Part shown: in pieces, positions 1 through 64,000 of the stretch
Layout of the letters: each line of letters starts with the position of its first letter
Numbering within the stretch: the stretch's first letter is position 1
NCBI GenBank assembly: GCA_021790935.1
Contig: JAJYFL010000005.1
Location: forward strand, 1 to 64,000
Reading direction: 5' to 3'
Source: a bacterium
GTDB lineage: Bacteria > Vulcanimicrobiota > Vulcanimicrobiia > Vulcanimicrobiales > Vulcanimicrobiaceae
DNA length: 64,000 nucleotides
The notes under the pieces: generated by a model
Databases searched by the model: none
What the model saw: only the letters and a program-made list of their open reading frames with translations
Told to the model about the DNA's origin: nothing
Program-made: the position numbers and the translations under genes

Positions 1-821
1 GCGCCGGCGTGATGGCGTATCCGCTCCAACTCCGCGAGCAGCGTTCGCAAGGCCAGCGCGCGAAGCGGGACTTGGATCCCGAGTGCGGCCTCCACCGCGT
101 TACAATAGCCCCAACCGTTGCCGAAGGCGCTGGTCCCGTTGCACCGTTCTACCAGCAGCAGAACGTCGTCCACGCTCCGGCCCTCGGCGAGTTTTTCGAT
201 TGCGCGATACTTGTAAAACAATCGCGGAACGGCGCGAACCACATCTTCGCCAACGGTTTCCAACAGAAAAAGTGCCGATTCCGCTCGCCCGGAGAAGACC
301 GGTCCCAGGGGCATAACGAAGGCGCCTTCCTCGTGGAGGACGCGGTGTGGCTTCCACTGCCGGTTCGTTTGGGCAACGCGTTCGGGCGACTGAGGCCGCA
401 TCAAACCGATTCCTTCAGCCCACTTGTCGTCGTGGAAGACGAAGTCACCCAATCGCGGGTGGTCCGTGAACGCGATCGAGAAAAGGTCTTCGATCTCGCG
501 CTCGTGCCGGTCGGCGCAGATGTAGACCGGCGTCAGCGAAGGCACCTCGCGCGCGGCGCGGTCGACGCATACGAGCAGATGCAACCACCCCGATCCGTCG
601 CCGGCATAGAAGCAATAGCGCAGATCGAGCGCGTCGTGCGTCTCCGAAGCGACGACGATTCCAAGTCTCCAGCCGTCTGCGTGCAGGCTCGCTGCAACCG
701 CACGCAGCAGATCGGCCGGGGGTCTGGCGAGCAGGATACCGGCCTGCGGTGAATCCGCAGGAGTAAGCGGCCATTCCCTCAGGGCCTCTCGAGCCTTGCC
801 GAATGAGTTCAACTGGCTCAT
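1..821 (-). CDS. Hyf/Ehr-like large subunit (NuoCD-type), 3' end outside window
   Basis: The first 273 residues are visible; the gene runs off the left edge. Residues about 1-140 resemble the NuoC-like domain (HEREIEDLF, then HPRLGDFVFHDDKW). From about 165 a NuoD/HycE-like domain begins (YKYRAIEKLAEGR, then ELERIRHHAGA). In NiFe hydrogenases such as HycE the motif after this is CGIC, two ligands of the NiFe site. Here residues 225-234 read ERCNGTSAFG, so CGIC is replaced by NGTS and only a shifted Cys227 remains. The start ATG at 819-821 overlaps the stop of the upstream HyfF-like gene (ATGA), so the two are translationally coupled. This matches Ehr (energy-converting hydrogenase-related) proteins rather than a working hydrogenase. 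The C-terminal ligand motif cannot be checked here. Confidence 0.85.
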   Translation of the reverse strand, partial: MSQLNSFGKAREALREWPLTPADSPQAGILLARPPADLLRAVAASLHADGWRLGIVVASETHDALDLRYCFYAGDGSGWLHLLVCVDRAAREVPSLTPVYICADRHEREIEDLFSIAFTDHPRLGDFVFHDDKWAEGIGLMRPQSPERVAQTNRQWKPHRVLHEEGAFVMPLGPVFSGRAESALFLLETVGEDVVRAVPRLFYKYRAIEKLAEGRSVDDVLLLVERCNGTSAFGNGWGYCNAVEAALGIQVPLRALALRTLLAELERIRHHAG

Positions 822-2269
822 CCTCCGAGCGCCGCAGCGGAGCGCATCAACAGCTCGATCAACGAGAGCGGCACCCAAACGCCCAGAGCGATGACCGGTA
901 AAGCGGCGATTCCCAGCGCGATCGCGCAAGGGACCGGGAGCGGGGGCCGTGCACGCCCGCTCTTGGCCGGCCGGCCGAAAATCATCTTCGTTACCTGGAA
1001 GAGCATGCCAAAGAAACCGGCCACGACGAACGCTGCCAGCAATCCGGTGACGAGGTAGTGATGCGACACGATTCCCGCGCGAAAGATTGCAAGTTCGCTC
1101 AGGAAAACGGCAAACGGCGGAGCGCCGGAGATCGCAAGTGCGCCCACGAGGAGCGCGGCCGCCGTAACCTTCGATCTTCCCAGCAAGCCGGTAACGTCCG
1201 CGATCGAACGCGTTCCGGTAACCAGCAGCGCGCTGCCCGCGGCATAAAAGCAGAACGACTTCGTGACCGCGTGCGTCATGATCTGCCAGACGGCCGACAC
1301 ATCGCCGAGCGGCGTCGCGAAGCTTGCCGCAACCAAGATTATCCCCATGTGTTCGACGGTGGAGAATGCGAAAAGCCGCTTGAAGTCGTGCGTCTGCATG
1401 ATCAGCAAGACGGCGGCGCCGACGGAGACTAGGCCGAGAACCGCAAACCACGCTTGCACGTGCACCGCCGGTACGGCTAAGAACACCCCTCGGAGACGGA
1501 GCAGCACGTAGAGCACCACGGTCGTTTCGACGCCGGAGAGCAAGGCGCAGACCGGGGCGGGCGCTTGGCTGTGCGCGTCCGGCAGCCACGTATGCAGCGG
1601 AACCAGTCCAATCTTCGCACCGTAGCCGACCAGGATCAGGGCGAACGCCACTTTGACGAGCGGAAGGGGCATAGAAGCCGCACCCGCCCGCAAGCCCGCC
1701 CACGTGAAGTCGATCGACCCGGTGAAATGGAGAGCCCAGAACAGTACCAGCACGCCAAGCACCGCAACCGTCGCGCCGAGGAGCGTCAGCACCATGTACT
1801 TCCAGGCCGCCTCGAGCGCTTCGCGAGTCCCGGCGAAACTGACGAGCAGCACCGAAAGCAGCGTCGTCAGTTCTACGGCGATCCATACCAATCCGAACTC
1901 CACGATGAACGGAATGCTCAGCATCGAGAAGGCGAACAAATTAAAGTTGGCATAATACAGCCGCGTGCGCTGGGACCCGTACTCCGGCCCAATGTAACCT
2001 GCGGAGAACACCGCCGCGGTCGCGGAGACGAATGTGATAAGCAAGAGCAGGAGCACGGAGAGCGCATCCACCTGCACCCAATTAGAAACCAGGACGAGCG
2101 TCCCGGCCGAGCGTACCGCCGCCATCACGACTACGCTCAGTCCGAACGCGAGCGCCGAGCACGCAATCGTCAGATATGCTGCGATCCGCTCGCTTCGCGG
2201 CAACGCCAGGGCCAGCGCGCCGAAGAGCGGTAGCGCGGGAACGAGCCAAGCGACGGCGTGCGCGTTCAA
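818..2269 (-). CDS. Hyf/Ehr-like membrane subunit HyfF (NuoN/ND2-type antiporter-like)
   Basis: A 483-residue polytopic membrane protein of the NuoL/M/N (Mrp antiporter-like) family. The TM5-type glutamate is present in WIAVELTTLLSV. The TM7-type lysine is present in GYGAKIGLVPLHTWLPDAHS, the hallmark of proton-translocating subunits, and FAFSTVEHMGII is also conserved. The length suits HyfF/HycC-type subunits without the long C-terminal lateral helix. Both ends overlap neighbouring genes by 4 bases (ATGA), so it sits in a tight operon between the HyfE- and HyfG-like genes. It should form part of the proton- or cation-pumping arm in the cytoplasmic membrane. Confidence 0.88.
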   Translation of the reverse strand: MNAHAVAWLVPALPLFGALALALPRSERIAAYLTIACSALAFGLSVVVMAAVRSAGTLVLVSNWVQVDALSVLLLLLITFVSATAAVFSAGYIGPEYGSQRTRLYYANFNLFAFSMLSIPFIVEFGLVWIAVELTTLLSVLLVSFAGTREALEAAWKYMVLTLLGATVAVLGVLVLFWALHFTGSIDFTWAGLRAGAASMPLPLVKVAFALILVGYGAKIGLVPLHTWLPDAHSQAPAPVCALLSGVETTVVLYVLLRLRGVFLAVPAVHVQAWFAVLGLVSVGAAVLLIMQTHDFKRLFAFSTVEHMGIILVAASFATPLGDVSAVWQIMTHAVTKSFCFYAAGSALLVTGTRSIADVTGLLGRSKVTAAALLVGALAISGAPPFAVFLSELAIFRAGIVSHHYLVTGLLAAFVVAGFFGMLFQVTKMIFGRPAKSGRARPPLPVPCAIALGIAALPVIALGVWVPLSLIELLMRSAAALGG

Positions 2270-2931
2270 GCAAGCTCCCGGAGGGCTGCTAGGCTCCCGG
2301 CCTCCGTCGAACCCGTTTCGCGGTACACGGCACGAGCCAGTATGGCAACGATGAACGCCAGCAGCGGCACGTCAAAGGCGATCGCAAGTTCGGCGATCAG
2401 GGGGAAATTTGGCGCGATGGCGATCCCGACCAAGAACGCGCCATTCTCCATGCCGAGTATGGCGAGGATTTGCGGAACGGCTTCGCGCCGGACGGCAAGC
2501 TGCAGCAGCGCGATCAGCAAGCCGGCTATGCCGAGCGAGACGTTGCCCGGGGAGAGGCTGTGGGCTGCCGCGTTGAGCGGCATGCCGACGGCATAGCCGA
2601 CCAGCAACAGCGCGAACGCGCTCAGCAGGGCTGCGGGCACGCCGACCGATTGCGACAGCTCCCTCCGCGCGTACACCTGAGCGGGAACCAAGCTGCGAAG
2701 AATCCATGGAATCAGCACGGCTTTGCTGGCGATCGTGACGCAGCCGAGTGCGAAGAGGTGCCACGACCATGGAGCGCCGCCAAGTAAGAAAGCGGACGCG
2801 GAGAGCAGCAGCGATTGCATCACGAAGATCTGCAGGCAGGCGCCGATCTGCCGCACGACGACCATGGCGATCGCCGTGAGGATGAAGAGACCAAGAACCA
2901 ACGCATTCAGGTGATAAAGCCATGCGGTCAT
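2266..2931 (-). CDS. Hyf/Ehr-like membrane subunit HyfE (NuoK-related)
   Basis: A 221-residue hydrophobic protein with about six to seven membrane spans. It resembles HyfE, whose C-terminal part is related to NuoK. The segment ILAILGMENGAFLVGIAI carries the glutamate in a helix typical of the NuoK-like part. It overlaps both neighbours by 4 bases (ATGA), confirming the order HyfC-HyfE-HyfF-HyfG. The paralogue at 40415-41086 is almost the same length (223 residues) and has the matching segment FLTIENGLFFGTVTL. It probably belongs to the proton path next to the HyfF-like subunit. Confidence 0.8.
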   Translation of the reverse strand: MTAWLYHLNALVLGLFILTAIAMVVVRQIGACLQIFVMQSLLLSASAFLLGGAPWSWHLFALGCVTIASKAVLIPWILRSLVPAQVYARRELSQSVGVPAALLSAFALLLVGYAVGMPLNAAAHSLSPGNVSLGIAGLLIALLQLAVRREAVPQILAILGMENGAFLVGIAIAPNFPLIAELAIAFDVPLLAFIVAILARAVYRETGSTEAGSLAALRELA

Positions 2932-3878
2932 AGGCCGAGCAGCTCCGTCACCATCGCCGTGACCGCCACGGCGAATGCGGCGCCCACGAAGTCCGTAATC
3001 CTGAATAACCGCAATTTTGCAAACGACGACTCAACGACGACGATCAGCAGCACGAGGGCAAGGACCTTTAAGAACACCAGTGCCGTCGCGAGCAGCATCG
3101 CCGGGATCGTGCCGGTCGACGCCAAGCCCCACGGCGTGGTCAGCACGTTGAGAAAGATGATCGCCAAGACGGCGAATTTCATGTAGCCGCCCCATTTCAA
3201 GAGGGCGAGTGCCGGACCGGAGAACTCAAGCGCTTTGGATTCGTCTATCATGGCAAGTTCGAAGTGACCGCTCGGGTTGTCTACGGGGATCCGGCCGGTT
3301 TCCGCGAGTAGCACCATGAAAAACGCGATCAGCAGCAGGACGTGGGACGCGGTGAAGAAGTTCGAAAGCGGATGAACCCAATGCTGTTGTACGATGTACG
3401 GAATCGTCGAGTCCGCGATGAACGAAACGGTGAATAAGACGATGATGATAACGGGCTCGACCAGAAACCCTACCATGCGGGTGCGGCTGGCGCCCATCGG
3501 GCCGTAGGGATTTCCGCCGTCGATCGCCGCAAGCGTAAAGAAAAATCCAGACGCCGCAAGGATGAATCCGGCCGCCAGCATATCGCCGACGAAGGCAAAA
3601 AATAGCGGGAAGTCGGTCAAGACCGGTATCAGCAACGTAACGACGAGCGGAATCACGAAGACGACGTATGGCGTGAACCGGAATATCCACGTGCTCGATT
3701 CCGGCGTCACGGCGTCCTTGGCGAAAAGCTTGCGGAGATCGCGGTACGGTTGAAAGATGCCCGGCCCACGCTTGGATGCAACCAGCTCTTTGCACTTCTG
3801 CAAAATGCCGGCGAAGAGTGGCGAAAGCCCGAGGATGAACGCCAGCTGCCAGAGATTCAGCGCCGCAGCTTCGGCCAT
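2928..3878 (-). CDS. Hyf/Ehr-like membrane subunit HyfC (NuoH-type)
   Basis: A 316-residue NuoH/HyfC-family membrane subunit that anchors the peripheral arm. Family signatures are SKRGPGIFQPYRDLRKLF near residue 35 and the loop ETGRIPVDNPSGHFELAMID. That loop follows the HycD/HyfC pattern rather than the NuoH pattern. It is the first gene of the minus-strand operon (HyfC-HyfE-HyfF-HyfG) and has about 430 bases of upstream space holding inverted repeats. The acidic loop thought to link quinone or redox chemistry to pumping is intact here, unlike the paralogue at 39459-40415. Confidence 0.88.
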   Translation of the reverse strand: MAEAAALNLWQLAFILGLSPLFAGILQKCKELVASKRGPGIFQPYRDLRKLFAKDAVTPESSTWIFRFTPYVVFVIPLVVTLLIPVLTDFPLFFAFVGDMLAAGFILAASGFFFTLAAIDGGNPYGPMGASRTRMVGFLVEPVIIIVLFTVSFIADSTIPYIVQQHWVHPLSNFFTASHVLLLIAFFMVLLAETGRIPVDNPSGHFELAMIDESKALEFSGPALALLKWGGYMKFAVLAIIFLNVLTTPWGLASTGTIPAMLLATALVFLKVLALVLLIVVVESSFAKLRLFRITDFVGAAFAVAVTAMVTELLGL

Positions 3879-3901
3879 GTGCGGTTCCGTGACATAGAAG
3901 T

Positions 3902-3932
3902 GCTCCTACCAGCAACGGTGCCAAGTAGGAGC
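3902..3932. promoter_or_regulatory. inverted repeat upstream of the HyfC-like gene
   Basis: GCTCCTAC at 3902-3909 and its exact reverse complement GTAGGAGC at 3925-3932, separated by 15 bases, lie 24-54 bases upstream of the HyfC-like start. The same arm sequence recurs at 4150-4170. It could be an operator for a dimeric regulator or an RNA hairpin. No regulator can be assigned. Confidence 0.45.
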
Positions 3933-4149
3933 TATCATGCCGCTACGGGCCTATAGCGAGCTCCATCGCTAAACCACGACCTGCGTGCGCCTAGTATAGC
4001 GAACGCGCCTCGTGCACGCAAGTCCGGCCAAGTGCCGGACTGATACGACGCTAACCGCACTCGCAGGCACGGCCCCCAGGGCCGGAGAAGTTCGCGACTC
4101 CGTAAGACGGCGATGGAGCTCGCCGGAAACGCCGCGCGGCGGCTGATGG

Positions 4150-4170
4150 CTCCTACGTAATAGGTAGGAG
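4150..4170. promoter_or_regulatory. second copy of the CTCCTAC/GTAGGAG inverted repeat
   Basis: CTCCTAC (4150-4156), 7-base spacer, GTAGGAG (4164-4170). The arm is shared with the repeat at 3902-3932, about 245 bases away, which suggests one factor binding both sites in the divergent region between the HyfC-like operon and uspA. Confidence 0.4.
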
Positions 4171-4308
4171 TTCTCATGCGAACCCAGGATCATCGCCGAC
4201 GTTCACGCGGGTTTGGATGCCCCTCAGGCGCTCCCTGCGGCGGATTACGTCCAGCGCGCCGGAGACGTCGTTGTAGGTACTATTCGCTCGTAAGAGACTG
4301 GTGACACG

Positions 4309-4737
4309 ATGTTTTCACACATCCTGGTCGCCTGGGACGGCTCGGCAAGCGCTGGTCGCGCGTTCGACTACGCCGTAGAGATTGCGCGCCGGTTTCAGGC
4401 ACGCGTGCAACTTGTATCCGTAGCCCGCATAGGCGAACATTCCGAAACCGATGCGGAGCGCCAATCCTCCTTGGACGAAGCAAGGCGCTTTTACGAACAG
4501 CGCAGCGCTCCACTTATAGAGAGTGCGCGCCGCCAATCTATCACCGTCGAAATGTTGATCGTCGAAGGCGCCCACCCCGCCGAGGCTATTATCGACACGG
4601 CTCATAGGGTCGGAGCCGATCTCGTCCTCGTCGGCCGGCGAGGTCTCTCGGGCGTTACTCGTTTTCTCATCGGAAGCATCTCCGACCGGGTCGCGCGTTA
4701 TGCGCCGTGCCCCGTATTGATCATCAATGATCCGTGA
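4309..4737 (+). CDS. uspA: universal stress protein, UspA family
   Basis: A 142-residue single-domain Usp protein. It starts with the typical beta strand FSHILVAWDGSASA. Near the C terminus is the ATP-binding pattern G-2x-G-9x-G-S (GRRGLSGVTRFLIGSIS), followed by a final strand CPVLIIN. This places it in the ATP-binding, UspFG-like group. Such proteins are cytoplasmic and help cells survive starvation or oxidative stress; the target is unknown. GGTGA lies upstream of the ATG as a weak ribosome site. It is divergent from the HyfC-like operon and shares an upstream region with a repeated inverted repeat, so co-regulation is possible. Confidence 0.9.
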   Translation: MFSHILVAWDGSASAGRAFDYAVEIARRFQARVQLVSVARIGEHSETDAERQSSLDEARRFYEQRSAPLIESARRQSITVEMLIVEGAHPAEAIIDTAHRVGADLVLVGRRGLSGVTRFLIGSISDRVARYAPCPVLIINDP

Positions 4738-4791
4738 CAACGGAGTAGCCGTCGACAGCGTCGCCGGAGTCTTTGCCGCTGTCTTTGTATC

Positions 4792-4808
4792 TTCCTCACG
4801 GTGAGGAA
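4792..4808. promoter_or_regulatory. 17-base palindrome upstream of MFS gene
   Basis: TTCCTCAC-G-GTGAGGAA is a perfect inverted repeat (4792-4799 and 4801-4808), 56 bases before the MFS transporter start. Its length and symmetry resemble operators of TetR- or GntR-type repressors, but no adjacent regulator is present. There is no T-tract, so it is not a terminator. Confidence 0.45.
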
Positions 4809-4864
4809 CGTCGCGTGAAGTCACCATTATCCGACGAGGCGACCATTCTCAAAGGCATAGGCAT

Positions 4865-6046
4865 TTGAGACCCTCGCTCGCGCGCTCGCACCCGTTCCGC
4901 TTCGTGTTCATCATGAGCATCGTTAGCCTATTCGCCGACATGACGTACGAAGGCGCGCGTAGCGTGTCGGGGCCGTTTCTGGCATCGCTGGGCGCAACCG
5001 GTTTGGTTGTGGGGGTCGTCGCCGGCTTCGGGGAGCTCGCCGGATTCGGCCTGCGCTACTTCAGCGGCACGCTCGCGGATCGGACGGGCCGCTACTGGGT
5101 CGCGGCGTTTACCGGCTACGTTATCAACATGTTGAGCGTTCCTGCGCTCGCGCTCGCTCGCGGCTGGCCGGCCGCGGCCGCATTGATCGTCACCGAGCGT
5201 ATCGGACGCGGCGTTCGGAAGCCGGTCGCCGATGCCATGGTTTCTTACGCGGGTTCTCAGCTTGGCCGGGGCTGGGTCTTCGGTTTCCGACAAGCCATGG
5301 ATCAGACGGGTGCGACCATCGGGCCGCTGTTGATCGCACTCGTACTGTACCTGCACGGCGGATTCGGCCGCGCTTTTGCCATACTGATCGTACCGGCTCT
5401 ACTCTCGCTGCTGGCGTTGACGGTAGCGCAGCGGCAATTCCCAACACCGCGCGACCTGGAGAGACCGCCGGAAAGAGCGCCCGTGAGCCAGCAGCGGGCG
5501 TTTTGGATTTACGTTGCGGCAGGCTCGTGCCTGGCAGCGGGCTTCGCCGACTTTGCGCTCGTGTCGTATCACTTGAGCAAGAGCCACGTTCTACCCAATC
5601 ATGTGATACCGGTGCTCTACGCATGCGCGATGCTCGTAGCCGCAGTCTGTGCTCCGGTATGCGGCCGCGCCTACGATCGATGGGGAATCGGCGTCGTCGC
5701 GGCAACTTTCGGATTCGCGGCGCTCTTCGCACCGTTGGTATTCTTGGGATCCTCTTGGGCCGCGATTACCGGCGTTTTACTGTGGGGACTTGGAATGGGC
5801 GCGCAGGATGCCCTACTGCCCTCGATCATTGCGCGTCTTTCGCCGCCGGAACGGCGGGCAGGCGCCCTTGGGACTTTCGACGGCGTCTACGGCATCGCGT
5901 GGTTCGCGGGCAGCGCGACGATGGGGGCTCTGTACGACAAGAGCATCTTGGCACTCGTTATCTTTTCCCTAGCGCTGCAAATTATCGTTGGCGTGCCGCT
6001 GCTCTTCCTGGCCGCAAGCCGCGAGACCGCCGAGCGGCCTGCCTGA
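4865..6046 (+). CDS. MFS transporter
   Basis: A 393-residue major facilitator with about 12 membrane helices. The motif SLFADMTYEGARSVSGPFL in helix 1 marks a subfamily of uncharacterised MFS proteins. The loop 2-3 motif region reads GTLADRTGRYW, matching the general MFS motif A. The substrate is unknown. The TTG start at 4865 gives a short basic N terminus before helix 1; an ATG at about 4913 would cut into helix 1 and is less likely. A 17-base palindrome upstream may be its operator. Confidence 0.82.
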   Translation: MRPSLARSHPFRFVFIMSIVSLFADMTYEGARSVSGPFLASLGATGLVVGVVAGFGELAGFGLRYFSGTLADRTGRYWVAAFTGYVINMLSVPALALARGWPAAAALIVTERIGRGVRKPVADAMVSYAGSQLGRGWVFGFRQAMDQTGATIGPLLIALVLYLHGGFGRAFAILIVPALLSLLALTVAQRQFPTPRDLERPPERAPVSQQRAFWIYVAAGSCLAAGFADFALVSYHLSKSHVLPNHVIPVLYACAMLVAAVCAPVCGRAYDRWGIGVVAATFGFAALFAPLVFLGSSWAAITGVLLWGLGMGAQDALLPSIIARLSPPERRAGALGTFDGVYGIAWFAGSATMGALYDKSILALVIFSLALQIIVGVPLLFLAASRETAERPA

Positions 6047-6072
6047 GACTCTTGCCGGCAGGCCACAGGCAA

Positions 6073-6819
6073 TTACGGCCGAGCCGGCTGCATCGAGTCG
6101 GCGGCAAGCTTCAGGCTCAACTGCGTCGTGACGGTGTTCTCCCGGCCCACGCCCTGCTGGGTGCGCGTGACGGTGGTCTGCTTCAGAGCCGTAGGCACCG
6201 TCATCGGCAGATCGTAACCGATCGTCCCGGTCGTGGTGCTCGTGAAACCGCGGACGCCGGTCTCGGCCGCCACGCGCTGCAGCGCGACGCTCAGCATGCC
6301 GCCGGCGTCTTTCGTGACCGTGAAATCGCTGGTCTCCTTGAAGCCCGGAGCGCTCGCTATCTCTTGCCAATGCCCGTGCGAATCGAATTTCGAGGGATCG
6401 ACGAAACCGCGTCCGACCAGTCGAAGGAGCGCCATCTCCTCGGCGTTGACCTTGGCGCCTGCCGCGCAGAGTGCCCGCCCATCGCCGTATACCGCGCAGA
6501 GCGCCGGTTTGGCCGAGCGAGTGTTGCGCGCGAGTTCGCTTACGTCGACGACCAGCCCGCCGTCCGCCGCAACTTGCATGACGTCGACCACGATCGTTCC
6601 CTGATCGTCGGCATCCGACGTGTCGTCGGTAATCCCGGTACCGGAGCTGAAACCGGCTCCGTGTAGCGTGAGATCCGTGTGGATCGATACGGTGAAATCG
6701 TAGACGAGGTGACGGATCGGCTTCGCGGCCGCTGGATCGGCCCACGCGCTGCCACAGCGAACCGTTGCCGCCAGGAACGCCGCGAAAAGAGTGGTCGAAA
6801 GGATCCGCATAACGGTCAC
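6073..6819 (-). CDS. secreted protein of unknown function
   Basis: A 248-residue protein starting with a clear Sec signal peptide (hydrophobic stretch at residues 5-18, then a small-residue region ending AWA). The mature part is rich in beta-prone segments such as YDFTVSIHTDLTLHGAGF and contains two cysteines near the middle (ALCAVYGDGRALCAAG), possibly a disulfide. No family was recognised. It is convergent with the MFS gene and stands alone. It is probably periplasmic or outer-membrane associated. Confidence 0.6.
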   Translation of the reverse strand: MTVMRILSTTLFAAFLAATVRCGSAWADPAAAKPIRHLVYDFTVSIHTDLTLHGAGFSSGTGITDDTSDADDQGTIVVDVMQVAADGGLVVDVSELARNTRSAKPALCAVYGDGRALCAAGAKVNAEEMALLRLVGRGFVDPSKFDSHGHWQEIASAPGFKETSDFTVTKDAGGMLSVALQRVAAETGVRGFTSTTTGTIGYDLPMTVPTALKQTTVTRTQQGVGRENTVTTQLSLKLAADSMQPARP

Positions 6820-6978
6820 GATGGCAAGCCCTCCCCGGTCAAGCGCGCGCAGACGAAGAGCGTATTTACCAGCGCTCCCTCGTCATACCTGTTGGAGGGC
6901 GCCGGCCGGGCGAAACTTGCCGCCGGCCTGCCGGTACATCCCAGCAAGACGCTCTCTCTCCCCGGGGAACCCTTTGCA

Positions 6979-7161
6979 ATGCTGCTCAACACGTTCGTCC
7001 GACTGACCCTTCTGATCGCGCTGGCCGTCGTGGTGCTCTTCATCGCGGCCTTCGTCCTGAAGATCGTCCTCGTCGCCGCCATCGTTGCGGCCGTGGTCGT
7101 CGGCATACTCTTCGCCGTAAATCTCTTCCGCCGCGGGAGGAAGCTTCCGGTCATTCGCTAG
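6979..7161 (+). CDS. small two-helix membrane protein
   Basis: A 60-residue protein that is almost entirely hydrophobic from residue 8 to 48 (LTLLIALAVVVLFIAAFVL, then a second run of A, V and I), ending in a basic tail (FRRGRKLPVIR). The longer open frame upstream (from 6679) lacks coding character and crosses the divergent gene, so the ATG at 6979 is preferred. Function unknown; the positive tail predicts a cytoplasmic C terminus. It could be a chance ORF, but the membrane pattern is strong. Confidence 0.5.
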   Translation: MLLNTFVRLTLLIALAVVVLFIAAFVLKIVLVAAIVAAVVVGILFAVNLFRRGRKLPVIR

Positions 7162-7165
7162 CACG

Positions 7166-7966
7166 CTAGCCGGCAGCAAGAAAGCCCGCGATCGCGGCGG
7201 CCGTCGAGCCGGGCTCCTCGAGCATCGGCAGATGGCCGCTACCTTCCATAAAGGCCACGCTCGCATTCGGAAAGATGGATGCCATCGCGCGCGCTTCGCC
7301 GGGCGGAACCACGGCATCGTAGCGCCCTGCAAGAATCAGTACCGGCATCGTCAGCTCCTGCGCGATATCGTCCGACGCCGCCCGTTGCGCGATTCCGCGC
7401 AACATTCCGGCGATGCCGCGCGGTGTGTTCTCCAGACCGATCTTGCGGACGCGCGCCACGATCTCCGGCCGCCGTTCCAGCGTCTGCGCGGCGAGCAGAC
7501 GCGGCAGATATGCGTCGAGCACCGCGTCGGCGCGCCCTTCGCGCTCGATGCGGTCGGCGAGATCCTCGCGCACTCGCGCGGTCTCCGGCGAATCGGCGGC
7601 CAGCCGGCTGCATACGAGGACCAAGCGCCGCACGCGCTCGGCGTACATCCTTGCGAAGGCCATCGCAACGTATCCACCCAACGAGTGCCCGACGAACGAG
7701 GCACGTTCGATCTGCAACGCGTCGAGGACGCCGGCGACGTCGCCGGCGAGCGTCTCCATTAAATACGGTCCCTCGGGAACGCTAGAGCGTCCCATGCCGC
7801 GCAGATCCGGGCACACGACGCGAGCGCTCGAAGCCAGCACCGGAGCTTGCGCATCCCATACCGCGCGCGTCACTGGGAAGCCGTGCAACAGCACGATCGC
7901 GTCGCCGTAACCCGCGCTTTCGACGTCGATCGTCACATCGTCCAGCGCTATTCGCATCGGTCGCAC
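7166..7966 (-). CDS. alpha/beta hydrolase
   Basis: A 266-residue alpha/beta-hydrolase fold protein. Visible are the oxyanion loop LHGFPVTRAVW, the nucleophile elbow GHSLGG (catalytic Ser), the acid region ILAGRYDAVVP (catalytic Asp), and the final His in GSGHLPMLEEP. Length and layout match small esterases, haloperoxidase-like enzymes and enol-lactone hydrolases; the substrate cannot be told. It overlaps nothing and is divergent from the histone-like gene, whose promoter lies in the shared gap. Confidence 0.85.
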   Translation of the reverse strand: MRPMRIALDDVTIDVESAGYGDAIVLLHGFPVTRAVWDAQAPVLASSARVVCPDLRGMGRSSVPEGPYLMETLAGDVAGVLDALQIERASFVGHSLGGYVAMAFARMYAERVRRLVLVCSRLAADSPETARVREDLADRIEREGRADAVLDAYLPRLLAAQTLERRPEIVARVRKIGLENTPRGIAGMLRGIAQRAASDDIAQELTMPVLILAGRYDAVVPPGEARAMASIFPNASVAFMEGSGHLPMLEEPGSTAAAIAGFLAAG

Positions 7967-7988
7967 CTCCCGTCGATATCCTCAAAAC

Positions 7989-8017
7989 TTGCCACAATCG
8001 CCGTATTACTGTATAAC
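7989..8017 (+). promoter_or_regulatory. sigma70-type promoter of histone-like gene
   Basis: TTGCCA at 7989-7994, a 17-base spacer, then TATAAC at 8012-8017, placed 40 bases before the start codon of the lysine-rich gene. Both hexamers are 5 of 6 matches to the housekeeping consensus. Confidence 0.65.
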
Positions 8018-8056
8018 ATAGGCAACAACCCTGGCTACTCGTTAGCCGGAGAAAGG

Positions 8057-8383
8057 ATGACTCCGTACAATATGGCAGTCAAACGTACGAAGAAAGCGGC
8101 GCCGAAACGCGCTGCAAAGAAAGCGGCGCCGAAGCGCGCTGCAAAGAAAGCGGCGCCGAAGAAGCGCACCGCCCGCAAAGCAGGAACGCGCAAGAAAGCC
8201 ACCCGCAAGAAGGCCACCCGCAAGAAGGCCGCAGGCCGCAAGAAGACGACTCGTAAGAAAACCGCAGGGCGCAAGAAGACGGCTCGTAAGGCTACCCGCA
8301 AAGTGGGAGCCCGCAAGACCGCGCGAAAAGCGACCCGCCGTAAATCCACCGCACGCCGGAAGAAGGCCGCTCCAGCAGCCTGA
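8057..8383 (+). CDS. lysine/arginine-rich histone H1-like protein
   Basis: A 108-residue protein made almost wholly of K, R, A and T. The early part repeats KKAAPKRAA, followed by RKKATRKKA- and GRKKT-type repeats. This resembles bacterial H1-like proteins (AlgP and Hc1/Hc2-like tails) that bind and compact DNA. The ATG at 8057 is preferred because GGAG lies 5 bases upstream; an in-frame ATG at 8072 lacks a ribosome site. It has its own promoter and a strong terminator, so it is a single-gene, probably highly expressed unit. Whether it acts on the nucleoid or on RNA is inference. Confidence 0.8.
   Translation: MTPYNMAVKRTKKAAPKRAAKKAAPKRAAKKAAPKKRTARKAGTRKKATRKKATRKKAAGRKKTTRKKTAGRKKTARKATRKVGARKTARKATRRKSTARRKKAAPAA
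8090..8170 (+). repeat. 27-base tandem repeat inside histone-like gene
   Basis: Three adjacent 27-base units (8090-8116, 8117-8143, 8144-8170) encode the KKAAPKRAA repeat. The first two differ by one base; the third diverges at its end. Such units can change in number by slippage, which would alter protein length. Confidence 0.75.
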
Positions 8384-8402
8384 AGCCGGCGTCGTTTACG
8401 TC

Positions 8403-8436
8403 AGCGAGTCGCCGTCATTGCGACTCGCTTTTTTTT
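8403..8436 (+). terminator. rho-independent terminator after histone-like gene
   Basis: Perfect 10-base stem AGCGAGTCGC (8403-8412) with GCGACTCGCT (8420-8429), 7-base loop, followed by eight Ts. It lies 20 bases after the stop codon. Confidence 0.92.
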
Positions 8437-8447
8437 GACCTGATACG

Positions 8448-8535
8448 AAAATGGCGTATCCGCGCTGCGCGCTCCACGCCCCCCACACGCAAAGCGCGTG
8501 GGGCCCCCGGCCTTCGGCCCACTTGCATTTTCATC
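8448..8535 (+). repeat. dispersed palindromic repeat, copy 1
   Basis: About 88 bases running from GAAAATGGCG to GCATTTTCATC, with a GC-rich core containing CCCCCGGCCTTCGGCCC. Nearly the same element occurs at 16562-16650 and, inverted, at 32795-32886. The ends are short inverted repeats (TGAAAATG type). This copy is the most diverged of the three in its middle. It lies between a terminator and the 3' end of a minus-strand gene. Confidence 0.7.
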
Positions 8536-8569
8536 TGTTCAGGGTGGCCGCCCGCAGCCATGGGTTACT

Positions 8570-9835
8570 TCATACCGTTCGGAGAATCGGCCGAGCCAAC
8601 CACACCCAGAGCACGGCCAGCGTGCTCGCGACTCCGACCAGCACGAATCCGCGATGCAGCCCTACCAGCGACGCGAGCGCGCCCAGCACGAGCGCACCGG
8701 CCGGAACGATGCCGAGCGCAACCATCGAGTAGACGGAGATCGCACGGCCGCGCACCGCCTCGGGCGAGAGCGTGAGGATCAGCGTATTCGAAGTGCCCAA
8801 GAATACGAGCGTCGCGGTGCCGATGATAAAAAGCACCGGGAGGGCCCATGCGAGATTCGGCACGGTGCCGAGCGCGAGAACGCCGGCGGACATTACCAGC
8901 GCCGAGAGCAGCCATAGCAGCCCGCGGCGCTCGCGCGAACCGAAGTACGCGGTCAGGAGCGCGCCGGCGAATCCGCCTACGCCGGTGGCGGCGATGGCAA
9001 TGCCGAGCCAGGTCGCGTTCGCATGAAAGACGTTGACGGCGAACGCCGGCAGTAGCGTACCGTAGGGGCGCACCAGCACCGCGGTCACGATGAAGACGAT
9101 AATGACCGGGCGGAGGATCGCGTGCCCCAGCAGATAGCGCAATCCTTGCCACACGGCACCCGCGAGCGGTTCGCGCCGAGCCGCGCTCGGGGGTGAAGGC
9201 TGCATGAACGCCAGTGCGACGACGACGGCCATCGTGGCGACGGCGTTGATGTAAAACGATCCGGCTATGCCGATGCTCGCGATGAGAACGCCGGCAATCG
9301 CCGGGCCGATGACCGCCGGCGCGTTGAACGCGACGGAGTTCATGCCGATCGCATTGCCGACGTAATCCCGGCCGACCAGCAGGGGAACCCAGCTCTGGCG
9401 CGTCGGCGAATCGAAGGACATCGCCGCGGCGTTGAGCGCCGTGATGACGATGAGCCCGAGGATCGTCATCATATGGAGCGTCGTGAGCACGGCGAGCGCG
9501 AGCGCGAGGAGCGCCATCGCGGTGTTGGTGAAGGCGAGCACGCGCCGCCTCGGCCACGTATCCGCAACGACGCCCGCGACGGGCGAGAGCAAGAGCACCG
9601 GAACCGCGCGCGAGAGTCCTTGCAGGCCCAGAAAGAGCGCTGCGACCGCAGGCGTCACGGCCAGCTTCGCGATGAAGTATCCGGTGGCGGTCAGCTGCAT
9701 CCAGGTCCCGAGGTTGGAGATCATGAGACCGATCCACAGCAGCCGGAAATCGTGAAAGCGCAGCGACGCGAAGATGCCGAGATCGCGTTTGGGCAGCGGT
9801 CGCTCGATGAGCGGCCGCTGCGGTTCTTCCGTCAC
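8570..9835 (-). CDS. MFS transporter, EntS-like
   Basis: A 421-residue MFS permease of the MFS_3 (EntS/enterobactin-exporter-like) type with about 12 helices. The N terminus shows FRLLWIGLMISNLGTWMQ, a segment typical of this subfamily, then LSPVAGVVADTWPRRRVL as motif A. The longer reading frame upstream belongs to the kinase-like gene in another frame. The true start is the GTG at 9833-9835, which overlaps the stop of that gene (GTGA) and implies translational coupling. Substrate unknown; relatives export siderophores or drugs. Confidence 0.82.
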   Translation of the reverse strand: MTEEPQRPLIERPLPKRDLGIFASLRFHDFRLLWIGLMISNLGTWMQLTATGYFIAKLAVTPAVAALFLGLQGLSRAVPVLLLSPVAGVVADTWPRRRVLAFTNTAMALLALALAVLTTLHMMTILGLIVITALNAAAMSFDSPTRQSWVPLLVGRDYVGNAIGMNSVAFNAPAVIGPAIAGVLIASIGIAGSFYINAVATMAVVVALAFMQPSPPSAARREPLAGAVWQGLRYLLGHAILRPVIIVFIVTAVLVRPYGTLLPAFAVNVFHANATWLGIAIAATGVGGFAGALLTAYFGSRERRGLLWLLSALVMSAGVLALGTVPNLAWALPVLFIIGTATLVFLGTSNTLILTLSPEAVRGRAISVYSMVALGIVPAGALVLGALASLVGLHRGFVLVGVASTLAVLWVWLARPILRTV

Positions 9836-10449
9836 GCGCGCAGCTCCACCGCCCGCACGACGAGGGCTGCGGCGCCCGCCAAGCCGAAGGTCGCGGTATC
9901 GATCGTAATATCGTAATGCGACGTATCGCCCCAAGAGATATCGTAATAGGCGCGCATGTACGCCTCGCGAGCCCGGTCGATGCGGTCGATCTCCGCCGCA
10001 GCCGTGGCGCGATCGACGCCGAGCCCCGTGGTAATGCGTTCGATTCGCCAATCCCGCGGCGCGTGCATGAAGATGCGCAGGGCCTCCGGCCGGCGGCCGA
10101 CGATCGCGTTCGCACCGCGGCCGAAGATCACAACGCTGCCGCGCGCGGCAAACTCGCGCACGGCCTGCCGTACCTCCTGCAGGCATTCCTCATCGAACGA
10201 GACGGCATCCGCAACGCCGCCGCCGACCTCCGGCGTACCGAGCTCGAGCACGCGCAGCACGCGGCTTCCGACCGAGGTCCCGGTCTCTTCGGCCGATTCG
10301 ACCGCCTCCGGCGAGATCCTTAAGCGCTTCGCTACGACGACCGGGAGCTGCTCGTCCACGAACTCGTAACCCAGAGAGCGCGCGACGTCCCGGCCGACTT
10401 CGAGCGCGCCGCAGCCGTAGCGGTTGGCGATGGTAACGATCATCGACAT
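9832..10449 (-). CDS. cytidylate kinase-like family protein
   Basis: A 205-residue protein of the cytidylate kinase-like family (PF13189 type). The N terminus MIVTIANRYGCGALEVG is a variant of the usual P-loop start, and VIFGRGANAIV plus RIFMHAP are family segments. The canonical GKS/T P-loop is altered (RYGCG), which is common in this family. The nucleotide substrate is unproven. Translation starts at the ATG 10447-10449 (or 10443). It is co-transcribed with the MFS transporter through a GTGA overlap and is divergent from the beta-helix gene at 10569. Confidence 0.75.
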   Translation of the reverse strand: MSMIVTIANRYGCGALEVGRDVARSLGYEFVDEQLPVVVAKRLRISPEAVESAEETGTSVGSRVLRVLELGTPEVGGGVADAVSFDEECLQEVRQAVREFAARGSVVIFGRGANAIVGRRPEALRIFMHAPRDWRIERITTGLGVDRATAAAEIDRIDRAREAYMRAYYDISWGDTSHYDITIDTATFGLAGAAALVVRAVELRA

Positions 10450-10568
10450 GACGCTACGCCCCCGCACCGCAAAGCGCCTGGCCGCCCGAAGAGGTTTTTT
10501 CGAAGGCATGCACCCGGTTCCGCTGCAATAGCCACGGTAGGGCACACATAGATACGGAGCACGCACAG

Positions 10569-11336
10569 ATGATTCTCTCCAGCGGAACGAAGAAACCGAA
10601 GATTCACCCGTCGGCCTACGTGGCGCCGAGCGCGACGGTTAGCGGCGACGTCACGATCGAGGCCGACTGCGCGGTGCTGCATGGCGCGGTGCTCTCGAGC
10701 GAAGGCGCGCCCATCCTGCTTGGAACGAGCAGCGTCGTGATGGAGAACGCGGTCCTCAAGGGCAGCGGCGGCAAAGCCATGCAGTTTCCGCTGAGGATCG
10801 GTGCGCGCTGCATCGTCGGGCCGGGTGCCTACGTCGTCGGCGCGACGGTCGCGGCCGGCTGTTTCATCGCCGCCGGCGCCAAGGTGTTTAACGGCGCGAC
10901 CATGGCGGAGGCCACGAGCGTAGCGCCAGGCGGCATCGTCCACGTGCGCACGCACCTCGCGAGCGGTCAGCACGTACCGATGCAGCACGTCGCCTTCGGA
11001 GATCCCGCGACGATCTACCCGCCCGATCGCGCCGGCGAGGTGCGCGAACGGCTGGACTTCTTCGAGACGGTCTTCAACCTTCCGCAGAGCGACGACGTCC
11101 GCGCCAAAGCCGCGAGCGCGTATGCGGCGTTCTTGCGCGCCTCCCACGCACAGGACGCCATCGTGGACGACGGGCTCAAAAAGGCCGCGCCGAAGCCGCC
11201 GCTGCGCAAGCACGAGGAGCCACCGCCGACGCAGGTCGCCGAGGTCGACAAAGTCGTGGATGTCATGTTTTTTGAGTTGCAAGAGATGGAGCGGCGCCGC
11301 AAAGAGTCGATCGAGCGCGGGAAGAAGCCGCGCTAA
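10569..11336 (+). CDS. left-handed beta-helix protein, gamma-carbonic-anhydrase-like
   Basis: A 255-residue protein whose first 170 residues form hexapeptide repeats ([LIV]-G-x4 type) as in the gamma-carbonic anhydrase/acyltransferase superfamily: HPSAYVAPSATVSGDVTIEA, then CIVGPGAYVVGATVAAG. The histidines that bind zinc in gamma-CA are not in their usual places, so carbonic anhydrase activity is doubtful. The C-terminal 85 residues are charged, mainly helical and lysine-rich at the end. It is probably a structural or transferase-like trimer. It is divergent from the kinase-like gene. Confidence 0.7.
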   Translation: MILSSGTKKPKIHPSAYVAPSATVSGDVTIEADCAVLHGAVLSSEGAPILLGTSSVVMENAVLKGSGGKAMQFPLRIGARCIVGPGAYVVGATVAAGCFIAAGAKVFNGATMAEATSVAPGGIVHVRTHLASGQHVPMQHVAFGDPATIYPPDRAGEVRERLDFFETVFNLPQSDDVRAKAASAYAAFLRASHAQDAIVDDGLKKAAPKPPLRKHEEPPPTQVAEVDKVVDVMFFELQEMERRRKESIERGKKPR

Positions 11337-11354
11337 CAGGTTGCGGAGAAGCCC

Positions 11355-12182
11355 TCAGCGTGCCCCGCTAGCAGGCTCCACCGAGACGCGCGTCATCGTA
11401 TCGCCGACGCGGATCGCGTCGAGCGCATCGAATCCGTCGGTCATCCCTCCAAAAACGGTGTACTGCTTATCGAGAAACCGCGCGTCGCCCAGGCAGATGT
11501 AGAACTGCGATCCGGCCGAATGCGGGTCCGACGAGCGCGCCATCGCAACCGTGCCGCGCAGATGCGGCCGGTCGTTGAACTCGGCCGCGAGCCGGTACCC
11601 GGGCCCCCCGGTGCCGTTACCCGACGGGTCGCCGCCTTGCACGACGAAGCCCGGCTCGACCCGGTGAAACGTCAAGCCGTCGTAGAATCCCGCCTCGGCG
11701 AGCTTCACGAAGGCCGCGCAATGCCGCGGTGCGTCGTCTGCAAAAAACGTAAAAACGATATCACCCTTCGGGGTGGCGATGCGGACCGCAGAGGTGCGCG
11801 CCTTCTCGGCGTACGCCGCCAGGTCGTCGCCCGTGGGGGCGGTATGGATAGTCATTGCGCTTCTTTCATATGTGGGAGTGTCGAGCAGTCCGGGAGGCTT
11901 GCGCACCGGACTCCCAAAGGCCTGGCTCGCGGCGAGCGCGGCGAGCTTGCCGCGGCGCGAGAGGCGTTTGAAGCGCACCTCCGCTCTGCGAGCGGCGGAG
12001 ACGTCGGGCTCGTCCCACCAAGCGAGCAGGGTTACGGGCAAGCGTGACCTCGTGTACTTCCCACCGCGGCCCGTGGCGTGCGCGCGCACGCGCCTCGCCA
12101 AATCGCCGGTCCAGCCCGTATAGAGCGAGCCGTCGCGGCAGCGCAGAACGTACACGACCGCGGGGGCGGAATCTGCTCTCAC
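11355..12182 (-). CDS. GIY-YIG endonuclease domain fused to cyclophilin-type PPIase
   Basis: One open frame of 275 residues holds two domains. Residues about 8-90 are a UPF0213-type GIY-YIG domain (VVYVLRCRDGSLYTGWTGDL, followed by RVRAHATGRGGKYTR). Residues 110-275 are a cyclophilin (FHRVEPGFVVQGGDPSGNGT, then SAGSQFYICLG). No stop separates them. An internal ATG at 11853-11855, preceded by GAAAGAAG, could make a free 166-residue PPIase. Thus the unit is either a true fusion or two products from one frame. The cyclophilin active-site segments FHR and QFYI are intact. It is transcribed away from the anti-sigma kinase gene. Confidence 0.82.
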   Translation of the reverse strand: MRADSAPAVVYVLRCRDGSLYTGWTGDLARRVRAHATGRGGKYTRSRLPVTLLAWWDEPDVSAARRAEVRFKRLSRRGKLAALAASQAFGSPVRKPPGLLDTPTYERSAMTIHTAPTGDDLAAYAEKARTSAVRIATPKGDIVFTFFADDAPRHCAAFVKLAEAGFYDGLTFHRVEPGFVVQGGDPSGNGTGGPGYRLAAEFNDRPHLRGTVAMARSSDPHSAGSQFYICLGDARFLDKQYTVFGGMTDGFDALDAIRVGDTMTRVSVEPASGAR

Positions 12183-12241
12183 GGGGGTTTTAATTCTCCC
12201 TTAATGCGGTAGACTCTGTAGCGGCACATGGATGGCGTGCG

Positions 12242-12727
12242 ATGATGCGGGGCGACGACTGCCCCGACCACGAGCTGGGTGACCGCGCGAGGCGGCCGCT
12301 CAAGGTTCGTATCCCCCCCAACGCCTGCTTCGGTAAGAGCGTCCGGGACGAGATCCTCGCCTTCGTCGAACGCTCCTCCGTCGAGTGCCTGGAACTCGAC
12401 GATTTCATCGTCGCCGTCGGCGAGGCGACCGCGAATGCGATCGAACATTCGGGGGCTGAAAGCGTCATCGAGGTCCGTTGCCAGATCGAAGACGACAAAA
12501 TTTTCGCAACCATCGTCGATTCGGGCAGCGGTTTCGAGATCTCTTCCAATGCCGGAATGCTCCTTCCCGAGGCCTTGAGCGAGCGGGGGCGGGGCTTGCC
12601 GATCATGCGCCGGTGCACCGATATCTTCGCCGTGCACAGCGTGCCCGGCAAGGGAACGACGGTCGTTCTCGGGCGCTATTTTCAACGCCAGGAAGACGGC
12701 ACTGAGGACAATTCCCAGGCATCGTGA
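12242..12727 (+). CDS. anti-sigma regulatory factor (RsbW-like serine kinase)
   Basis: A 161-residue HATPase_c protein of the RsbW/SpoIIAB class. The N box is EATANAIEHS, the G1 box is DSGSGF, and the G2 region is RGRGLPIMRR. These proteins bind a sigma factor and phosphorylate an anti-sigma-factor antagonist. No STAS antagonist or sigma factor gene lies next to it, so its partner is elsewhere. It is followed at once by the M28 peptidase gene on the same strand, probably co-transcribed. Confidence 0.85.
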   Translation: MMRGDDCPDHELGDRARRPLKVRIPPNACFGKSVRDEILAFVERSSVECLELDDFIVAVGEATANAIEHSGAESVIEVRCQIEDDKIFATIVDSGSGFEISSNAGMLLPEALSERGRGLPIMRRCTDIFAVHSVPGKGTTVVLGRYFQRQEDGTEDNSQAS

Positions 12728-12737
12728 AGTGGCGGGG

Positions 12738-14102
12738 ATGAAGCCTCGCATCGCTATCGCCTACCTGGCGCTCGCGGCGCTTGTCGGTGCCATCCTACCC
12801 GCCGGTGCCGCCGCCGCCCCGCCCATCACCCGCGCACCGATCGATCCGAAGATCGCCGCCATGGTTGCCGCCGTCTCGGCAAGCGGCGTACGCGCGTACG
12901 ACACCAAGCTCGTCGGGTTCGGAACGCGCAACGACTTCTCCAACCGCCTGCACTCCAAGACGCGCGGCGTCTTCGCCGCCCGAGATTGGATCGCATCGCA
13001 GTTCGAGGCCGACGCCAAACGCAGCCACGGCCGCATGACCGTTTCGTTCGATACGTACGAACAGCCCAAGATCTCGCGAACGCCCCGGGCCGTAAAGGAA
13101 TCGAGCGTCATCGCCGTACTGCGCGGCGACGACGCAGGCGCAGCCACCTACGTGATGTCGAGCCATTACGACGATTGCAACGGCGACTGCACCGATGGCA
13201 TCCGCAACGCGCCGGGCGCGGACGACAACGGTTCGGGCACGTCGGCCGTTCTCGAGGCCGCCAAGGTCATGGCCGCGACCCGTTTCCACGGTACGATCGT
13301 ATTCGCGTGTTTCGACGGCGAAGAGCTCGGGCTGTGGGGTTCGAACCATTTCGCGCGCGAGATGCGCGCCAAGGGCGTGCACGTGGCAGCCGATCTCAAC
13401 AACGACATCGTCGGCACTTCGCTCGAGCCCGATGGAGGGCGCGATCCCTACCGCGTGCGGGTCTTCAGCGAAGCGTTGCCTTACAACGCCAAGATTCCGT
13501 TCGTCAACCTGATCGGTTCGGAGAACGATTCGCCGTCGCGCGAGCTCGCACGCTTCGTCAAAGAGACGGCCCAGCAGTACGTGCCGCCGATGAAGGCCAC
13601 GCTCGTCTATCGCGCGGATCGCTTCCTGCGCGGCGGCGACCAGGAATCGTTCCAGGCGCAGGGCTTTCCGGCGGTGCGCTTTACGGAAGCGCACGAGACG
13701 TTCGCCCACCAGCACCAAAACGTGCGGGTGCAAAACGGCGTCCAATACGGAGATCTGCTGAAGTACATCGACTTCAACTATCTCGCACGCGTGACGAAGA
13801 TGAACGTCGCGGCGCTGGCGGCGCTGGCGCTCGGGCCGGAGCAGCCGGGCGACGCGCAGATGGTCATGAAGCACTTGGGGTACGATACGACTTTGCGCTG
13901 GAAGCCCGTCGCACGCGCGGTCTCGTACGAGGTTGTTTGGCGTGCGACGACCGCTCCGATGTGGCAGTATTCGGAGAACGTCGGAGACGTCACGCAGGCG
14001 ACCGTAAAGGTCAACAAAGACGACTACATCCTGGGCGTGCGTGCGGTCGATGCCAAAGGCCGCCGCAGCCCGGTCGCCTACCCTCTACCCGTGCGCGGCT
14101 AG
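12738..14102 (+). CDS. secreted M28-family zinc peptidase
   Basis: A 454-residue protein with a Sec signal peptide (residues 1-24, ending GAAAA). The M28 metal ligands are visible: SSHYDD (His and downstream Asp), PGADDNGSGTSA (bridging Asp), FDGEELGLWGS (catalytic Glu-Glu), DLNND, and the final His in FTEAHETFAHQHQ. The C-terminal 90 residues resemble a fibronectin-like fold (LGYDTTLRWKPVARAVSYEV). It probably acts as a periplasmic or secreted aminopeptidase. The ATG at 12738 fits the signal peptide best; a GTG at 12729 is possible. The 3' end overlaps the convergent aminotransferase gene by 18 bases. Confidence 0.87.
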   Translation: MKPRIAIAYLALAALVGAILPAGAAAAPPITRAPIDPKIAAMVAAVSASGVRAYDTKLVGFGTRNDFSNRLHSKTRGVFAARDWIASQFEADAKRSHGRMTVSFDTYEQPKISRTPRAVKESSVIAVLRGDDAGAATYVMSSHYDDCNGDCTDGIRNAPGADDNGSGTSAVLEAAKVMAATRFHGTIVFACFDGEELGLWGSNHFAREMRAKGVHVAADLNNDIVGTSLEPDGGRDPYRVRVFSEALPYNAKIPFVNLIGSENDSPSRELARFVKETAQQYVPPMKATLVYRADRFLRGGDQESFQAQGFPAVRFTEAHETFAHQHQNVRVQNGVQYGDLLKYIDFNYLARVTKMNVAALAALALGPEQPGDAQMVMKHLGYDTTLRWKPVARAVSYEVVWRATTAPMWQYSENVGDVTQATVKVNKDDYILGVRAVDAKGRRSPVAYPLPVRG

Positions 14103-15398
14103 CGACGTTGACGAGACCATCGCTGCGAGCGAGGCGTCGATCGCGCTGATGGTCTCGTCAACATCGATCTCGGTATGCGCCGTCGATACGAACATCACTT
14201 CGTTCTGCGATGGCGGCAACAAGATCTTGCGCTCGCGCATCGCGTGGTAGTATGCGGCGTAGGCCTCCTTGTCGGCGGCGAGGGCATCGTCGTAGTTGCG
14301 GTTCGGCGCTCCCGGCCGGAACTTGAAATCGACGATCGACTCGTGCTGCACGACGGCATACGGCAGAGCCTGCCGTTCGAAAACGCTCCGAATGCCGTCG
14401 GCTAAACGCTTTCCGAGCGCATCCATCCGTGCGTAGTATTCGGGATGCTCCTCGAGGAGATCGAGAACGCGGTGCGCCATCCCGACCGCGAACGGGTTGC
14501 CCGCATGCGTGCCGCCGGTGAACGTCGATCCGGCCGGCGCGAGCGCGGCCATCACGTCTTCGCGCCCCCCGAACGCTGCGATGGGAAAGCCGCCGCCCAT
14601 GATCTTGCCGATCGCCGTCATATCCGGCACGGTCCCGACGCGCGCCTGCGCGCCCCGCAGCCCAAACCGCAGCCAGGTGATGACCTCGTCGAAGATCAGC
14701 AGCGCGCCGGCACGCCGCGTGCGCTCGCGCAGCCCCTCGAGGAAGCCTTCGACCGGCGTAACGTAGCCCATGTTACCGACGATCGGTTCGACGACGATCG
14801 CCGCCAGATCGTCCTCGCGCCCGCGCAGAAGGTTGTCGACGCTCGCGAGATCGTTGTAGCGGGCCACGGCAACGTCGCGCGTTACGGCCGCGGGAATGCC
14901 GCTTCGCGCCGCATCGGCCGTGTGCGCCGAAGCGCCGGCATCGAGCAGCGCCAGATCGAAGTGCCCGTGATAGTTCCCCGCAAACTTGAGGACGAGGTTG
15001 CGGCGCGTGTAAGCGCGCGCGACGCGGATCGCGCTCATCACCGCTTCGGTGCCCGTCGTGACGAAGCGCATGCGCTCCATCGAGGGCAGGTACGCGCGAA
15101 CGCGCTCCGCCAAGCGCACCTCCTCGGGGTGCGTCGACCCGTAGACCAGGCCGTCGCGGGCGAGCGCATCGAGCCCGCGCGTGAGCGCCGGATGGTTGTG
15201 CCCGAAGAGCAGCGGCCCGTAGGCCATGACGTAATCCACGTAGCGCTCGCCGTCGTCGTCGAAGGCATACGCGCCATCCCCGCGCACCTGCACGAAGGGT
15301 TCGCCGCCCACCGCCCAGCCCGAGCGGACGGGCGAATCGCAGCCGCCCGCCAAGACGCTTCGCGCGCGCTCGTAGCTTCGCATCGGTTGAATCTGCAT
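14085..15398 (-). CDS. hemL: glutamate-1-semialdehyde 2,1-aminomutase (HemL-like aminotransferase)
   Basis: A 437-residue class-III PLP enzyme. The N terminus has AGGCDSPVRSGWAVGG, a close variant of the GSAM GGVNSPVR motif. Further on are FVTTGTEAVMSAIRVARAYT, the PLP aspartate in LIFDEVITW, and the Schiff-base lysine in AIGKIMGGGFPIAAFGG. This is the GSAM pattern for making 5-aminolevulinate from glutamyl semialdehyde in tetrapyrrole synthesis. A related aminotransferase of another pathway is not excluded, since no other hem gene is adjacent. The open frame upstream of 15398 overlaps the divergent Mrp gene and lacks homology, so ATG 15398 (or 15383) is chosen. Confidence 0.85.
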   Translation of the reverse strand: MQIQPMRSYERARSVLAGGCDSPVRSGWAVGGEPFVQVRGDGAYAFDDDGERYVDYVMAYGPLLFGHNHPALTRGLDALARDGLVYGSTHPEEVRLAERVRAYLPSMERMRFVTTGTEAVMSAIRVARAYTRRNLVLKFAGNYHGHFDLALLDAGASAHTADAARSGIPAAVTRDVAVARYNDLASVDNLLRGREDDLAAIVVEPIVGNMGYVTPVEGFLEGLRERTRRAGALLIFDEVITWLRFGLRGAQARVGTVPDMTAIGKIMGGGFPIAAFGGREDVMAALAPAGSTFTGGTHAGNPFAVGMAHRVLDLLEEHPEYYARMDALGKRLADGIRSVFERQALPYAVVQHESIVDFKFRPGAPNRNYDDALAADKEAYAAYYHAMRERKILLPPSQNEVMFVSTAHTEIDVDETISAIDASLAAMVSSTSLAAHG

Positions 15399-15464
15399 AA
15401 CGGAGGCAGCGAGGTTCCCTTCCCGCGCACGGGCCCCTTCTGGGCGGAAGGCGAAACACCGGGC

Positions 15465-16559
15465 ATGCCTCACATCGAGATGGAGATCGCTCCGCACTCC
15501 AATATTCGCGAACTCGTCGCCCAACTGCCGATCGCGGCCGACGTCTTGACGCGCTTCGGCCTGCACTGCGCCGGATGCGGCGTCGGCAAATACGAGACGA
15601 TCGAAGAAGGCGCAAAGGCGCACGGCCTGCGCGTGGAGCCGATCGTCGCCGCGTTGGTCCAGGCGCGTCTTTCGGGTTTCGTCCCCAGCATCGCGCAGGT
15701 CGATCGCGAACCGCTCCGCCGCGCGCCCGGCGAATTTAAACGGCGGGCCGCGATCGCACACGTCATCCCCGTCATGTCGGGCAAGGGCGGCGTCGGCAAA
15801 TCGCTCGTGACCGCGCTGATCGCGGTCGGCTTACGGCGCAAGCATTTTCGCGTCGGCATCCTCGACGCCGATATCACCGGGCCGTCGATTCCGAAGATCT
15901 TCGGCCTGCGCACCCCGCTTGCGATCGAAGCCGATCCGAACGCGCCCGCGACGCCGCAAGGCAACCCCCAGCCGCTGATGGTGCCGGCCGTCTCCCGTAG
16001 CGCGATCGAGATCGTCAGCTCGAACCTGCTCACCGACAAAGAAGACACCGCGATGATCTGGCGCGGACCTATCCTCTCCGGCGTCATTCGCCAATTCTAC
16101 GAACAGGTGCTCTGGAGCGATCTCGACTATCTGCTCGTCGATCTGCCGCCGGGCACCTCGGATGCGCCGCTGACCGTGCTGCAGTCGCTCGCGATCGACG
16201 GGGTGGTGCTCGTAACGATGCCCCAGGCGCTGGCGACGATGATCGTGCGAAAGGCTGCGAACCTCGTTCGCCAGCTCAAGAAACCGGTGCTCGGCGTCGT
16301 TGAGAACATGTCGTACTTCGTCGCGCCCGATACGGGAACGAAGTACGAGATCTTCGGCCCCTCGTATGCGGAGAAGGTGGCGGAACTGGCGAACGCGCCG
16401 GTGCTCGGACGCTTGCCGATCGATCCCTGGAAGGCCCTGCTCGCCGACGAAGGCCGCATCGAGGAGATCGACGACCCGATCTGCGACGAACTCGCCGAAG
16501 CGCTGATTCGCGCGCTCGAAGCGCACCCAAAACCGAAGGAGACGATCTCGCTTATATAA
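15465..16559 (+). CDS. DUF1858 domain fused to Mrp/NBP35-type iron-sulfur carrier ATPase
   Basis: A 364-residue protein. Residues 5-65 are a DUF1858-like domain with the CxxC motif GLHCAGCGVG. Residues 95-355 are an Mrp/ApbC P-loop ATPase with the deviant Walker A SGKGGVGKS (105-113), DADITGPSIPKIFG and DLPPGTSDAPLT. ApbC/Mrp proteins carry Fe-S clusters to apoproteins. The usual C-terminal CPxCG motif that binds the bridging cluster is replaced here by APDTG (after NMSYFV), so the only CxxC is in the fused domain. The long frame upstream of 15465 is non-coding shadow of hemL. Confidence 0.85.
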   Translation: MPHIEMEIAPHSNIRELVAQLPIAADVLTRFGLHCAGCGVGKYETIEEGAKAHGLRVEPIVAALVQARLSGFVPSIAQVDREPLRRAPGEFKRRAAIAHVIPVMSGKGGVGKSLVTALIAVGLRRKHFRVGILDADITGPSIPKIFGLRTPLAIEADPNAPATPQGNPQPLMVPAVSRSAIEIVSSNLLTDKEDTAMIWRGPILSGVIRQFYEQVLWSDLDYLLVDLPPGTSDAPLTVLQSLAIDGVVLVTMPQALATMIVRKAANLVRQLKKPVLGVVENMSYFVAPDTGTKYEIFGPSYAEKVAELANAPVLGRLPIDPWKALLADEGRIEEIDDPICDELAEALIRALEAHPKPKETISLI

Positions 16560-16561
16560 AG

Positions 16562-16650
16562 TGAAAAAGGCGCATCCGCGCTGCGCGCTGCGCGCCCCCC
16601 GTCGGCCGCCGCCGGGGCCCCCGGCCTTCGGCCCTCGCGCATTTTCATCC
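16562..16650 (+). repeat. dispersed palindromic repeat, copy 2
   Basis: About 89 bases between the Mrp stop codon and the end of the amidohydrolase gene. Its reverse complement matches the copy at 32795-32886 nearly base for base, apart from a short difference in the central GC-rich hairpin. It begins TGAAAAAGGCGCATCCGCG and ends GCGCATTTTCATCC. Confidence 0.85.
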
Positions 16651-16686
16651 GCATCCATGTGGCCCTCAAGGGCCATGGATTGCTAA

Positions 16687-18210
16687 CTAAGCCGCCGAGA
16701 CGGCGATACGTTCGCCATCGCTCCAGGTTTCGAGGACGCTGCACGCGGAGAAGTCACCGCCGGCAAGCGGATCGCGATCGAGCACTACGAAGTCGGCCGC
16801 GTATCCGGGGGCGAGCACGCCCGTCTGCGTCTCGGCGTGCGCGAGGCGCGCTGCGTTGTAGGTATACATCGTGAGGGCCTGCTCGGGCGTGAGCCGTTCC
16901 TCCGCCTCGTGATGAGCGATGGCGGCTTGCATGCCGGTGAGCGGCGAGAGTTCGCAGACGGGGCTGTCGTCGCCGCCGCAGAGGACGGCACCGGCGCGTT
17001 CGATACGCCCGAGCGCGTTCATCGAGCGCATCCGGCTCTCGCCTAAACGCGCTTCGTACATCCGCCCCGGCCCGCCCCACAGGAGGTCGAACTGCGGCTG
17101 CATCGAGAGGTAGATGCCCATGCGAGCGCAGGACTCGATGTGCCCGGGCTTGGCAATCTCGAAGTGCTCGATGAAGTGGCGCGTGCCGCGCGTGCTGCGC
17201 CTACCGCCCAGCACGCGCTCCCACGTCGCGATGCACTGCTCGATCGCACGGTCGCCGATCGCGTGTACGCCGGCCGATATGCCGAGTGCCTCGGCCCGTG
17301 CGAAATAATCGTAGAGGCGCTCGTCGCTGTAATTGAGCCCGCCGGTACCGGAACCGCCGCCGGGCGCTGCCAGCAGGAACGGTTCGGAGACGGCCGCCGT
17401 GCAGCTGCCGATCGAGCCGTCGAGGAAGACGTCGCCTCCGATATACGGCAGGCCGAGCTCGATTGCGAGCTCTGGGTCCGGTTCGCATATCTTCGGGTAC
17501 CACTTCGCTTTCGGCAGATCGCGCAACGCCTCGATCTCGGCCGCGTACTCGGCGCGCTTGAAGCCAACGAACTGCGCGTGCAGGTGGAGCGCCCCGCGCG
17601 AGAGCGCGAGCTGCGTCGCTCGGCGGTCGGCAGCCCGTTTGACCGCGAGCGGGAGCGCGGCGAGGAACGCGGCCTGCGCTCTCCAGTTGGCGTCGAGCGA
17701 GAGGCGGCCGTTCGGCGCGCCGCGTTCGTCGCGTTCTATACCTTGCGTCGCACGAGGGAGATCCAGCCACGCGAACGTCTTGCGGTTGACGATGCACGAA
17801 TGACCGTCAACGCGCACGAGCATGGCGTAGGCTTCGGGAAAGTGCCGCTCGAGCGGGGCTGCATCCGCCGTACCGCCGTCCGGCCACGAACTTTCGTCAT
17901 ACTGGCCGGCGAGCACGTAGCGGTCCCGAGGCAACCGCTCGACCGCGGCCGCAAACGCAGCATAGGAGCCGGCCGCCCATAAATTTCGCTCGCCGAGGAA
18001 GTATCCGGTGTCCGTCAAGTGAACGTGACAATCGGCGAAGGCCGCAAGCACCGTGGCGCCACCGAGATCGATGCGCTCGGCGCCGAGGCCGATCGCCGAG
18101 GGCTCGAAACCGAGGATGCGCGAGCCGCCGATCAGGAGCGCCCCGTACCGCTGATAGCTGCGGCGCTCGGGATGGTAGCGGTAGACCCGCGCGTTGGTGA
18201 GGAGTTTCAT
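16687..18210 (-). CDS. amidohydrolase, YtcJ-like
   Basis: A 507-residue metal-dependent amidohydrolase of the amidohydrolase_3/YtcJ type. The metal-site HxH is FADCHVHLTDTG; further signatures are YDESSWPDGG, GIYLSMQPQFD and GGDDSPVCELSPL. The C-terminal GYAADFVVLDRDPL is the typical small beta-domain end. Relatives hydrolyse N-acyl or formamide bonds of unknown natural substrates. The ATG at 18208-18210 gives the usual MKLLTNARVY start; a longer frame upstream runs into the divergent M48 gene. Confidence 0.87.
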   Translation of the reverse strand: MKLLTNARVYRYHPERRSYQRYGALLIGGSRILGFEPSAIGLGAERIDLGGATVLAAFADCHVHLTDTGYFLGERNLWAAGSYAAFAAAVERLPRDRYVLAGQYDESSWPDGGTADAAPLERHFPEAYAMLVRVDGHSCIVNRKTFAWLDLPRATQGIERDERGAPNGRLSLDANWRAQAAFLAALPLAVKRAADRRATQLALSRGALHLHAQFVGFKRAEYAAEIEALRDLPKAKWYPKICEPDPELAIELGLPYIGGDVFLDGSIGSCTAAVSEPFLLAAPGGGSGTGGLNYSDERLYDYFARAEALGISAGVHAIGDRAIEQCIATWERVLGGRRSTRGTRHFIEHFEIAKPGHIESCARMGIYLSMQPQFDLLWGGPGRMYEARLGESRMRSMNALGRIERAGAVLCGGDDSPVCELSPLTGMQAAIAHHEAEERLTPEQALTMYTYNAARLAHAETQTGVLAPGYAADFVVLDRDPLAGGDFSACSVLETWSDGERIAVSAA

Positions 18211-18226
18211 TGAGGTCGAAGGTACG

Positions 18227-19429
18227 ATGACCAAGCGCGATCTTCTTGTCGGACTTGGGGTCGGTCTTTCGTTCGGCTACGTCGCCGTGCGCGCGTTCGA
18301 GGCTTCCCGCGAGCTGCGAGCGCCGGCCGCCGTCAAACCCAAAGATGCCGCCGCCTACGGCCGCCAGCGGCGGCTCTATGCCGTAGCCGGCATGCTGCGC
18401 GGCTTCCCGATCTCGGCCTCCTTCGCGCTCGGCGGCGGTGCCGAGTTCATCGCCAAGCTCACCCGCCCGCCCAAACATACGTGGCTGCATCCCGCGGTTT
18501 TCGTCGCGACGACGATGGCCGTCACCACCGCCGTCGAGCTGCCGGTGGATTTCTTCGAAGACTACGCCTTGGAGCGCCAGTACGGCCTCACGCATCAGCC
18601 GCTGCACGGCTGGCTGATCGACCGCGCCAAGGAGACCGCGCTAGGGACGTTCTTCGCCGCGCTGATCGTTACGGGTTTCGCCGAACTCGCGCGCCGTCTG
18701 CCGCGCCTCTGGCCCTTCGTCGCCAGCCTCTGCGGATTCGGCCTGTTCGCGCTCGTGAACCTGGTCGTACCGGTCTACGTCATGCCGCTCTTCAACCGCT
18801 TCGAACCGCTGCGCGGCCCCCTGGAGCGACGCCTGCGCGAGCTTGCCAAACCCTACGGCGTCGAGGACGCGCGGATCCTGCGCATGGATATGAGCCGCCG
18901 GACGACCAAGGCCAACGCGTTCGTCACCGGCATCGGCAACACGCACCGCATCGTCATAGGCGATACGCTGCTCGAACATTTTCCGGACGACGAGATCGCC
19001 TTCGTGGTAGCGCACGAACTCGGGCACTACGTCGCCAAAGACAGCTGGCGAATCATCGGGCTCGGCGGCACGCTTACGACCGTCATCCTCTTCGGCAGCG
19101 AGCTGCTCTTACCGCCCGGCCGGCGGGCGCGCGTGCACGAACCCGAAACGCTGATCCAACTCTACTTCTGGATGACGCTCGTCTCGGCCGCGCTGCGTCC
19201 GGCGCTGCTGGCATTCATGCGCTCCCGCGAATGGTCCGCCGACCGCTTCGCGCTGGCAGCGACGCACGCGCCAGATATAGGAGCGCAGGCATTCCGCAGG
19301 CTGCGCGAGCAGAATCTCTCCGAAGACGAACAGCCGCCATGGTTCGATTTTCTCTTCGCTTCGCACCCGTCGCTCAAGAAGCGGATCGCAGCCTTGGAGT
19401 CGGCCGCCACGCTACGACACGACCGATGA
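18227..19429 (+). CDS. M48-family membrane zinc protease (Ste24/CAAX prenyl protease-like)
   Basis: A 400-residue integral membrane protease. The zinc motif HExxH appears in VVAHELGHYV and the third ligand region in SREWSADRFAL. Several hydrophobic segments precede it (about residues 45-200), and YALERQYGLTHQPL is a typical Ste24 segment. Homologues remove C-terminal peptides or degrade misfolded membrane proteins. AAGG lies upstream of the ATG. The 3' end overlaps the convergent FolK-FolE2 gene by 18 bases. Confidence 0.88.
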   Translation: MTKRDLLVGLGVGLSFGYVAVRAFEASRELRAPAAVKPKDAAAYGRQRRLYAVAGMLRGFPISASFALGGGAEFIAKLTRPPKHTWLHPAVFVATTMAVTTAVELPVDFFEDYALERQYGLTHQPLHGWLIDRAKETALGTFFAALIVTGFAELARRLPRLWPFVASLCGFGLFALVNLVVPVYVMPLFNRFEPLRGPLERRLRELAKPYGVEDARILRMDMSRRTTKANAFVTGIGNTHRIVIGDTLLEHFPDDEIAFVVAHELGHYVAKDSWRIIGLGGTLTTVILFGSELLLPPGRRARVHEPETLIQLYFWMTLVSAALRPALLAFMRSREWSADRFALAATHAPDIGAQAFRRLREQNLSEDEQPPWFDFLFASHPSLKKRIAALESAATLRHDR

Positions 19430-20866
19430 GGGGCGCGTGCCTAGCCACGCAACCAGATCGGTCTTCTGCGTGAGGTAGGCTCCCGTGCCCAACTCTTCGC
19501 GAAACTCGCCGAACGTGCCGTACGCTTCGGCGAAGGCGTCGTGCTTGTGAATCGATTCGTAGTTCACTTGCGTCGCGGCGACGAACGTATCGTCTCCGAG
19601 ATCGCCGTAGACGTCGAGGGCTCGCGCGAGAATGCCACGCACGACGTCTTCCACGAACTTCGGATTGTGATGCGCCTTGTTGACGATGAAGAACTCGTCC
19701 GGACGCTTGAGCAGATCGTACGTCTCGCTCGACATCGCATTCTCGACGATCTCCACCAGATCTTCGGCTCGGACGGCGTCGGCGTGCGCACCGGCGACGC
19801 CGAGCAGCACGCTCCCTTTGCCGCGTTGATTGTGCGTTGCAACCGGCAGCGCGTCGAGCGCCCGCTGCGCGTCGGCCAGCGAAAAGCCGGCCTCGATCAG
19901 CTCGCGCACGCTGTGTTCGCGCATCATGAGCTGCGCGCAGGGGCAGGCCGTCATGCCCTCGGCCTCCACGCCCACCACGCGGCGCGAACCGCGTTCGTCC
20001 GCATGCGCGATGCCGACGAGCGTGTAGGTCTCTTCGGCGCGCTTGCCGCTCACCGGGGTCCACCGCTCGAGCCCGAAGTCGGCGCGCAGCCGCACGTCGG
20101 CACGAATCGCCCGCTGGCTCCGGACGATCTCGCGGGCAATCGCCTCGACCACGCGCTCGATGCGCGCGGGAGCGTCGGGGCGCGCGAGCACGTCGAGCGC
20201 CGCCTCTTCGAGTATCTCGCCGAAGCGGGACATGTGCACGCCGGCTTTATCCGGCGCGAGATCCGCCACCATCGTGAACTCCCCGTTGTAGACGCGCTCC
20301 TTCCCGTCGACGTTCAAGCGCATGACGCGGCGAACGCCCGATACCCCCACGCGGCTGAGCGATAGCCGTACGTCGGGGGTCTCGTCTTGACGGTCCGCCG
20401 CAAAATGCAGCGTGCGCGTTTTGCGGCGCACGCCGTTAGGCGCAAGCGATGCCGCCAGCTCGCCGACGGTTGCGTGCGTTGCGGGTTCGCGCAACCCGGG
20501 GGCGATCTCGGCAAGCGGCAGCAGATTATAGAAACGCTCGGCAAGCTGCGGGTGCGCGTACTCTTCGTCGACGGCGAGCACGTCGATATCGATGGGACGC
20601 GCGGCCAACTTGTGCAGGTTGGCGCGGCCGAGAGCGATCTCGACCTCGCGCGCGAAAAGTTCGAAGGCCGCGCGGTCGAGCTCCGTTTGCAGCGTGGCCG
20701 CTACGTTGAGAAAGGCCGGCCCATCGGCGCCGTCGGCCGCGGCGCTCTCGTAGAAGGCCGACACGGCCAGAATGCGGGCACGGACGCGCAGGCGCTGGAG
20801 CGCGGCGAGGATAGTGCCCTGGCGATCTCCCAGGTTCGAGCCGATGCCGACGTAGATCTGGTGCAC
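19412..20866 (-). CDS. folK-folE2: fusion of HPPK (FolK) and GTP cyclohydrolase FolE2
   Basis: A 484-residue bifunctional folate enzyme. Residues 1-145 are 6-hydroxymethyl-7,8-dihydropterin pyrophosphokinase: VGIGSNLGDR at the start, FLNVAATLQTEL, and ARPIDIDVL with the catalytic aspartates. Residues about 157-484 are the type IB GTP cyclohydrolase FolE2/MptA: NGEFTMVADLAPDKAGVHMS and the zinc-cysteine motif EGMTACPCAQLMMREH. It thus joins the first step of the pterin branch with the later pyrophosphokinase step; FolB, the step between them, is absent here. FolE2 is often used where zinc is scarce. The long uninterrupted frame supports a true fusion. Confidence 0.92.
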   Translation of the reverse strand: MHQIYVGIGSNLGDRQGTILAALQRLRVRARILAVSAFYESAAADGADGPAFLNVAATLQTELDRAAFELFAREVEIALGRANLHKLAARPIDIDVLAVDEEYAHPQLAERFYNLLPLAEIAPGLREPATHATVGELAASLAPNGVRRKTRTLHFAADRQDETPDVRLSLSRVGVSGVRRVMRLNVDGKERVYNGEFTMVADLAPDKAGVHMSRFGEILEEAALDVLARPDAPARIERVVEAIAREIVRSQRAIRADVRLRADFGLERWTPVSGKRAEETYTLVGIAHADERGSRRVVGVEAEGMTACPCAQLMMREHSVRELIEAGFSLADAQRALDALPVATHNQRGKGSVLLGVAGAHADAVRAEDLVEIVENAMSSETYDLLKRPDEFFIVNKAHHNPKFVEDVVRGILARALDVYGDLGDDTFVAATQVNYESIHKHDAFAEAYGTFGEFREELGTGAYLTQKTDLVAWLGTRPSSVVS

Positions 20867-20906
20867 TCGGCCAGCTTCGCCACGGCCGGCCCGCCTGCTT
20901 CCGAAC

Positions 20907-20921
20907 GGATGAAAATGCGAG
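20907..20921 (-). repeat. possible remnant of dispersed repeat end
   Basis: GGATGAAAATGCGAG matches the outer end of the dispersed element (GGATGAAAATGCGCGAG in the others) and lies between two genes, but the GC-rich core is missing. It may be a truncated copy or chance. Confidence 0.35.
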
Positions 20922-20942
20922 CCCGGCGAAGACCGCTGGGCT

Positions 20943-22025
20943 GTGCCCGATGCCTCCCTTTATCCCTATCTCTTGCAGCCGAAGCTGACGCCCGCGATCT
21001 GGGGCGGCCATGCGCTCGTGGAGATTTACGGCAAAGCGGGCGAGCCCGGCGCCGAGATCGGCGAGTCCTGGGAGTGCTGGGACGAAAACGCCGTCTGCAA
21101 CGGACCGCTCGCCGGGCGGACGGTCGCCCAATTGCGGGCAGAGCTCGGCGCGAACTTTCTCGGCGGCCTCGATGCTGCGCGCATCTTTCCGATCCTCACG
21201 AAGATCATCGACGCGCGCATGGCGCTCTCGGTGCAAGTGCACCCCGGCGATGCCTACGCGCAGCGCGTCGAGCATCAGCCCAACGGCAAGACGGAGTGCT
21301 GGTACGTCCTCGCTGCCGATCCCGGTGCAGAGTTGGTGCTGGGATGGACGCAAGAGACGGGCCGCGAGGAATACGAGCGCCGCGTCAAAGACGGGTCGCT
21401 CGGCGAGATCCTGCGGCGCGTTCCGGTCGCGCGCGGCGATGCGTTCTACCTGCCGGCCGGTACGCTGCACGCGATCGGTGCCGGCATCGTCGTCTTCGAG
21501 ACGCAACAGGCCAGCGACCTGACCTACCGCATCTTCGACTGGAACCGCGTCGGCCCGGACGGTACGCCGCGGCAACTGCACGTCGACAAAGCAGCCGACG
21601 TTCTCGATTACGGGCGCGGCACCGCCGGAGCGCTCGACGAGCTGGCCTACACTTATGAAGGCTTCGCGCGCACGGCGCTGATCGCCGACCCGCACTTCTT
21701 CGTCGAGCTGGCCGTCGCAACGCAAACGGCAGCCGCCATGGGCACGCACGCTCGCCCGCTGATCGTCATGGCACTGGCATCGGGGCTCGAACTCGCCTGC
21801 GAGGGCGGCTCGGCGCAGCTCGCGCCCTACCAAACCGCGCTCGTACCGGCCGCAGCGGAGAGCGTCCGCATCCGTAGTCTCGCCGCAGCCGCGCCGTTCC
21901 TATGCGTGGCACCTCCCGCCGAGCCGGGCATGGTGGAACGGCGCCTGCGCGATGCGCGCCTGCCGCAGCCGGCGATCGAACGTTTCTTACGGCAGTTCGA
22001 GATGCCCGCGCATCCGGCGGCGTAA
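20943..22025 (+). CDS. manA: mannose-6-phosphate isomerase, type I
   Basis: A 360-residue cupin-type phosphomannose isomerase interconverting fructose-6-P and mannose-6-P. Zinc and active-site segments are clear: LSVQVHPGDAYA, NGKTECWYVL, GTLHAIGAGIVVFETQQ and SDLTYRIFDWNR. The length is that of short bacterial type I enzymes (about 320-390). The start is GTG at 20943. It feeds GDP-mannose/polysaccharide synthesis or mannose use; no sugar transporter is nearby. The last 39 bases overlap the convergent amidase gene. Confidence 0.9.
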   Translation: MPDASLYPYLLQPKLTPAIWGGHALVEIYGKAGEPGAEIGESWECWDENAVCNGPLAGRTVAQLRAELGANFLGGLDAARIFPILTKIIDARMALSVQVHPGDAYAQRVEHQPNGKTECWYVLAADPGAELVLGWTQETGREEYERRVKDGSLGEILRRVPVARGDAFYLPAGTLHAIGAGIVVFETQQASDLTYRIFDWNRVGPDGTPRQLHVDKAADVLDYGRGTAGALDELAYTYEGFARTALIADPHFFVELAVATQTAAAMGTHARPLIVMALASGLELACEGGSAQLAPYQTALVPAAAESVRIRSLAAAAPFLCVAPPAEPGMVERRLRDARLPQPAIERFLRQFEMPAHPAA

Positions 22026-22586
22026 CTCTTCGCCGACGTCGGCGGCATCCTGCGGCACGAGCGGGCGGGGATCCGCCTTCAGCCGCGCGATATCCCAACG
22101 CCCGTTTTCCACATTCCCGAAATAACCGTCGCGTACGGCGGCTTCGGCATGGCTCATAACGTGGTCGGCATCGATCGGTACTCCGTACCGCGCAGCCAGG
22201 CGCGCGCCGACCAGGCAGAGGGCGTCGATCAGCGGCTCCGTGAGCGGATACGCGCCGAAATCCTCGGGCTTTGCCTCCTGCATGCCCATGATCGAGATCC
22301 CGAGCGCATGCGAGTTGCGGCCGCGCGTGTGCGCCGCGTAGGGCGCATCGGGATCCTCGTAGACGTCGCGCATATTCTCGCGAACGTCGTGCGTATTAAC
22401 GACGACGATATCGCCGCTCTCGTCGAGCGCGACGCAAAAATGATACGCCGGAAAGACCGAATGGTAATCGTGCGCAGACCAATGCGTGTAGATGTGCTCG
22501 ATGCGGCCGTCGGGAAGATCCGCCGTCCATTCCGAAAGGCGGCGATGCGGGTATGAGTCGATGCGATTCCGTGCTTCAAGTTCCAT
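21987..22586 (-). CDS. N-acetylmuramoyl-L-alanine amidase-like (PGRP/Amidase_2 fold)
   Basis: A 199-residue protein of the amidase_2/peptidoglycan-recognition type. A zinc-ligand candidate lies in IYTHWSAHDYHSVF; RGRNSHALGISIMGMQ corresponds to the conserved NxxSIGIE-type strand; the late His is in ADHVMSHAEAA. It lacks a signal peptide from the chosen ATG, so it may act on recycled muropeptides in the cytosol or on a non-peptidoglycan substrate. It sits next to lysA and dacB, supporting a cell-wall role. It is divergent from lysA (46-base gap). Confidence 0.75.
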   Translation of the reverse strand: MELEARNRIDSYPHRRLSEWTADLPDGRIEHIYTHWSAHDYHSVFPAYHFCVALDESGDIVVVNTHDVRENMRDVYEDPDAPYAAHTRGRNSHALGISIMGMQEAKPEDFGAYPLTEPLIDALCLVGARLAARYGVPIDADHVMSHAEAAVRDGYFGNVENGRWDIARLKADPRPLVPQDAADVGEELRRRMRGHLELP

Positions 22587-22632
22587 GAAAAAGAGTAATT
22601 TGGCACGCGCCTCCGTAAACCTTACTCGATCC

Positions 22633-23943
22633 ATGAATGTAAAGGACGATCCGCTGCTGCACTGGCACGAAGGATTGGCGCCGGGCCAGCGCCGCCGCGA
22701 CGGCGAGCTGACGGTTGGGGGCGTCTCTGCCGGAGAATTGGCAGAGACGTACGGTACGCCGCTGCTCGCTATCGACTTCGACGTGCTCGACGCGGCCATC
22801 GCGGAGTTCCGCGCCGCATGCGAACCGCACGGCGTGGAGATCGCCTATGCGGGGAAGGCGCTGTTGCTGGTCGCGCTCGCGCGGCATCTCGTGGCTACGC
22901 CCTTGAGCGTCGACGTCTGTTCGATCGGGGAGCTGGTCACCGCCGAGCGCGCGGGATTCCCGGCCGAGCGCATCGCGCTGCACGGATGCGGCAAGACCGG
23001 CGAAGAGCTCGCCGCCGCGGTCGCCGGGCGAGTCGGAACGACGATCGTCGACAATGCCGACGAACTGCGCCGCCTTGCCGATGCGGCCGCCGGCGCGCGG
23101 CCGCTCCCCGTAGTGCTTCGCATCAACACGGGCATCGAGGCGCACACCCATGCGTTCGTGCGCACGGGCGGCGACAAAACGAAGTTTGGGATCTCACCCG
23201 ACGGTCTGGACGAGCCGGCCCGAATCCTCCGGAGCGCGCCCAACCTACAGTTCGCCGGCTTGCACTCGCATATCGGCTCGCAGATCTACGAGGGTGCGGC
23301 GTTCGTAGAGAACGCCCGGGCGCTGGTCAGGGTCGCCGCCGGCTTGGACCGGCTCGGGTTCGTCAGCGAACGGCTGATCGTGGGGGGCGGCTTCGGCGTA
23401 CAGATGGATCCGGGCGATGGCGCAGGGCTGAACCTCAAAGCGACGATCGCCGGAATCGCGAGCGCCGTCGCCGAGGAGGCCTGGGCGACGGGGGTTCGCG
23501 TCCCGCGCTTGGGCATCGAGCCGGGGCGAGCCCTTATCGCCCATGCCGGCACCTCGGTCTATCGCGTGGTGGCGGTGAAGAGGCAGTTCGGGCGGCCGTT
23601 CGTGGTGGTTGACGGCAGCATCGCCGACAACCCGCGCCCCGCGCTCTACGGAGCCTACCACCACCCGATCCTCGCCTCACGCGAATCGCCTGCGACGCAG
23701 CAGACCGTACTCTGCGGGCGCTCGTGCGAAAACGACGAGATCGTGGTCGCACCCCTACCCACCGACGTTCAGCCGGACGATCTGATCGCCATTTGTACTA
23801 CCGGGGCCTACACATACAGCATGTCGAGCAACTACAACCGCTTCGTGCGCCCCGCCGTCGTGGCGGTGCAGTCGGGCCGGCACCGGCCGATCGCGAAGCG
23901 CGAAACGATCGACGACGTCTTAAGGAATGATTGCGATGCCTAA
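22633..23943 (+). CDS. lysA: diaminopimelate decarboxylase
   Basis: A 436-residue fold-III PLP decarboxylase making L-lysine from meso-DAP. The PLP lysine is in IAYAGKALLL, the glycine loop in VGGGFGVQMD, substrate segments in LHSHIGSQI and the cysteine in LCGRSCENDE, and the C-terminal GAYTYSMSSNYN is diagnostic. The start ATG at 22633 gives the common N terminus; the frame extends upstream without homology. The gene ends 8 bases past the dacB start, so the two overlap and are coupled. Confidence 0.93.
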   Translation: MNVKDDPLLHWHEGLAPGQRRRDGELTVGGVSAGELAETYGTPLLAIDFDVLDAAIAEFRAACEPHGVEIAYAGKALLLVALARHLVATPLSVDVCSIGELVTAERAGFPAERIALHGCGKTGEELAAAVAGRVGTTIVDNADELRRLADAAAGARPLPVVLRINTGIEAHTHAFVRTGGDKTKFGISPDGLDEPARILRSAPNLQFAGLHSHIGSQIYEGAAFVENARALVRVAAGLDRLGFVSERLIVGGGFGVQMDPGDGAGLNLKATIAGIASAVAEEAWATGVRVPRLGIEPGRALIAHAGTSVYRVVAVKRQFGRPFVVVDGSIADNPRPALYGAYHHPILASRESPATQQTVLCGRSCENDEIVVAPLPTDVQPDDLIAICTTGAYTYSMSSNYNRFVRPAVVAVQSGRHRPIAKRETIDDVLRNDCDA

Positions 23944-25456
23944 ACTCCTGGCCGGGATACTTGCCCTCGTCATCGCCTGCAGCGCGGCGCTCGCAACGGC
24001 CCTGCCCGTGCGCGCGGCGAATACCTCCTCCGCAGCCACGCTCGTGCGGCCGCATCCCGGCGGCAAACCGTGGACCGGGGCGGAGATCGCGCGGCTGCAC
24101 CATCGCATCGACGCGCTCATGAAGGCGCCGGCGTTTCGAGGAGCGCACGTCGGCCTCTTGGCGATCGACACGGTGCGCGGCACGCAACTCTACGCACGCA
24201 ACGCGCGCGACGAGTTCATGCCGGCCTCGAACTTCAAATTAATCGTCGGTTCCGCGTCGCTGGAGCACCTCGGTACAGGGTTCACGTTCGACACCACCGT
24301 CCTGGCCGGCGGCCCGATAACGGGTGGCACGTTGAACGGCGACCTCTACCTGCACGGCGGCGGCGACGCGCACCTGACGGCCAAAGACCTCGACGACGCG
24401 GCGGCGGCCCTGGCCGCCCGCGGCGTGAAGGCGGTGAGCGGCGCGCTGATCACCGACGCGTCGTACTTCGACAACCAGCGGTACGGATTCGGCTGGTCCT
24501 GGGACGATCTGCCGTACTACTACGCACCGGTGGTAACCGCGCTCGAGCTCGATGAGGGCACCGTCAACATCTATATGACGCCGGGGCCGGCGGTTGGCGC
24601 GCCGGTGCAGCTGCGCATCGATCCGGAGAGCAGCGCCTATAGAATCGAGAACCTACTGACGACCGGGCCCGCCGGTTCTAAGGACACCTCGAACATCGTG
24701 CGCCCGTGGAACCACCCGCACACGATCGAGTTGACCGGCACCTATCCCCTAGGCGCCAAAGAGTCGGGCGACATCCTCCCCGCCGTGCCCAACCCCGAGC
24801 GTTACGCCGGCGACGTCTTCCTGCGCGCCCTAAACGCCCGCGGCATCACCGTGCAGGGCGGCGTGCAGGACGGCGTAACCCCGCCTGCCGCCACCACGCT
24901 CTGGGTCCACCATTCCGAAGCGATGCCGAAACTCATGGCCGATTTTTGGTACCCCAGCGACAATTTGATGGGGGAGCTCTTCCTCAAAGAGCTCGGCGTC
25001 GTCGAAGGAGGTACCCCCGGCACCGACGCGCACGGCGAAGTGCTCGAGAAAGCGTTCCTGCGCTCGGTGGGCGTCAACCCGAATACGGTCACCATCGCCG
25101 ACGGCTCGGGTCTCTCGTCGTACGACCGTATTACGCCTTACGATCTAGTGCGCATCCTCCAGTACGATTGGAGATCTCCCAACCGCAACGTCGTCCTCGA
25201 CGCCCTGCCGGTCGCCGGCGTCCGCGGAACCCTCGAGTACGCCTACCTCCACACCCCGGCCGAGTTCAACGTTTGGGCGAAGACGGGCAGCATCAGCCAC
25301 GTGCGAACGGTTTCGGGCTTCGTGAAGACGCGCAGCCACGGTCCGGTCACCTTCTCCTTCCTCGTCAACGACTGGATGGGTGGCAGCCGGCCCAAGGGCT
25401 ACGCGGCGCTGGCGAAGGCCCGCGGCGCCATCCTCTCGTATCTCGCCATGCAGTAA
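23936..25456 (+). CDS. dacB: D-alanyl-D-alanine carboxypeptidase/endopeptidase (PBP4, S13 family)
   Basis: A 506-residue periplasmic penicillin-binding protein with a signal peptide (residues 1-22). The three active-site motifs are present: SxxK in PASNFKLIVG, SxN in YPSDNLMGE, and KTG in VWAKTGSIS. It trims or cleaves cross-links of DAP-type peptidoglycan. The ATG at 23936 is chosen over the one at 23927 because AAGGA (23922-23926) is then 9 bases away. It overlaps lysA upstream, and its TAA overlaps the ATG of the SIS gene (TAATG). Confidence 0.92.
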   Translation: MPKLLAGILALVIACSAALATALPVRAANTSSAATLVRPHPGGKPWTGAEIARLHHRIDALMKAPAFRGAHVGLLAIDTVRGTQLYARNARDEFMPASNFKLIVGSASLEHLGTGFTFDTTVLAGGPITGGTLNGDLYLHGGGDAHLTAKDLDDAAAALAARGVKAVSGALITDASYFDNQRYGFGWSWDDLPYYYAPVVTALELDEGTVNIYMTPGPAVGAPVQLRIDPESSAYRIENLLTTGPAGSKDTSNIVRPWNHPHTIELTGTYPLGAKESGDILPAVPNPERYAGDVFLRALNARGITVQGGVQDGVTPPAATTLWVHHSEAMPKLMADFWYPSDNLMGELFLKELGVVEGGTPGTDAHGEVLEKAFLRSVGVNPNTVTIADGSGLSSYDRITPYDLVRILQYDWRSPNRNVVLDALPVAGVRGTLEYAYLHTPAEFNVWAKTGSISHVRTVSGFVKTRSHGPVTFSFLVNDWMGGSRPKGYAALAKARGAILSYLAMQ

Positions 25457-26451
25457 TGCTTGGAGCTCATTTCGAACGCGAGATCCGCGAGCAGCCGGAC
25501 GTTTGGCGCGAGATCGCCCGCTCGGACAAGGCGGAGAGGCTAGCGCACGCGATCCGCGACCGCGACGTCGTCCTGCTGGGCAGCGGCAGTTCGCTCTTCG
25601 TCGCGCAGTTGGGTGCGCTGGCGCTGCGCCGGCGCGGCATCCGCGCGCACGCGCTCGCCGCTACCGAAGCCACCCTCGACAACGCGGCCTACCGCGATGC
25701 CGCCGTCATCGCCTGTTCGCAAAGCGGGCGCTCCGCCGACCTGCTCCACGCCCTCGACGTCCTGCAACCGGCGGACCTGATTGCCCTCACCAACACCAGC
25801 GACTCGCCCTTGGCGGATCGGGCGAACATCTGCATCGACGTCGGCTCCGGCCCGGAGGTCGCGGTGCCCGCGAGCAAGAGCGTCACGGCGACCGCCGCGA
25901 TCCTCTTATGGACGGCGGGGCTGATGTCGGGCTCACACACCCGCAACGCGCAGATGCTCGTCGAGACGGCCGAGGACGTGCGTGCTTGGCTTGACGGCCT
26001 CGAGGTCGAGCGGGTGCGGGAGGCAGCGGCGCGGATCGCCCGCCGGCGCAGCGTCGTCATCGTCGCCACAGGCTACGGCCTGCCGGTGGCCCACGAGTTC
26101 GCCCTGAAACTGAAAGAGGCGAGCTACATCCACGCGGAGGGCTTCTCGGCCGGCGAGTTCCGGCACGGAAGCGCTGCAATGCTCGACGCGACCTGCGCCA
26201 TCATCGGTATCGTGGACGAGGTCGCCCGCAACGTCGTCAACCGCCCGCTGCTCGAGGCGGTCCAAGCCGAGAGCCTGCGTTACGTCATCGGCGGTCACAT
26301 CGGGGATATCCCGTTGCTCGGCCCCGTCGTGGGCGAGGCCTTCAACACCCTGGCGTGGCTGGTCGCGAGCCAAATGATCGCGCTCCACGCCGGACGGGCC
26401 CGGTTCGTCGAGAGCGACGCCCCCCGGGGGCTGGCCAAGGCCATGGTTTAG
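25456..26451 (+). CDS. SIS-domain sugar isomerase/deaminase-like protein
   Basis: A 331-residue protein with two SIS domains like the isomerase half of GlmS and the AgaS/FrlB deglycases. First domain: LLGSGSSLFVAQLGAL and CSQSGRSADLL; VPASKSVTATAA is the phosphosugar loop. Second domain: VATGYGLPVAHEFALKLKEA and EGFSAGEFRHGSAAM. It has no glutaminase domain, so it is not GlmS itself. Probable role: amino-sugar phosphate handling, fitting the upstream cell-wall genes lysA and dacB, with which it forms an operon (1-base stop/start overlap). Confidence 0.85.
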   Translation: MLGAHFEREIREQPDVWREIARSDKAERLAHAIRDRDVVLLGSGSSLFVAQLGALALRRRGIRAHALAATEATLDNAAYRDAAVIACSQSGRSADLLHALDVLQPADLIALTNTSDSPLADRANICIDVGSGPEVAVPASKSVTATAAILLWTAGLMSGSHTRNAQMLVETAEDVRAWLDGLEVERVREAAARIARRRSVVIVATGYGLPVAHEFALKLKEASYIHAEGFSAGEFRHGSAAMLDATCAIIGIVDEVARNVVNRPLLEAVQAESLRYVIGGHIGDIPLLGPVVGEAFNTLAWLVASQMIALHAGRARFVESDAPRGLAKAMV

Positions 26452-26642
26452 GGGCGGTCCGGCTTTCCGCAAGGTTGCCGGAAATATCGCAGGTGAAATC
26501 TCCCCCATCGAGTAGTTAAGAAGACGTGGCGAACGCGCGTGGGATCACGTCGGTCGCTTTTCTTTTGTCGAAGGGGTCGCTACCGGGATGCTATGAAGGA
26601 ACACCGGCGCTGCTTTTCCGACATGACGGAGATGCATGAACT

Positions 26643-29378
26643 ATGAAAACTAAGCTAGGCCTGTGGCGTATCGTCGCCGCAATGTTGGCGCTGGCGTTTG
26701 CCGGCACCGGCTTGATGGTGCCGCAACCCGCGTTCGCCGGCACGACCGGCACGATTCTCGGAACGGTGACGGACGCGTCGACGCACGCACCGATCGCCGA
26801 CGTCAAGGTGACCGCGTCGTCACCCAGCGGAAACTATTCAACGACCACGGACGCCAAGGGGTTCTACTCGCTGCAGAGCCTGATCCCCGACACCTACACC
26901 GTCTCGTTCCAGGCCAATGGATACGAGCCGGTGAGCTCCCCGGGCATCACGGCCCAACAAGACCTCCCCGTCACGATCAACGAGACGCTCAGCCGAACGC
27001 TCAAGACCATCGCGAGCGTCCGCGCGTCGGGATCGTCCAACCTCGTGAAGTCCAACGTCACGACCGACGTCTACACCGTCTCCGGTCAGCAGCTGACCGC
27101 GATCTCGGGCGGCGACAACCTGCACAAGACGCTCTACCAGTACATGCAGGCACTGCCCGGCGTCACCGCCAACGGTTATCCCTCGCAGCCGCGCATCCGC
27201 GGCGGCCAGGTCACCGACCTCGGATACGAGTTCGACGGCATTCCGATTCAGGATCGGATCACGGGTTTCTTCACCACCAACCTGTCGAGCGTCGGCATCA
27301 GCAACGTTGAAGTCTACACCGGCGGTTTGACGGCTGAGAACGCCGCCAACGGAACCGGTGTCATCAACTCCGTCGTCAAGACGGGGACCTACCCTTCCTT
27401 CGGCGACGTCAGCTTTGGCGTCACCTCACCCGACCAGAACAACTACACGACGCTCGAGTACGGCGGCATGACGCCGAACCGGAAGTTCAGCTACTATCTC
27501 AGCGGCGACATCGTGAACTCGCGCAACCAGTACATGTACGGGCAGCCGACGTTCCTGAACGTGCTCTTCGGCGGATATAACGGACCCGGAACCGTAAAGA
27601 CGCGCGACTTCATCGGCAACTTCCACTACCGCCCGGACCCGAAGAACGACTTCCAGTTCCTAATCCAAAACGGACTGGGCGAGTTCAACTTCGACTATCT
27701 GCTCGCACGCGGAGCCGGCCAGCCCCCGCCGCTATCGTTCGCACCGTGTAGCGGCAACGTGCCGAGCACCTCGAGCCCCACCGGCTTCGGCGGCGGCACC
27801 GCCCCTAACGGGCAATCGTGCCCCTCAGGTCTCTACTTCGGCTCGGTCTCGCCGGGCGCGGGCAATATTTGGCACCACTACTCGGGCATTGGGAAGATCC
27901 AGTGGAACCACAACATCAACGAGAACTCATTCTTCTCGCTGCGGTTTGCCGAGAATTTCAACCAGTACATCTTCGACCAGCCTCTCGGCGACCCGAACAT
28001 TCCGTCGCTTGAGAACCCGGGCGATCCGTACAACGTCAGCCCGGACTGCCCGACCTACCCCTACGCGGTGGGGCAGCCCGTTGCCGTATCGCCAAGCGGC
28101 GCCTGGTGCACCAACATCACGGCAATCTTCTACGGCGACCGCCGCTCGAATATGTGGATCGGCGCGCTCGATTACACCAACGACATCAATGCCAACACGC
28201 AGCTGAAGCTCGGCGTCGGCAACGAGCACGACAACAACATCTTCAGCTACTACCTGACGTTCTTGTTCAATTCGAACGGCACGTGGCCGCTCAACTACCT
28301 GAAATCCAACTACCCGACGACGATTCCCTACGCTTACATCGACCCAACCTTCCACGTCGGAAAGTTCGTCCTCGAACCCGGCTTACGCTGGCAGCGCGAG
28401 CACTATGGATTCCCCGGTGGCGGCGCGAGCGTCTCGGTTCTGAACCCGACCTTCGCCGGCACGTACACCTTCGATCCGAAGAACGTGGTGCGTTTCTCGT
28501 ACGGCGACACGTCGAGCTTCGTCGGTTCGGGATACGTCTACCGTTCGGGGTCGAGCTTCTACAACCCCAACCAGCCGGGCGCATCGATCCAGCCCCAAAA
28601 GAACGTCAGCAGCGATCTCATGTGGGAACATGCGTTCTCGCCGAGTACAACGATGCGCGTCGGCCCATGGTACGAATCGACCAATAATTACTACGAGTTC
28701 TACCAGCCCATCATCGGCACGAACCCGAACGGCACCGCGCACTACGGACCCGCAGTCCCCGGGGAAAAGGGCCAGAACCATGCCGTCGGTTTCGAGTTTG
28801 CGCTCGATCACGTCGACCACCGGCCGGTCGGAATCTCCTACTGGCTCTCGGCGACGCTCGACAACTACTGGACCACTTCGGGTGGGCAGGCGGCGTTCGT
28901 CAACTTCCCGGAACCCTCGAACATCGTGAACGAAGGGATCCTGCTCCGCAATACCGGCGACCCGATCTTCAGCGCCTCGCTGACCGCCGATATGCACAGC
29001 GGACGCTTCAGGCTCTTACCGTTCATCTACTACCAAGAGGGAGCGTTCTACAACGTCGGCGTGACCAGCACGAAGCTGAACGGAAACAACGTTCTGCCAT
29101 ATATCTCGCAACCGGAAAAGATCTCGAGCGCCTATTGGCAGATGAACGCGACGCTGCTCGAGCATCTAGGCCCCTCAGAGAAGACCGACCTCGGTATCCG
29201 CGTCACCAACCTCTTCAACAACAACAGCCCGCCGCAGCCCTGCTACAGTGGCGGAACCGGCTGTTACCCGTTCAACGGCCCGCAGTCGGGCGTTGCCGGC
29301 CAGAGGGGCTACATCTACCAGCAGACCTTCAGCCAGAACCCGATGGAGTTGGAGTTCTTCATCGAACAGAAAATGTGA
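26643..29378 (+). CDS. TonB-dependent outer-membrane receptor with carboxypeptidase-regulatory-like N-terminal domain
   Basis: A 911-residue outer-membrane protein. Signal peptide at residues 1-32 (ending AFAG). Residues 35-115 are a CarboxypepD_reg-like beta sandwich (GTILGTVTDASTHAPIADVK). A plug domain follows (about 135-260: LPGVTANGYPSQPRIRGGQV, EFDGIPIQDR, NVEVYTGGLTAENAAN). The rest is a beta barrel rich in Y, N and G. The C terminus ends FFIEQKM instead of the common terminal aromatic. No TonB box was picked out. It implies a diderm cell. The ligand is unknown. A strong terminator follows, so it is transcribed alone or as the last gene. Confidence 0.88.
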   Translation: MKTKLGLWRIVAAMLALAFAGTGLMVPQPAFAGTTGTILGTVTDASTHAPIADVKVTASSPSGNYSTTTDAKGFYSLQSLIPDTYTVSFQANGYEPVSSPGITAQQDLPVTINETLSRTLKTIASVRASGSSNLVKSNVTTDVYTVSGQQLTAISGGDNLHKTLYQYMQALPGVTANGYPSQPRIRGGQVTDLGYEFDGIPIQDRITGFFTTNLSSVGISNVEVYTGGLTAENAANGTGVINSVVKTGTYPSFGDVSFGVTSPDQNNYTTLEYGGMTPNRKFSYYLSGDIVNSRNQYMYGQPTFLNVLFGGYNGPGTVKTRDFIGNFHYRPDPKNDFQFLIQNGLGEFNFDYLLARGAGQPPPLSFAPCSGNVPSTSSPTGFGGGTAPNGQSCPSGLYFGSVSPGAGNIWHHYSGIGKIQWNHNINENSFFSLRFAENFNQYIFDQPLGDPNIPSLENPGDPYNVSPDCPTYPYAVGQPVAVSPSGAWCTNITAIFYGDRRSNMWIGALDYTNDINANTQLKLGVGNEHDNNIFSYYLTFLFNSNGTWPLNYLKSNYPTTIPYAYIDPTFHVGKFVLEPGLRWQREHYGFPGGGASVSVLNPTFAGTYTFDPKNVVRFSYGDTSSFVGSGYVYRSGSSFYNPNQPGASIQPQKNVSSDLMWEHAFSPSTTMRVGPWYESTNNYYEFYQPIIGTNPNGTAHYGPAVPGEKGQNHAVGFEFALDHVDHRPVGISYWLSATLDNYWTTSGGQAAFVNFPEPSNIVNEGILLRNTGDPIFSASLTADMHSGRFRLLPFIYYQEGAFYNVGVTSTKLNGNNVLPYISQPEKISSAYWQMNATLLEHLGPSEKTDLGIRVTNLFNNNSPPQPCYSGGTGCYPFNGPQSGVAGQRGYIYQQTFSQNPMELEFFIEQKM

Positions 29379-29406
29379 TGAAGATCGCGTTTCTCTGATC
29401 TACGCC

Positions 29407-29439
29407 ATGGGGCGGTGCGCAAGCATCGCCCCATTCTTT
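29407..29439 (+). terminator. rho-independent terminator after TonB receptor gene
   Basis: Stem ATGGGGCGGTGC (29407-29418) pairs with GCATCGCCCCAT (29423-29434) through one G-U pair, closed by a GCAA tetraloop and followed by TCTTT. It begins 28 bases after the stop codon. Confidence 0.8.
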
Positions 29440-29458
29440 CGCGAAGAGAGCCATCGCA

Positions 29459-30934
29459 ATGCCGAACATCCTGCCTCTGCTCTTTGCCCTACTCGCGCCG
29501 CTGCCAACGCCGACACCTAACGTTCCGGTCTACTCCGGCAACCCAGCCGTGCGCATGGCCGTCGACGCGCGCCCGCTCGGCTTCGACGCCGACGGGAACG
29601 CCCGGTGGCTGGTCGTCAGCAAATTCTTCGACGCCGGCGGCAAGCCGACGGAGATTCTCGCCAACAGCAATCTCGACTGGATATCGCCGCATGCATCGTT
29701 CGTGCAATGGCAGACGCGCATCCGTTACGGGCAGCCCGCCGCCATCCTGCGCACCAGGCGCAACGGGCCGCTTTCGCTGCTCGTACAAGCGACGCAGCCG
29801 AAGCTCCCCAGCGTTCGCATAACGACGAACACCCGCTACTGGAGCGGCCCGCGCGTGGTCGCTGCGGCGCTCGGACCCGATATGGTGCAGATCGGCTGGT
29901 TCCCACGAGCGCACCGTCCGGTGCGCGTCGTGCGCGTCGACGGCCGAAACGTCCGCAAGACGATCGCCGTCCTGCACGGCCCGAGCTCGACCTACCGCGA
30001 TACGAGCGTGCTCCCCGGCCGGCACTACCGCTACCTCGTCTACCGCTCCGGCCGCCGGCCCGTCGCCCTCCCGGTGGTCACCACGCCCGCAGCGCCGCCC
30101 GCCACCAAGATCGCGAACGCCGGCGGTAAAGGCATGTGGCTATTCTTCTCCACCAGCCCCCTCGACGACAACTACGTCGGCAAGATGGACCCGCAGGCGA
30201 TCGTCGCCCAGGCCGTCCGCGCCGGATTGCATTACGTCGAACTGCGCACCGCGTACGGTGCGTACTGGCAGGTCACCCCGCAAGCCAAACCGACCATCGA
30301 CGCCATCATCGACGGGCTCGCCGCGCACGGCATCGGCACGATCGGTTGGACCGTTCCGCGAGCGATCACCTTCGAGGATCTCGCAGCCAGCGTGCGGACG
30401 GCCTACTACCGTACTCCAAACGGGACGCCGCTCGCCGGCTTGGCGGTCGACCTCGAACGCGGCGACGAGTTCCTCGGCGACGACCCGCACGGCCTGCCGG
30501 CGCTGGGCACCTACATGAAGCGCCTGCGCGAGGCACTTGGACGCAAGTACCTGCTGGTCGCCACCGTCGAGGATCCCTATCTCGAACATCTCCGCAGCGC
30601 GAAGTACCCCTACCGCACCATCGCACGCTACAGCAGCGTGCTCCAGCCGATGTCGTACTGGCGCATGATGCGCCGCAAACCGACGACGCCGGCCGAGGTG
30701 AAGATCCTGCTGCGCGGATCGTACGACACGCTACTCCGGGATGCCGGGCGCAAGATACCGATCAGCATCGGCGGGCAGACGACCGCCGAAGGTCGCAACG
30801 GAAACCCTCCGGCGGATGAGATTACCGCGAGCCTGCAGGTAAGCAAAGAACTCGGCGCGATCGGCGAATGTTTCTTCGACTGGGACGGAACGCAGCCGTA
30901 CCAGTGGGACGCGCTCGCGAACTATCGCTGGTAG
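29459..30934 (+). CDS. secreted protein with TIM-barrel (glycosidase-like) domain, function unknown
   Basis: A 491-residue protein with a short hydrophobic N terminus (LPLLFALLAPLPTPTP), perhaps a signal peptide. Residues about 100-210 look like a beta-sandwich (fibronectin-like) domain. Residues 225-490 look like a (beta/alpha)8 barrel: KGMWLFFSTSPLDD, HYVELRTAYGAYW, LAGLAVDLERGDEF and IGECFFDWDGTQPYQWDAL. The latter resembles strand ends carrying acidic catalytic residues of putative glycoside hydrolases, but no specific family was recognised. It precedes the ABC permease genes by only 9 bases and is probably in their operon. Confidence 0.6.
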   Translation: MPNILPLLFALLAPLPTPTPNVPVYSGNPAVRMAVDARPLGFDADGNARWLVVSKFFDAGGKPTEILANSNLDWISPHASFVQWQTRIRYGQPAAILRTRRNGPLSLLVQATQPKLPSVRITTNTRYWSGPRVVAAALGPDMVQIGWFPRAHRPVRVVRVDGRNVRKTIAVLHGPSSTYRDTSVLPGRHYRYLVYRSGRRPVALPVVTTPAAPPATKIANAGGKGMWLFFSTSPLDDNYVGKMDPQAIVAQAVRAGLHYVELRTAYGAYWQVTPQAKPTIDAIIDGLAAHGIGTIGWTVPRAITFEDLAASVRTAYYRTPNGTPLAGLAVDLERGDEFLGDDPHGLPALGTYMKRLREALGRKYLLVATVEDPYLEHLRSAKYPYRTIARYSSVLQPMSYWRMMRRKPTTPAEVKILLRGSYDTLLRDAGRKIPISIGGQTTAEGRNGNPPADEITASLQVSKELGAIGECFFDWDGTQPYQWDALANYRW

Positions 30935-30943
30935 CGGTTTTCG

Positions 30944-31897
30944 GTGAGCACCTTCATCGCCCGGCGCCTCTTGTGGAGTATCCCGACGCTCCTCGGCGTC
31001 ACGATGCTCACGTTCCTTCTGATACACATCGCCCCCGGCGGGCCTGCTCTCGCGCTGGCAGGCCAGCGGGCGACGCCCGCCCAGATCGCTGCGGTCACGC
31101 ACGCGCTCGGGCTGGACCGGCCACTGTACGTCCAGTACGCACGGTGGCTCGGTGCCTTGCTGCACGGTAATTTAGGCTTCTCGTACGTGCAGCAGTCCCC
31201 GGTGGCGCTGCTCGTCGCGCAGCGCCTTCCGCAGACGCTGCTCTTGATGGGCAGCGCCCTGCTTGCATCGGTGCTGCTGGCCGTGCCGCTTGGCGTCTAC
31301 CAAGCCTACCGGCGCAACACGGCCTTCGACCGCGTTGCGAGCGTCTTCGTATTCCTATCGTGGTCGATGCCGACGTTTTGGTTCGGCACGATCCTCATCG
31401 CGATCTTCGCCGTGACGCTGCGCTGGTTTCCCGTCGGCGGCCTGCAGACCATCGACACGACCGCCTTCGACTGGCCGACGCGCATCGCGCACCTCGTGAT
31501 GCCGGCGGCGACGCTCGCGATCGTCTCGGTCGCCGGCTGGAGCCGCTACATTCGCGGCAGCATGATCGAGCAGCTGCGCGAAGACTACACGCGCACCGCG
31601 GTCGCCAAAGGCTTGTCGACGCGGCGCGTGCTCTTCCGCCACACGCTGCGCAACGCCCTCATTCCGTTCATCACGCTGCTGGGCGCCACGGTTCCGGCGC
31701 TCTTCGGCGGTGCGATCATCACCGAACAGATCTTCGCATATCCCGGCATGGGGCAGCTCTTCTGGCAATCGGCAATCGATCGCGATTACCCGACGCTCCT
31801 TGGAATGACGGTTCTTACCGGAGCGCTCGTCGTTCTCGGCAACTTGTTCGCCGACGTTATGTATGCCGTCGTCGATCCGCGTGTCCGCTATGATTGA
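30944..31897 (+). CDS. ABC transporter permease, DppB/OppB type
   Basis: A 317-residue inner-membrane permease of peptide/nickel importers. N terminus SPTFIARRLLWSIPTLLGV-like (here FIARRLLWSIPTLLGVTMLT), LGLDRPLYVQYARWL, and the EAA motif DYTRTAVAKGLSTRRVLFRH that contacts the ATPase. Start GTG at 30944. It overlaps the DppC gene by 8 bases. Substrate class (oligopeptide, dipeptide or similar) is inferred from family. Confidence 0.92.
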   Translation: MSTFIARRLLWSIPTLLGVTMLTFLLIHIAPGGPALALAGQRATPAQIAAVTHALGLDRPLYVQYARWLGALLHGNLGFSYVQQSPVALLVAQRLPQTLLLMGSALLASVLLAVPLGVYQAYRRNTAFDRVASVFVFLSWSMPTFWFGTILIAIFAVTLRWFPVGGLQTIDTTAFDWPTRIAHLVMPAATLAIVSVAGWSRYIRGSMIEQLREDYTRTAVAKGLSTRRVLFRHTLRNALIPFITLLGATVPALFGGAIITEQIFAYPGMGQLFWQSAIDRDYPTLLGMTVLTGALVVLGNLFADVMYAVVDPRVRYD

Positions 31898-32789
31898 CGC
31901 CCTTCGACAGGCTCGGGATGACAACCGGCGGGCTCCGGATGACAACGATGACGTGATGCTCGTGCGGCGGCGCATGCGGTTGCCGTGGATCGCCGCGACG
32001 TGCATGGCCTGGGTCGCGCTGGCCGTCCTCGCCTGTGCGGCCGGGCCGGCGCTCTTTCATATCAGCGCGGCGGCGACGAACGTCGCCGATGCCTATGCGG
32101 CCCCGAGCGCGGCTCACTGGCTCGGCACCGATGCGCTGGGGCGCGACGAACTCGCGCGACTGCTGGTCGGCGGGCGCATCACGCTCTCCGTCGGCGCCGT
32201 CGCGGCGCTGGTGGCGATGGTGATCGGGACGGTCTACGGCGCGACCGCCGGCTACTACGGCGGTTGGCTCGATACGCTGCTGATGCGCGTGGTCGACGTC
32301 TTCCTCAGCGTTCCAACGCTCTTCTTGCTGCTCTTCCTCGCCGCGATGTTTCACGGCAACCTCGTGACGCTCATGATCGTCATCGGCGCGACGTCGTGGC
32401 TGGGCCCCGCGCGCCTGGTACGCGGTGAGGTGCTGACGCTCAAGGAGCGCCTGTACGTCGAGGCGGCGCGCTCGCTCGGCGCCGGCGACGGGCGCATCAT
32501 CTTCCGCCACCTGGTTCCCAACGCCGCCGGCACGATCATTACGACGACGACGTTCATGGTCGCCAGCGCCATGCTCGCAGAGACGGCGCTCTCCTACCTC
32601 GGTATCGGCGTTCGCGCTCCGATGCCATCGTGGGGGAACCTGCTCAGCGGCGCACAGAGCGATATCTTCGCTGGTGCGTACTGGCTCATTCTCCCGCCGG
32701 GCCTCGCCATCCTCACGACCGTCTGCTCGTTCAACTTCATCGGCGACTGGCTGCGAGAGCGCCAAGAGCGGGCCCTGGCGGATCCGTGA
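31890..32789 (+). CDS. ABC transporter permease, DppC/OppC type
   Basis: A 299-residue partner of the DppB-like permease, or 277 residues if it starts at the ATG at 31956. Family segments: HWLGTDALGRDELARLLVGG and the EAA motif YVEAARSLGAGDGRIIFRHL. The first 22 codons are unusual: they lie within a sequence (31897-31950) built from repeats of the type GGCTCGGGATGACA, a common intergenic repeat. So the original start is probably 31956 and the N terminus was extended by a repeat insertion, or the annotation at 31890 is too long. It forms the channel with the upstream permease. Confidence 0.9.
   Translation: MIDALRQARDDNRRAPDDNDDVMLVRRRMRLPWIAATCMAWVALAVLACAAGPALFHISAAATNVADAYAAPSAAHWLGTDALGRDELARLLVGGRITLSVGAVAALVAMVIGTVYGATAGYYGGWLDTLLMRVVDVFLSVPTLFLLLFLAAMFHGNLVTLMIVIGATSWLGPARLVRGEVLTLKERLYVEAARSLGAGDGRIIFRHLVPNAAGTIITTTTFMVASAMLAETALSYLGIGVRAPMPSWGNLLSGAQSDIFAGAYWLILPPGLAILTTVCSFNFIGDWLRERQERALADP
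31897..31950 (+). repeat. short direct repeats at start of DppC-like gene
   Basis: Contains GACAGGCTCGGGATGACAAC and then GCGGGCTCCGGATGACAAC, two near-copies about 23 bases apart. The first part (CCCTTCGACAGGCTCGGGAT) has the form of a short repeat often seen between genes in many bacterial genomes. Here it lies inside or right before a coding region. Confidence 0.5.
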
Positions 32790-32794
32790 GAAGC

Positions 32795-32886
32795 GGATGA
32801 AAATGCGGGAGGGCCGAAGGCCGGGGGCCCCGGCGGCTTTGCCGGCGGGGGGCGCGCAGCGCGCAGCGCGGATGCGCCATTTTCAC
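32795..32886 (-). repeat. dispersed palindromic repeat, copy 3 (inverted)
   Basis: About 92 bases between the DppC-like and substrate-binding-protein genes, the reverse complement of the element at 16562-16650 with only a few differences. Its end (GCGGATGCGCCATTTTCA) contains the ATG used to start the following lipoprotein gene. Confidence 0.85.
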
Positions 32887-34533
32887 CTCAGAGCCTTCGC
32901 TCTGCTGGGTGCGGTCCTGCTGGGGTTCGCGGGGTGCGGCGCGCGCAACGCGGAGACGCGCAACCCGAATATGCTGGTGGTGGCGTGGATCGCCGGACCG
33001 GCGGGCTACAATCCGTACACCTCCGTCAGTTCGGCGTCGCGCATGATGGAGGATCTGATCTATACGCCGCTGATCGACGTCGGTCCGAATCTCTTGCCGC
33101 GCCTCTCGACGAGCCTCGCGTATGCGTACGCGATCACCGACCACGGGACGCGCTACGTTCTGCACCTCCGGCACGGCGCCCGCTGGTCCGACGGCGTGCC
33201 GATAACGGCAAGCGACGTCGTCTTCTCGCTCAAACTCGCCTCCAATCCCGGCCTGATCGCCGCCTACTCCGCCGACTTCTCCCTCATGCGCTCCGTGCGC
33301 GCGCTCGGCCCCTATACCGTCGAGCTCCGCCTGAGCCATCCGTCGCCGCCGTTTCTCGTCAACGCCTTGAGCGAGGCCTATCCTCTGCCGAAGCACATCC
33401 TCGGCAAATATCCGGCCGCTTCGCCGCAGGAGGCCAAGTTCGTCAATGGCGACGCCGCTTTCGCCCAACACCCGGTGATCAGCGGCCCGTGGCGCATCGA
33501 CCGCAGCGTCCCCGACTCCTACGTCATCATCGCGCCGAACCCGCTCTATTGGGGCCCCAAACCGCACCTCGCACGGATTGCGTTCCGCGTCTATCCGGAG
33601 CAAGACTCGCTCTATGCGGCCGTGGATGCCGGGGAGGTCGACGTCACGGATATCCCACCGAACCTGTGGCTGGTTCATGACCGCTTGCGCGGCAATCATA
33701 AATTCATCACGTGGCCGTGGAACGTCACGTTCATGCTGCTGCCGAACTATAAGGATCCGTCGATCTCTTTCATGCACGATCGCGCCGTACGGCAAGCGAT
33801 GATGTACGCGATCGACCGGAGATTCATCGTCGACGGCATCATGGCAGGCCAAGCCAACATCCTCAATGGACCGCTCCCGAACTTTTCGCCGTACTACGAC
33901 AAACACGTTCCGGTCTACGGTTACGATCCCGCTAAGGCGCGCGCGCTGCTCCACGCCGCGGGCTGGAGGATGCACGGCGTCTACCGCATGAAAGGTAACC
34001 GCACGCTGCGTTTCACGCTCAAGACGGGCGGGGCGACCGACGCCGTCGCGAGCGACATCGCAGAACTCATCCAGGCGAACCTGCGCGCCGTCGGCATCGA
34101 TTGCATCCTCGAAAACGAAGAACTGCAGACGTTCTTCAACGACCTCCAGAACAGCCGTTTTCAGATGGCGCTGCGAGGACGCATCCTCCAGCCGTGGCCG
34201 GACGACTACGCCGACTACGATTCGAAGGCAACGCGCGAGAACGGCGGCTACAATGTCGGCTTCTACAGCAACCCGCAGATCGATCGCGCGCTCGAGCAGG
34301 CGCGAACCGCCGCGACGACGCAAGCGGCGCGCGCCGCCCTGGATCGTTACCAGATGGCCGCAGCACGCGACGTGATGGCGATCTTCCTCTACTCCAACCG
34401 CCTCGGCGCCGTAGTCCCAGCGAACCTAACCGGCTACGAGCTGACGCCGATCACACCGGCGGCCCTGCCGATGGGCCTGCAGCACTGGCGCGTCACCCGG
34501 CGCCAAACCAAAAGCGGCTCTGGTGCGTTATAG
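32872..34533 (+). CDS. peptide/nickel ABC transporter substrate-binding lipoprotein (family 5)
   Basis: A 553-residue SBP_bac_5 protein. The N terminus has a lipobox (LLGFAGC, Cys near residue 24), so it is anchored by lipid. Family segments: [65 protein letters not shown]. It should capture peptides or similar ligands for the two permeases just upstream. No ATPase subunits are in the cluster. The start codon lies in the end of a dispersed repeat; the frame upstream is only the repeat itself and part of the DppC gene read out of frame. Confidence 0.9.
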
Positions 34534-34541
34534 TGGATACC

Positions 34542-35003
34542 ATGGAAACCGCAACTTTTGCCGCCGGATGCTTCTGGGGCGTCGAAGCGGCCTTCCGGCA
34601 ACTCTCCGGCGTCGTGGAGGCAACCAGCGGCTATACGGGAGGAACGGTCCCGGATCCGAGCTACGCTCTGGTATGCAGCGGCAAGACGGGGCACGCCGAG
34701 GCCGTCAACGTGACCTTCGATCCGCACCGCATACGCTACGACGAGCTCCTCGATGCGTTCTGGAAGATCCACGATCCAACGACGCGCGACCGGCAGGGGC
34801 CGGACGTCGGATCGCAATATCGCTCGGTGATCTTCTACCACACGCCCGAACAAGAGGCGGCCGCGCGATCGTCGCTCGAGCGCGCGCAGGCGAGCCTCCA
34901 GCGCCCGATCGTCACGGAGATCGTTCCCGCGGGCCCGTTCTACGCCGCCGAGGAGTACCATCAGCGCTACGCCGAGCGTAACGGCGCCACATGCCGTACT
35001 TGA
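34542..35003 (+). CDS. msrA: peptide-methionine (S)-S-oxide reductase
   Basis: A 153-residue MsrA. The catalytic cysteine is in [51 protein letters not shown] and AEEYHQRY are standard. A cysteine near the C terminus (NGATCRT) can act as the resolving residue. It repairs oxidised methionine. It starts 8 bases after the SBP gene and may be co-transcribed. The last 92 bases overlap the 3' end of the convergent P-type ATPase gene, an unusually long antisense overlap. Confidence 0.94.
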
Positions 35004-37464
35004 TGATCTCGAACGCGGCGACGCTAACGAGGCCGGCGGAGATTGCAACGGCAACCTGTGGCGGGTGCAGCGGGGCGAACCCGAAGAGGGCGCGCAGCTG
35101 CACTACGTTTAGAACGAGCGCGAGCAATGCCGTCGCCCCGCCGACGATCCACCACAGCGCGGCGTTCGGCGCGCGCAGGCGCGTGACGATTCCACGCGAG
35201 AGCGAGCGATCGCTCAGAATCAGCCCGAGACTCGAAGCGATCATCGTAACGAACGCCAGCGTCCGCGCGGCGTTGGCGCTCTCGCCGAGATGGAGCGACG
35301 CTGCGTAGATCGTAAAAACGATCGCAAGCAGCACGACTCCTTGCAAAAGCCCCAACCACACGTTACGGCGAGCAAAGAGCGATGCGCCGGGTGCGCGCGG
35401 CGGACGCCGCATGATGTCGGCCTCCTCTGGTTCGGCCTCGAAAGCGACCGAACACGCCGGATCGATGATGAGTTGCAAGAAAAGAATGTGTACCGGCAAG
35501 AGCGCCAGCGGCCAACCGAGCAGAACGGGGATCAGCGACATCCCGACGATCGGCACGTGAACGGCGATGACGAACGTAATCGCTTTGCGCAAATTTTCGA
35601 AGATCCGGCGACCCAGTCTGACGGCCTTCACGATCGACGAGAAGTCGTCGTCCATCAGCACGAGCGACGCGGTCTCGCGTGCCACGTCCGTGCCGCGCCC
35701 GCCCATGGCAATGCCGATATGCGCGGCCTTCAGGGCCGGCGCGTCGTTCACGCCGTCGCCCGTCATCGCCACGATCTCGCCGTTCTCCTTAAGGGCCTCT
35801 ACCAACCGGAGCTTCTGTTCGGGGACCATGCGGCAGAAGATATCGACGCCGCTTACGCTGCGCCGTAACTCGGCCTCGCCCATCGAGGCGAGCTCGCTTC
35901 CCGTCACCAGCGCCTCGCAATGACGCAGGCCCGCTTGACGCGCGATCGCACGTGCCGTGCCGGGATAGTCGCCGGTGATCATCACGACGCGCACGCCGGC
36001 GGCCAAACTCTCGGCAATCGCGCCGCGCACCCCGTCACGCAGCGGATCCTCCAGCCCAACCAGGCCCAAGAACTCGAACGCGAAATCGTGCTGTATCGGC
36101 GGGAGTTCGGCTTCGTCGAAGCGCGCCTGCGCGACGCCCAACACGCGTAGGCCCTGCCCGGCCATCTGCGTCGCGCGCTCCAGCGCCGTCGCTGCAGCGG
36201 CGCTATCCAAATGGCAGAGATCCACGATCGCCTCGGGCGCGCCCTTGGCCGCCACGACGTATCCGCGCAGCGCCCGCGAACGCCATACCCGCGACATCGC
36301 CAAGAGGTTTCCAGCAAGCGGATACTCTTCGACGAGTTCCCAATCGTCGTGAATGTGCTCGCTGCCCCCGAGCCTCCGCTCGATGGCCACCGCGATCGCC
36401 TTCTCCATCGGATCGAATGGGTCCCGACGGCTCGCCAGCGCTCCGAACTCCAACAGTGCGTGAAACGTCTCTGGTAATTCGCCTCGCAGTTCGGTGAGGT
36501 CGAGTCCCTCGTCGCCGGCCCATAGGCGAGCGACGGTCATGCGGTTCTGCGTCAGCGTACCGGTCTTGTCGACGCACAGAACCGTCGCAGCACCGAGCAT
36601 CTCGATCGCCGGGATCTTGCGCGCCAGCACGCGCTCTTGCGCGATGCGCCAGGCTCCCAGGCCGAGGAAGACGGTCAGCACGACCGGCAACTCCTCGGGA
36701 AGAAGCGCCATCGCCAGCGTGATGCCGACGAGGATCCCTTGCAGCCACTCGTGCCGCGTCGATCCGTAGATAAGCGCGACCAGAAGGCTGAGGACGAGCG
36801 CTGCCCACGCGAGGCGGCGAACGACCATGGCCGTTTCGCGTTGGATGCGCGTCGGTTCGCTCGAGAGGCTTGCAAGGCTCCGGCCGATGCGGCCTATCTC
36901 GGTGCGCGTCCCGGTCGCCACCACCCGCGCAGTACACGTGCCTTGAACGACGAGCGTCCCCGAGTAAAGCAGCGGCATCTCGCCGTCTTTGCGCACGGGC
37001 ATCGATTCGCCGGTGAGCAGCGATTCGTCGACGCTCACGTTCCTGCCGGAGAGCCACGTTGCATCGGCGGTCACGCGATCGCCCTCCGCGAGAGCGAGCA
37101 CGTCTCCCGTGACGACCTCGCGAGCTGCGATGCGACACTGCGCGCCGCTGCGGAAGACGGTCGCGCGGGGCGCGGAGAGATCGCGCAACGCCTCGAGCGC
37201 ACGCCCCGTCTTGCCTTCCTGCGCTATGGTGATACCGACGACGACGAAGACGAAACCGAGCAGCATCAGCGCTTCGCCTCTGTCGCCGAGCAGCAGATAG
37301 ACCACGCCGCAGCCGAGCAGGAGGAGAAACATCGGCTCGGAGACTACGCCGGCGGCGACCGCGAGGAGACCGCGCCGCGCAGCGGAGGGCAGTTCGTTGT
37401 AGCCCTCGCGCGCGAGGCGGTCCGCCGCCTCCTCATCGGTGAGTCCGGGGTTACTTACGCCCAC
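34912..37464 (-). CDS. cation-transporting P-type ATPase (P2-like)
   Basis: An 850-residue P-type ATPase. The phosphorylation site is in [13 protein letters not shown], the actuator loop in [10 protein letters not shown], and the hinge in [20 protein letters not shown]. The ion-binding M4 segment reads [16 protein letters not shown], where SERCA-type pumps have PEGLP, and M6 has [18 protein letters not shown]. The N-terminal cation-ATPase domain ([18 protein letters not shown]) favours a calcium- or proton/sodium-type pump over heavy-metal pumps; no CxxC domain is present. The ion is not certain. It stands alone, convergent to msrA. Confidence 0.88.
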
Positions 37465-37511
37465 TCCCGGCCCTTGGCTGCAGATCTTAGGAACCCCCTT
37501 TCTCTACCGCG

Positions 37512-39035
37512 TTATGTAACGGGCGAGACCGTCGTGCGCCGCGTCAGCAAGATAATTGGTATAGCGAGCAGCGGTGGAACGACGAGCATAAGCACCAGAT
37601 CGCGATACGCGAGCACGCCGGCCTGTGCGATGACGCTGCCCGCTATACGAACGAGGAGCGCGTGCAAGTCGAAGTGCTGCGACAACTGCTGTACCGCAAG
37701 GTTTCGCCACGTGACTCCCGATGCCAGGGCGCTGTCCCAGAACGCGTTCCTGCGGTCGCCGAGCGCGGTCACCGCTGCAATGCTCACGGTACCGCCGATC
37801 TGCCCGCTCAGATTGAACAAGGCTGCGCCGTATCCAAGCTCGCGCGGCGGAAGGCCGCGTAATGCAATGAGTCCCAGTGGCATCCACAAGAACGCGAACG
37901 CGATGCCGATGACGATCATCGCCGGCATGAACGTCTGAGCGACGCTTGTAGGCGTGATATCCCAGGCTAGCGCATACGTGCCTGCTGCCAGCGCGAGGAA
38001 GCCGCCTGCTGCGGCAACGCGCGGTGCGATGATGCCGCGCTGCAGCAACACGATGGCGAACGGCGTCAGAATCGCCGTCGGCACTACGCGAACCGCAAGC
38101 AGCATCCCCGCGCCCAGTGCGGTGAATCCCAGCGCGTTCTGGAGATACATCGGCAGGATGAGCAGCGAGCCGAAGAGGTTTGAGCCGAGAGCGAGTGTCG
38201 CGAGCACGGCGAGCGCAAGATTTCGATGACGTAGCGTCCGCAGCTCGAGTACGGGATCTTTGACGCGCAAGGCGTGGACGACGAACCAAACCAATCCGAT
38301 GCACGCCCAGGCGGCGGCGACCCGGATTCCAGGGTCGTCGAACCACTGTTTTATCTCACCGCGTTCCAAGAAGTATTGCAGAGAAGCGAGACCGCTTGCG
38401 AGGAGAACGATGCCGAGGACGTCGACCGGCCGCCGCTCGGTTGGCCATTCACGCATCGTCGTGCCGAGGGTCACCATGCAGAAAATACCGAGCGGGACGT
38501 TGACGAAAAATATGAGCGGCCAACTATACCGATCGGTGAGCCAGCCTCCGAGCGTTGGGCCGAGACCCGGGCCGATCACGGCGATGATCGCAAAGATGCC
38601 CTGCGCCACCGCTTGGCGTGCCGCCGGAAACGTCGAAACCAAGATGGCTTGAGATGTCGCAACCAAGCCGCCGCCGAATAGGCCTTGCAGGGCACGCGCG
38701 GCAATGAGCCACGAGAAGGTGGACGCGAAGCCGCAGAGTACGCTGGCCACGGTGAAGCCGGCGATCGAGATGAGAAAATATCGCTTGCGGCCCAAGTGCA
38801 GTGAGAGCCATCCGGTGAGCGGGATGACGGCGATGGCGGCGAGGGAGTATGCCGTCACAACCCAGCCGATCTCGTCGAACGTCGCGCCAAGATTCCCGCC
38901 GATGGTCGGGAGCGCTACGTTGACGATCGACAAATCGAGAAACTGCATCGCAGCTGCGATGCTGACGCCCGCAACGATGGTCGCGAGACGCAGCCCGTGC
39001 TCGACGTGGTCGTCTCCTGGACCCGAATGCGCCAT
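37512..39035 (-). CDS. multidrug exporter, DHA2 (EmrB/QacA) family
   Basis: A 507-residue MFS exporter with 14 predicted helices. Motif IVNVALPTIGGNLGATFDE in helix 1, GWLSLHLGRKRYFLISIAGF as motif A, and GPGLGPTLGGWLTDRYSW as the antiporter motif C. It exports drugs or other amphipathic molecules using the proton gradient. No EmrA-like membrane fusion protein or regulator is adjacent. Confidence 0.9.
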   Translation of the reverse strand: MAHSGPGDDHVEHGLRLATIVAGVSIAAAMQFLDLSIVNVALPTIGGNLGATFDEIGWVVTAYSLAAIAVIPLTGWLSLHLGRKRYFLISIAGFTVASVLCGFASTFSWLIAARALQGLFGGGLVATSQAILVSTFPAARQAVAQGIFAIIAVIGPGLGPTLGGWLTDRYSWPLIFFVNVPLGIFCMVTLGTTMREWPTERRPVDVLGIVLLASGLASLQYFLERGEIKQWFDDPGIRVAAAWACIGLVWFVVHALRVKDPVLELRTLRHRNLALAVLATLALGSNLFGSLLILPMYLQNALGFTALGAGMLLAVRVVPTAILTPFAIVLLQRGIIAPRVAAAGGFLALAAGTYALAWDITPTSVAQTFMPAMIVIGIAFAFLWMPLGLIALRGLPPRELGYGAALFNLSGQIGGTVSIAAVTALGDRRNAFWDSALASGVTWRNLAVQQLSQHFDLHALLVRIAGSVIAQAGVLAYRDLVLMLVVPPLLAIPIILLTRRTTVSPVT

Positions 39036-39124
39036 TCCTACCTAAGAACATCGGCCTTCCGGCGCGCATCCCCTCCCTGCTCCAGAGAACCTCGAATGCG
39101 AAGCCGGCGGGTAGGGCGAACCTC

Positions 39125-39200
39125 TGGAGCCGACGAGCGGGCTCGAACCGCTGACCTGCTGATTACGAATCAGCTGCTCTACCAACTGAGCTACGTCGGC
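39125..39200 (-). tRNA. tRNA-Thr (anticodon CGU)
   Basis: The reverse strand folds as a cloverleaf: 7-base acceptor GCCGACG/CGTCGGC, D arm with GCTCAGTTGGTAGAGC, anticodon stem GCTGA/TCAGC with loop TTCGTAA giving CGT (reads ACG), variable AGGTC, and T arm AGCGGTTCGAGCCCGCT. The discriminator T at 39128 is followed by an encoded CCA (39125-39127). Confidence 0.97.
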
Positions 39201-39386
39201 GCAACCGGCGCCGAGCCAGGTTCGTCATCGAGCCTTCCTGCCCTCTCGCTACGACGGGCCGGCCCGAAATCGGCGCGACCGCCGGAGCAGGCCAGGCAGT
39301 CCGGCGTTGCGAACGTGAGAGTTCGTAGGCGGAGGAGTCCGCCGGCGAGTTTTCGCATCGCAAACTGCCGAATAGGCCAATGACTC

Positions 39387-39409
39387 CTGACGTTACGAAT
39401 GTACGTCAG
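39387..39409. promoter_or_regulatory. inverted repeat upstream of second Hyf/Ehr-like operon
   Basis: CTGACGT (39387-39393) and ACGTCAG (39403-39409) are exact inverse copies with a 9-base spacer, about 50 bases before the first gene. This is a good candidate operator. No regulator gene is adjacent. Confidence 0.5.
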
Positions 39410-39458
39410 TGTCGGAGAATGGTTTGAGTAAGCGGTCCGAAACGATGGAGACGCCGGA

Positions 39459-40415
39459 GTGACGCTAGCGCCTATTTTTGTACAAGTGGCGCAGGTGGCA
39501 TCGCTGCTGTTTTTGTCGCCGCTTCTCGCCGGCAGCATCGCGCGCATCGAAGCGATCGTTCAGGGGCGGCGCGGGCCCTCGGTCTTTCAGCCGTATCGCG
39601 ACATCCTCAAATTTTTTCGCAAGCAGTCGCTCCTGCCGGGACCCTCCTCCTGGATCTTTCGCACGGCTCCCTACGTTGCGTGCGGCGCGTACGCAACCGT
39701 GGCTACGCTTATCCCGGTGCTCACGACCTACCCCTTGCCGGGAGCGACGTACGGCGATATTCTCGGCGGCGCGTTCGTCCTCGCGCTGGCGGGGTTCGTA
39801 ACGGCGCTCGCCGCCTTGGACGCGGGCTCCCAGTATACCGGAATCGGCAGCAGCCGCGCGGTGATGGTCGGCATCCTCGTGGAGCCGACCCTCATCTTCG
39901 TCTTCTTCTCGGTGGCATTTCTCACGGGCACCGATCTGCCTTACGCCATGAACGCGGCCCTGCGCCACTCGGCGGCAAACGTACTGCGCCCCGCCCACCT
40001 TCTGGCGACCGCAGCCTTCTTCATGATGATGCTCGTCGATACCGGGCGGATTCCGATCGAGAGCTCGTCGGCAACGACCGAATTCGGGATGATCGACGAC
40101 GCGCGTTTCTTCGAGCACTCGGGCCCCGCCGTCGCGCTCTTCAGGTGGGCCGGCTCGATGAAGCAGTTCCTGCTCTACACGATCTTCATCAACGTCTTGT
40201 TGTTGCCGCTCGGGCTGTCGTCCAACGGATCGCTGCCGTCGGTACTCTTTGCCGTCGTAACGCTCTTTGCCAAGATGCTGGCGGTCGGGCTGGTCGTCGC
40301 GACGATCGAAACGACCTTCGCGAAGCTCCGGCTCTACAAGATACCGGATTTCATCGCAACGGGTCTGCTCGTCGCGATTCTCGCGGTATTCGCCTACGTC
40401 GTGGGGGTCGGATAG
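39459..40415 (+). CDS. Hyf/Ehr-like membrane subunit HyfC (NuoH-type), second cluster
   Basis: A 318-residue NuoH/HyfC homologue, paralogue of 2928-3878. RRGPSVFQPYRDILKFF is conserved. The acidic loop reads DTGRIPIESSSATTEFGMID, whereas the paralogue has ETGRIPVDNPSGHFELAMID; several invariant positions (DNP, H, L) are changed here. The GTG start at 39459 has GGAG 8 bases upstream. It is the first gene of a six-gene operon whose members touch or overlap each other. It should join the peripheral arm to the membrane arm. Confidence 0.87.
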   Translation: MTLAPIFVQVAQVASLLFLSPLLAGSIARIEAIVQGRRGPSVFQPYRDILKFFRKQSLLPGPSSWIFRTAPYVACGAYATVATLIPVLTTYPLPGATYGDILGGAFVLALAGFVTALAALDAGSQYTGIGSSRAVMVGILVEPTLIFVFFSVAFLTGTDLPYAMNAALRHSAANVLRPAHLLATAAFFMMMLVDTGRIPIESSSATTEFGMIDDARFFEHSGPAVALFRWAGSMKQFLLYTIFINVLLLPLGLSSNGSLPSVLFAVVTLFAKMLAVGLVVATIETTFAKLRLYKIPDFIATGLLVAILAVFAYVVGVG

Positions 40416-41086
40416 TGATCGCACATCAGCTCACCGTCCCGGAGGCCCTGGCGGGGACCGTCGCCGTACTGCTCATGCTCGTGCAACTCGCCTTGTTCCG
40501 CTCGGTCGTGATCTCGGAACTCATCCGCCTGTACGCCGTACAGTCGTTCCTGGTGGCCGCCATCGGCTTCGGCGTCGGGGTTACCGAAGGCAGCTGGGAT
40601 TTGATCGCCTTGGCGCTGCTGACGATCCTGTTCAAAGTAGTTGCGCTTCCAATCTACATGCAGTCGCTGGTGCGAACGATATCCACGCGCGTCGAATTAC
40701 CGGCGCGAATCAACATCACGCTCTCGCTGCTCGTGGCCGCCGCGCTGATCGGCTTCGCGATTCTCACGGCAATGCAGCTCCCGCTCCATCACGGCGCCTT
40801 CTTGCCGCAGGCCGACTTGGCAACGACCTTGGCCATCGTCTTCGTCGGCTTCCTTCTCGCCATTCTTCGGCCAAACGCCCTCGCCCAAGTCATCGCCTTT
40901 CTCACGATTGAGAACGGCCTTTTCTTCGGCACCGTGACGCTTGCGCCCGGGCTGCCGTTCGTCATCGGCGTGCTCCTGCTGATCGACGTGCTCGTAGCGG
41001 TCGTCGTCTTTGCCGTATTGGTGCGGATCCTGGTCGGGCAAGAGGCCTCCGCATCTACCACGTTCTTCGAGAGGCTGCGCGGATGA
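40415..41086 (+). CDS. Hyf/Ehr-like membrane subunit HyfE, second cluster
   Basis: A 223-residue membrane protein, paralogue of 2266-2931, with about six to seven helices. A helix containing FLTIENGLFFGTVTL has the NuoK-type glutamate. The GTG start at 40415 shares one base with the preceding TAG (TAGTG), and the end overlaps the HyfF-like gene by 4 bases. Predicted proton-path subunit. Confidence 0.82.
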   Translation: MIAHQLTVPEALAGTVAVLLMLVQLALFRSVVISELIRLYAVQSFLVAAIGFGVGVTEGSWDLIALALLTILFKVVALPIYMQSLVRTISTRVELPARINITLSLLVAAALIGFAILTAMQLPLHHGAFLPQADLATTLAIVFVGFLLAILRPNALAQVIAFLTIENGLFFGTVTLAPGLPFVIGVLLLIDVLVAVVVFAVLVRILVGQEASASTTFFERLRG

Positions 41087-42531
41087 ACGGGCTCGCCGTC
41101 GCCATCGCCGCCGTGCCCGCTGCGCTTGCGGTCGCAGTGCTCTTCGTACCTTCGCGCGTGGGGCGCATCGCGACCGCGATCGGCGGCCTCGTGACGGCGG
41201 CGTGCATCGCGGCGCTCGCTCTCCAAACAGCGGACGGCGCGCCCGGCGCTCCGGACGCCCTCTCCGCACTCTTCCTGCTGCCCGTCGCGATCGTCTACGG
41301 GACCGTCGGGCTCTACACCACTTGGTACGTGCGCGTGGAGAGCATCGGCAGCGGCGGCGACGAGATCTACAGGCGCGAGTTTCTCGCGCTGACCAATGCG
41401 TTCGCCGCCGCGGAAGCGATCGTTCCGCTGGTGACCAACATGGCGGGCGTATGGGTTGCGCTGGAAGTTACCACCATCCTCGCGGCGCTGCTGGTGCGGC
41501 TGCACGGCACCGCGGCCGCGCTGGAAGCGGCCTGGAAGTACATCCTGATCGCATCGTGCGGCCTCGCGATCGGACTCGTGGGCGTCATCGTGCTCTACGC
41601 CTCGGGCACCGGGGTTCTCGGCCAGCACTACGAGCCCGTATGGAGCGCCTATATGGCGGTTGCCTCACGGTTGAACCCCGACGGCGTGCGCCTGGCCTTC
41701 GTGCTCGCTCTAGTTGGTTTCGGTACGAAGATGGGACTCGCGCCGATGCACACGTGGCTTCCCGACGCTCACGGCGCGGGTCCTACGCCGACGAGCGCGA
41801 TGCTCTCCGGCGTGCTGCTATCGGATGCGCTCTACGTCATCGTTCGCTTTGCGTCGATCGCCAACGCCGCAACCGGCACGACGATGACGCATCGCCTATT
41901 CTTCGTCGTCGGCCTGCTTTCGCTGTTCGTCGGAGCGTTTTTCTTGCTGCGTCAGCGCGATATAAAGCGAATGCTCGCGTATTCGAGCATCGAGCACATG
42001 GGCATCGTCGCGTGCGGCTTGGCCTTCGGCGCGCGCATTGCGGTGACCGGGGCCTTCCTCCATGCGATAAACCACGCAGCGACCAAGTCGCTCGCGTTCT
42101 TGAGCGCCGGCCGTCTCTCCCATCGTTTCAACACGCGCGAGATCGCGGGCATACGAGGCGCGGTAGCGGCGCTTCCGATATCGGGAACCATGTTCGCGCT
42201 CGCCGGCCTCGCGCTGGCAGGTATGCCGCCCTTCGGCACGTTTCGAAGCGAACTCATGATCCTCGCCGGCGGTTTCGGCGGGCGCGAGTGGTGGATCGCT
42301 ATCGTGGCGCTCCTCCTGCTCGCAATCGCGTTCGCGGGAATCGTGCGATGGGTCACGAGCGTCTGCGGCGGCGAGCCGCCCGCGGAGGTTCGGCGCGGCG
42401 AGCGCGACCCCGGCGCGATCGCCGCGATGCTGCTCGGCTTCGCCGTCGTGCTCGGCCTCGGGCTCTTCGTACCGCCGCCGCTCGGGCGCCTGCTCGAAGG
42501 CGCGTTTCGCATCCTGGAAGGCCGCTCGTGA
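41083..42531 (+). CDS. Hyf/Ehr-like membrane subunit HyfF (NuoN-type), second cluster
   Basis: A 482-residue NuoL/M/N-family subunit, paralogue of 818-2269. The TM5-type Glu is in VWVALEVTTILAALLV, the TM7-type Lys in GFGTKMGLAPMHTWLPDAHG, and MLAYSSIEHMGIV is conserved. So the residues needed for proton or cation translocation are intact. It overlaps both neighbours by 4 bases. Confidence 0.88.
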   Translation: MNGLAVAIAAVPAALAVAVLFVPSRVGRIATAIGGLVTAACIAALALQTADGAPGAPDALSALFLLPVAIVYGTVGLYTTWYVRVESIGSGGDEIYRREFLALTNAFAAAEAIVPLVTNMAGVWVALEVTTILAALLVRLHGTAAALEAAWKYILIASCGLAIGLVGVIVLYASGTGVLGQHYEPVWSAYMAVASRLNPDGVRLAFVLALVGFGTKMGLAPMHTWLPDAHGAGPTPTSAMLSGVLLSDALYVIVRFASIANAATGTTMTHRLFFVVGLLSLFVGAFFLLRQRDIKRMLAYSSIEHMGIVACGLAFGARIAVTGAFLHAINHAATKSLAFLSAGRLSHRFNTREIAGIRGAVAALPISGTMFALAGLALAGMPPFGTFRSELMILAGGFGGREWWIAIVALLLLAIAFAGIVRWVTSVCGGEPPAEVRRGERDPGAIAAMLLGFAVVLGLGLFVPPPLGRLLEGAFRILEGRS

Positions 42532-43922
42532 GCCCCACAGAGATGCGCGGTGCCCGCGAGGTCGCGCAGCGGGTTCTATCGCGGGTGCGCGACGGCGCAC
42601 GCCTCGCATGGATCTTCGGCGATCGCGTAGGAGACCGCACGGTGCTGCGCTACGTCGTCAGCGATGAAGGGGGGCTGGAAGAACATCCCGGCAACGTGCT
42701 CGGGCCCGTTCCATCGCTCGCGGCGGAGCTCCCGGCCGCGCTTTGGCACGAGTGCGAGGCGCGCGACCGCTTCGGCATACTATTCGAAGATCTCCCCGAA
42801 TCCCGCCCGCTCGTCGACGTTCGACCGGCCGAGGAACTTCGACGCGCGGAGTCGCCGGAAGTCTCCACGGTACTCTACGGGCCGATCCGATCGGGCATCG
42901 TCGAGTCGGCGCGCTGGATCGTGGAGACCGCGGGCGAGGATTTCATCAGCGTCCATCCTTCGATGTTCTTCAAACGCCGCGAGCTCGAGCATCGCTTCAC
43001 CGGCGTGCCGCTCGATCTCGCGGCGCACGTCGCCGAGCATGCGAGCGGAGCGACGGCGTCCAGCCATGCGGCCGCATTCTCTAAGGCGGCCGAAGCGGCG
43101 CTGCGGCTGGAGGTACCCGAGCGCGCCCGCGCTACGCGGGCGGTTCTCGTGGAGTTCGAACGCATCCACCAACACCTCGACTCGCTGGCGAAACTCGCCG
43201 ACGACGGCTCGCTTTCGGTTGGATCCTCGCAGACGTTTGCAGCCAAGGAACGTATCCACCGCCTATTAGCCGAGGCAACCGGAAACCGCTTCGCGCGCGG
43301 AGTCATCACGGTCGGAGGGACGCGCTTCGACGCGATGTCGCGCCTTGCGGACGTCTGCGGCGCGCAGCTCGACCGGCTCGAAGCGGAGGTGCTCGCCGTG
43401 CTCGAAGCGCTCTTCTCCACCCAGTCGCTGCTCGACCGCCTTATCGGCACCGGAAGGCTCGCGCGCGAAGTCGTCATCGCTTACGGCGCCGTGGGGCCCG
43501 TCGCGCGCGGGAGCGGCGTATCGTGCGACGCCCGGCTACGCGACGGTTATCTGTATACGCCGATGGCGGGCGAGGAATCTCTCGAGAGCCAGGGCGACGC
43601 GGTCTCGCGAGCGCTGGTGCGCCGTGCGGAGATCGTGCGGTCGTTCCGATCGATTCGCAACGCTCTCGACGGCGCTTTCGCCGGCGAGCATCTCGCACCC
43701 GCGCGCATCGAGGATGGATGCGGCATCGCGCGCGTCGAGTCTCCGCAAGGCGAACTCCTCTACTTCGTGCGGTTCGACGGCGGCATCGCCCGAGTGGCTC
43801 TACGGTCGGCATCGTACGCCAATTGGCCGCTCTTCGTGCCATCGCTGCCCGGTAATATCTTTACGGATTTCTCCTTCATCGAGCATTCATTCGGGTTGTC
43901 GCAAGCGGAGGTCGACCGTTGA
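42528..43922 (+). CDS. Hyf/Ehr-like large subunit (NuoCD-type) without NiFe-site cysteines, second cluster
   Basis: A 464-residue NuoC-NuoD fusion as in HycE/HyfG. The NuoC part ends with ECEARDRFGILFEDLPESRP. The NuoD part has KRRELEHRFTGV and PERARATRAVLVEFERIHQH. Where HycE has the first NiFe motif CGIC, this protein reads AEHASGATASSH (169-180), with no cysteine. The second motif (DPCYSCTDR in HycE, after NWP and GN/D segments) is replaced by HSFGLSQAEVDR at the very C terminus. So all four NiFe ligands are missing. In complex I NuoD also lacks them and binds quinone there; whether this protein does is unknown. Starts at GTG 42528 overlapping the previous stop. Confidence 0.88.
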   Translation: MSPTEMRGAREVAQRVLSRVRDGARLAWIFGDRVGDRTVLRYVVSDEGGLEEHPGNVLGPVPSLAAELPAALWHECEARDRFGILFEDLPESRPLVDVRPAEELRRAESPEVSTVLYGPIRSGIVESARWIVETAGEDFISVHPSMFFKRRELEHRFTGVPLDLAAHVAEHASGATASSHAAAFSKAAEAALRLEVPERARATRAVLVEFERIHQHLDSLAKLADDGSLSVGSSQTFAAKERIHRLLAEATGNRFARGVITVGGTRFDAMSRLADVCGAQLDRLEAEVLAVLEALFSTQSLLDRLIGTGRLAREVVIAYGAVGPVARGSGVSCDARLRDGYLYTPMAGEESLESQGDAVSRALVRRAEIVRSFRSIRNALDGAFAGEHLAPARIEDGCGIARVESPQGELLYFVRFDGGIARVALRSASYANWPLFVPSLPGNIFTDFSFIEHSFGLSQAEVDR

Positions 43923-44635
43923 GCAATTGGATCCTATACGGCCTGCGCCGCGGCATCCTCACGACGCGCTACCCGCAGCGCTCCGGGGCGATGCCCGCCG
44001 GCTACCGCGGTGCCGTCACCGCGTTGAACGCACCGCTCGAGGAGCAGCGCGCGGGGATAGCTGCGTGCCTATCGGGCGCCCTGCAGGAAGGTTCGCCGGC
44101 GGCTCGGGTCGATGCGCTGCGCTGCTACCAATGCGGCGAATGCGTGCGGCGCGCGCCTACTGCGTTTGCGATCTCCCCTGCCTTCGAGGTCGCACGGCTA
44201 CGGCGGCGCGCGGCGTCGTTTGGGCGCTCGGTGCACGTGCGGCACGTCGACGCCGGGAGCGACGGTTCCGAGGAGCAAGAACTGCAGGCAATCTTCAATC
44301 CGTTCTACGATGCGAACCGCTTGGGGATCTTCTTGACGGCGACGCCGCGTCATGCCGACGTCTTGATCGTAACGGGGGTGGTGACCCATCCGATGGTGGA
44401 TCCGCTACGCCGCGCGTACGATGCGATGCCGCACCCGAAGAGCGTGATCGCGCTCGGGACCTCGGCCTGCTCCGGCGGCATCTTCGCCGATAGCCCGGAC
44501 GTTGCGGGGCCGGTCGATACAATCGTGCCCGTGGACGTCTATATTCCCGGCATGCCGCCCACGCCGCTATCGATCCTTCACGGTCTCGCGGTCGCGCTCG
44601 GCAGAGCGGTGCCGGCCGGCGGGGCGATACCGTGA
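43919..44635 (+). CDS. ferredoxin-like/NuoB-like fusion (HyfH-HyfI) with lost iron-sulfur ligands, second cluster
   Basis: A 238-residue fusion. Residues 1-100 resemble HyfH/NuoI: YGLRRGILTTRYP at the start, then only one partial cluster motif, RCYQCGECVRRAP (Cys 69, 72, 75; the fourth Cys is Ala79). The other 4Fe-4S site is gone. Residues 100-230 are the NuoB/HycG-like small subunit: PRHADVLIVTGVVTHPM and IVPVDVYIPGMPPTPLSIL. Against HycG the proximal-cluster cysteines become A112, D115, E118, S182 (GTSACSGG for GACGNSGG) and M212 (PGMPP for PGCPP). So no standard Fe-S cluster can be bound. TTG start at 43919 with GGAG 8 bases upstream. Confidence 0.88.
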   Translation: MSNWILYGLRRGILTTRYPQRSGAMPAGYRGAVTALNAPLEEQRAGIAACLSGALQEGSPAARVDALRCYQCGECVRRAPTAFAISPAFEVARLRRRAASFGRSVHVRHVDAGSDGSEEQELQAIFNPFYDANRLGIFLTATPRHADVLIVTGVVTHPMVDPLRRAYDAMPHPKSVIALGTSACSGGIFADSPDVAGPVDTIVPVDVYIPGMPPTPLSILHGLAVALGRAVPAGGAIP

Positions 44636-46644
44636 CCGCGCTGCAACTCGTCCTGTCGGCGCTGGGCGCGGCGCTGCTGGGGTGCGCGCTCTCGATCGCC
44701 GTGCCGGGCCGCTACGGGCGTACGCTGGGCTTTTTGTCGTTGCTCGCAGCCGGGGCGCTCGGATGTGCGGCGGCGGTCGCGGGCCTGCGCGCCCCCGTAC
44801 CGGAGGTTGCCGGTTACCCGGCGATCCACGTGCTGCTGCGCATCGACCCGATCTCGGCGTTCTTCGTCGGCATCATCGCAGCGACGGCGCTGCTGGCCGG
44901 CATCTACGGATTGGGCTCGCGCGGCGCGGACGAGCGGCGCACCGGCCGGACCGCCGCATCCGCAGCCTGCGCGATCGCGCTGGCGTCGCTGCTCGTATGC
45001 GTCGCCGACGACGTGCTGCTCTTTCTCTTCGCCTGGGAGCTGATCGCGCTCGGCTTCTATTGGACGATCGTCTACGCCGGCACGCACGAAGAGGCGGAGC
45101 GCTCCGGGTACGTCACGCTCGTCGTAACGCACGTGGCGGGTGCCTGCTTGATCGCCGCGCTGCTCATCCTCGCGCATCGCGGTGGCGGATACTCGCTGGA
45201 GAGCGCGCTTGCCGGCGCCGCCACGCTCTCGGCTCCCGCACGCGGCGTCATCTTCGTGCTGCTGTTGATCGGCTTCGGCGCGAAGTTCGGCATGCTTCCC
45301 ATGCAAGTATGGCTTCCGTACGGTTATTCGGCGGCGCCGGCCTCCGTTGCGGCGCTGATGGCCGGTGGAGCGCTCAACGCCGGCTTCTACGGCCTGGCGC
45401 GTTTTGTCATCGGACTGCCGGGCGGCGTCCCCATCTGGTGGGCGATCGTGGCCCTTGCGCTCGGCGCGCTCGGCGCCTTCTTCGGTATCGCGTGGGCGAC
45501 GGCTCAACGCGACGTGCGGCGGCTGGCGGCCTACTCCAGCGTCGAAAACGGCGGCATCATCCTGGCGGCGTTCGGCGTCGCACTCGCGGGGCGCGCCATC
45601 CACCTCGATCTGCTCGTCGGTCTCGGCCTGGCGGCCGCCTTCATGCAGATCGCCGCTCACGCACTTGCTAAGACGACGCTCTTCCTCGGTTGCAGCACGA
45701 TCGCCGACCGCTGCGGCACGCTTTCGTTCGAATCGCTCGGCGGCTTGGCGAAATCGATGCCCGTGACGACGGCAGCGACGCTCGTCGCGGCGCTCTCGCT
45801 CGCCGCCCTGCCGCCGATGGCGGGCTTCGCAGGCGAGTGGCTGATTCTCGAGTCGCTCATGCAGGCGTTTCGTACCGGCAGCGTCGCTCTCGAACTTTCG
45901 TTCGCGCTGTGCGGTGCCACCATCGGCGTGGCCGCCGGCATCGCCGTGGTCGCATTCGTCAAACTGGTGGGCATCGGTCTTCTCGGCAGCGCGCGATCTC
46001 CGCAAGCGCGTGCCGCAACCGAAACGCCGTCCGCGTGGAAACGCTTGGCGCTCGTACTGGGCGCGCTCGCGGTCCTCTCGGCGGGCATCTTCGCTCGCTC
46101 CCTCTTGACGCTGGCGGCACCCGCCATCGACGGCCTCTCGCACGCGAACGCGGTTGCGGGAATAGCCGGAACGGCACCCCTGCTCCAGCCGGCGTTCCCC
46201 GGCTTCTCCTCGGCGTCTCCGCCCGCGCTGGCGCTGACAATCGGCGGCTTCGCGTTGCTCTTCTGGCTGCTCGCGCGTGCGATTCCGCGGCCGCGCGCTC
46301 GCAGCGCCGAGGTATGGACCTCGGGCGAATCGTACCGCCCATGGACGCAATACACGGGTACCGGATTTGCGAACCCCTCACGCGTTATTTTGGACGCCGG
46401 CATGCGCACGACGCGCGAGATCGCGGTCGAAGGCCCCCCCCACGGCGAGCGAAGCACCCGCTATTCGAGCGCGATTCGTCCGTTCTTCGATCTGCGGTTC
46501 TACCGGCGCGTCGCCTCGGGCTTTCTGCGAGTCGCCGATATCGTTCGGAAGACGCAATCGGGTGCCATCGCCGCGTACCTCTCGTATATTCTGGTCTTCA
46601 CCATTCTTCTGCTTCTCTTGTTCCCGTCGATTCGCAAATGGTAG
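44632..46644 (+). CDS. Hyf/Ehr-like membrane subunit HyfB (NuoL-type), second cluster
   Basis: A 670-residue NuoL/HyfB-type antiporter-like subunit. TM5-type Glu in LFLFAWELIALGFYW; TM7-type Lys in GFGAKFGMLPMQVWLPYGYS, where the usual PxAH is PYGY; AAYSSVENGGIILAAFG is conserved. The C-terminal part (after a loop with TSGESYRPWTQYTGTG) ends in a helix, as in HyfB. It completes the operon HyfC-E-F-G-H/I-B. GTG start overlaps the previous stop. Confidence 0.88.
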   Translation: MTALQLVLSALGAALLGCALSIAVPGRYGRTLGFLSLLAAGALGCAAAVAGLRAPVPEVAGYPAIHVLLRIDPISAFFVGIIAATALLAGIYGLGSRGADERRTGRTAASAACAIALASLLVCVADDVLLFLFAWELIALGFYWTIVYAGTHEEAERSGYVTLVVTHVAGACLIAALLILAHRGGGYSLESALAGAATLSAPARGVIFVLLLIGFGAKFGMLPMQVWLPYGYSAAPASVAALMAGGALNAGFYGLARFVIGLPGGVPIWWAIVALALGALGAFFGIAWATAQRDVRRLAAYSSVENGGIILAAFGVALAGRAIHLDLLVGLGLAAAFMQIAAHALAKTTLFLGCSTIADRCGTLSFESLGGLAKSMPVTTAATLVAALSLAALPPMAGFAGEWLILESLMQAFRTGSVALELSFALCGATIGVAAGIAVVAFVKLVGIGLLGSARSPQARAATETPSAWKRLALVLGALAVLSAGIFARSLLTLAAPAIDGLSHANAVAGIAGTAPLLQPAFPGFSSASPPALALTIGGFALLFWLLARAIPRPRARSAEVWTSGESYRPWTQYTGTGFANPSRVILDAGMRTTREIAVEGPPHGERSTRYSSAIRPFFDLRFYRRVASGFLRVADIVRKTQSGAIAAYLSYILVFTILLLLLFPSIRKW

Positions 46645-46649
46645 TCGCG

Positions 46650-46901
46650 TTACGCATCGGTATCGTGGAACGTTCCGCGTTTGGCGCTCGCGTCGATCTC
46701 GAGATCGTCGAGAAGGTAATAGACGATCTTCCGATCGTCGAAGCCCACCTTCGCTAGCCGGCGGCCGCCGATCTCGACCACTTCGTGAATGTGGCCGGTC
46801 TGGCCGGCGTAGGCGTAGTTGATCGCCGTGTAGTTTGGGTCGTCCGGGGCAGGTCGCGGCGTCGCCTTGGCGCCGCGGAGCGGGGTGTTGTGCCGGTGCA
46901 T
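46650..46901 (-). CDS. small hypothetical protein
   Basis: An 83-residue protein, acidic at the end, with a beta-rich middle (GQTGHIHEVVEIGGRRLAKV, then RKIVYYLLDDLEID). No family recognised. It ends 6 bases from the stop of the HyfB-like gene and is divergent from the gamma-carbonic-anhydrase-like gene. No clear ribosome site; other starts are possible. Confidence 0.5.
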   Translation of the reverse strand: MHRHNTPLRGAKATPRPAPDDPNYTAINYAYAGQTGHIHEVVEIGGRRLAKVGFDDRKIVYYLLDDLEIDASAKRGTFHDTDA

Positions 46902-46928
46902 CCGAATAGGTTTCGCCGGAGGTAGGGT

Positions 46929-47450
46929 ATGCTCATCGAGTTTCGCGGCAGAGTGCCGAAGGTCGACCCAACCGCGTTCGTCGCGCCGACGGCCGTGCTG
47001 ATCGGCGACGTAGAGGTCGGCCCGGAGTCGAGCATCTGGTTCGGGGCCGTGGTCCGGGGCGACAACGGCCCGATTCGCATCGGCGCGCGAACGTCGGTTC
47101 AGGACAACTGCGTGCTGCACGTCAGCCGAAACTGCACGACGGTCCTGGGCGACGACGTGACGGTCGGGCACTGCGCGGTGATGGAAGACTGCACGATCGA
47201 AAACTACGCGTTGATCGGCAGCAACGCGGTGATACTCAACGGCGCGATCGTCGGCGCCTCCTCGCTGGTCGCGGCCGGAAGCGTCGTCGGCGAAAACGCG
47301 CGCATCCCCGAGCGCGTCGTCGTTGCCGGCGCGCCGGCAACGGTCAAGAAGCCGCTGGGAGGCGAGGCCGCGAAGTGGGTCGCCACCGGCGCCGACGAGT
47401 ACCGCGAACTCACTCGCAGCTACCGCGCCGAGAAGATCGGCGGAACGTAA
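46929..47450 (+). CDS. gamma-carbonic anhydrase family protein (YrdA-like)
   Basis: A 173-residue left-handed beta-helix protein: DPTAFVAPTAVLIGDVEVGP and SSIWFGAVVRGDNGPIRIG match YrdA/CaiE-type proteins. Of the three histidines that bind metal in gamma-CAs, two are present (His64 in VLHV and His81 in VGHC), but the third, normally five residues after the second, is Glu86 (MEDC instead of LHGC). So metal binding or activity may differ. Trimer is expected. It is on the plus strand, convergent with dnaB (6-base gap). Confidence 0.85.
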   Translation: MLIEFRGRVPKVDPTAFVAPTAVLIGDVEVGPESSIWFGAVVRGDNGPIRIGARTSVQDNCVLHVSRNCTTVLGDDVTVGHCAVMEDCTIENYALIGSNAVILNGAIVGASSLVAAGSVVGENARIPERVVVAGAPATVKKPLGGEAAKWVATGADEYRELTRSYRAEKIGGT

Positions 47451-47456
47451 CCCGCG

Positions 47457-48821
47457 TTATGCCGCTGGGAAGTGCGTATCGTCGCCGTAGGGCAGAAAGA
47501 GCGTGTACTCGCGCTGGAAACGCAGCTTGACCATCCCCGTCGGCCCATTGCGGTGCTTGGCGATGATGAACTCGGTGAGGTCCGGCTCGGGCGCCTCATT
47601 GTTGTAGTACCCGTCGCGGTAGAGGAATGCAACGAGATCGGCCTCCTGCTCGAGCGACCCGGAATCGCGCAGGTCGGCCAGCATCGGGCGCTTGTCGTTC
47701 CGCGATTCGACGCCGCGATTTAGCTGCGCGAGCGCCACGATCGGCACGGAGAGGTCCTTCGCGGTCGTCTTCAGCGTACGGCAGATATCGGAGAGCTCTT
47801 CGTTGCGATTGGCGCCTCGGCCGACCGCGCCGGGATGCAGCAACTGCAGGTAGTCGACGAAGACGGCCGAGAGCCCGGACGAAGATTTCAGGCGGCGGCA
47901 GCGGCTGCGAATATCGGAGATCGTAATCCCGGCCGAATCGTCGAGATAGATCGGCAGCTCGTTGAGGGCCCCCATCGCGCGCGAGATCTCCTCCCATTGG
48001 TGCGCCTTGATGTTTCCGCGGCGCATGTCGTGCATGCTGATGCGGGCTTCGGCACAGATCAGACGCTGCACGAGCTCGTCGTTGGACATCTCGAGAGAGA
48101 AGAAGGCTAGCGGCTGCGTCTCCTCGCGCGCCGCAAGCGCCGCCATGTTCAGCGCGAACGACGTCTTACCCATGCCCGGCCGCGCGGCGAGGATGATGAA
48201 GTTTCCCGGCTGGAACCCGGTCGTCATCGCATCGATATCGCGGAAGCCGGACGTCAGGCCGGTGCGGTCGCCGTGGCTGTGATAGAGCTTGTCGATGTGC
48301 TCGAAGGCGGGTTTGAGCAGCTGGTTGATCGGCACGAACTCGCCCCGGAGTTGCCGCCGCCCGACCTCGTAGACGATTTGTTCGCTGCGGTCGAGCGCGC
48401 CGTCGACGTCTTCCTCGTTCTCGTAACCGATCTGCGTGATCTGCGTCCCGGCGTGGATCAGCCCGCGCAGCGCGGCTTTCTCGCGCACGATCTTTCCGTA
48501 ATAAGATGCCGACGCCGCAGTTTGCACGGTGTCCATCAGTCTTGAGAGGTACGGGACGCCGCCGACTCGTTCGAGCAGGCCGAGCTGCTTCAACTCTTCC
48601 GCGACGGTGATCTTGTCGAGCGGCTCTCCCCGCTCGTAGAGTCGCTGGAGAGCGGCATAGATCGACTCATGCACGTGAGCGTAAAAATCTTCGGAGCGGA
48701 CGATCTCGCCGACCACGCCCATGATCTCGCGATCGACCAGTATCGAGCCGAGCAGGGCCATCTCCGCCTCGAGGTTCTGAGGCGGGATCCGATCGATGAC
48801 GGAGAGGTTGGTGACGCTCAT
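47457..48821 (-). CDS. dnaB: replicative DNA helicase DnaB
   Basis: A 454-residue hexameric helicase that unwinds DNA at the replication fork. N-terminal domain starts IPPQNLEAEMALLGSILVD. Walker A in LAARPGMGKTSFALN, Walker B in VFVDYLQLLHPG, and the RecA-like motif LRDSGSLEQEADLVAFLYRD. The start overlaps the lon-like stop (ATGA), placing it last in the rpsR-rplI-lon-dnaB run. Confidence 0.96.
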   Translation of the reverse strand: MSVTNLSVIDRIPPQNLEAEMALLGSILVDREIMGVVGEIVRSEDFYAHVHESIYAALQRLYERGEPLDKITVAEELKQLGLLERVGGVPYLSRLMDTVQTAASASYYGKIVREKAALRGLIHAGTQITQIGYENEEDVDGALDRSEQIVYEVGRRQLRGEFVPINQLLKPAFEHIDKLYHSHGDRTGLTSGFRDIDAMTTGFQPGNFIILAARPGMGKTSFALNMAALAAREETQPLAFFSLEMSNDELVQRLICAEARISMHDMRRGNIKAHQWEEISRAMGALNELPIYLDDSAGITISDIRSRCRRLKSSSGLSAVFVDYLQLLHPGAVGRGANRNEELSDICRTLKTTAKDLSVPIVALAQLNRGVESRNDKRPMLADLRDSGSLEQEADLVAFLYRDGYYNNEAPEPDLTEFIIAKHRNGPTGMVKLRFQREYTLFLPYGDDTHFPAA

Positions 48822-50818
48822 GTCCGTGCCGACGTACTGCGCCGCGCTCGAGCCGGGCGCCTTGTGGATTTCTTGTGGAGATCCAGCGAACGAAAGACCT
48901 GCTCGACCGACGTAACGGGCAGTACCTCGATCCCCGCAAGGGCGCCGTAGACCTCGCGCCGGTTCTCCTTCGGCAGGACGATCGCGCGCATGCCCGCCTG
49001 CCGCGCGGCGTAGAGCTTCTCGACGATCCCTCCCACCGCGCGAATCTTACCCTGGATCGAGAGCTCGCCGGTAATCGCGACGTCCTGCGGCAGCGGCGTC
49101 TTCGTGAGCGCCGAGTAGAGCGACAGGAATATCGCCAGCCCCGCAGAGGGGCCGTCGATGTTGCCGCCTCCGATAACGTTGATGTGCAGATCGTAGTTCG
49201 CCGTATCGATGCCGGTAACGGCGCGCAGCACCGCAGCCGCGTTGAAAACGCTGTCTTTCGCCATCGAGCCGGCGGTATCGTTGAAGCGCATCGCCCCTTT
49301 CCCCGGCTGGGCGGCGAGGAACGCGACCGCTTCGATCTCGATGATGCTGCCGAGGTAGTGCACGACGCCCAGACCGAAGCTCTTGCCGATCTCACGCACC
49401 GAGCGAGCCCGCACGAGCGTATGCTGCACCAGGCGGCCCGACTGCACGACCGCGCGCACGTCGTCTTCGCCGATCGTGACGTTCTTGGTTGCGTTCGCGG
49501 CGGAGTCGTCCGCACGCTTAGCTCGCCGTGGCCCGTGCGAACGGTAGAGCGCCTGACCGTATGCGTCGGCGACGACTTGGACGGCCTTACGCCCTTCCAC
49601 CGTGTACGCGGCGATCAGCCGGGGTACGCCGCGAGCCGCCTTGGCGCCCAATCGCTTGATCGCGGCCTGCACGATCGTAACGATCTGCGCTTGCGTGAGC
49701 GGTTCGAAGTAGACCGCCGCGCAGCGCGATCGAATCGCCGCATCGATGTCCTCGGGCTCGCGCGTGGTCGCGCCGATCAGAATGAAATCCGCCGGAGCAC
49801 CGTCGGCAAAGAGCTTCTTCACATATGCCGGAACGTTGGCGGCAGAATCGTCGTAATACGACGACTCGAACCTGACGCGTTTGTCTTCGAGCACTTTGAG
49901 CAGCTTCGTCTGCAGCAGCGGATCCATCTCGCCGATCTCGTCGATGAAGAGCACGCCTCCGTGGGCTTTGGTAACCAGACCGAGCTTCGGTTCGGGGATG
50001 CCGGCTTCGGAGAACTCGCGCCGGCTCCCCTGGTAGATCGGATCGTGCACGCTGCCGAGCAGCGGATTGGTCGTTTCGCGCGGATCCCAGCGCAGCGTCG
50101 TGCCGCCGGCTTCGACGAAGGGTGCGTTCTTAGGGAACGGAGCGTACGCGCGCGCCTTCGCCACCTCCAGTGCCAGGCGCGCGACGGTCGTCTTTCCGAC
50201 GCCGGGCGGACCGTACAGAATGACGTGTTGCGGATACGGGGACGAGATCTTGGCCAGCAGCGATTGGATCGCCGCTTCTTGCCCTACGATCTCCCGCAGC
50301 GATTGCGGGCGCAATATCTGCAGCGCCGATGCCGCCAGACCCCGTGCGTCGAGCCGCTCTAGATCCTCCAACTTTTTCTGCGTCGCCGGCGTCTCCGGCC
50401 CCGAGTCCTCGCGCAGCGTCTCGAGTTTGATATCGTGGAGGTATTCCCGCTGCCGTTCGACCATCTTCGCGTTGATGCGCCGATCGATCGCGTCTTCGAC
50501 GCTCTTGTGAGCGATCAAATCCGCCAGCCGCTCTTCGATCTCGTTGAGGACGCGCCGGACGTCGGCACGGCCGGTGACGCGTTCGAGCGTCGGGTCTTCG
50601 CAGACCAGGCGCGCTAACGCGCAGATGCGGTCCGGAAGCGCCTGCGACCGCATCAACTTCAACGCGTTCATCTTGCCGGCACGCAGAACGAGCTTGTCCG
50701 CTCCGATCGCGCTCGCCAGCACGTCGTACAGCGCCGAAACGTAACGGCCCAGCTCGTCTTCGCTGCCGAATTTGCGGCGAAAACGAGTCGGGTTTGGGTT
50801 CTCCCCGAGCCTCGGCAC
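48818..50818 (-). CDS. Lon-family ATP-dependent protease (LonC-like)
   Basis: A 666-residue protease. A partly coiled N terminus (residues about 90-155) precedes an AAA+ domain with Walker A in LYGPPGVGKTTVARL and Walker B in GGVLFIDEIGEMDP. The Lon protease domain follows, with Ser in GNIDGPSAGLAIFL and Lys in IQGKIRAVGGIVEKL. It lacks the large LonA N domain; the size fits the LonC/spore-Lon group. The ATPase motifs are intact, unlike reported ATP-independent LonC. Its place between rplI and dnaB suggests coordinated expression with replication and ribosome genes. Confidence 0.88.
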   Translation of the reverse strand: MPRLGENPNPTRFRRKFGSEDELGRYVSALYDVLASAIGADKLVLRAGKMNALKLMRSQALPDRICALARLVCEDPTLERVTGRADVRRVLNEIEERLADLIAHKSVEDAIDRRINAKMVERQREYLHDIKLETLREDSGPETPATQKKLEDLERLDARGLAASALQILRPQSLREIVGQEAAIQSLLAKISSPYPQHVILYGPPGVGKTTVARLALEVAKARAYAPFPKNAPFVEAGGTTLRWDPRETTNPLLGSVHDPIYQGSRREFSEAGIPEPKLGLVTKAHGGVLFIDEIGEMDPLLQTKLLKVLEDKRVRFESSYYDDSAANVPAYVKKLFADGAPADFILIGATTREPEDIDAAIRSRCAAVYFEPLTQAQIVTIVQAAIKRLGAKAARGVPRLIAAYTVEGRKAVQVVADAYGQALYRSHGPRRAKRADDSAANATKNVTIGEDDVRAVVQSGRLVQHTLVRARSVREIGKSFGLGVVHYLGSIIEIEAVAFLAAQPGKGAMRFNDTAGSMAKDSVFNAAAVLRAVTGIDTANYDLHINVIGGGNIDGPSAGLAIFLSLYSALTKTPLPQDVAITGELSIQGKIRAVGGIVEKLYAARQAGMRAIVLPKENRREVYGALAGIEVLPVTSVEQVFRSLDLHKKSTRRPARARRSTSART

Positions 50819-50827
50819 CGCTCGAGC

Positions 50828-51274
50828 CTACGCCGCGACGACGTTGACCGTCGCTTTAGCGACGATATTCTTACCTAGACGGATCTCGACGGGATAGGAA
50901 CCGAGCGTCTTGATCGACGTCTTTACCTCGACCTTGTGCTTGTCGACGGACACCGAGAACGCCGTCCCGATCGCTTGCGCGATATCGGCATTGGTAACGG
51001 CACCGAAGAGCTTGCCGTTGCCGCCCGCTTTCGCCGCGACGGAGACGGGTTTGCTCTCGAACAACGTGGCGAGTTCTCTTGTTTCGGCGAGCGCCTGCGC
51101 CTCACGCTTGGCCTTGGCCTTCTGCTGCTCGTCGAGGACCGCTAGCGCACCCTTGCTCGCCTCGGAGGCGAGGTTACGCGGCAGCAGATAGTTGCGCCCG
51201 TATCCCTCGGCGACGTCGACGATTTCGCCCTTCTTGCCGAGCGCCTTGACGTCGCTGCGAAGAATCACTTTCAT
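50828..51274 (-). CDS. rplI: 50S ribosomal protein L9
   Basis: A 148-residue L9. The N-terminal RNA-binding domain has VILRSDVKALGKKGEIVDVA and GYGRNYLLPRNLA; a long helix (about 40-75) links to the C-terminal domain (LFGAVTNADIAQAI). Starts 9 bases after rpsR. Confidence 0.97.
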   Translation of the reverse strand: MKVILRSDVKALGKKGEIVDVAEGYGRNYLLPRNLASEASKGALAVLDEQQKAKAKREAQALAETRELATLFESKPVSVAAKAGGNGKLFGAVTNADIAQAIGTAFSVSVDKHKVEVKTSIKTLGSYPVEIRLGKNIVAKATVNVVAA

Positions 51275-51283
51275 CGGTACCGC

Positions 51284-51529
51284 CTACTCGTTGACGAACG
51301 GCAGGAACGCGATGATGCGCGCGCGCTTCACCGCAACGGTTAGCATGCGCTGATGCTTCGCGCAATTGCCGGAGATGCGTCGCGGCAGTATCTTCCCACG
51401 TTCGGAGACGTATTTCTTCAAGCGCCCGACGTCTTTGTAATTGATGTCGATCGCCTTGTCGACACAGAAACTACACGGTTTGCGTTTGGTTCGGCGCTCC
51501 TTGACGGCGCGCTTCGGTTTGGTTGCCAC
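51284..51529 (-). CDS. rpsR: 30S ribosomal protein S18
   Basis: An 81-residue S18 with the zinc-binding-type motif KPCSFC, followed by [20 protein letters not shown] and CAKHQRML. The start is GTG at 51527-51529 with AAAGGGAT upstream. In most bacteria rpsR follows ssb and rpsF directly; here those lie 11.5 kb away at 63073-63952 on the same strand. Confidence 0.97.
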
Positions 51530-51830
51530 GTTCGATCCCTTTCACTAGGTGGTTGACGGTCGCGCCTCGTGGTTCGAGATACTCCCCACGACGGCAAGCG
51601 CGACCCTAGCGAAGTGACGCCGCCGGCCGGCACCACTACCCCGTCAAAGAACGAGGATTTGGAGGCTCGAGACGGCACAAAAACACAGGGTTCTCATCGA
51701 TCCACCGACCGCGAGAACCGCGAGGCGCATAGTACCGATCCGGGCCGCATTCCAGTATACCGTCACGGCGGCGCGCTGGCTACCCCTCCAGCCTCCGAAC
51801 GTACGTTCGGCTATTCGGCGCCTCAGCCTC
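51530..51830. other. 301-base gap between rpsR and glnA
   Basis: No gene is supported. It should contain the promoter that now drives rpsR-rplI-lon-dnaB, since ssb-rpsF are remote. A 124-codon plus-strand open frame here has no recognisable features. It contains the palindrome at 51795-51810. Confidence 0.5.
51795..51810. promoter_or_regulatory. 16-base perfect palindrome
   Basis: CCGAACGTACGTTCGG is its own reverse complement, lying 21-36 bases past the glnA stop. No T-tract follows on either strand, so it is an operator-like site or hairpin of unknown use. Confidence 0.4.
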
Positions 51831-53261
51831 CTAGAACCGGTTCCAGAGATACTGGTTGTAGACTTCGTGGTGATACTGCACTTCCTGAGCCTTCACGAAG
51901 GTGCCGAGCAGCCGGGGGCAGCGGTCCGCGCTCGCCTGCTTGAGATCGGCATAGCGAGCTTTCACATCCGCGCCGAGCAGTTCTGTCGTCCAATCTGCGC
52001 TGCGAAACGCGGCTGCGGCGTCGTAGATATTGTCGGGCAGGTAGCGCTCGGCCCGGCGCAGGTTTTTCTCCGAGCTGATTCGCCCTTCCAAACCCGTCTT
52101 GAAGACCGCCAGCATGACCATATATGGATTGGCATCCGGCGCGACCGAGCGCACTTCCAGGCGCGCGCTGCGCTCGTTGCCGATCGGGATGCGCACCATC
52201 GCGCCGCGATCGACTGCCGAGGCTTTGATTTGATTGGGCGCTTCGAAGTGCGGGTCGAGGCGGCGATAGGCGTTCACGCTGGCGTTCAGCATCAGGCAGA
52301 TCTCGTTCCCGTGCGTGAGGATTCGATCGACGAACTGCCATGCGAACGCGCTCATCTTCTCCTCGCCCTTCGGGTCCCAAAAGATATTCTTCTCGCCCTT
52401 GCTCACCGAGACGTTCGTGTGCATGCCGCTACCGTTCACGCCGACGACGGGCTTCGGCAGAAAGCTCGCGGTCATTCCGAGCCGGGTCGCAACCTGCCGG
52501 CAGATCAATTTGTAGAGCTGTATCTGGTCGGCCGCCGCGACGACCTCACCGTACCCGTAGTTGATCTCGAACTGCGACGGCGCGACCTCCGGATGGTCCT
52601 TCTCGTTCTCGAAGCCCATCGCGCGCTGCACCTCCGCCACGGTATCGATGAAGGCGCGCAACGGATCGCCCGGCAGCGAGTGATAGTATCCGCCGGTATT
52701 GACGTACTCGAAGGATCCGGTTTCGTGATAGCGGCGCTCCGCGTCCAAACCTTGGAACAAGAAGCCCTCGATCTCGTTGGCCGCGTTCAGCGTGTAGCCT
52801 TCCTTTTCGTAGTAATGAGAAGACAACCGTTTGACGGCACCACGGATGTCGGCGGTAAAGGGCGCGCCGTCGCGATCGATCGCGTCGGCAAAGACCAGCA
52901 CTTTGCCCGGGCCGAAGACGTCGGCGGGTGCCCAGTAGAACGCGCTCCAGTCCAGCGCTAGGCGCAGATCGCTCTCGCGCTGCGCCGTGAAGCCGCGAAT
53001 CGAAGAACCGTCGAAGGTGAGATTGTCGAAGGATTTGAGCAGATATTTCTTGTCGTAATCCAACATCTGAAGGCGGCCTTCGAGATCGCTGAAGAGCACG
53101 GTGACGGCCTTGATCCGATGCTCGTCCGAGAGATACTTAAGGCGCTCTTCTTGAATCTCTTCTGCCGGCACCCGGTTTTTTCGCTGCTGCTTGGCGCGCA
53201 AGTTCAGCTCTTCGAGCTCGCCGTAAGGAAGCATGAGAAAATCGCGTAGTTCGGTAGACAT
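51831..53261 (-). CDS. glnA: glutamine synthetase, type I-like
   Basis: A 476-residue enzyme that makes glutamine from glutamate, ammonia and ATP. Signatures: FDGSSIRGFTAQRESDLRL in the N-terminal region, NEIEGFLF with metal ligands, VNGSGMHTNVSVSKGEKN as the ATP-site region, and NERSARLEVRSVAPDANPY near the ammonia site. The typical Tyr-adenylylation motif near the C terminus was not seen. ATG at 53259-53261. It stands alone in the accessory block between rpsR and ssb. Confidence 0.92.
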   Translation of the reverse strand: MSTELRDFLMLPYGELEELNLRAKQQRKNRVPAEEIQEERLKYLSDEHRIKAVTVLFSDLEGRLQMLDYDKKYLLKSFDNLTFDGSSIRGFTAQRESDLRLALDWSAFYWAPADVFGPGKVLVFADAIDRDGAPFTADIRGAVKRLSSHYYEKEGYTLNAANEIEGFLFQGLDAERRYHETGSFEYVNTGGYYHSLPGDPLRAFIDTVAEVQRAMGFENEKDHPEVAPSQFEINYGYGEVVAAADQIQLYKLICRQVATRLGMTASFLPKPVVGVNGSGMHTNVSVSKGEKNIFWDPKGEEKMSAFAWQFVDRILTHGNEICLMLNASVNAYRRLDPHFEAPNQIKASAVDRGAMVRIPIGNERSARLEVRSVAPDANPYMVMLAVFKTGLEGRISSEKNLRRAERYLPDNIYDAAAAFRSADWTTELLGADVKARYADLKQASADRCPRLLGTFVKAQEVQYHHEVYNQYLWNRF

Positions 53262-53413
53262 CGTGTGCCGCGCTCCTTGACGCACCGGGTGAGATTCTCA
53301 TCACGTTTACACGGCGCGCGGCGGACGCCTTTGTCCATCTGGCAAAAGAAAGGGCCCTTCGCCTATCATCTCGTCGAACGAAGGCACGGCGGCCGCCGCC
53401 TCGGCAAGCAGGT

Positions 53414-55489
53414 CTATGGCGTAGAAGCGGATGCGATGATCTGGGCGTAACGCGCGCTCGCCTCGGTCGGTACGCGGGTGAGGTTGGGATCGCGATCGAG
53501 GTCGATGTGGAATAGACCGAAATCGCTGTCGTCGTCGAAGGGCAGGCCCCACTCGCGGTTCGACGTGATGCTCCAACAGAGATATGCTTCGATCGGAACC
53601 CCTCTCTCCAAAGCGCGCCGCACCTGCGCGACGTGCTTCTCCAGATAGGCCGCGCGCGAGACCCCGTCGGCGCTGGTGACGCAGCCGTTTTCGACCACGA
53701 CGATCGGCTTGCCGGGGAACTGCTCCTGCGCCTCGCGCAAGATCGAATCCAGCACGTTCGGCCAGACGGGCGCGTTGGCATAGCGGCACTCGGCTGCCGC
53801 AAAGAGCCGGTGCAACTCCCCGGGCCATACCGACGGAACGCCCCAGTAGTAGTCCAGACCGACGTAGTCTAGCGTGCCCGCGCACTCGGCGGGGCACAAG
53901 AAGTGGGGCAGCTTCCCCGCCAGGCCGAGGTTCCACCAATTCGTGCCCAAGAGCGTGCTGAAGATTGCGAAAGATTTGCGCAGCCCGTCGAAGAGCTGCA
54001 GCGGCGAGCGCGTGGCGCTCAAGCGGCGCTCGCCGCGTAGCGTAACGAAGCGCACGCGCGCACGCTCCGAGCCAAAAATGTGCGCGGCGATGCGGCGCGC
54101 GAGATCGGGTTCCAGGCCGCGGTACCCTCCCGCGCCGTCCGGCATGCAGAGACCCTCGACGCCCGGGTGGATGCCGACGCGCAGCACGCCGCGCTTGCGT
54201 ATGTTCTGCAGCGATTTGTCGAGATCTCGCGCTCCCGCCTGCGCCGGCGGAAGGTTCGCGCCGGGATGCTTGAAGCCGCGCAGCACGCGATCGACGGCGT
54301 CGAGCAGCGCGCGGCTGCCAAACGCTATCGCGACCGCGAAACGCTGATCTTTCCCCCGGAGGCGCGTGAGCGTGAGGTCGCCGGCGGCGTACGGCGCAAG
54401 TATGACGTCGTCGTCGAAGACCAGATCGAGCTCGCCGCGCTGCAGCGCCGCTACGCCCTCGCTGCTCTCGCGGAAGAAGCGAAGCTCCGCGTCGGGGAAG
54501 CGGCCCGCCGCCTGCGCGGCCGTCGCCGAACCGGCCGTCACGCCGACGCGCCCCTTCCAATCCTCGAACGATGCGGGCAGCACCACAGCAACGGGATGCA
54601 GCGCTGCAAAGTGCGCGACCAGATACGGTTCGGAGAAGAGGGCGTGTCCCATGCGTTGCGGTGTCATCGTCAGCTGCGCGATGGAGAGATCGACTTCGCC
54701 CGACTCGAGGATTCGGTGCTGCGAGATCCGCCCGGCTTGACGTTGGGCCTGCTCCGGCGATCTCAGATGCGTGGCGTTGCGATCGGCGAGCCGTTGAAGC
54801 CAGCGCGGCAAGCCCAGAATCAGCGGATTCGTGCCGACCAGCGCTCCGGGACGCTCCTTGTGGATAGCCGCGCGCATACGCGCGTGCGCGCGGAAAAGGT
54901 TCGGAATGAGCTGCAGCACGGCGCCCATCTGCTGCTCGCCTGTGGCGTGCGGCTCCAACCCCGGCGGCATGGGGTAGGCTCGCATCCAGAAGCCTTTGAT
55001 GTAGCCGTAGACGAGCTGGTTGGGTTCGTTGATCGTGACGTAGTAGTCGATCAAGTCGCCCAGGCGCCGCGCGGCTTCGGAGGCGTACGCCTCCATGCGC
55101 GCGGGGAATCGCGCGTCGAGCATTCCGGCGCCGCCGCCGGCGGCCTCCACGTGCAGCGGCCAGGTGTTGTGGTGCAGCGTGACGACCGTCGCCATCTTCT
55201 TCTCACGCAGGTACGCAAGCACGTCGCGGTAGTGCGCGAACGCGGCATCGTCCCACTTCCCCGGTTCCGGCTCCAGGCGCGCCCACGAGAGCGAGAGGCG
55301 AAAGGCGCGGCATCCAAGACCCTCGGCGAGATCGGCGTCTTCGCGATAGCGGTTCCAGAAGTCGGTCGCGCGGCCTCGCGGCGTAAGGCCGCGCGCGCGC
55401 TCCCAGAGGTCGCGAATGTCGTCTTGCCCGGTGTACGCTTCGCACTGGTGATCGGCGGTGGCTACGCCGAAACGGAACGTTCGCTGCAT
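53414..55489 (-). CDS. GH1 beta-glucosidase-like enzyme with inserted, circularly permuted family-3 solute-binding domain
   Basis: A 691-residue protein. Residues 1-255 are the N-terminal part of a GH1 barrel: FRFGVATADHQCEAYTG, then the acid/base Glu155 in TINEPN. Residues about 259-410 match the second part of a SBP_bac_3 domain (LESGEVDLSIAQLTMTPQR, HALFSEPYLV, RVGVTAGSATAAQ). Residues about 423-490 match its first part (RKRGVLRVGIHPG, YRGLEPDLARRIAAHIFG). The order of the two parts is reversed relative to free binding proteins. GH1 then resumes (GTNWWNLGLAGKL, DYVGLDYYWGVPSV) with nucleophile Glu600 in VVENG. Both catalytic Glu are intact. No signal peptide is visible. Confidence 0.85.
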   Translation of the reverse strand: MQRTFRFGVATADHQCEAYTGQDDIRDLWERARGLTPRGRATDFWNRYREDADLAEGLGCRAFRLSLSWARLEPEPGKWDDAAFAHYRDVLAYLREKKMATVVTLHHNTWPLHVEAAGGGAGMLDARFPARMEAYASEAARRLGDLIDYYVTINEPNQLVYGYIKGFWMRAYPMPPGLEPHATGEQQMGAVLQLIPNLFRAHARMRAAIHKERPGALVGTNPLILGLPRWLQRLADRNATHLRSPEQAQRQAGRISQHRILESGEVDLSIAQLTMTPQRMGHALFSEPYLVAHFAALHPVAVVLPASFEDWKGRVGVTAGSATAAQAAGRFPDAELRFFRESSEGVAALQRGELDLVFDDDVILAPYAAGDLTLTRLRGKDQRFAVAIAFGSRALLDAVDRVLRGFKHPGANLPPAQAGARDLDKSLQNIRKRGVLRVGIHPGVEGLCMPDGAGGYRGLEPDLARRIAAHIFGSERARVRFVTLRGERRLSATRSPLQLFDGLRKSFAIFSTLLGTNWWNLGLAGKLPHFLCPAECAGTLDYVGLDYYWGVPSVWPGELHRLFAAAECRYANAPVWPNVLDSILREAQEQFPGKPIVVVENGCVTSADGVSRAAYLEKHVAQVRRALERGVPIEAYLCWSITSNREWGLPFDDDSDFGLFHIDLDRDPNLTRVPTEASARYAQIIASASTP

Positions 55490-55580
55490 CCCCGACGGAT
55501 GCTCGCCGCGCCGAGCGCTTCCCTCCATGCGGCGGCGCCGGCGGGGGAGCGCCGCGCGCGAGGCCGAAGCCGTCGCTATC

Positions 55581-56312
55581 ATGAGATTCAGCAATAAGAC
55601 GTGCATCGTAACCGGAGGCGGATCGGGTATTGGCCGCGCGACGTGCCTGCAGATGGCGGCGGAGGGCGGCCGCATCGTGGTCGCCGATCTGCACCAGGCG
55701 GCGGCGCAGGCAACCGTGGATCAGATTACGGCCGCCGGCGGGCAGGCGATCGCCGTTGAAACGGACGTCGGCAACTCGGCGCAGGTGCAGGTCGCCATCG
55801 CAAAGGCGCTTGCGGTCTACGGTTCGCTAGACGTGATCGTCAACGACGCGGCGATGATGACGTTCGCGCCGATCGTCGATATCGCGGAGGCCGATTTCTT
55901 TCACGTCATCACCACGAACCTCGGATCGGTCTTTTTCTTTGCGAAGTACGGCGCCCCGCACATGCCGCCGGGATCGGCGATCGTCAACATCAGCTCCGTG
56001 CACGCGCACGCAACGACGACGAACGTGGTGCCCTACGCCGCTTCAAAGGGCGCGATCGAGGCGTTCACGCGCGGCTTCAGCCTGGAGATGGAGACGCGCA
56101 AGATCCGCGTCAACTCCGTTGCGCCAGGTGCGGTCGACACGCCGATGCTCTGGAACAATCCCAACGTGAAGAGCGGCGTGGAAAAGGTGGAAGGCGCGAT
56201 CGGCAAGCCCGAAGACCTTGCCGAGGCGATCTGCTTCCTCGCTTCGGATGATGCGCGCTTCGTCAACGGGACCACGCTGGTCGTGGACGGCGGCCGCCTC
56301 GACATTTTGTGA
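55581..56312 (+). CDS. short-chain dehydrogenase/reductase
   Basis: A 243-residue SDR. Cofactor motif TGGGSGIGRAT, VNDAAM (variant of NNAG), serine in NISSVHAH, and YAASK with the catalytic Tyr and Lys. The C terminus LVVDGGRLDIL is typical. Substrate unknown. It is divergent from the GH1 gene with a 91-base gap, so they may share regulation, as in a sugar-related pair. Confidence 0.88.
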   Translation: MRFSNKTCIVTGGGSGIGRATCLQMAAEGGRIVVADLHQAAAQATVDQITAAGGQAIAVETDVGNSAQVQVAIAKALAVYGSLDVIVNDAAMMTFAPIVDIAEADFFHVITTNLGSVFFFAKYGAPHMPPGSAIVNISSVHAHATTTNVVPYAASKGAIEAFTRGFSLEMETRKIRVNSVAPGAVDTPMLWNNPNVKSGVEKVEGAIGKPEDLAEAICFLASDDARFVNGTTLVVDGGRLDIL

Positions 56313-56347
56313 AGCGCTTGCCTCCGCACAACTCGTTTTTCGTCGCC

Positions 56348-56638
56348 TCATTTTGAACGGCGCCGCGCAAGCCGCACGATGTCGCTTACGGTGCGGTGCG
56401 TTTCCAGCGGATGACGTAGTGGGACTTCCGAATTTACGGCGTAGACGTTTCGCCTTCCAACGCGCTCTCTTTCGACGTAGCCTTCAGTCTCGAGATCGTT
56501 GAGTATCTGCACCACGGCACGTTCGGTAATGCCAACTAAGAGTGCCAGGTCGCGCACGCGCAACGACGGATCGCCGGCAAGCGCCACCAACACGTGCGCG
56601 TGATTGCTGAGGAACGTCCAGCCGGAACGCGCCTTCAC
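56348..56638 (-). CDS. winged-helix transcriptional regulator
   Basis: A 96-residue helix-turn-helix protein of the MarR/ArsR-like type: HAHVLVALAGDPSLRVRDLA, then the recognition region GITERAVVQILNDLETEGYV and wing ERERVGRRNVYAVN. It is divergent from the isocitrate dehydrogenase gene and separated by 238 bases holding a promoter with an overlapping palindrome, so that gene is a possible target. Confidence 0.75.
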   Translation of the reverse strand: MKARSGWTFLSNHAHVLVALAGDPSLRVRDLALLVGITERAVVQILNDLETEGYVERERVGRRNVYAVNSEVPLRHPLETHRTVSDIVRLARRRSK

Positions 56639-56804
56639 GAGGCTCCCTTTCGCATCTCCGACGTTTCGGATTCGCTTGAGAGCACTCGATCCCTCGGCGC
56701 GGCACGCGACGAAATCACGCTGCGAGAGAGATCGCCAAGCAATGCGCAGGCCGAACCGTGCCGACGGTGGCGCACCGATGAAGTCCGAGTCGCTCGGCTG
56801 GCAG

Positions 56805-56842
56805 TTGACACGGCTGGCACTACTGCTATATGATACATGTAT
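56805..56842 (+). promoter_or_regulatory. promoter with overlapping palindrome upstream of icd
   Basis: TTGACA at 56805-56810, 18-base spacer, TATGAT at 56829-56834. The palindrome ATACATGTAT (56833-56842) overlaps the -10 end, a classical repressor position. The gene starts at 56877. Confidence 0.6.
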
Positions 56843-56876
56843 TGCTTTTCCTGCGTTCAGAGTAAGGAGTTGTCCG

Positions 56877-58346
56877 GTGCAAGAACGCTCGCTAGCCGTT
56901 CAGGAGCGCGCCAGCCGCCGCGCGTCCGTCGCGATCGCTCATGGTGACGGCATCGGTCCCGAAATCATCGAATCGACTCTTGCGATCCTTGAAGCCGCCG
57001 GCGCGAATTTTGACATTCACCGAGTCGAGATGGGCGAGCAGGTCTACCGCCGAGGCATCTCAAGCGGCATCGCACAGCACGATTTGGATGCGCTTGCCGA
57101 AACCGGAGTTCTGCTCAAGGCTCCGGTCACCACTCCCCAGGGCGGAGGATATAAGAGCCTCAACGTCACGATTCGAAAGAGCTTTGGTCTCTATGCCAAC
57201 GTGCGCCCATGCAAATCGCTCGCCCCGTACGTGCGAACGTTGCATCCCGATATGGATGTCGTAATCATTCGCGAGAACGAGGAAGACGTTTACGGCGGCA
57301 TCGAGCATCGCCAAACCGACGACGTTACCCAATGCTTGAAACTGATAACGCGTTCGGGCTGCGAGCGCATTATTCGTTACGCATTCGAGTACGCTCGCGC
57401 AAACGGACGCTCTCGCGTGTCGTGTTTCACCAAAGACAACATCATGAAGATCACTGACGGTTTGTTCCACCGCGTTTTCGAGGAAATCGCTACCGAGTAT
57501 CCCGATATTGAGAACAACCATCTTATCGTCGATATCGGCGCCGCTCGCCTCGCCACGCAGCCCGAGCAATTCGACGTGATCGTCCTCCCGAATCTTTACG
57601 GCGACATCCTCTCCGATGTTGCCGCGGAATTATGCGGATCGGTCGGCATGGCGGGTTCGGCAAACATTGGGGATGGCTTTGCCATGTTCGAAGCCATTCA
57701 TGGTTCCGCACCCGACATCGCCGGGACGGGCACAGCCAACCCTTCCGGGCTGCTGAATGCCGCCGTGATGATGTTGGCTCACATCGGTCAGGTAGACGTG
57801 GCCCAAAGCGTGCACGACGCATGGCTACGTGCAATCGAAGACGGCGTTCATACACGTGATATTTTCGGCCAGCATAGTATCGGGTGTTACGGCACCGGTG
57901 CCTTTACTACAGAGGTCATCGCGCGGCTTGGCATGCAGCCTCGCAAGCTCGAACGCCAGCGTGTAGATGCACCGGTTCGTCTCCAGCCGGCCAAGGCCGC
58001 AAACGGCGATCGCCGGCCTGGAAAGAAAACTCGGCAAGGCGTTGACATCTTCGTCGATTGGAGTGGGGAGCCCGATGCGCTCGCCGCGTCGCTTCAGGCG
58101 ATCCGGGTACCATCGCTGACGCTTTCGATGATCACCAATCGCGGCACCAAGGTATGGCCAGACGGTAACCCTCAGACCCGCTGCGTCGATCATTGGCGCT
58201 GCCGTTTTTCGGGAGACGCACCAACGGCTCGTGATGTCGTCGCGACAATCTCAGCCGTGGCCGAAGCCGGCTACGATGTCATCAAGATGGAAGGCCTCTA
58301 TGCGTTCGACGGTAATGCCGGCTATTCGCTCGGCCAAGGACAGTAA
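56877..58346 (+). CDS. icd: NADP-dependent isocitrate dehydrogenase, Thermus-type
   Basis: A 489-residue member of the isocitrate/isopropylmalate dehydrogenase family. Catalytic and binding segments: AHGDGIGPEII, TIRKSFGLYANVRP, VIIRENEEDVYGG, LPNLYGDILSD and EAIHGSAPDIAGTG. A C-terminal extension of about 140 residues (VDIFVDWSGEPDALAASLQA) matches the long Thermus-like IDHs. It converts isocitrate to 2-oxoglutarate in the TCA cycle. GTG start at 56877 with AAGGAG 7 bases upstream. By eye its codon use is less GC-biased than that of its neighbours, which may hint at transfer. Confidence 0.88.
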   Translation: MQERSLAVQERASRRASVAIAHGDGIGPEIIESTLAILEAAGANFDIHRVEMGEQVYRRGISSGIAQHDLDALAETGVLLKAPVTTPQGGGYKSLNVTIRKSFGLYANVRPCKSLAPYVRTLHPDMDVVIIRENEEDVYGGIEHRQTDDVTQCLKLITRSGCERIIRYAFEYARANGRSRVSCFTKDNIMKITDGLFHRVFEEIATEYPDIENNHLIVDIGAARLATQPEQFDVIVLPNLYGDILSDVAAELCGSVGMAGSANIGDGFAMFEAIHGSAPDIAGTGTANPSGLLNAAVMMLAHIGQVDVAQSVHDAWLRAIEDGVHTRDIFGQHSIGCYGTGAFTTEVIARLGMQPRKLERQRVDAPVRLQPAKAANGDRRPGKKTRQGVDIFVDWSGEPDALAASLQAIRVPSLTLSMITNRGTKVWPDGNPQTRCVDHWRCRFSGDAPTARDVVATISAVAEAGYDVIKMEGLYAFDGNAGYSLGQGQ

Positions 58347-58359
58347 GCATGCCTGGTAC

Positions 58360-58456
58360 CGGCGGCGCGCGCTTATCGTTACGAAGCATGGCAAGGAGCG
58401 CGTTATCATTCTCCTAAAAATCCAACCCGTCGAAGAACCCGCCGGAAGTTCGCTAG
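58360..58456 (+). pseudogene. possible remnant of Phd/YefM-like antitoxin
   Basis: A short frame reads LIVTKHGKERVIILLKIQPV, similar to the middle of prevent-host-death antitoxins, with no proper start or N-terminal half. It is cut by the MITE at 58453. A chance match is possible. Confidence 0.25.
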
Positions 58457-58621
58457 GAGGCTGTCGGAGTTGAGCCGTTTTCGGATTTGGCGCCGAATTT
58501 TGTTTGAAGACGAGGCGCGAAGAAGGAGCGAAGCCGTAGCTTCGTGACTGATGAGCAACGAAGTATTCGGGCAAAAGGCGGCCCAAAGACGGAAACGTGC
58601 TTAACTCCGACAGCCTCCTAG
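58453..58621. mobile_element. MITE-like element with CTAG target duplication
   Basis: CTAG at 58453-58456 and 58618-58621 flank a 161-base element with 19-base terminal inverted repeats (GAGGCTGTCGGAGTTGAGC on the left; one mismatch on the right). It encodes no transposase. A 4-base CTAG duplication is typical of IS5-group insertions, so an IS5-type transposase probably moved it. Its right CTAG contains the stop codon of the next minus-strand gene. Confidence 0.85.
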
Positions 58622-59280
58622 AAGTCCATGCCGGCAGCCTCAGCGGTGGCGCCAGCGCTCACGAAGCGGCTCTTTGCACCGTGCGCGCAATCGTCGATCA
58701 GGGCCGCCTCGAGCGCGGCTTCGTTTGCCGAAAAGGCGTTCCAGCGCTGCACGAACGTGTCGGCTAGTGTGGCGATCTCCTGCGCTTTGTCGGGAACCGG
58801 AGCGACGCGGCCAGAGCCCGAGGTCATCGCGGCCAGCATTCCTTGCTTGGCTTGCACGAGCAAGCCCGCTGCTATGCACTGCGCCTGCACGGCGTTGAAG
58901 AGCACGGCCCAGGGATTCTCGCAGTCCACCTCGAGCCACGCGCGCACCGCATCGCGCGCGGTCCCACCGTCCTTGATACAATCGTAGAGCTTTTTCACTG
59001 CAGGATCGTACTGCGCCGTGCCGGAGAGCTTGCGCAGCACGACATGCCGAGAGCGGACCAACAGGACTCTCTTCTCCACGATTTCCATGCTCAGCGCCTT
59101 ATCGTCGCGAAAGCGCAGGAACCCCGCAGCAAACATTTTTGCGGCCAAGTCCATGTAGTTGACTTTGACGTCCTTGACGGGCGCATGGACCGCGAACACG
59201 CTCGCCTGTTTCGCGATGCGATCGGCGGCAAGATATGCAGAAACGAACGGTGAGTCGAGGGTTGAGGGCTGCTGTTCCAT
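58618..59280 (-). CDS. hypothetical protein
   Basis: A 220-residue, mostly helical protein with no recognised family. GGAGG lies 6 bases before the ATG, a strong ribosome site, which supports a real gene. Segments such as LADTFVQRWNAFSANEAALE look amphipathic. No signal peptide. The stop codon TAG lies in the CTAG duplication of the MITE, so the original C terminus may have been at or near this site. Confidence 0.6.
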   Translation of the reverse strand: MEQQPSTLDSPFVSAYLAADRIAKQASVFAVHAPVKDVKVNYMDLAAKMFAAGFLRFRDDKALSMEIVEKRVLLVRSRHVVLRKLSGTAQYDPAVKKLYDCIKDGGTARDAVRAWLEVDCENPWAVLFNAVQAQCIAAGLLVQAKQGMLAAMTSGSGRVAPVPDKAQEIATLADTFVQRWNAFSANEAALEAALIDDCAHGAKSRFVSAGATAEAAGMDF

Positions 59281-59931
59281 AAGAATACCTCCTCGAAACG
59301 TAGTTGCGTGGCGGGCGATGATCTTTTCGCTCTACAGCCGCAGTACGCCTACTCGGGCACGCTAGTCTCCGCGCGGCCGGCACCTTTGAAGGCGCAGACG
59401 GGATTGGCCGCCTCCTAAGACTCCGGCTATGCCCACGGGATTTCGCCGATCGAAGCTGCGCTACACCGGCCGCGCCTTTCGGGAGGACACCGACCAGGCG
59501 GTGCGCGGCGACATTCTCGGCGGGCGCACCAGCGGCCACGAGCGCGGCACGCGCGTGCGCGGAAACCGCAGCGGCGCCTGCTCTTCGGATCGTTCCATCG
59601 AATAGGCGAATCGAGCTCGGCGAGAGCGCGCGCTTCACGGTTCACCTGCGCGGCGACCTTGTCGCGGAGCCCGACGCGAACGCCCTAGCCTACAAGGCCG
59701 CGATCGAGGCAACCGTCAAGCATTGTGGGCACCACCGCAGCCGGAGCAGGAACCAACGAGCGTGGAGACGCCGGTTTCTGACCCCGCTCGCTTCCGAGCA
59801 CGTCGTTCTGATCGATGGAACGCACGTCCTGACACGCAGCACGAACGACGAGGCCGTTCCGGTTCGCGATGCCGAACTCCTAACAGACATCCGGCGAGGA
59901 GGTAGGGCGACCGCCCGCATATATTCACGCC
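59281..59931. other. 650-base region without a supported gene
   Basis: Several short open frames on both strands, none with a recognisable family. One plus-strand frame reads LTPLASEHVVLIDGTHVLTR near 59780-59840, and a minus-strand frame around 59450-59638 has some amphipathic character. These may be fragments of decayed genes. Confidence 0.4.
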
Positions 59932-60615
59932 ATGGTACATGCGCCGCTTCCGCAACGGCCCGTACTCGCAAAAATCTTCGGCATTGCGATTGTCCTCGCG
60001 GTCCTCGCGTCGTCGCTCGCGCTCGTTCACTCGAACAGTACGTCGATCGGCAGCACCGCAGTTCTCCGCTTCGCGATCGTGCGCGATTGGGTGGTCGCCA
60101 TCGTCCTCATCGCAACGGTGTTCTACTGGGAGCGGCTGCCGTGGTCATCGCTCGGAGTCTACTCCCTCACCTGGCGCGACGTGCTGCTCGGCGTCGGGGG
60201 GTTCGTCGTCGGGATCGTCGCTTTCGGTGCCGGCGGCTTCTTGGTTCACGCCTTGGATCTGGGAAATACGAGCACCGGCATTCGCGCCTTGGCGCAGATT
60301 CCGATGCCGGCACGTATCGCCCTTATTCTTACGACCGGCATCACCGAAGAGATCATCTTTCGAGGCTATCTGCTCGAGCGCGTCGCAGCGCTGGCGCGAA
60401 GTATTCCCGTCGGGGCGCTGGTTTCACTGGTCGTCTTCGGTCTGGGCCACATCGGCGGCTGGGGGATCGGCGGTGCCGTGCAGATCACCCTGTGGACGAT
60501 CGTTATCACCTGGCTCTACGCGAGCACCCGGCGGGTCCTGCCGTGCGTGATTATGCACATGCTCAACGACGCGTTCGCCTTCATCATAATACCGGCGCTC
60601 ATGTACCGAGGGTAA
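59932..60615 (+). CDS. CPBP-family intramembrane metalloprotease
   Basis: A 227-residue membrane protein of the CPBP (Abi/Rce1-like) family. Motif 1 ITEEIIFRGYLLER carries the EExxxR residues; motif 2 GLGHIGGWG and motif 3 HMLNDAFAF supply histidines. Six or so hydrophobic helices. Members process prenylated proteins or bacteriocin-type peptides; target unknown. Confidence 0.85.
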   Translation: MVHAPLPQRPVLAKIFGIAIVLAVLASSLALVHSNSTSIGSTAVLRFAIVRDWVVAIVLIATVFYWERLPWSSLGVYSLTWRDVLLGVGGFVVGIVAFGAGGFLVHALDLGNTSTGIRALAQIPMPARIALILTTGITEEIIFRGYLLERVAALARSIPVGALVSLVVFGLGHIGGWGIGGAVQITLWTIVITWLYASTRRVLPCVIMHMLNDAFAFIIIPALMYRG

Positions 60616-60842
60616 CCTGGCGGCGTATCTCGCCGACGCAGTTTCGGCATACCTACCGACGTACATGGTGCCTCGGCACGTCAGAGGGCCGGCGTAGCGC
60701 TTCGTGTCGACCTCGCCGCCGCCGATGACGAGCCTCAAGCGCTCGAATGCGAAACGCGTCGCGGCGCACAACCGTGCGGGAGAGGAGCGACCGGCCGCGC
60801 CTGCCAAGCATAGGAGCGAGCACCGGACCGCGGGAGGCTATT

Positions 60843-61247
60843 ATGCGTCTGAACTATCTCGCCGTCGCCACCACCGGAATCGTCTTGTTCCTAATCGGCG
60901 GCGTATGGTACATGCTCTTCAGCCGGCAATGGTCGGCAGCCACCGGCATTGCGGCATCGCAAGTAGGCCCGGGTAAAAACGCCTACGTCTACGTCGTCGC
61001 GCTCGCCGCGGCGCTCCTCGCCGCATACGCACTCGCACGCATCATCGCGTGGCGCGCGCATCCGTCGGCCGGCGACGGCGCGATGATCGGGATCCTTCTC
61101 GGCGTCTTGATCTTCGCACCGCTAACCCTCATGGACTACGGCTTCGAACGACGCCCGCTCGCGCTCTTCCTCGTCAACGCCGGCTACGTCGTCGTGGCCT
61201 TGACCGCTGGTGGTGCTATTCTCGGGGCCTGGCGGCCACGGCGCTAG
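60843..61247 (+). CDS. DUF1761-like membrane protein
   Basis: A 134-residue protein with four predicted helices. GGVWYMLFSRQWSAATGI near the N terminus and LMDYGFERRPLALFLVNAGY are typical of DUF1761. Function unknown. GGGAGG lies 5 bases upstream of the ATG at 60843. It may be co-transcribed with the VOC gene 44 bases downstream. Confidence 0.78.
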   Translation: MRLNYLAVATTGIVLFLIGGVWYMLFSRQWSAATGIAASQVGPGKNAYVYVVALAAALLAAYALARIIAWRAHPSAGDGAMIGILLGVLIFAPLTLMDYGFERRPLALFLVNAGYVVVALTAGGAILGAWRPRR

Positions 61248-61291
61248 CGGACCGCAAGACGGCGCTACCATGCGAAAGGGGATGCTTCGCC

Positions 61292-61750
61292 GTGTTAGAC
61301 CACATTGATCTGCGCGTGCGGGATCTGTCCGAAGCGCGACCTCTCTACGATGCCATCATGCCGCTTCTCGGGTTCCGACACCCGGTCGAGGACGAGAGCG
61401 ATGGTTGCATCTGCTACGACAGCTGCACCGGGCCGATGGAATCGCATCTGCCGTTCGTTGCGTTGATCGAGGACAAGACGCATCATCCATCGGCGACGCG
61501 CATCGCATTCTACGCCCCCGGACGTACGGCGGTCGACGAGATAGCGGCGATGGCGGAGCGTCATGGTGCGCTTTCTTTCGAAGCCGCGCATTTTTGTCAA
61601 GAGTATAGCCCGAGGTACTACGCATGCTTCTTCGAGGACGCGAGCGGGAACAAGCTCGAAGTCTGCTGTCGGCACGTGAGCGATGACGCAGAGCAGGACG
61701 AGCAAAGAAGCATCGTGCGCATGCCGAAGTTCGCGACGAAAACCGAGTGA
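61292..61750 (+). CDS. VOC-superfamily (glyoxalase/dioxygenase-fold) protein
   Basis: A 152-residue protein with one vicinal-oxygen-chelate domain: LDHIDLRVRDLSEARPLYDA at the start, a likely metal His in the first strand, and YYACFFEDASGNKLEVCC with the late Glu. Substrate unknown. GTG start at 61292. Confidence 0.8.
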   Translation: MLDHIDLRVRDLSEARPLYDAIMPLLGFRHPVEDESDGCICYDSCTGPMESHLPFVALIEDKTHHPSATRIAFYAPGRTAVDEIAAMAERHGALSFEAAHFCQEYSPRYYACFFEDASGNKLEVCCRHVSDDAEQDEQRSIVRMPKFATKTE

Positions 61751-61783
61751 ATGTCGTTTGACGGCGCATTGCGTACGTTGGGC

Positions 61784-62395
61784 TTAGAGTGGACGGATGG
61801 CGTGATCCTCGATAAACCGCGTGCCGTTCCAGACGAGCGCGGTCTGCCCGACAATGCGCGCGCCATGCACGATCGTGGGCGTGAATGTGCCCACGCAACG
61901 GCCGTTGTGCGTGTTGCGCACGCTGTCATAATGGACCGCTTCGGCGCTCGAGCGAATCTGCGCGCCGAATGCCTGCGAAGCGGTGTAGTCGTTCGGATCG
62001 TAAACGCCGGCCGGAACCGTCGCGTCGACGGCGCGTCGAATGTCGCCGGCGTGCCCCTCGATACGCAGCGCTAAGTGGGTAAGCCGCGTTTCCATCGGTG
62101 GAGCGCCGTCGTTGGCGTAGGTGAGGGTGAGGTGATAGGACGTTTCGCGCACGGCCGTCGGTATGGAATCGGCAGCATAGAGCATTCCGTAGCTGCCGTC
62201 GCTGAAACGGCTGGCGCTGGGGAATTGAAACGGTCGATCGACGTAGTCGCGGGCGCCGGCGCTGGGGGGCGTGGTATGGCGGAGTACGATCTCCGCGGCG
62301 AGCCGTTCTTCATCGCTCTGGCCGAGCGTTTTGAACCCGACGCTTTGCAGTGGAAACGCGAGTCGTACGAGGCGTTCGCTCAGCGTAGTTAGCAT
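61784..62395 (-). CDS. RES-domain toxin of type II toxin-antitoxin system
   Basis: A 203-residue RES-domain protein. RES toxins such as MbcT and the Pseudomonas Res degrade NAD+ . Visible: RLVRLAFPLQSVG, RFSDGSYGMLYAADSIPTAV with the Arg and Tyr of the active site, and the C-terminal WNGTRFIEDHAIRPL. Its ATG at 62393-62395 overlaps the antitoxin stop by one base (TGATG), the usual arrangement of antitoxin first. Confidence 0.88.
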   Translation of the reverse strand: MLTTLSERLVRLAFPLQSVGFKTLGQSDEERLAAEIVLRHTTPPSAGARDYVDRPFQFPSASRFSDGSYGMLYAADSIPTAVRETSYHLTLTYANDGAPPMETRLTHLALRIEGHAGDIRRAVDATVPAGVYDPNDYTASQAFGAQIRSSAEAVHYDSVRNTHNGRCVGTFTPTIVHGARIVGQTALVWNGTRFIEDHAIRPL

Positions 62396-62793
62396 CAGGA
62401 GTTCAACGCCTGTTCGATATACCGGCGTACCTCGACCAGCGCAGTGAATCTGCCGCTGAGCAAAAGCTCCGTTGGCGCATGGCCGCCGAATGCGGGGTTC
62501 GGGCGATGGACCCACTGATCGGCGAAGCGTTCGTCGCCATACAGCCGGTGCAGCCCGTCGTAGATGCCCAACAGGTGCGAGATCCGTTCGAGCGCGTCCG
62601 GCTCGAGCGGGGCACGGTCGTTTTCCGCCCAATCCCGCACGGTGCGCGGTGGGCGATTGAGCAGCGCTGGCAGGTGATGCTTGCGCAGGTTCCAGTGCTC
62701 CGCGACGCGTTCGAGGAGTTTAAGGGCGACCGTGCGGCGTACCGCCGGCGTCTCGTGGGCCAGCCCAATCAAGCTGGAATACGATGCGGCCAT
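62395..62793 (-). CDS. Xre/MbcA/ParS-type antitoxin
   Basis: A 132-residue antitoxin. An N-terminal helix-turn-helix-like region (LKLLERVAEHWNLRKHHLPA, then RTVRDWAEND) is followed by the toxin-binding domain (ALERISHLLGIYDGLHRLYG, VHRPNPAFGGHAPTELLLSG). This is the standard partner of RES toxins and should repress the operon. It is transcribed just before the toxin. Confidence 0.9.
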   Translation of the reverse strand: MAASYSSLIGLAHETPAVRRTVALKLLERVAEHWNLRKHHLPALLNRPPRTVRDWAENDRAPLEPDALERISHLLGIYDGLHRLYGDERFADQWVHRPNPAFGGHAPTELLLSGRFTALVEVRRYIEQALNS

Positions 62794-62801
62794 ATTGCCA
62801 T

Positions 62802-62831
62802 ATTATAGCATAAATGTGGCAAAAGTGCCAC
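62802..62831 (-). promoter_or_regulatory. promoter and operator of the RES/Xre pair
   Basis: On the minus strand TATAAT (62807-62802) ends 9 bases before the antitoxin ATG, so the mRNA is likely leaderless or nearly so. GTGGCA-AAAG-TGCCAC (62816-62831) is an inverted repeat near the -35 region, and a further TGCCA half-site is at 62796-62800. These fit autoregulation by the antitoxin. Confidence 0.6.
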
Positions 62832-62888
62832 CATGCGGACGGCTTGGGTAGTGGTCCCATTTGAAGGGGGGCCATGCCTGCCGCTGAG

Positions 62889-63071
62889 TTACATGAGGTC
62901 GGGCAGGTTTCCGAGATCGTGCACCGTCCAGAGCCGATCCGTAAGCCCTGCTTTGATTGCCGGCGTCGTCTTGATCGTCGAGTGCTTCCGGCAGAAGTTG
63001 TAGTGCATGAAGTAGAGCGCGGGGGCGCGCTGTAGGTTCTGTGCCTTCTTCGAAAAGGCGTTCGTTAGTCG
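62889..63071 (-). pseudogene. IS1-family transposase C-terminal fragment
   Basis: A 60-residue frame begins RLTNAFSKKAQNLQRAPALY, continues HYNFCRKHSTIKTTPAIKAG and ends at a TAA. This matches the C terminus of IS1-type DDE transposases. The N-terminal three quarters are absent, so it is a remnant. It starts 2 bases after the ssb stop, at the border of the block that separates ssb from rpsR. Confidence 0.8.
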
Positions 63072-63072
63072 C

Positions 63073-63525
63073 CTAGAACGGGATCTCGTCGTCGAGGGCG
63101 TCGTCGATCGCGCCGCCGGAGGATGCGCCCGCTACAGCACCGGCGGGTGCCGCGTTGCGGCCGCCCGACCACTCGTCGCCACCGCTCTCGCTGCGGTCGC
63201 GCGGCGAGCCGAGCATCTGCATCGTGTTGATCACGACCTCGGTCGCCTGGCGCTTGTTGCCTTCCTTGTCGTCGTACTGACGAATGGAAAGCCGCCCTTC
63301 AACCAAGCATGACATGCCCTTCTTGAGGTACGTGTTGCAGGTTTCGGCGAGCTTCTCCCACGCGACAACGTCGATGAAGAGCGTGTCTTCCGGTTTTGGG
63401 TCGCGCTTGTTGGGATTCACGGCCAGGCGAAACTTCGTAACACCCGCCCCGGACGCGATATACCGAATCTCGGGGTCCCGGACCAGCGTCCCGACCAGGA
63501 TGACCTTATTGAACGATGCCGCCAT
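63073..63525 (-). CDS. ssb: single-stranded DNA-binding protein
   Basis: A 150-residue SSB: OB fold with FNKVILVGTLVRDPEIRYI and FIDVVAWEKLAE, a glycine-rich linker, and the acidic tip DDEIPF that binds partner proteins. It follows rpsF by 91 bases on the same strand. Confidence 0.96.
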   Translation of the reverse strand: MAASFNKVILVGTLVRDPEIRYIASGAGVTKFRLAVNPNKRDPKPEDTLFIDVVAWEKLAETCNTYLKKGMSCLVEGRLSIRQYDDKEGNKRQATEVVINTMQMLGSPRDRSESGGDEWSGGRNAAPAGAVAGASSGGAIDDALDDEIPF

Positions 63526-63616
63526 GTTGCGCTACTCTTTCTCCGGCTATAACGGTGCTCTGCGAATACTTCACGACGCCGATCGTACGCGCTAGGTGTG
63601 CCACCAGCCTGGCACT

Positions 63617-63952
63617 TTACAGCGTGGGGATGGGCGGCGGCGCCTTCTCGGCGGCCAGGGCATGTTTGTCGAGCTTGATCAGCAGCGCGCGCATGACGTT
63701 TTCGTTTAGCGTGAGTTGGCGCTCTAGCTCCTTGGCCGCAGCGGCGTCGCTCTGGAAGCGCATCACCGCGTAGATGCCCTCGCGTACGTCGTTCATCTCG
63801 TAGGCCAGGCGCTTCTTGCCCAGTTTCTCGGTGGCCAGCACCGAGCCGCCGATCTGTTTGAGCTGCTCGGCAATCGCCGCGATGCGCTCGTCGGCCTCGG
63901 CTTCTTCGAAATTCGGCCGCAAAATATAGGTTACTTCGTAATCGACGCTCAT
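63617..63952 (-). CDS. rpsF: 30S ribosomal protein S6
   Basis: A 111-residue S6: YEVTYILRPNFEEAEADERI and TEKLGKKRLAYEMNDVREGI are diagnostic. GAGAGG lies upstream of the ATG at 63952. It is the first gene of the rpsF-ssb pair. Confidence 0.96.
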   Translation of the reverse strand: MSVDYEVTYILRPNFEEAEADERIAAIAEQLKQIGGSVLATEKLGKKRLAYEMNDVREGIYAVMRFQSDAAAAKELERQLTLNENVMRALLIKLDKHALAAEKAPPPIPTL

Positions 63953-64000
63953 GGTTATCCCTCTCCGGACGCTCGCTTGCGGCGAGTGGCCCACCGAGCC

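Follow-up and report, generated by a model that had tools for sequence, protein, structure and literature searches.

What does a complex-I-like machine do when its membrane arm keeps the residues of an ion pump and its peripheral arm has lost the site of hydrogenase chemistry? An operon at positions 39459-46644 of the window, by which we mean the whole 64,000-nucleotide stretch analyzed here, raises this question. A sequence-only reading had suggested that the encoded complex might translocate ions without redox chemistry and could represent a new Ehr branch.

The operon and its membrane arm

The operon consists of six genes on the forward strand in the order HyfC-E-F-G-H/I-B. Consecutive genes overlap by 1 or 4 bp and have the expected Pfam and NCBIfam identities, confirming the coupled set originally noticed. 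The first three encode membrane subunits: a NuoH-like HyfC/HycD protein (39459-40415; PF00146, E=2.5e-31; 7z0s_D, E=1.2e-40), a HyfE/HycP-like protein (40415-41086; NF008556, E=6.6e-16) and the antiporter-like HyfF (41083-42531; PF00361, E=7.9e-52; NF005044, E=7e-111). They are followed by a HyfG/HycE-like large subunit (42528-43922), assigned by PF00346, PF00329, a motif table and alignment to 7z0s_E and 6cfw_L, and by a fused HyfH/HyfI-like small subunit (43919-44635; PF01058, E=2.1e-23; AlphaFold pLDDT 82.5), whose best PDB match is 7z0s_G. The last gene encodes another antiporter-like subunit, HyfB, with a C-terminal extension (44632-46644; PF00361, E=1.6e-46; NF005086, E=1e-125). Conservation also supports the four membrane subunits. 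The closest solved relatives are the E. coli formate hydrogenlyase and the P. furiosus MBH and MBS complexes. As in Ehr complexes, homologues of the large and small subunits of group-4 hydrogenases share one operon with HyfC, HyfE, HyfF and HyfB.

In all four membrane subunits the pump residues are ~100% invariant. The TM5 Glu and TM7 Lys, whose retention was noted earlier, are E128 and K216 in HyfF and E136 and K218 in HyfB, and these are 100% conserved among 72 sequences of the branch lacking cluster N2 (see below). Both subunits also keep the later His/Lys and Glu residues (H331, K335 and E390 in HyfF; H343, K347 and E402 in HyfB). HyfC retains its acidic residues E142, E208 and E219 as well as K235, while K74, R152, E166 and D191 are invariant in HyfE. 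Judged by these residues, the membrane arm has a complete ion-translocation set.

The loss of catalytic residues described below could suggest a decaying operon or an assembly artefact. However, we consider this explanation extremely improbable, given that independent assemblies agree at 93-98% protein identity, that residues and gene order are conserved across phyla, and that no frameshifts or relaxed selection were seen in relatives. The identical C-E-F-G-I-B order occurs in Eremiobacterota, Actinobacteria and Binatota/Myxococcota, and two other genomes of the genus keep the operon, so a lack of conservation does not count against the sequence-only reading. Relative to one member of the genus, dN/dS is 0.04-0.28 across all six genes, indicating purifying selection, and is lower in the membrane subunits (0.04-0.12) than in the peripheral arm (0.26-0.28).

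A peripheral arm without cluster N2

The large subunit comprises a 30 kDa remnant and a 49 kDa domain. It lacks both [NiFe] CxxC motifs: CGIC is replaced by SGAT, and the C-terminal CxxC by SQAE (LSQAE in the motif table). In the alignment, Arg121 occupies the position of the quinone-site His, and the Tyr position has no Tyr in the N2-less branch. Glu126 in the beta1-beta2 loop is retained.

In the small subunit, the ferredoxin half holds C50 (in AACLSGA) and C69, C72 and C75 (in CYQCGEC), which alignment with paralogues identifies as a complete ferredoxin-type [4Fe-4S] site. The earlier view that three Cys are the only sign of a metal site in the peripheral arm was therefore mistaken, and we also rejected a 3Fe site: all four cysteines, including the fourth, are present in 85/85 full-length fused homologues. 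Complex I and group-4 hydrogenases are both characterized by cluster N2, also called the proximal cluster. In the NuoB/HycG domain all four N2 ligands are replaced (by D115, E118, S182 and M212), and most members of the branch have conserved Asp/Glu/Asp at these positions. New invariant Arg, Lys and His residues surround the old N2 site; the branch-specific invariant charged residues are R108, H109, D115 and E119 in the small subunit and R121, K149, R257 and R365 in the large subunit. As read from these alignments, the peripheral arm has neither a [NiFe] site nor N2, and keeps one ferredoxin-type [4Fe-4S] site. An in-frame TGA associated with the small subunits of cultured actinobacteria was considered as a selenocysteine codon and rejected, because it lies in an ordinary stop region outside the gene.

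The complex thus lacks the [NiFe] motifs, as expected of an Ehr complex. It does not have the combination of both CxxC motifs and a proximal cluster that marks a group 4 [NiFe] hydrogenase or formate hydrogenlyase, nor the N2 ligands, quinone-site His/Tyr and NADH module of complex I (Nuo); NuoEFG genes are absent from the window operon. The idea of an authentic formate hydrogenlyase or hydrogenase draws on the FHL-like six-gene set and on the literature, in which crcB-linked genes are usually so labeled (PMC2864571; PMC11139923). However, none of the N2 ligands and neither [NiFe] CxxC motif is present in the clade, so its members cannot make H2, and we give this identity next to no credence.

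The N2-less state corresponds to one clade spanning Eremiobacterota and Actinobacteria (78 sequences), which forms 43 rows of the large-subunit tree with an SH-aLRT of 97. This clade is ancient, and it supports the proposal of a new Ehr branch. We rejected the idea that N2 loss is common to Ehr complexes of the M. tuberculosis type, since Mycobacteriales Ehr with a NuoB-only small subunit retain the N2 cysteines (CNGC...GCPP); these proximal ligands, present in the sampled Mycobacteriales Ehr, are missing from the window complex. Cluster binding by homologues, which would speak against a redox-silent machine, applies to sister branches with intact N2, but not to the N2-less branch at this site. 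The N2-less complex occurs in cultured Streptomyces, Actinacidiphila, Amycolatopsis and Conexibacter, and is therefore directly testable.

Ion translocation without redox chemistry, as suggested earlier, is a plausible function, and the absence of N2 makes a stronger case for it. However, the strict retention of the ferredoxin-type cysteines implies that the remaining cluster still matters, which leaves room for a redox role. In a redox-driven pump, electrons might enter this N6b-like cluster and exit to a substrate, or leave through an unlinked carrier protein or a non-FeS metal bound in the carboxylate-lined N2 pocket. The invariant cysteines are compatible with this path, the Asp/Glu/Asp residues are plausible metal ligands, and a fluoride-linked sister complex (L177) has two ferredoxin clusters and N2. 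However, without N2 about two cluster steps would separate the old active site from the next cofactor, more than the <14 Å cofactor spacing in formate hydrogenlyase (PMC9474812), and the quinone-site residues are replaced as described above. Moreover, neighbor clustering found no conserved extra electron-carrier gene adjoining the operon, although such a subunit had been envisaged. Overall, we regard a redox-driven pump as somewhat unlikely.

A cluster that is kept without an electron exit, together with the branch-specific charged residues, might instead indicate a complex that serves chiefly as a regulated channel or as a sensor, in which the cluster and the ionic pocket report redox state, O2, pH or fluoride and gate the membrane arm. 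However, six subunits, two of them antiporter-like, would be costly for a sensor, and no signaling partner was seen. We doubt this explanation.

Fluoride-riboswitch-like leaders and their surroundings

A fluoride-riboswitch-like leader (RF01734) lies at 39319-39396 on the forward strand, 62 bp upstream of HyfC. Its Rfam score of 28.0 bits (E=1.4e-5 in 801 bp, E=1.1e-5 genome-wide) is below the gathering threshold of 34, and it diverges from the consensus in the Mg-F-binding loop, with GGAG in place of GAUG and CCAAUG in place of CUGAUG. Given these two properties, the leader may respond to fluoride differently or no longer respond at all. Its pseudoknot segment is able to pair downstream instead, and a genus relative (L122) has a leader at the equivalent place. 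The leader, the fluoride context and a second, N2-containing Ehr operon (3878 to 3 on the reverse strand) were all missed by the sequence-only reading.

Relatives have stronger leaders, reaching 35-53 bits. Of 63 N2-less loci, at least 43 have a match in the 450 bp preceding HyfC, and ten loci are above the Rfam cut-off (L046, L053, L054, L057, L067, L080, L095, L108, L112 and L126), while none of 72 control loci has a full-length match. A pseudoknot with an alternative downstream helix was found in 50/62 leaders, versus 17/1240 shuffles. The sequence-only riboswitch model skips or shortens many actinobacterial leaders; in Rfam E-value mode, L071 scores 25 bits and L078, L058 and L084 give nothing, yet these loci exhibit this pattern. 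In many leaders of the clade, the pseudoknot segment is predicted to pair otherwise with the Shine-Dalgarno sequence, corresponding to a translational ON switch. On this comparative evidence, the clade's operon leaders carry fluoride-riboswitch aptamers in two bacterial phyla, and fluoride regulation of N2-less operons is well supported. Riboswitch-linked sister Ehr complexes (L177, L113, L115, L097 and L117) have N2 intact or nearly so, suggesting that the fluoride link is shared and that the N2 wire is dispensable.

The second Ehr operon of the window is cut by the contig start. It encodes HyfC (2928-3878), HyfE (2266-2931), HyfF (818-2269) and an interrupted large subunit (about 3-821), all on the reverse strand, and resumes at the end of another contig (C11, locus L009), the two contig ends having the identical overlap FGNGWGYCNAVEAALG... 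in common. A weak fluoride-riboswitch-like leader of this operon (3919-3979, reverse strand) scores 24.5 bits (E=1.5e-4 genome-wide), below gathering. A canonical fluoride riboswitch (4100-4162, forward strand; 52.9 bits in Rfam) precedes genes for a universal stress protein (4309-4737; Pfam Usp) and an MFS protein (4865-6046; Pfam MFS_1), both on the forward strand. Genome-wide there are just five sites of this kind, confined to the adjoining ends of contigs C11 and C20; they precede both Ehr operons, the universal stress protein gene, a NUDIX gene and a phosphoesterase/NUDIX/HAD/MutS run.

CrcB lies 3-22 kb from the operon in 8/10 N2-less genomes with CrcB. The window's genome has no CrcB, and its sole CLC gene (on contig C9) was rejected as CLC-F, as it lacks the GNNLI/GMGLI signature. 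The only recurrent neighbor in the clustering is a universal stress protein directly downstream, at 19 actinobacterial loci. A downstream gamma-carbonic-anhydrase-like gene (46929-47450) was considered as a partner, by analogy to plant complex I and DAB2, and rejected because it is syntenic only within the genus.

Proposed function and known systems

Retained pump residues, the loss of the hydrogenase site and N2, and a fluoride-sensing leader indicate that the operon probably belongs to fluoride/acid defense rather than to hydrogen metabolism. Specifically, we propose that this Ehr complex, from a distinct branch without N2, acts in the fluoride stress response as an Mrp-like proton/cation translocator, repairing pH or the proton motive force; we judge the chance that this proposal is correct to be about even. 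The proposal is favored by the monophyly of the clade and the loss of N2 and [NiFe] beside invariant pump residues, by the clade's leaders with their pseudoknot pattern, by CrcB proximity and by the slow evolution of the membrane subunits. In addition, HF acidifies cells, and among the classes linked to the fluoride riboswitch only exporters are commoner than Na+/H+ antiporters (PMC11139923).

We infer the following mechanism. HF entering at low pH would acidify the cytoplasm and drain the proton motive force, and the cell would make more of the complex in response to fluoride. Its membrane arm would then restore pH or membrane potential, and CrcB-type F- export would rely on these. In the peripheral arm, electrons would no longer be delivered to a substrate site; the pocket that once held N2 is now built from invariant Asp/Glu and Arg/Lys/His and could serve as an ionic element for coupling or gating, and the cluster that is left could be structural, or a redox or O2 gate. 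Since a pump needs an energy source, the complex without redox chemistry could only be an antiporter or channel. The window's genome has neither CrcB nor CLC-F, so here the proposal does not hold as such in the form that has the complex supporting CrcB.

Another explanation, which we think improbable, is that the old N2/active-site cavity has turned into a site that binds a ligand or metal without redox chemistry, and that this binding drives or gates ion translocation. Fluoride chemistry or another ion gradient, in place of electrons, would then power or control the complex. Examples of such a site would be a carboxylate-bound divalent metal, or an F- or Mg-F site lined by the invariant Arg/Lys/His. 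Such a complex might itself move F-/H+ in genomes that, like that of the window, have no recognizable fluoride exporter.

A widespread clade that dropped N2 and kept its pump residues is a natural experiment on the need for electrons in complex I coupling. Moreover, the 'formate hydrogenlyase' genes of fluoride riboswitches gain a concrete identity, in that those of this clade are better interpreted as ion translocators, a role in keeping with the acidification that HF brings about.

Ehr complexes were reportedly described by Marreiros et al. 2013. The M. tuberculosis operon presumably begins with the small subunit gene. By contrast, the window branch has the order C-E-F-G-I-B, a small subunit fused from ferredoxin and NuoB domains, and no N2; the Mycobacteriales complexes examined, those with a NuoB-only small subunit, keep N2 and show no fluoride leader in the stretches covered. 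The M. tuberculosis complex (Rv0082-Rv0087) has six subunits, no [NiFe] ligands and no assigned role (PMC6728331). E. coli formate hydrogenlyase (HycBCDEFG; 7Z0S) provides the closest solved relatives of HyfC, HyfB and the large and small subunits, but the window complex has no [NiFe] site, proximal cluster or formate dehydrogenase, and one ferredoxin-domain cluster instead of two. Genes with a crcB-motif leader have been labeled 'formate hydrogen lyase' since Weinberg 2010 (PMC2864571), and are very probably of the same kind as the window operon; there they were known by label only, whereas here they are Ehr complexes, many without N2. The membrane arm is homologous to that of respiratory complex I and Mrp antiporters, with intact Glu and Lys, although the complex differs from complex I in the features noted above, and is not an Mrp complex, even if it could work in an Mrp-like manner. 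The DAB2 (DabAB) CO2 uptake system sets a precedent by combining a complex-I-like proton-conducting subunit with a non-redox cytoplasmic partner (PMC13144422), but it has two subunits, its partner is a carbonic anhydrase, and its cytoplasmic arm is not homologous to that of the window complex.

Operon, pump residues and metal sites

Six genes at 39459-46644, with successive overlaps of 1 or 4 bp, encode in order HyfC, HyfE, HyfF, a HycE/HyfG-like large subunit (G), a fused HyfH/HyfI-like small subunit (I) and HyfB. These Pfam and NCBIfam identities, with the overlaps, confirm the six coupled genes noticed earlier. The host is a 2.65 Mb Eremiobacterota-type MAG, and the window is the initial 64 kb of its contig C20. 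By sequence, the closest solved structures are E. coli formate hydrogenlyase (FHL; 7Z0S) and P. furiosus MBH/MBS. The gene order C-E-F-G-I-B is maintained across phyla and, compared with a genus relative, the membrane subunits show dN/dS of 0.04-0.12 and both arm subunits 0.26-0.28. Sequence comparison indicates that the operon is not in decay. A gamma-carbonic-anhydrase-like gene (46929-47450) lies 285 bp 3′ of the operon, with synteny limited to the genus.

The sequence-only reading described a probably redox-silent complex-I-like machine with intact pump residues and three Cys. Both antiporter-like subunits indeed have the TM5 Glu and the TM7 Lys, without variation among the 72 N2-less sequences compared for each subunit (N2 is the terminal, or proximal, iron-sulfur cluster of the superfamily). 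HyfF E390, HyfB E402, HyfC E142/E208/E219 and HyfE K74/E166 are kept in 99-100% of N2-less sequences. The proposed absence of a visible metal site holds for [NiFe]: both CxxC motifs of the large subunit are replaced, CGIC by SGAT and the C-terminal one within LSQAEVDR. The ferredoxin-type cysteines, by our count, number four (C50, C69, C72 and C75), and all are present in 85/85 full-length fused homologues. Alignment with the paralogue places C50 (AACLSGA) at the Cys-Pro of CPTGAI, and CYQCGEC at CIHCMRC. In NuoI, cluster N6b is bound by the second-motif CxxCxxC plus the first-motif Cys-Pro.

Alignment with HycG and MbhJ identifies the four N2 cysteines, which the window replaces with D115, E118, S182 and M212. 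The N2-less state occurs in 78 of the 87 small subunits compared; position 1 is Asp in all 78, position 2 is Glu (in a few, Asp or Cys), position 3 is Asp/Glu/Ser/Thr/Ala and position 4 is Ser/Thr/Met/Ala, D-E-D-S being the most frequent set (62). The exceptions are of three sorts. CCCC is found in the second operon of the window's genome for an energy-converting-hydrogenase-related (Ehr) complex and in locus L127, and CCC followed by N/D/T in Binatota/Myxococcota-type loci (e.g. L113, L115, L097). The third is a hydrogenase-like operon on contig C19 (locus L010) of the window's genome, whose large subunit keeps CGSC and CYAC. This third complex-I-like operon (L010:778-7438), a probable genuine group-4 hydrogenase, retains these [NiFe]-type motifs and carries N2 in a small, ferredoxin-less small subunit; its large subunit recurs 3′ as an incomplete second copy (L010:8764-9396).

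Residues invariant in the N2-less branch, unlike in N2-containing relatives, are R108, H109, S114, D115, E119 and D131 of I, and R121, K149, K240, R257, R365, R426, E409 and E452 of G. G R121 takes the place of the His of the GPxH motif, where the quinone/active-site loop begins. The loop Glu is retained as G E126, aligned with HycE E193, a presumed proton donor of FHL (PMC9474812). This looks like an ionic site that was rebuilt, not eroded; judged by sequence position rather than a structure of the complex, the new residues would encircle the old N2 pocket. Modelled by AlphaFold (pLDDT 82.5), the small subunit still has HycG as its best match.

Distribution of the N2-less form

In a large-subunit tree (quick IQ-TREE search), the N2-less rows form a single clade of 43 rows (SH-aLRT 97) composed of Eremiobacterota (100) and Actinobacteria, which supports the earlier suggestion of a new Ehr branch. 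Within the phylum, the form occurs in 13 of 149 genomes, every one in the window's family. A second, independent N2 loss, with S/S/H-type replacements, occurs in another family of the phylum (L151 of genome G131, 1333-2019) and leaves two complete ferredoxin motifs in place. N2-less versions also lie on plasmids of the mycobacterium M. branderi (L175) and Allomeiothermus silvanus (pMESIL01, Deinococcota; L178). The latter operon has the order B-C-E-F-G-I, unlike C-E-F-G-I-B, and no riboswitch match.

N2-less and other Ehr operons adjoin in several genomes (L043, 12-16.7 kb; L107, 12.4-16.8 kb; L064; L092; L102), the neighbour in L107 being N2-containing; the two of the window's genome lie within about 35 kb. 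A universal stress protein (USP) gene stands 3′ of HyfB, usually adjoining, in 19 actinobacterial N2-less loci (e.g. L102 15661-16176).

Fluoride-riboswitch-like leaders

Plasmid Ehr operons of relatives adjoin enolase, inorganic diphosphatase, CrcB, DUF190 and USP genes, so we suspected fluoride. Rfam detects a fluoride riboswitch (RF01734) at 4100-4162 (52.9 bits). A similar leader at 39319-39396, 62 bp 5′ of HyfC, scores 28.0 bits, below the gathering score (E=1.4e-5 locally, 1.1e-5 genome-wide). Further matches precede the second Ehr operon (C20:3919-3979, minus strand, 24.5 bits), a NUDIX gene (C11:264975) and a metallophosphoesterase/NUDIX/HAD/MutS-like run (C11:256104). These five are the only matches genome-wide. 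All lie on adjoining ends of contigs C11 and C20, both of which contain one identical piece of the large subunit of the second Ehr operon, indicating that they are one fluoride island. The C11 run (L210, C11:252500-264500) comprises metallophosphoesterase, NUDIX, HAD phosphatase and two MutS-domain-V proteins; a dynamin-family GTPase lies there near the second Ehr operon, and another dynamin-family gene adjoins a Burkholderia Ehr operon (L177).

Using a sequence-only model from 14 such RNAs (E<=1 over 1.35 Mb), we found a same-strand match <=450 bp 5′ of HyfC in 43/63 N2-less loci (median distance 48 bp). Judged by how much of the searched sequence these stretches make up, chance would place about 1.5 of the 138 matches there. 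Directly 5′ of HyfC, ten N2-less leaders exceed Rfam's curated cut-off, at 35-53 bits (L046, L053, L054, L057, L067, L080, L095, L108, L112, L126). So do leaders of the CCC-type operons L097, L113, L115 and L117 and of the Burkholderia plasmid operon L177, which keeps N2 and two ferredoxin clusters. The Binatota/Myxococcota-type Ehr loci (these four, L119 and L116) have three N2 Cys with Asn/Asp/Thr as the fourth residue, several are fluoride-led, and their cluster is possibly modified. No full-length match occurred in 72 control loci, for some of which the first-gene leader lay outside the searched stretch; these were nuo genes, other Ehr and 28 Mycobacteriales/actinobacterial NuoB-only Ehr, all 28 with N2 kept.

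In 50/62 N2-less leaders, the 3′ pseudoknot segment of the aptamer can alternatively pair further downstream, mostly with the purine-rich Shine-Dalgarno just 5′ of the start codon, as against 17/1240 shuffled leaders with such pairing. Such leaders are predicted to act as translational ON switches. The function of the window's own leader is the least certain, since its Mg-F loop is off-consensus (GGAG in place of GAUG, CCAAUG in place of CUGAUG) and the alternative helix would form 44 nt away from the start. Within 39385-39460, a possible 12-codon ORF (TTG...TGA) between leader and HyfC start overlaps the GTG start, and translational coupling is possible in this genus.

CrcB lies 3-22 kb from the operon in 8/10 CrcB-bearing N2-less genomes, five of them with a distance of 3-6 kb. 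CrcB is absent from the window's genome, where the one CLC is without the CLC-F signature as named in PMC11139923. Given that the MAG is 98.8% complete, this absence is likely real.

A possible role under fluoride

When fluoride enters as HF, the cytoplasm becomes more acidic and the pmf is drained; among riboswitch-linked classes, Na+/H+ antiporters rank next after exporters (PMC11139923). On the simplest reading, the N2-less Ehr complex would be another ion translocator of the fluoride response. The fluoride link is common to Ehr with a full cluster wire (L177), doubtful N2 (the L113 group) or no N2, so a role under fluoride needs no N2.

FHL inter-cluster spacing is < 14 Å (PMC9474812); once N2 is missing, the distance between the retained cluster and the old active site is probably too great for ordinary electron transfer. 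The N2-less complex would thus probably pump or antiport without redox chemistry, for which DAB2, where a complex-I-like subunit serves a non-redox partner, is a precedent (PMC13144422). The main rival is a redox route via an unseen carrier or metal: the strictly kept four-Cys site speaks for it and the loss of N2 against it. The earlier proposal of redox silence is plausible, strengthened by the loss of N2 and weakened by that site.

Ehr complexes are already known, their function being unknown (Marreiros 2013, as cited in PMC6349859, PMC6728331 and PMC4378227). The crcB motif 5′ of "formate hydrogen lyase" genes has been reported since 2010 (PMC2864571), and a 2024 review still calls those riboswitch-linked genes formate-oxidising enzymes (PMC11139923). 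In the open literature searched, we found no report that riboswitch-linked genes lack the NiFe site, or of an N2-less Ehr branch. The regulatory context of this branch is unusual and testable.

Follow-up and report, generated by a model that had tools for sequence, protein, structure and literature searches.

An Ehr-type complex I homologue lacking proximal-cluster ligands in Eremiobacterota: a possible ion transporter

The central unsolved problem of complex I is how electron transfer can drive ion pumping at a distance. What the membrane arm does when it receives no redox input could be studied in a natural complex that retains its membrane pump and coupling subunits after losing the last cluster and the catalytic site. 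The locus described here lies in the window, the whole 64,000-nucleotide stretch of DNA analysed, which is part of contig C20 of an Eremiobacterota genome of 2.65 Mb that is 98.8% complete. The six genes of the cluster, in the order hyfC-E-F-G-HI-B, overlap end to start (Table 1). The fifth, hyfHI, begins at a TTG codon that overlaps the hyfG stop and encodes 238 amino acids in an open frame, with a ferredoxin part (about residues 1-97, including a weak Fer4_13 match at 64-96) followed by a small-subunit part (about residues 98-238, with Oxidored_q6 at 120-224). The first-pass annotation of this DNA had called it a HyfH-HyfI fusion with an intact frame, and the frame and domains bear this out.

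Table 1. Positions of the Ehr-type genes and cluster-ligand sites in the window.
Feature	Position	Strand	Basis or remark
hyfC (NuoH-like membrane subunit)	39459..40415	+	Pfam NADHdh, E 2.5e-31
hyfE (membrane subunit, hydrogenase-4 component E-like)	40412..41086	+	NCBIfam hydrogenase 4 membrane subunit, E 6.7e-16, under that model's curated cut-off
hyfF (antiporter-like subunit)	41083..42531	+	Pfam Proton_antipo_M, E 7.9e-52
hyfG (fused NuoC/NuoD-like large subunit without [NiFe] ligands)	42528..43922	+	Pfam Complex1_49kDa, E 5.1e-31
hyfHI (HyfH ferredoxin part fused to HyfI/NuoB-like small subunit)	43919..44635	+	Pfam; HycG, MbhJ and HycF alignments; AlphaFold2
hyfB (antiporter-like subunit)	44632..46644	+	Pfam Proton_antipo_M, E 1.6e-46
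Former proximal-cluster ligand positions in HyfHI	44261..44554: D115 44261-44263; E118 44270-44272; S182 44462-44464; M212 44552-44554	+	HycG/MbhJ alignment; orthologues
Complete ligand set for one [4Fe-4S] cluster in HyfHI	44066..44143: C50 44066-44068; C69/C72/C75 44123-44143	+	HycF alignment; invariant in 35 fused proteins
Paralogous type B Ehr cluster	3..3878: hyfC 2928-3878; hyfE 2266-2931; hyfF 818-2269; 5' part of hyfG ~3-821	-	Rest on contig C11

The Ehr complexes, the rhizobial Hyq (hyqRBCEFGI) among them, have the same six-subunit core, a large subunit without the [NiFe] CxxC pairs and antiporter-like membrane subunits (PMC6349859, PMC10284858, PMC3357923). The window's cluster likewise combines homologues of NuoD/HyfG, NuoB/HyfI and NuoH/HyfC with antiporter-like subunits. 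Its HyfG matches Complex1_49kDa, HycE and MbhL; the L1 motif reads EHASGAT where hydrogenases have RxCGxC, the L2 motif reads EHSFGLSQAEVDR where hydrogenases have DPCxxCxxR, and both CxxC pairs of the [NiFe] site are missing in all orthologues. In comparison with the genome's own NuoD (L008), the position that we take to be that of the complex I quinone-site tyrosine is Gly in the HyfG family, and the presumed histidine position is H, R, K or Y. Since both the [NiFe] CxxC pairs and the quinone-site tyrosine are missing, neither hydrogenase activity nor standard quinone reduction would be expected. Ehr complexes devoid of [NiFe] ligands have been described from many phyla, and no function has been established for them (PMC6349859, PMC10284858, PMC10432482, PMC4378227).

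What sets the window's cluster apart from the Ehr described is that the ligands of the proximal cluster, N2, are lost besides those of the [NiFe] site. HycG (7z0s_G, E 3.9e-32) and MbhJ (6cfw_J, E 5.4e-34) both align to HyfHI without gaps, and their four ligand cysteines fall on D115, E118, S182 and M212. Five replaced ligands had been proposed, A112 being the fifth; that residue aligns to an extra HycG cysteine that is absent from MbhJ and lies outside the N2 set of HyqI (Cys55, Cys58, Cys112 and Cys152; PMC3357923), so that four ligands were lost, not five. The motifs PRHADVLIVTG and VPVDVYIPG, said to be kept, are both present. No alignment restores the full ligand set, whether in the 13 orthologues or in the related Actinobacteriota. 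In all HyqI orthologues described the four N2 cysteines are present (PMC3357923), as they are in the Rhizobium pRL11 protein, whereas the window's family has lost them and has HyfH fused to HyfI as well. In the literature searched, no Ehr or complex I-like complex was reported to lack the N2 ligands, which is weak evidence given the incomplete coverage of Ehr and subscription literature.

Among the 13 orthologues D115 is invariant, position 118 is E in nine and C in four, position 182 is S, T or A, and position 212 is M, T, A or S; the loss at 118 is thus not uniform. Entropy is 1.42 bits at 182 and 1.88 bits at 212, compared with a mean of 0.68 bits for the small-subunit part, and G113, S114, D115, S117, Q120 and E121 are invariant, giving the motif GSD.S..QE. 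On this pattern, constraint was released at 182 and 212, kept in changed form at 115 and left unchanged at the ferredoxin cluster. A new metal site built from the four replaced residues finds no support in the window's clade, where 182 and 212 vary; carboxylates recur at these positions in other lineages. C184 is still present in most of the window-type, N2-less proteins, which we call type A.

The ferredoxin part had been described as a three-cysteine remnant of two 4Fe-4S sites, a description that is ruled out by the HycF alignment and by conservation. C50, C69, C72 and C75 align with the four HycF cysteines that bind one [4Fe-4S] cluster, match the corresponding four of the full two-cluster HyfH of locus L066, and are invariant in 35/35 fused proteins compared. 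C50 sits in CLSGA, where CPTGA is usual. Over the 13 orthologues these cysteines have zero entropy, against a mean of 1.42 bits for the ferredoxin part, and only the other [4Fe-4S] site (C1-C3 with C8) is lost. In NuoI, C4 together with C5-C7 presumably binds N6b, and by this analogy the retained site would be the one next to N2. Because one complete [4Fe-4S] ligand set is invariant, HyfHI may yet bind a single redox centre and use it.

Formate hydrogenlyase and hydrogenase-4 (HycBCDEFG, Hyf) resemble both halves of the fusion, the HyfI part being 45-47% identical to HycG over the fold and the HyfH part matching HycF. They differ from the window's cluster, which has neither [NiFe] nor proximal ligands, one rather than two ferredoxin cluster sites and no formate dehydrogenase gene; the large-subunit CxxC motifs and small-subunit proximal [4Fe-4S] ligands of group 4 [NiFe] hydrogenases (Hyc/Hyf/Mbh) are both lacking. 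With respiratory complex I (NuoB/C/D/H/I/L/M) the cluster is homologous in subunits and fold, but it is without the NADH module, the N2 ligands and the quinone-site tyrosine. The function of such clusters can be misjudged from annotations like 'hydrogenase-4', 'formate hydrogenlyase' or 'NuoB'. The Mrp cation/proton antiporter shares antiporter-like subunits with charged ion-path residues, and in this respect a redox-free mode is possible. Whereas Mrp is without NuoB and NuoD, the window's cluster retains homologues of NuoB, NuoD, NuoH and NuoI; a plain Mrp mode is not proved, because the cluster contains no MrpE, MrpF or MrpG gene.

Among 149 genomes of the phylum that were searched, the type A set was recovered at E below 1e-78, with the next paralogues at 4.5e-47 and weaker. 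The set comprises 13 genomes, the window's and 12 others, whose HyfHI proteins are 58-96% identical to that of the window, and the gene order C-E-F-G-HI-B is the same in the fetched regions wherever the contig is long enough. The 13 orthologues share 72 invariant HyfHI residues and contain no internal stop. Estimated by the Nei-Gojobori method from close pairs only, more distant pairs being near dS saturation and left out, dN/dS of HyfHI is 0.20 against L039 and 0.28 against L040; the values are 0.15 and 0.26 for HyfG, 0.12 and 0.12 for HyfB and 0.05 for HyfE, compared with 0.03 for DnaB and 0.08 for Lon. Selection on HyfHI is purifying. The first-pass annotation had suggested selection for a non-redox role, of which the selection holds; the non-redox role is not established, one [4Fe-4S] ligand set being invariant. 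It had also held the fold to be conserved, and the AlphaFold2 model of HyfHI agrees (35 rows; mean pLDDT 89.2, pTM 0.87; used in place of a poor 13-row model with pLDDT 67.6). Its best structural match is HycG, at residues 96-235 (Z 20.8, rmsd 1.7 over 140 residues), and the fold is predicted to be intact without the cluster ligands.

The same state was sought more widely. A profile scan of 84,980 species genomes returned ten loci, namely seven orthologues already found, two from Actinobacteria and one from Bacteroidetes, and follow-up searches in about 400 genomes of each of the latter two phyla added more members. Relatives with such substitutions thus include the 12 further Eremiobacterota genomes, the named ones being MAGs such as isolate Mitchell_Peninsula_4, and Actinobacteriota sister clusters. 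A clear member, on the Mycobacterium branderi plasmid pJCM12687, carries N/D/D/A in place of the four N2 ligands and retains all four ferredoxin cysteines. This locus (L089; NZ_AP022607.1, 515277-522716) is a full N2-less cluster, its genes being annotated as hydrogenase, ferredoxin and NADH-quinone oxidoreductase.

In a tree of HyfC, HyfF and HyfG, from which the small subunit was excluded, one clade of 20 (SH-aLRT 100) unites Eremiobacterota type A with the Actinobacteriota set and with three Actinobacteriota that have C/C/P/S. Three further groups, L086/L133/L134, L135 and L073, fall apart from this main Cys-less clade, L135 and L073 on long branches that make their exact placement unsure. 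By parsimony the tree needs four changes, with the N2 ligands lost at least four times, and a single origin is rejected, with a p-AU of 7e-66 for one clade of all losers. Carboxylates are frequent at the four positions in other losses, with DCDD, TCDD, DCDN, DEDS and NDDA. The unfused HyfI of L086, L133 and L134, from Bacteroidota and Actinobacteriota, have D or T, then C, D and D, with the motifs GDDA and PGDPP, and would constitute a second, independent N2-less family with conserved carboxylates. In three Actinobacteriota sister clusters (L137, L138 and L143) hyfH and hyfI are separate genes, and HyfI keeps cysteines only at 115 and 118, has lost those at 182 and 212 and has extra ones at 180 and 184. 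Their state looks like an intermediate step towards loss, and the extra cysteines could possibly belong to a different cluster or metal site. Some Actinobacteriota HyfHI (L105, L109 and also L136) are without the last N2 cysteine only (PGNPP).

The membrane arm was compared with that of 26 Cys-intact Ehr sets. Glutamate in TM5 is a kind of residue involved in complex I proton pumping. HyfF E128, K216, H331, K335 and E390 are conserved, as are HyfB E136, K218, H343, K347, E402 and K444, the last being R in Actinobacteriota. Lysine in TM7, lysine or histidine in TM8 and lysine or glutamate in TM12 are kinds of residue named for complex I proton pumping (PMC7613608). The ion-path residues are intact in both antiporter-like subunits. 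The arm as a whole is not entirely unchanged, because the glutamate at HyfE E186, which Cys-intact relatives conserve, is replaced by G in the window's subclade; E167 and K75 are kept.

Further changes concern the coupling region. Compared with the H and D of Cys-intact Ehr, HyfC of the main Cys-less clade has T at H206 (A in one row) and E at D201; E194 is D in most rows, and R294, near the C-terminus, is K. The HyfC loop with the changes at 194, 201 and 206 should face the soluble arm. In HyfB of the same clade H339 is Q and N342 is A in most rows. The independent N2 losers retain the usual HyfC and HyfB residues, except for K in place of R294 in L135. Since the changes mark the main Cys-less clade and are mostly absent in the independent losers, they suggest that the coupling region was re-tuned there rather than subject to plain decay.

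Taken together, the normal route from the ferredoxin domain through the proximal cluster to the active site is broken at the proximal cluster, and the [NiFe] site is absent as well. Because the catalytic site and N2 are lost, yet selection maintains the complex with its pumping residues unchanged, the complex probably moves ions across the membrane by a mode that differs from ordinary electron-driven catalysis. Our preferred reading, which we hold with about even confidence, is that this is an Ehr-kind complex that has lost redox turnover by the normal route and works as an ion transporter, gated perhaps by the cluster that is left. The membrane arm (HyfB, HyfC, HyfE and HyfF) would be a proton or cation transporter, whose ion specificity cannot be told from sequence. 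The soluble arm (HyfG and HyfHI) would have turned into a structural plug or regulatory gate, and its one retained cluster may act as a redox sensor that sets the conformation via the altered HyfC loop.

For formate hydrogenlyase, electron transfer of about 100 per second at 17 Å has been estimated (PMC9474812). Slow exchange over about 17-20 Å from the remaining cluster would fit sensing better than turnover, and a slow enzyme would still be compatible with it. The first-pass annotation had judged standard electron transfer seemingly impossible; it was right about the broken route and the absent [NiFe] site, and 'impossible' is too strong, since slow exchange over such a distance is physically possible. 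The conserved [4Fe-4S] ligand set moreover argues, against the transporter reading, for some redox function. The broader proposition, that a complete complex I homologue has become a transporter of ions and no longer carries out catalytic redox turnover, with one Fe-S cluster as gating sensor and with N2 lost several times in different phyla, is put forward tentatively.

The complex could instead still be a redox enzyme, which takes up electrons at the ferredoxin cluster and hands them to a cofactor or substrate in the HyfG/HyfHI cavity, with D115 and the GSD.S..QE motif replacing N2, for example by way of a different metal or an organic cofactor. This would account for the invariance of the four ferredoxin cysteines and of the six motif residues, and for the carboxylates at the same places in the other losses. 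However, 182 and 212 are freely variable in the window's clade, so that the old four positions form no conserved metal site there; both the [NiFe] pairs and the quinone tyrosine of complex I are missing, and no oxidoreductase partner gene recurs beside the cluster in the Eremiobacterota loci examined. We consider such an enzyme rather unlikely.

That the soluble arm is kept only for assembly or stability of the membrane arm, with no gating and a purely structural ferredoxin cluster, seems to us quite improbable. A fold kept while catalytic positions vary is consistent with such a scaffold, but the HyfG segments GNIFTDFSFIEHSFG and VAEHxSGATA are very highly conserved, seemingly beyond what a scaffold needs.

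The same genome offers a further candidate role, since it carries a Cys-intact Ehr paralogue, type B, at the start of the window. The remainder of type B hyfG, together with hyfHI and hyfB, lies on contig C11 (L007, 9228-10820), the end of which overlaps the window start by at least 60 bases, and the two contigs abut there. All four proximal-cluster cysteines are kept in type B HyfHI. Contig C11 also carries a separate Nuo cluster, and a third, group 4-like cluster, on contig C19 (L009), has both CxxC pairs in its large subunit. Type A might then be a non-catalytic paralogue that co-assembles with the type B complex or regulates it, as a decoy or alternative soluble arm. The proximity of the two types, which are about 36 kb apart here, adjacent in G048 (L043) and separated by about 29 kb in G084, and their joint presence in 4/13 type A genomes, would suit this idea; against it, the other nine, including the single-contig genome G118, have no type B match, type A is equipped with all its own membrane subunits, and the overlap exceeds chance only slightly (hypergeometric p 0.05, based on an approximate genome count). 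We regard the idea as distinctly improbable. For the transporter reading, the Cys-intact paralogue provides a built-in control.

A relic, decaying cluster or assembly error, for which the lost cysteine ligands and the seemingly unconstrained variation at 182 and 212 might speak, is very improbable and refuted as far as sequence allows by open frames throughout, dN/dS of 0.05-0.28, 72 invariant HyfHI residues and the same state in 12 other genomes, one of them a single contig.

Just downstream of hyfB (46929-47450, + strand) lies a gamma-carbonic anhydrase-like gene, whose product seems to have Glu where the third metal His would be expected (VGHCAVMEDC). A carbonic anhydrase link, in the form of a CO2-hydration pump, was rejected: among the regions searched, this neighbour was present in the window and in L040, which belong to the same genus, and in no other. 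In Eremiobacterota, two MutS_V-domain ATPases that have no other recognised MutS domains often flank Ehr clusters of both types, together with a dynamin-like GTPase, a NUDIX protein and an unannotated protein of about 276 amino acids (L042-L047, L054, L058, L060, L061 and L007). From the neighbourhood, a link of the Ehr clusters with membrane or energy stress is possible. A universal stress protein gene is found near type A hyfB in eight loci (L041, L042, L043, L044, L045, L047, L049 and L050), and another, at 4309-4737 on the + strand of the window, adjoins type B hyfC.

Follow-up and report, generated by a model that had tools for sequence, protein, structure and literature searches.

The window, a 64,000-nucleotide stretch of a Vulcanimicrobiaceae genome (contig JAJYFL010000005.1), carries a gene whose product combines a GH1 barrel with a family-3 solute-binding domain placed inside it (Table 1). 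The reading frame, coordinates and part boundaries given in the original prediction, which was made from the DNA letters, were correct to within a few residues. Homology with relatives begins at the methionine at 55489, and a divergent SDR gene starts at about 55581, about 92 bp from this ATG. An earlier start at 55675, preceding a hydrophobic stretch that resembles a signal peptide, was rejected because it overlaps the SDR gene and the homology begins only at Met 55489. No signal peptide is evident in the window protein, whose N-terminus has a much lower hydropathy than those of binding proteins secreted by E. coli.

Table 1. Features of the GH1 gene and its inserted binding domain (positions are those of the window; residues are those of the protein)
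Feature	Position	Strand	Basis or remark
Whole gene, 691 aa	53414..55489	minus	single ORF; ATG at 55489, stop at 53414
GH1 barrel, first part, residues 1-243, strands β1-β5	54761..55489	minus	Pfam PF00232, AF2 model, conserved residues
Acid/base Glu155, NEP motif	codon 55025-55027	minus	end of β4; conserved residue
Insert, residues 244-495 (252 residues), between barrel strands β5 and β6	54005..54760	minus	alignment with insert-free sister GH1s; folds alone
Binding-protein C-terminal part, residues 260-409, comes first	54263..54712	minus	profile positions about 82 to end
R279, in C-terminal part	codon 54653-54655	minus	mapping to E. coli ArgT, GlnH, HisJ
D360, in C-terminal part	codon 54410-54412	minus	mapping to E. 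coli ArgT, GlnH, HisJ
Lobe 2 of binding domain, residues about 291-385	54335..54619	minus	cleanly missing in several relatives
Linker between native C- and N-termini, residues 410-421	54227..54262	minus	short in window protein; comparison with relatives
Binding-protein N-terminal part, residues 422-490, comes second	54020..54226	minus	sequence and profile matches
GH1 barrel, second part, residues 496-691, strands β6-β8	53417..54004	minus	Pfam, AF2 model, structural matches, conserved residues
Nucleophile Glu600, VENG motif	codon 53690-53692	minus	end of β7; conserved residue

Pfam recognizes GH1 in two pieces in the window protein, with an SBP_bac_3 match between them, and the assignment to GH1 is clear (PF00232, E = 1.2e-38; 133.1 bits against a cut-off of 22.6). 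In an AlphaFold model of the whole protein, built from a 20-sequence alignment (pLDDT 82.5, pTM 0.78), the barrel strands are in order, and the insert exits the barrel after β5 and re-enters before β6. The β5–α5 loop borders the active site in GH1 enzymes. The barrel superposes on solved GH1 β-glucosidases, including BglB (4hz8) and Td2F2 (3wh8), with Z of about 36 over about 380 residues (VIA-align) at 24–27% identity, and it shares with them both catalytic glutamates and other conserved −1 subsite residues. It differs from the usual GH1 β-glucosidases in its extended β5–α5 region, which bears the insert, and in the replacement of Asn by Asp in the [ND]-Y-Y motif after β6, which is also seen in insert-free sisters. 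Q15, H107, N154, E600, W639, E646 and W647 are present in all 42 insert-bearing rows of the alignment and the acid/base E155 in 41 of them, which agrees with the earlier claim that both catalytic Glu residues are kept. The sole insert-bearing row without Glu at 155 is a lobe-2-less locus (L121, 5701–7482) that has Ala instead; the enzyme may be inactive, or the change may come from the alignment or from a sequencing error, and the record also contains masked bases.

The inserted domain belongs to solute-binding family 3, with its C-terminal part preceding its N-terminal part. Its match to SBP family 3 (PF00497) scores 32.8 bits within the whole protein, against a cut-off of 26.4, and 44.7 bits after rotation. 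As read, the insert aligns to canonical amino-acid-binding proteins in two stretches of reversed order (E = 2.9e-11 for PDB 1xt8), whereas the rotated insert matches 1xt8 in one continuous stretch (residues 5–212, E = 8.3e-15). The homolog from Chlorogloeopsis, when rotated, likewise matches SBP_bac_3 in a single stretch (1–130 of 132, 102.5 bits). A profile of five canonical proteins (GlnH, HisJ, ArgT and two cyanobacterial proteins) aligned in two stretches with 38 of 49 inserts, and the order was reversed in every one of the 38. In the best-scoring inserts, position 82 of the 253 in the profile is where the part placed first begins and the part placed second ends, and the permutation point does fall in one loop, as had been proposed. 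A rotation scan of three inserts placed the optimum, each time, at an order other than the as-read one. The halves are swapped, the native termini are joined and the match becomes contiguous once rotated, all of which characterize a circular permutation. The Pfam pieces, the reversed stretches and the continuous match after rotation together uphold the original reading of a GH1 barrel split by a permuted family-3 domain.

The original prediction also depended on the insert folding as a binding domain, and this it does when modeled alone with AlphaFold (pLDDT 87.4, pTM 0.81). The best PDB matches of the insert model are amino-acid-binding proteins, many of them ligand-bound (Z about 14 over about 150 residues). 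Foldseek aligned 244–263 columns of the model to two tandem binding proteins, 6h30 and 4q0c, which we read as the pattern expected if the C-terminal part fits the first copy and the N-terminal part the second. With the family-3 amino-acid-binding proteins (PF00497; LAO, GlnH, AncCDT-1 and CjaA, 1xt8) the insert has in common the two-lobed fold, seen in its AF2 model and PDB matches, and the backbone-anchoring Arg and Asp (R279 and D360). It differs from them in being circularly permuted, in having no evident signal peptide and in sitting inside an enzyme. The canonical role of such proteins, that of an exported ABC transporter receptor in canonical order, does not fit these features or the reversal in 38 of 38 inserts. 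On sequence and models, the window protein is predicted to be a cytoplasmic, catalytically competent GH1 β-glycosidase with a complete circularly permuted family-3 (amino-acid-type) domain at β5–α5.

The linker varies among relatives. In most it is longer than in the window protein and contains the motif R-x-[ST]-[LI] (GRRSTLGDI in cyanobacteria, NRKTIAHIG in Vulcanimicrobiota); the motif is seen in L089, L092, L099 and most other inserts and is lost in the window's genus (54227–54262). Locus L083 (1928–4375) has an extra roughly 60 residues within the N-terminal part of the binding domain. A leftover duplication of helix α2 at the two ends of the insert, which would mark duplication followed by deletion, is suggested by eye in cyanobacterial sequences (ERALL/ERLPLL), but in the profile the overlap is no more than 1–4 positions, and the duplication is not claimed.

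Ligand-site residues were mapped onto E. coli ArgT (LAO), in which we take R77 to bind the α-carboxylate of the ligand and D161 its α-amino group. The Arg equivalent to R77 (R279 in the window protein) occurs in all 44 non-Verrucomicrobial inserts (Vulcanimicrobiota 25/25, Cyanobacteriota 14/14, Chloroflexota/Proteobacteria 5/5), and is missing in four of the five Verrucomicrobial inserts. The Asp equivalent to D161 is found in 24/25, 14/14 and 4/5 of the same groups, respectively (42/44 outside Verrucomicrobia), and in 5/5 Verrucomicrobia. Because these two residues are conserved, the insert should bind an α-amino acid or a derivative in most lineages. In place of the ligand-contact Asp of LAO position 11, most inserts have His, Lys or Arg. 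Naming an exact ligand from the contact residues was rejected, since they resolve no further than "α-amino-acid-like." The top structural match of the insert, SocA, is tied with others within 1 Z.

Genomic context was also considered. In the window, glnA lies directly downstream of the GH1 gene. Glutamine as the ligand was rejected as a general conclusion from this neighbor because other lineages have other neighbors; among the maps closely examined, a glnA-sized ORF directly downstream on the same strand occurs only in the window's genus (L062). No other PF00497 protein was found in the window genome at E = 0.001, leaving the permuted insert as the only family-3 domain found. Genes for GMC oxidoreductases that weakly resemble cholesterol oxidase are met repeatedly, no more than 6 kb away, in Cyanobacteriota, Chloroflexota and Vulcanimicrobiota (upstream genes of L091, L092, L093, L094 and L108; L085, 8102–9880; L107, 2173–5124; L137, 1203–3005), and one adjoins an insert-free enzyme too. 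Some of these loci also have 3-β-HSD-like, P450, patatin, α/β-hydrolase or acetoacetate decarboxylase-like genes. The GMC neighbors hint at a common lipid- or sterol-like glycoside substrate or pathway.

A survey of similar architectures, suggested with the original prediction, found them to be widespread, in at least four phyla: Vulcanimicrobiota (Eremiobacterota), Cyanobacteriota, Chloroflexota and Verrucomicrobiota, together with one MAG labelled Proteobacteria. Hosts include Nostoc, Fischerella, Chlorogloeopsis, Calothrix, Luteolibacter and Prosthecobacter. Within the class, 54 of 117 genomes match at E = 1e-20 or better and about 52 carry the architecture, the other two being weak matches that resemble ordinary GH1s. 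Judged by BLAST pattern, the 80 loci kept from the genome collection comprise about 62 with a full insert, 8 without lobe 2, 5 insert-free and 5 broken or partial. No match at E = 1e-30 was obtained when a plasmid collection was searched with the Chlorogloeopsis protein. A misassembly at 54020–54715 had been named as what could undo the prediction. The same ORF is intact in many genomes among 60 relatives. Dozens of independent assemblies hold it as an intact single ORF in the same order, Chlorogloeopsis fritschii PCC 6912 and Fischerella sp. PCC 9431 among them, and no point in favor of an artifact was found. Misassembly, or a chance joining of a binding-protein gene and a GH1 gene, was rejected, and we regard its probability as negligible.

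A tree built from the GH1 parts groups the five Chloroflexota-type sequences that have no insert in a single clade (95/78). When the tree is rooted on distant GH1s, this clade is nested within the insert-bearing clade, which would mean loss of the insert. Because the outgroup branch is long (2.25), this tree does not distinguish a gain of the insert with a single later loss from its gain by an ancestor that lacked it. Lobe 2 has been lost at least four times in the tree while other parts of the insert were kept, three times in Vulcanimicrobiota and once in Verrucomicrobiota. That lobe 1 was retained at each loss points to a structural tie between it and the barrel. Natural variants of this kind, with lobe 1 but no lobe 2, occur at L084, L113, L116, L121, L122, L124, L126, L020 and L141. 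The repeated loss of lobe 2 and the absence of the Arg from 4/5 Verrucomicrobia indicate that this enzyme family can do without ligand binding. They suggest that catalysis can persist without ligand-driven movement and that the insert also serves, or has come by drift to serve, a function independent of ligand. In the window's genus, dN/dS is about 0.17–0.35 for the insert and about 0.06–0.10 for GH1 (small counts); since it is at most 0.35 in both lobes, the insert, like GH1, is under purifying selection. In two cyanobacterial genomes, the canonical proteins found to be closest stand alone as binding proteins of normal order, one with an evident signal peptide and the other with a comparable hydrophobic stretch further in.

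The best explanation of the whole is, in our view, a ligand-gated GH1 enzyme in which closure of the permuted domain is passed to the barrel; we consider the case for it evenly balanced. The permutation would have joined the native termini by a linker and opened the domain within lobe 1. Both connections to the barrel would then run via lobe 1, at one point beside the β5–α5 loop, with lobe 2 hanging free. A small α-amino-acid-like ligand would bridge R279 in lobe 1 and D360 in lobe 2 and close the lobes, and closure would be transmitted by the two lobe-1 linkers to the β5–α5 loop at the active site and alter the rate of hydrolysis. Closure of lobe 2 could either pull on this loop or release it. 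Lobe 1, docked on the barrel, would be structural as well, and in lineages without lobe 2 or the Arg the enzyme would be locked and unregulated. The evidence is consistent with gating by an amino acid, given the conservation of R279 and D360 and the two linkers by which lobe 1 is attached; ligand gating of the glycosidase is plausible but unproven. Weighing against it are the losses of lobe 2 and of the Arg, the replacement of the Asp of LAO position 11 in most inserts, and a dN/dS that is higher for the insert than for GH1.

The same losses can be read as those of a structural or substrate-shaping module, such as a lid or wall of the aglycone site or an oligomerization surface, in which ligand binding is a remnant that exerts no control over catalysis. 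Lobe 2 has gone repeatedly while lobe 1 stayed, the Arg is gone in most Verrucomicrobia, and under the distant-GH1 rooting the nested insert-free clade implies that even the whole module may be losable. The near-complete keeping of both ligand anchors elsewhere, across large divergence, is however hard to explain without binding, and in the window's genus purifying selection acts on lobe 2. We regard such a module as less likely than gating, though quite possible. The binding domain might also capture a substrate or product, for instance a sugar–amino acid conjugate, and feed it to the active site, which would be channelling and not allostery. SocA binds deoxyfructosyl-amino acids and glucopine, and the insertion lies at a loop bordering the active site, both of which would suit such a scheme. 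The SocA score is not separated from those of ordinary amino-acid binders, however, and nothing in the genomic surroundings pointed to Amadori or opine metabolism, the recurring neighbors being GMC oxidoreductases; channelling is unlikely.

The ligand-gated enzyme would, in its fullest form, be a natural allosteric glycosidase, a permuted amino-acid receptor in a GH1 barrel that links amino-acid status to glycoside breakdown in the cytoplasm and sets a precedent for engineered switches. We advance this tentatively, as falling just short of an even chance. If true, it would mean that in Cyanobacteriota and Vulcanimicrobiota amino acids control the hydrolysis of glycosides in the cytoplasm, and it would be evolution's own version of a design so far built by screening. 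Natural controls are at hand in the full-insert, lobe-2-less, Arg-less and insert-free homologs, and whether domain insertion creates allostery in nature is directly testable with the genes of the named cyanobacterial strains.

Among natural glycan-cleaving enzymes, the lytic transglycosylase MltF has a family-3 binding domain reported as its regulator. That domain is N-terminal and unpermuted, the protein is periplasmic and its catalytic domain is unrelated. In the literature covered, which lay mostly outside subscription journals, GH1 with a binding-domain insertion or a natural permutation was not found, and the cases recovered were engineered. In R-ncp-iGluSnFR1, circularly permuted GltI is inserted into a red fluorescent protein (PMC6335823); it shares with the window protein a circularly permuted amino-acid-binding protein within another domain, but is man-made and its output is fluorescence. 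A xylanase inserted into the xylose-binding protein is stimulated by xylose (PMC4536891), and the maltose-controlled β-lactamase RG13 is another engineered example (listed in PMC6335823). These two also join a binding protein to an enzyme by insertion, which in their case gives ligand-dependent activity, but there the enzyme lies inside the binding protein, whereas here the binding protein lies inside the enzyme. Because such engineered precedents switch, permuted or inserted layouts are able to do so (PMC6335823; PMC4536891), and we read the window protein as nature's counterpart to engineered switches in which a permuted domain is spliced into another protein.
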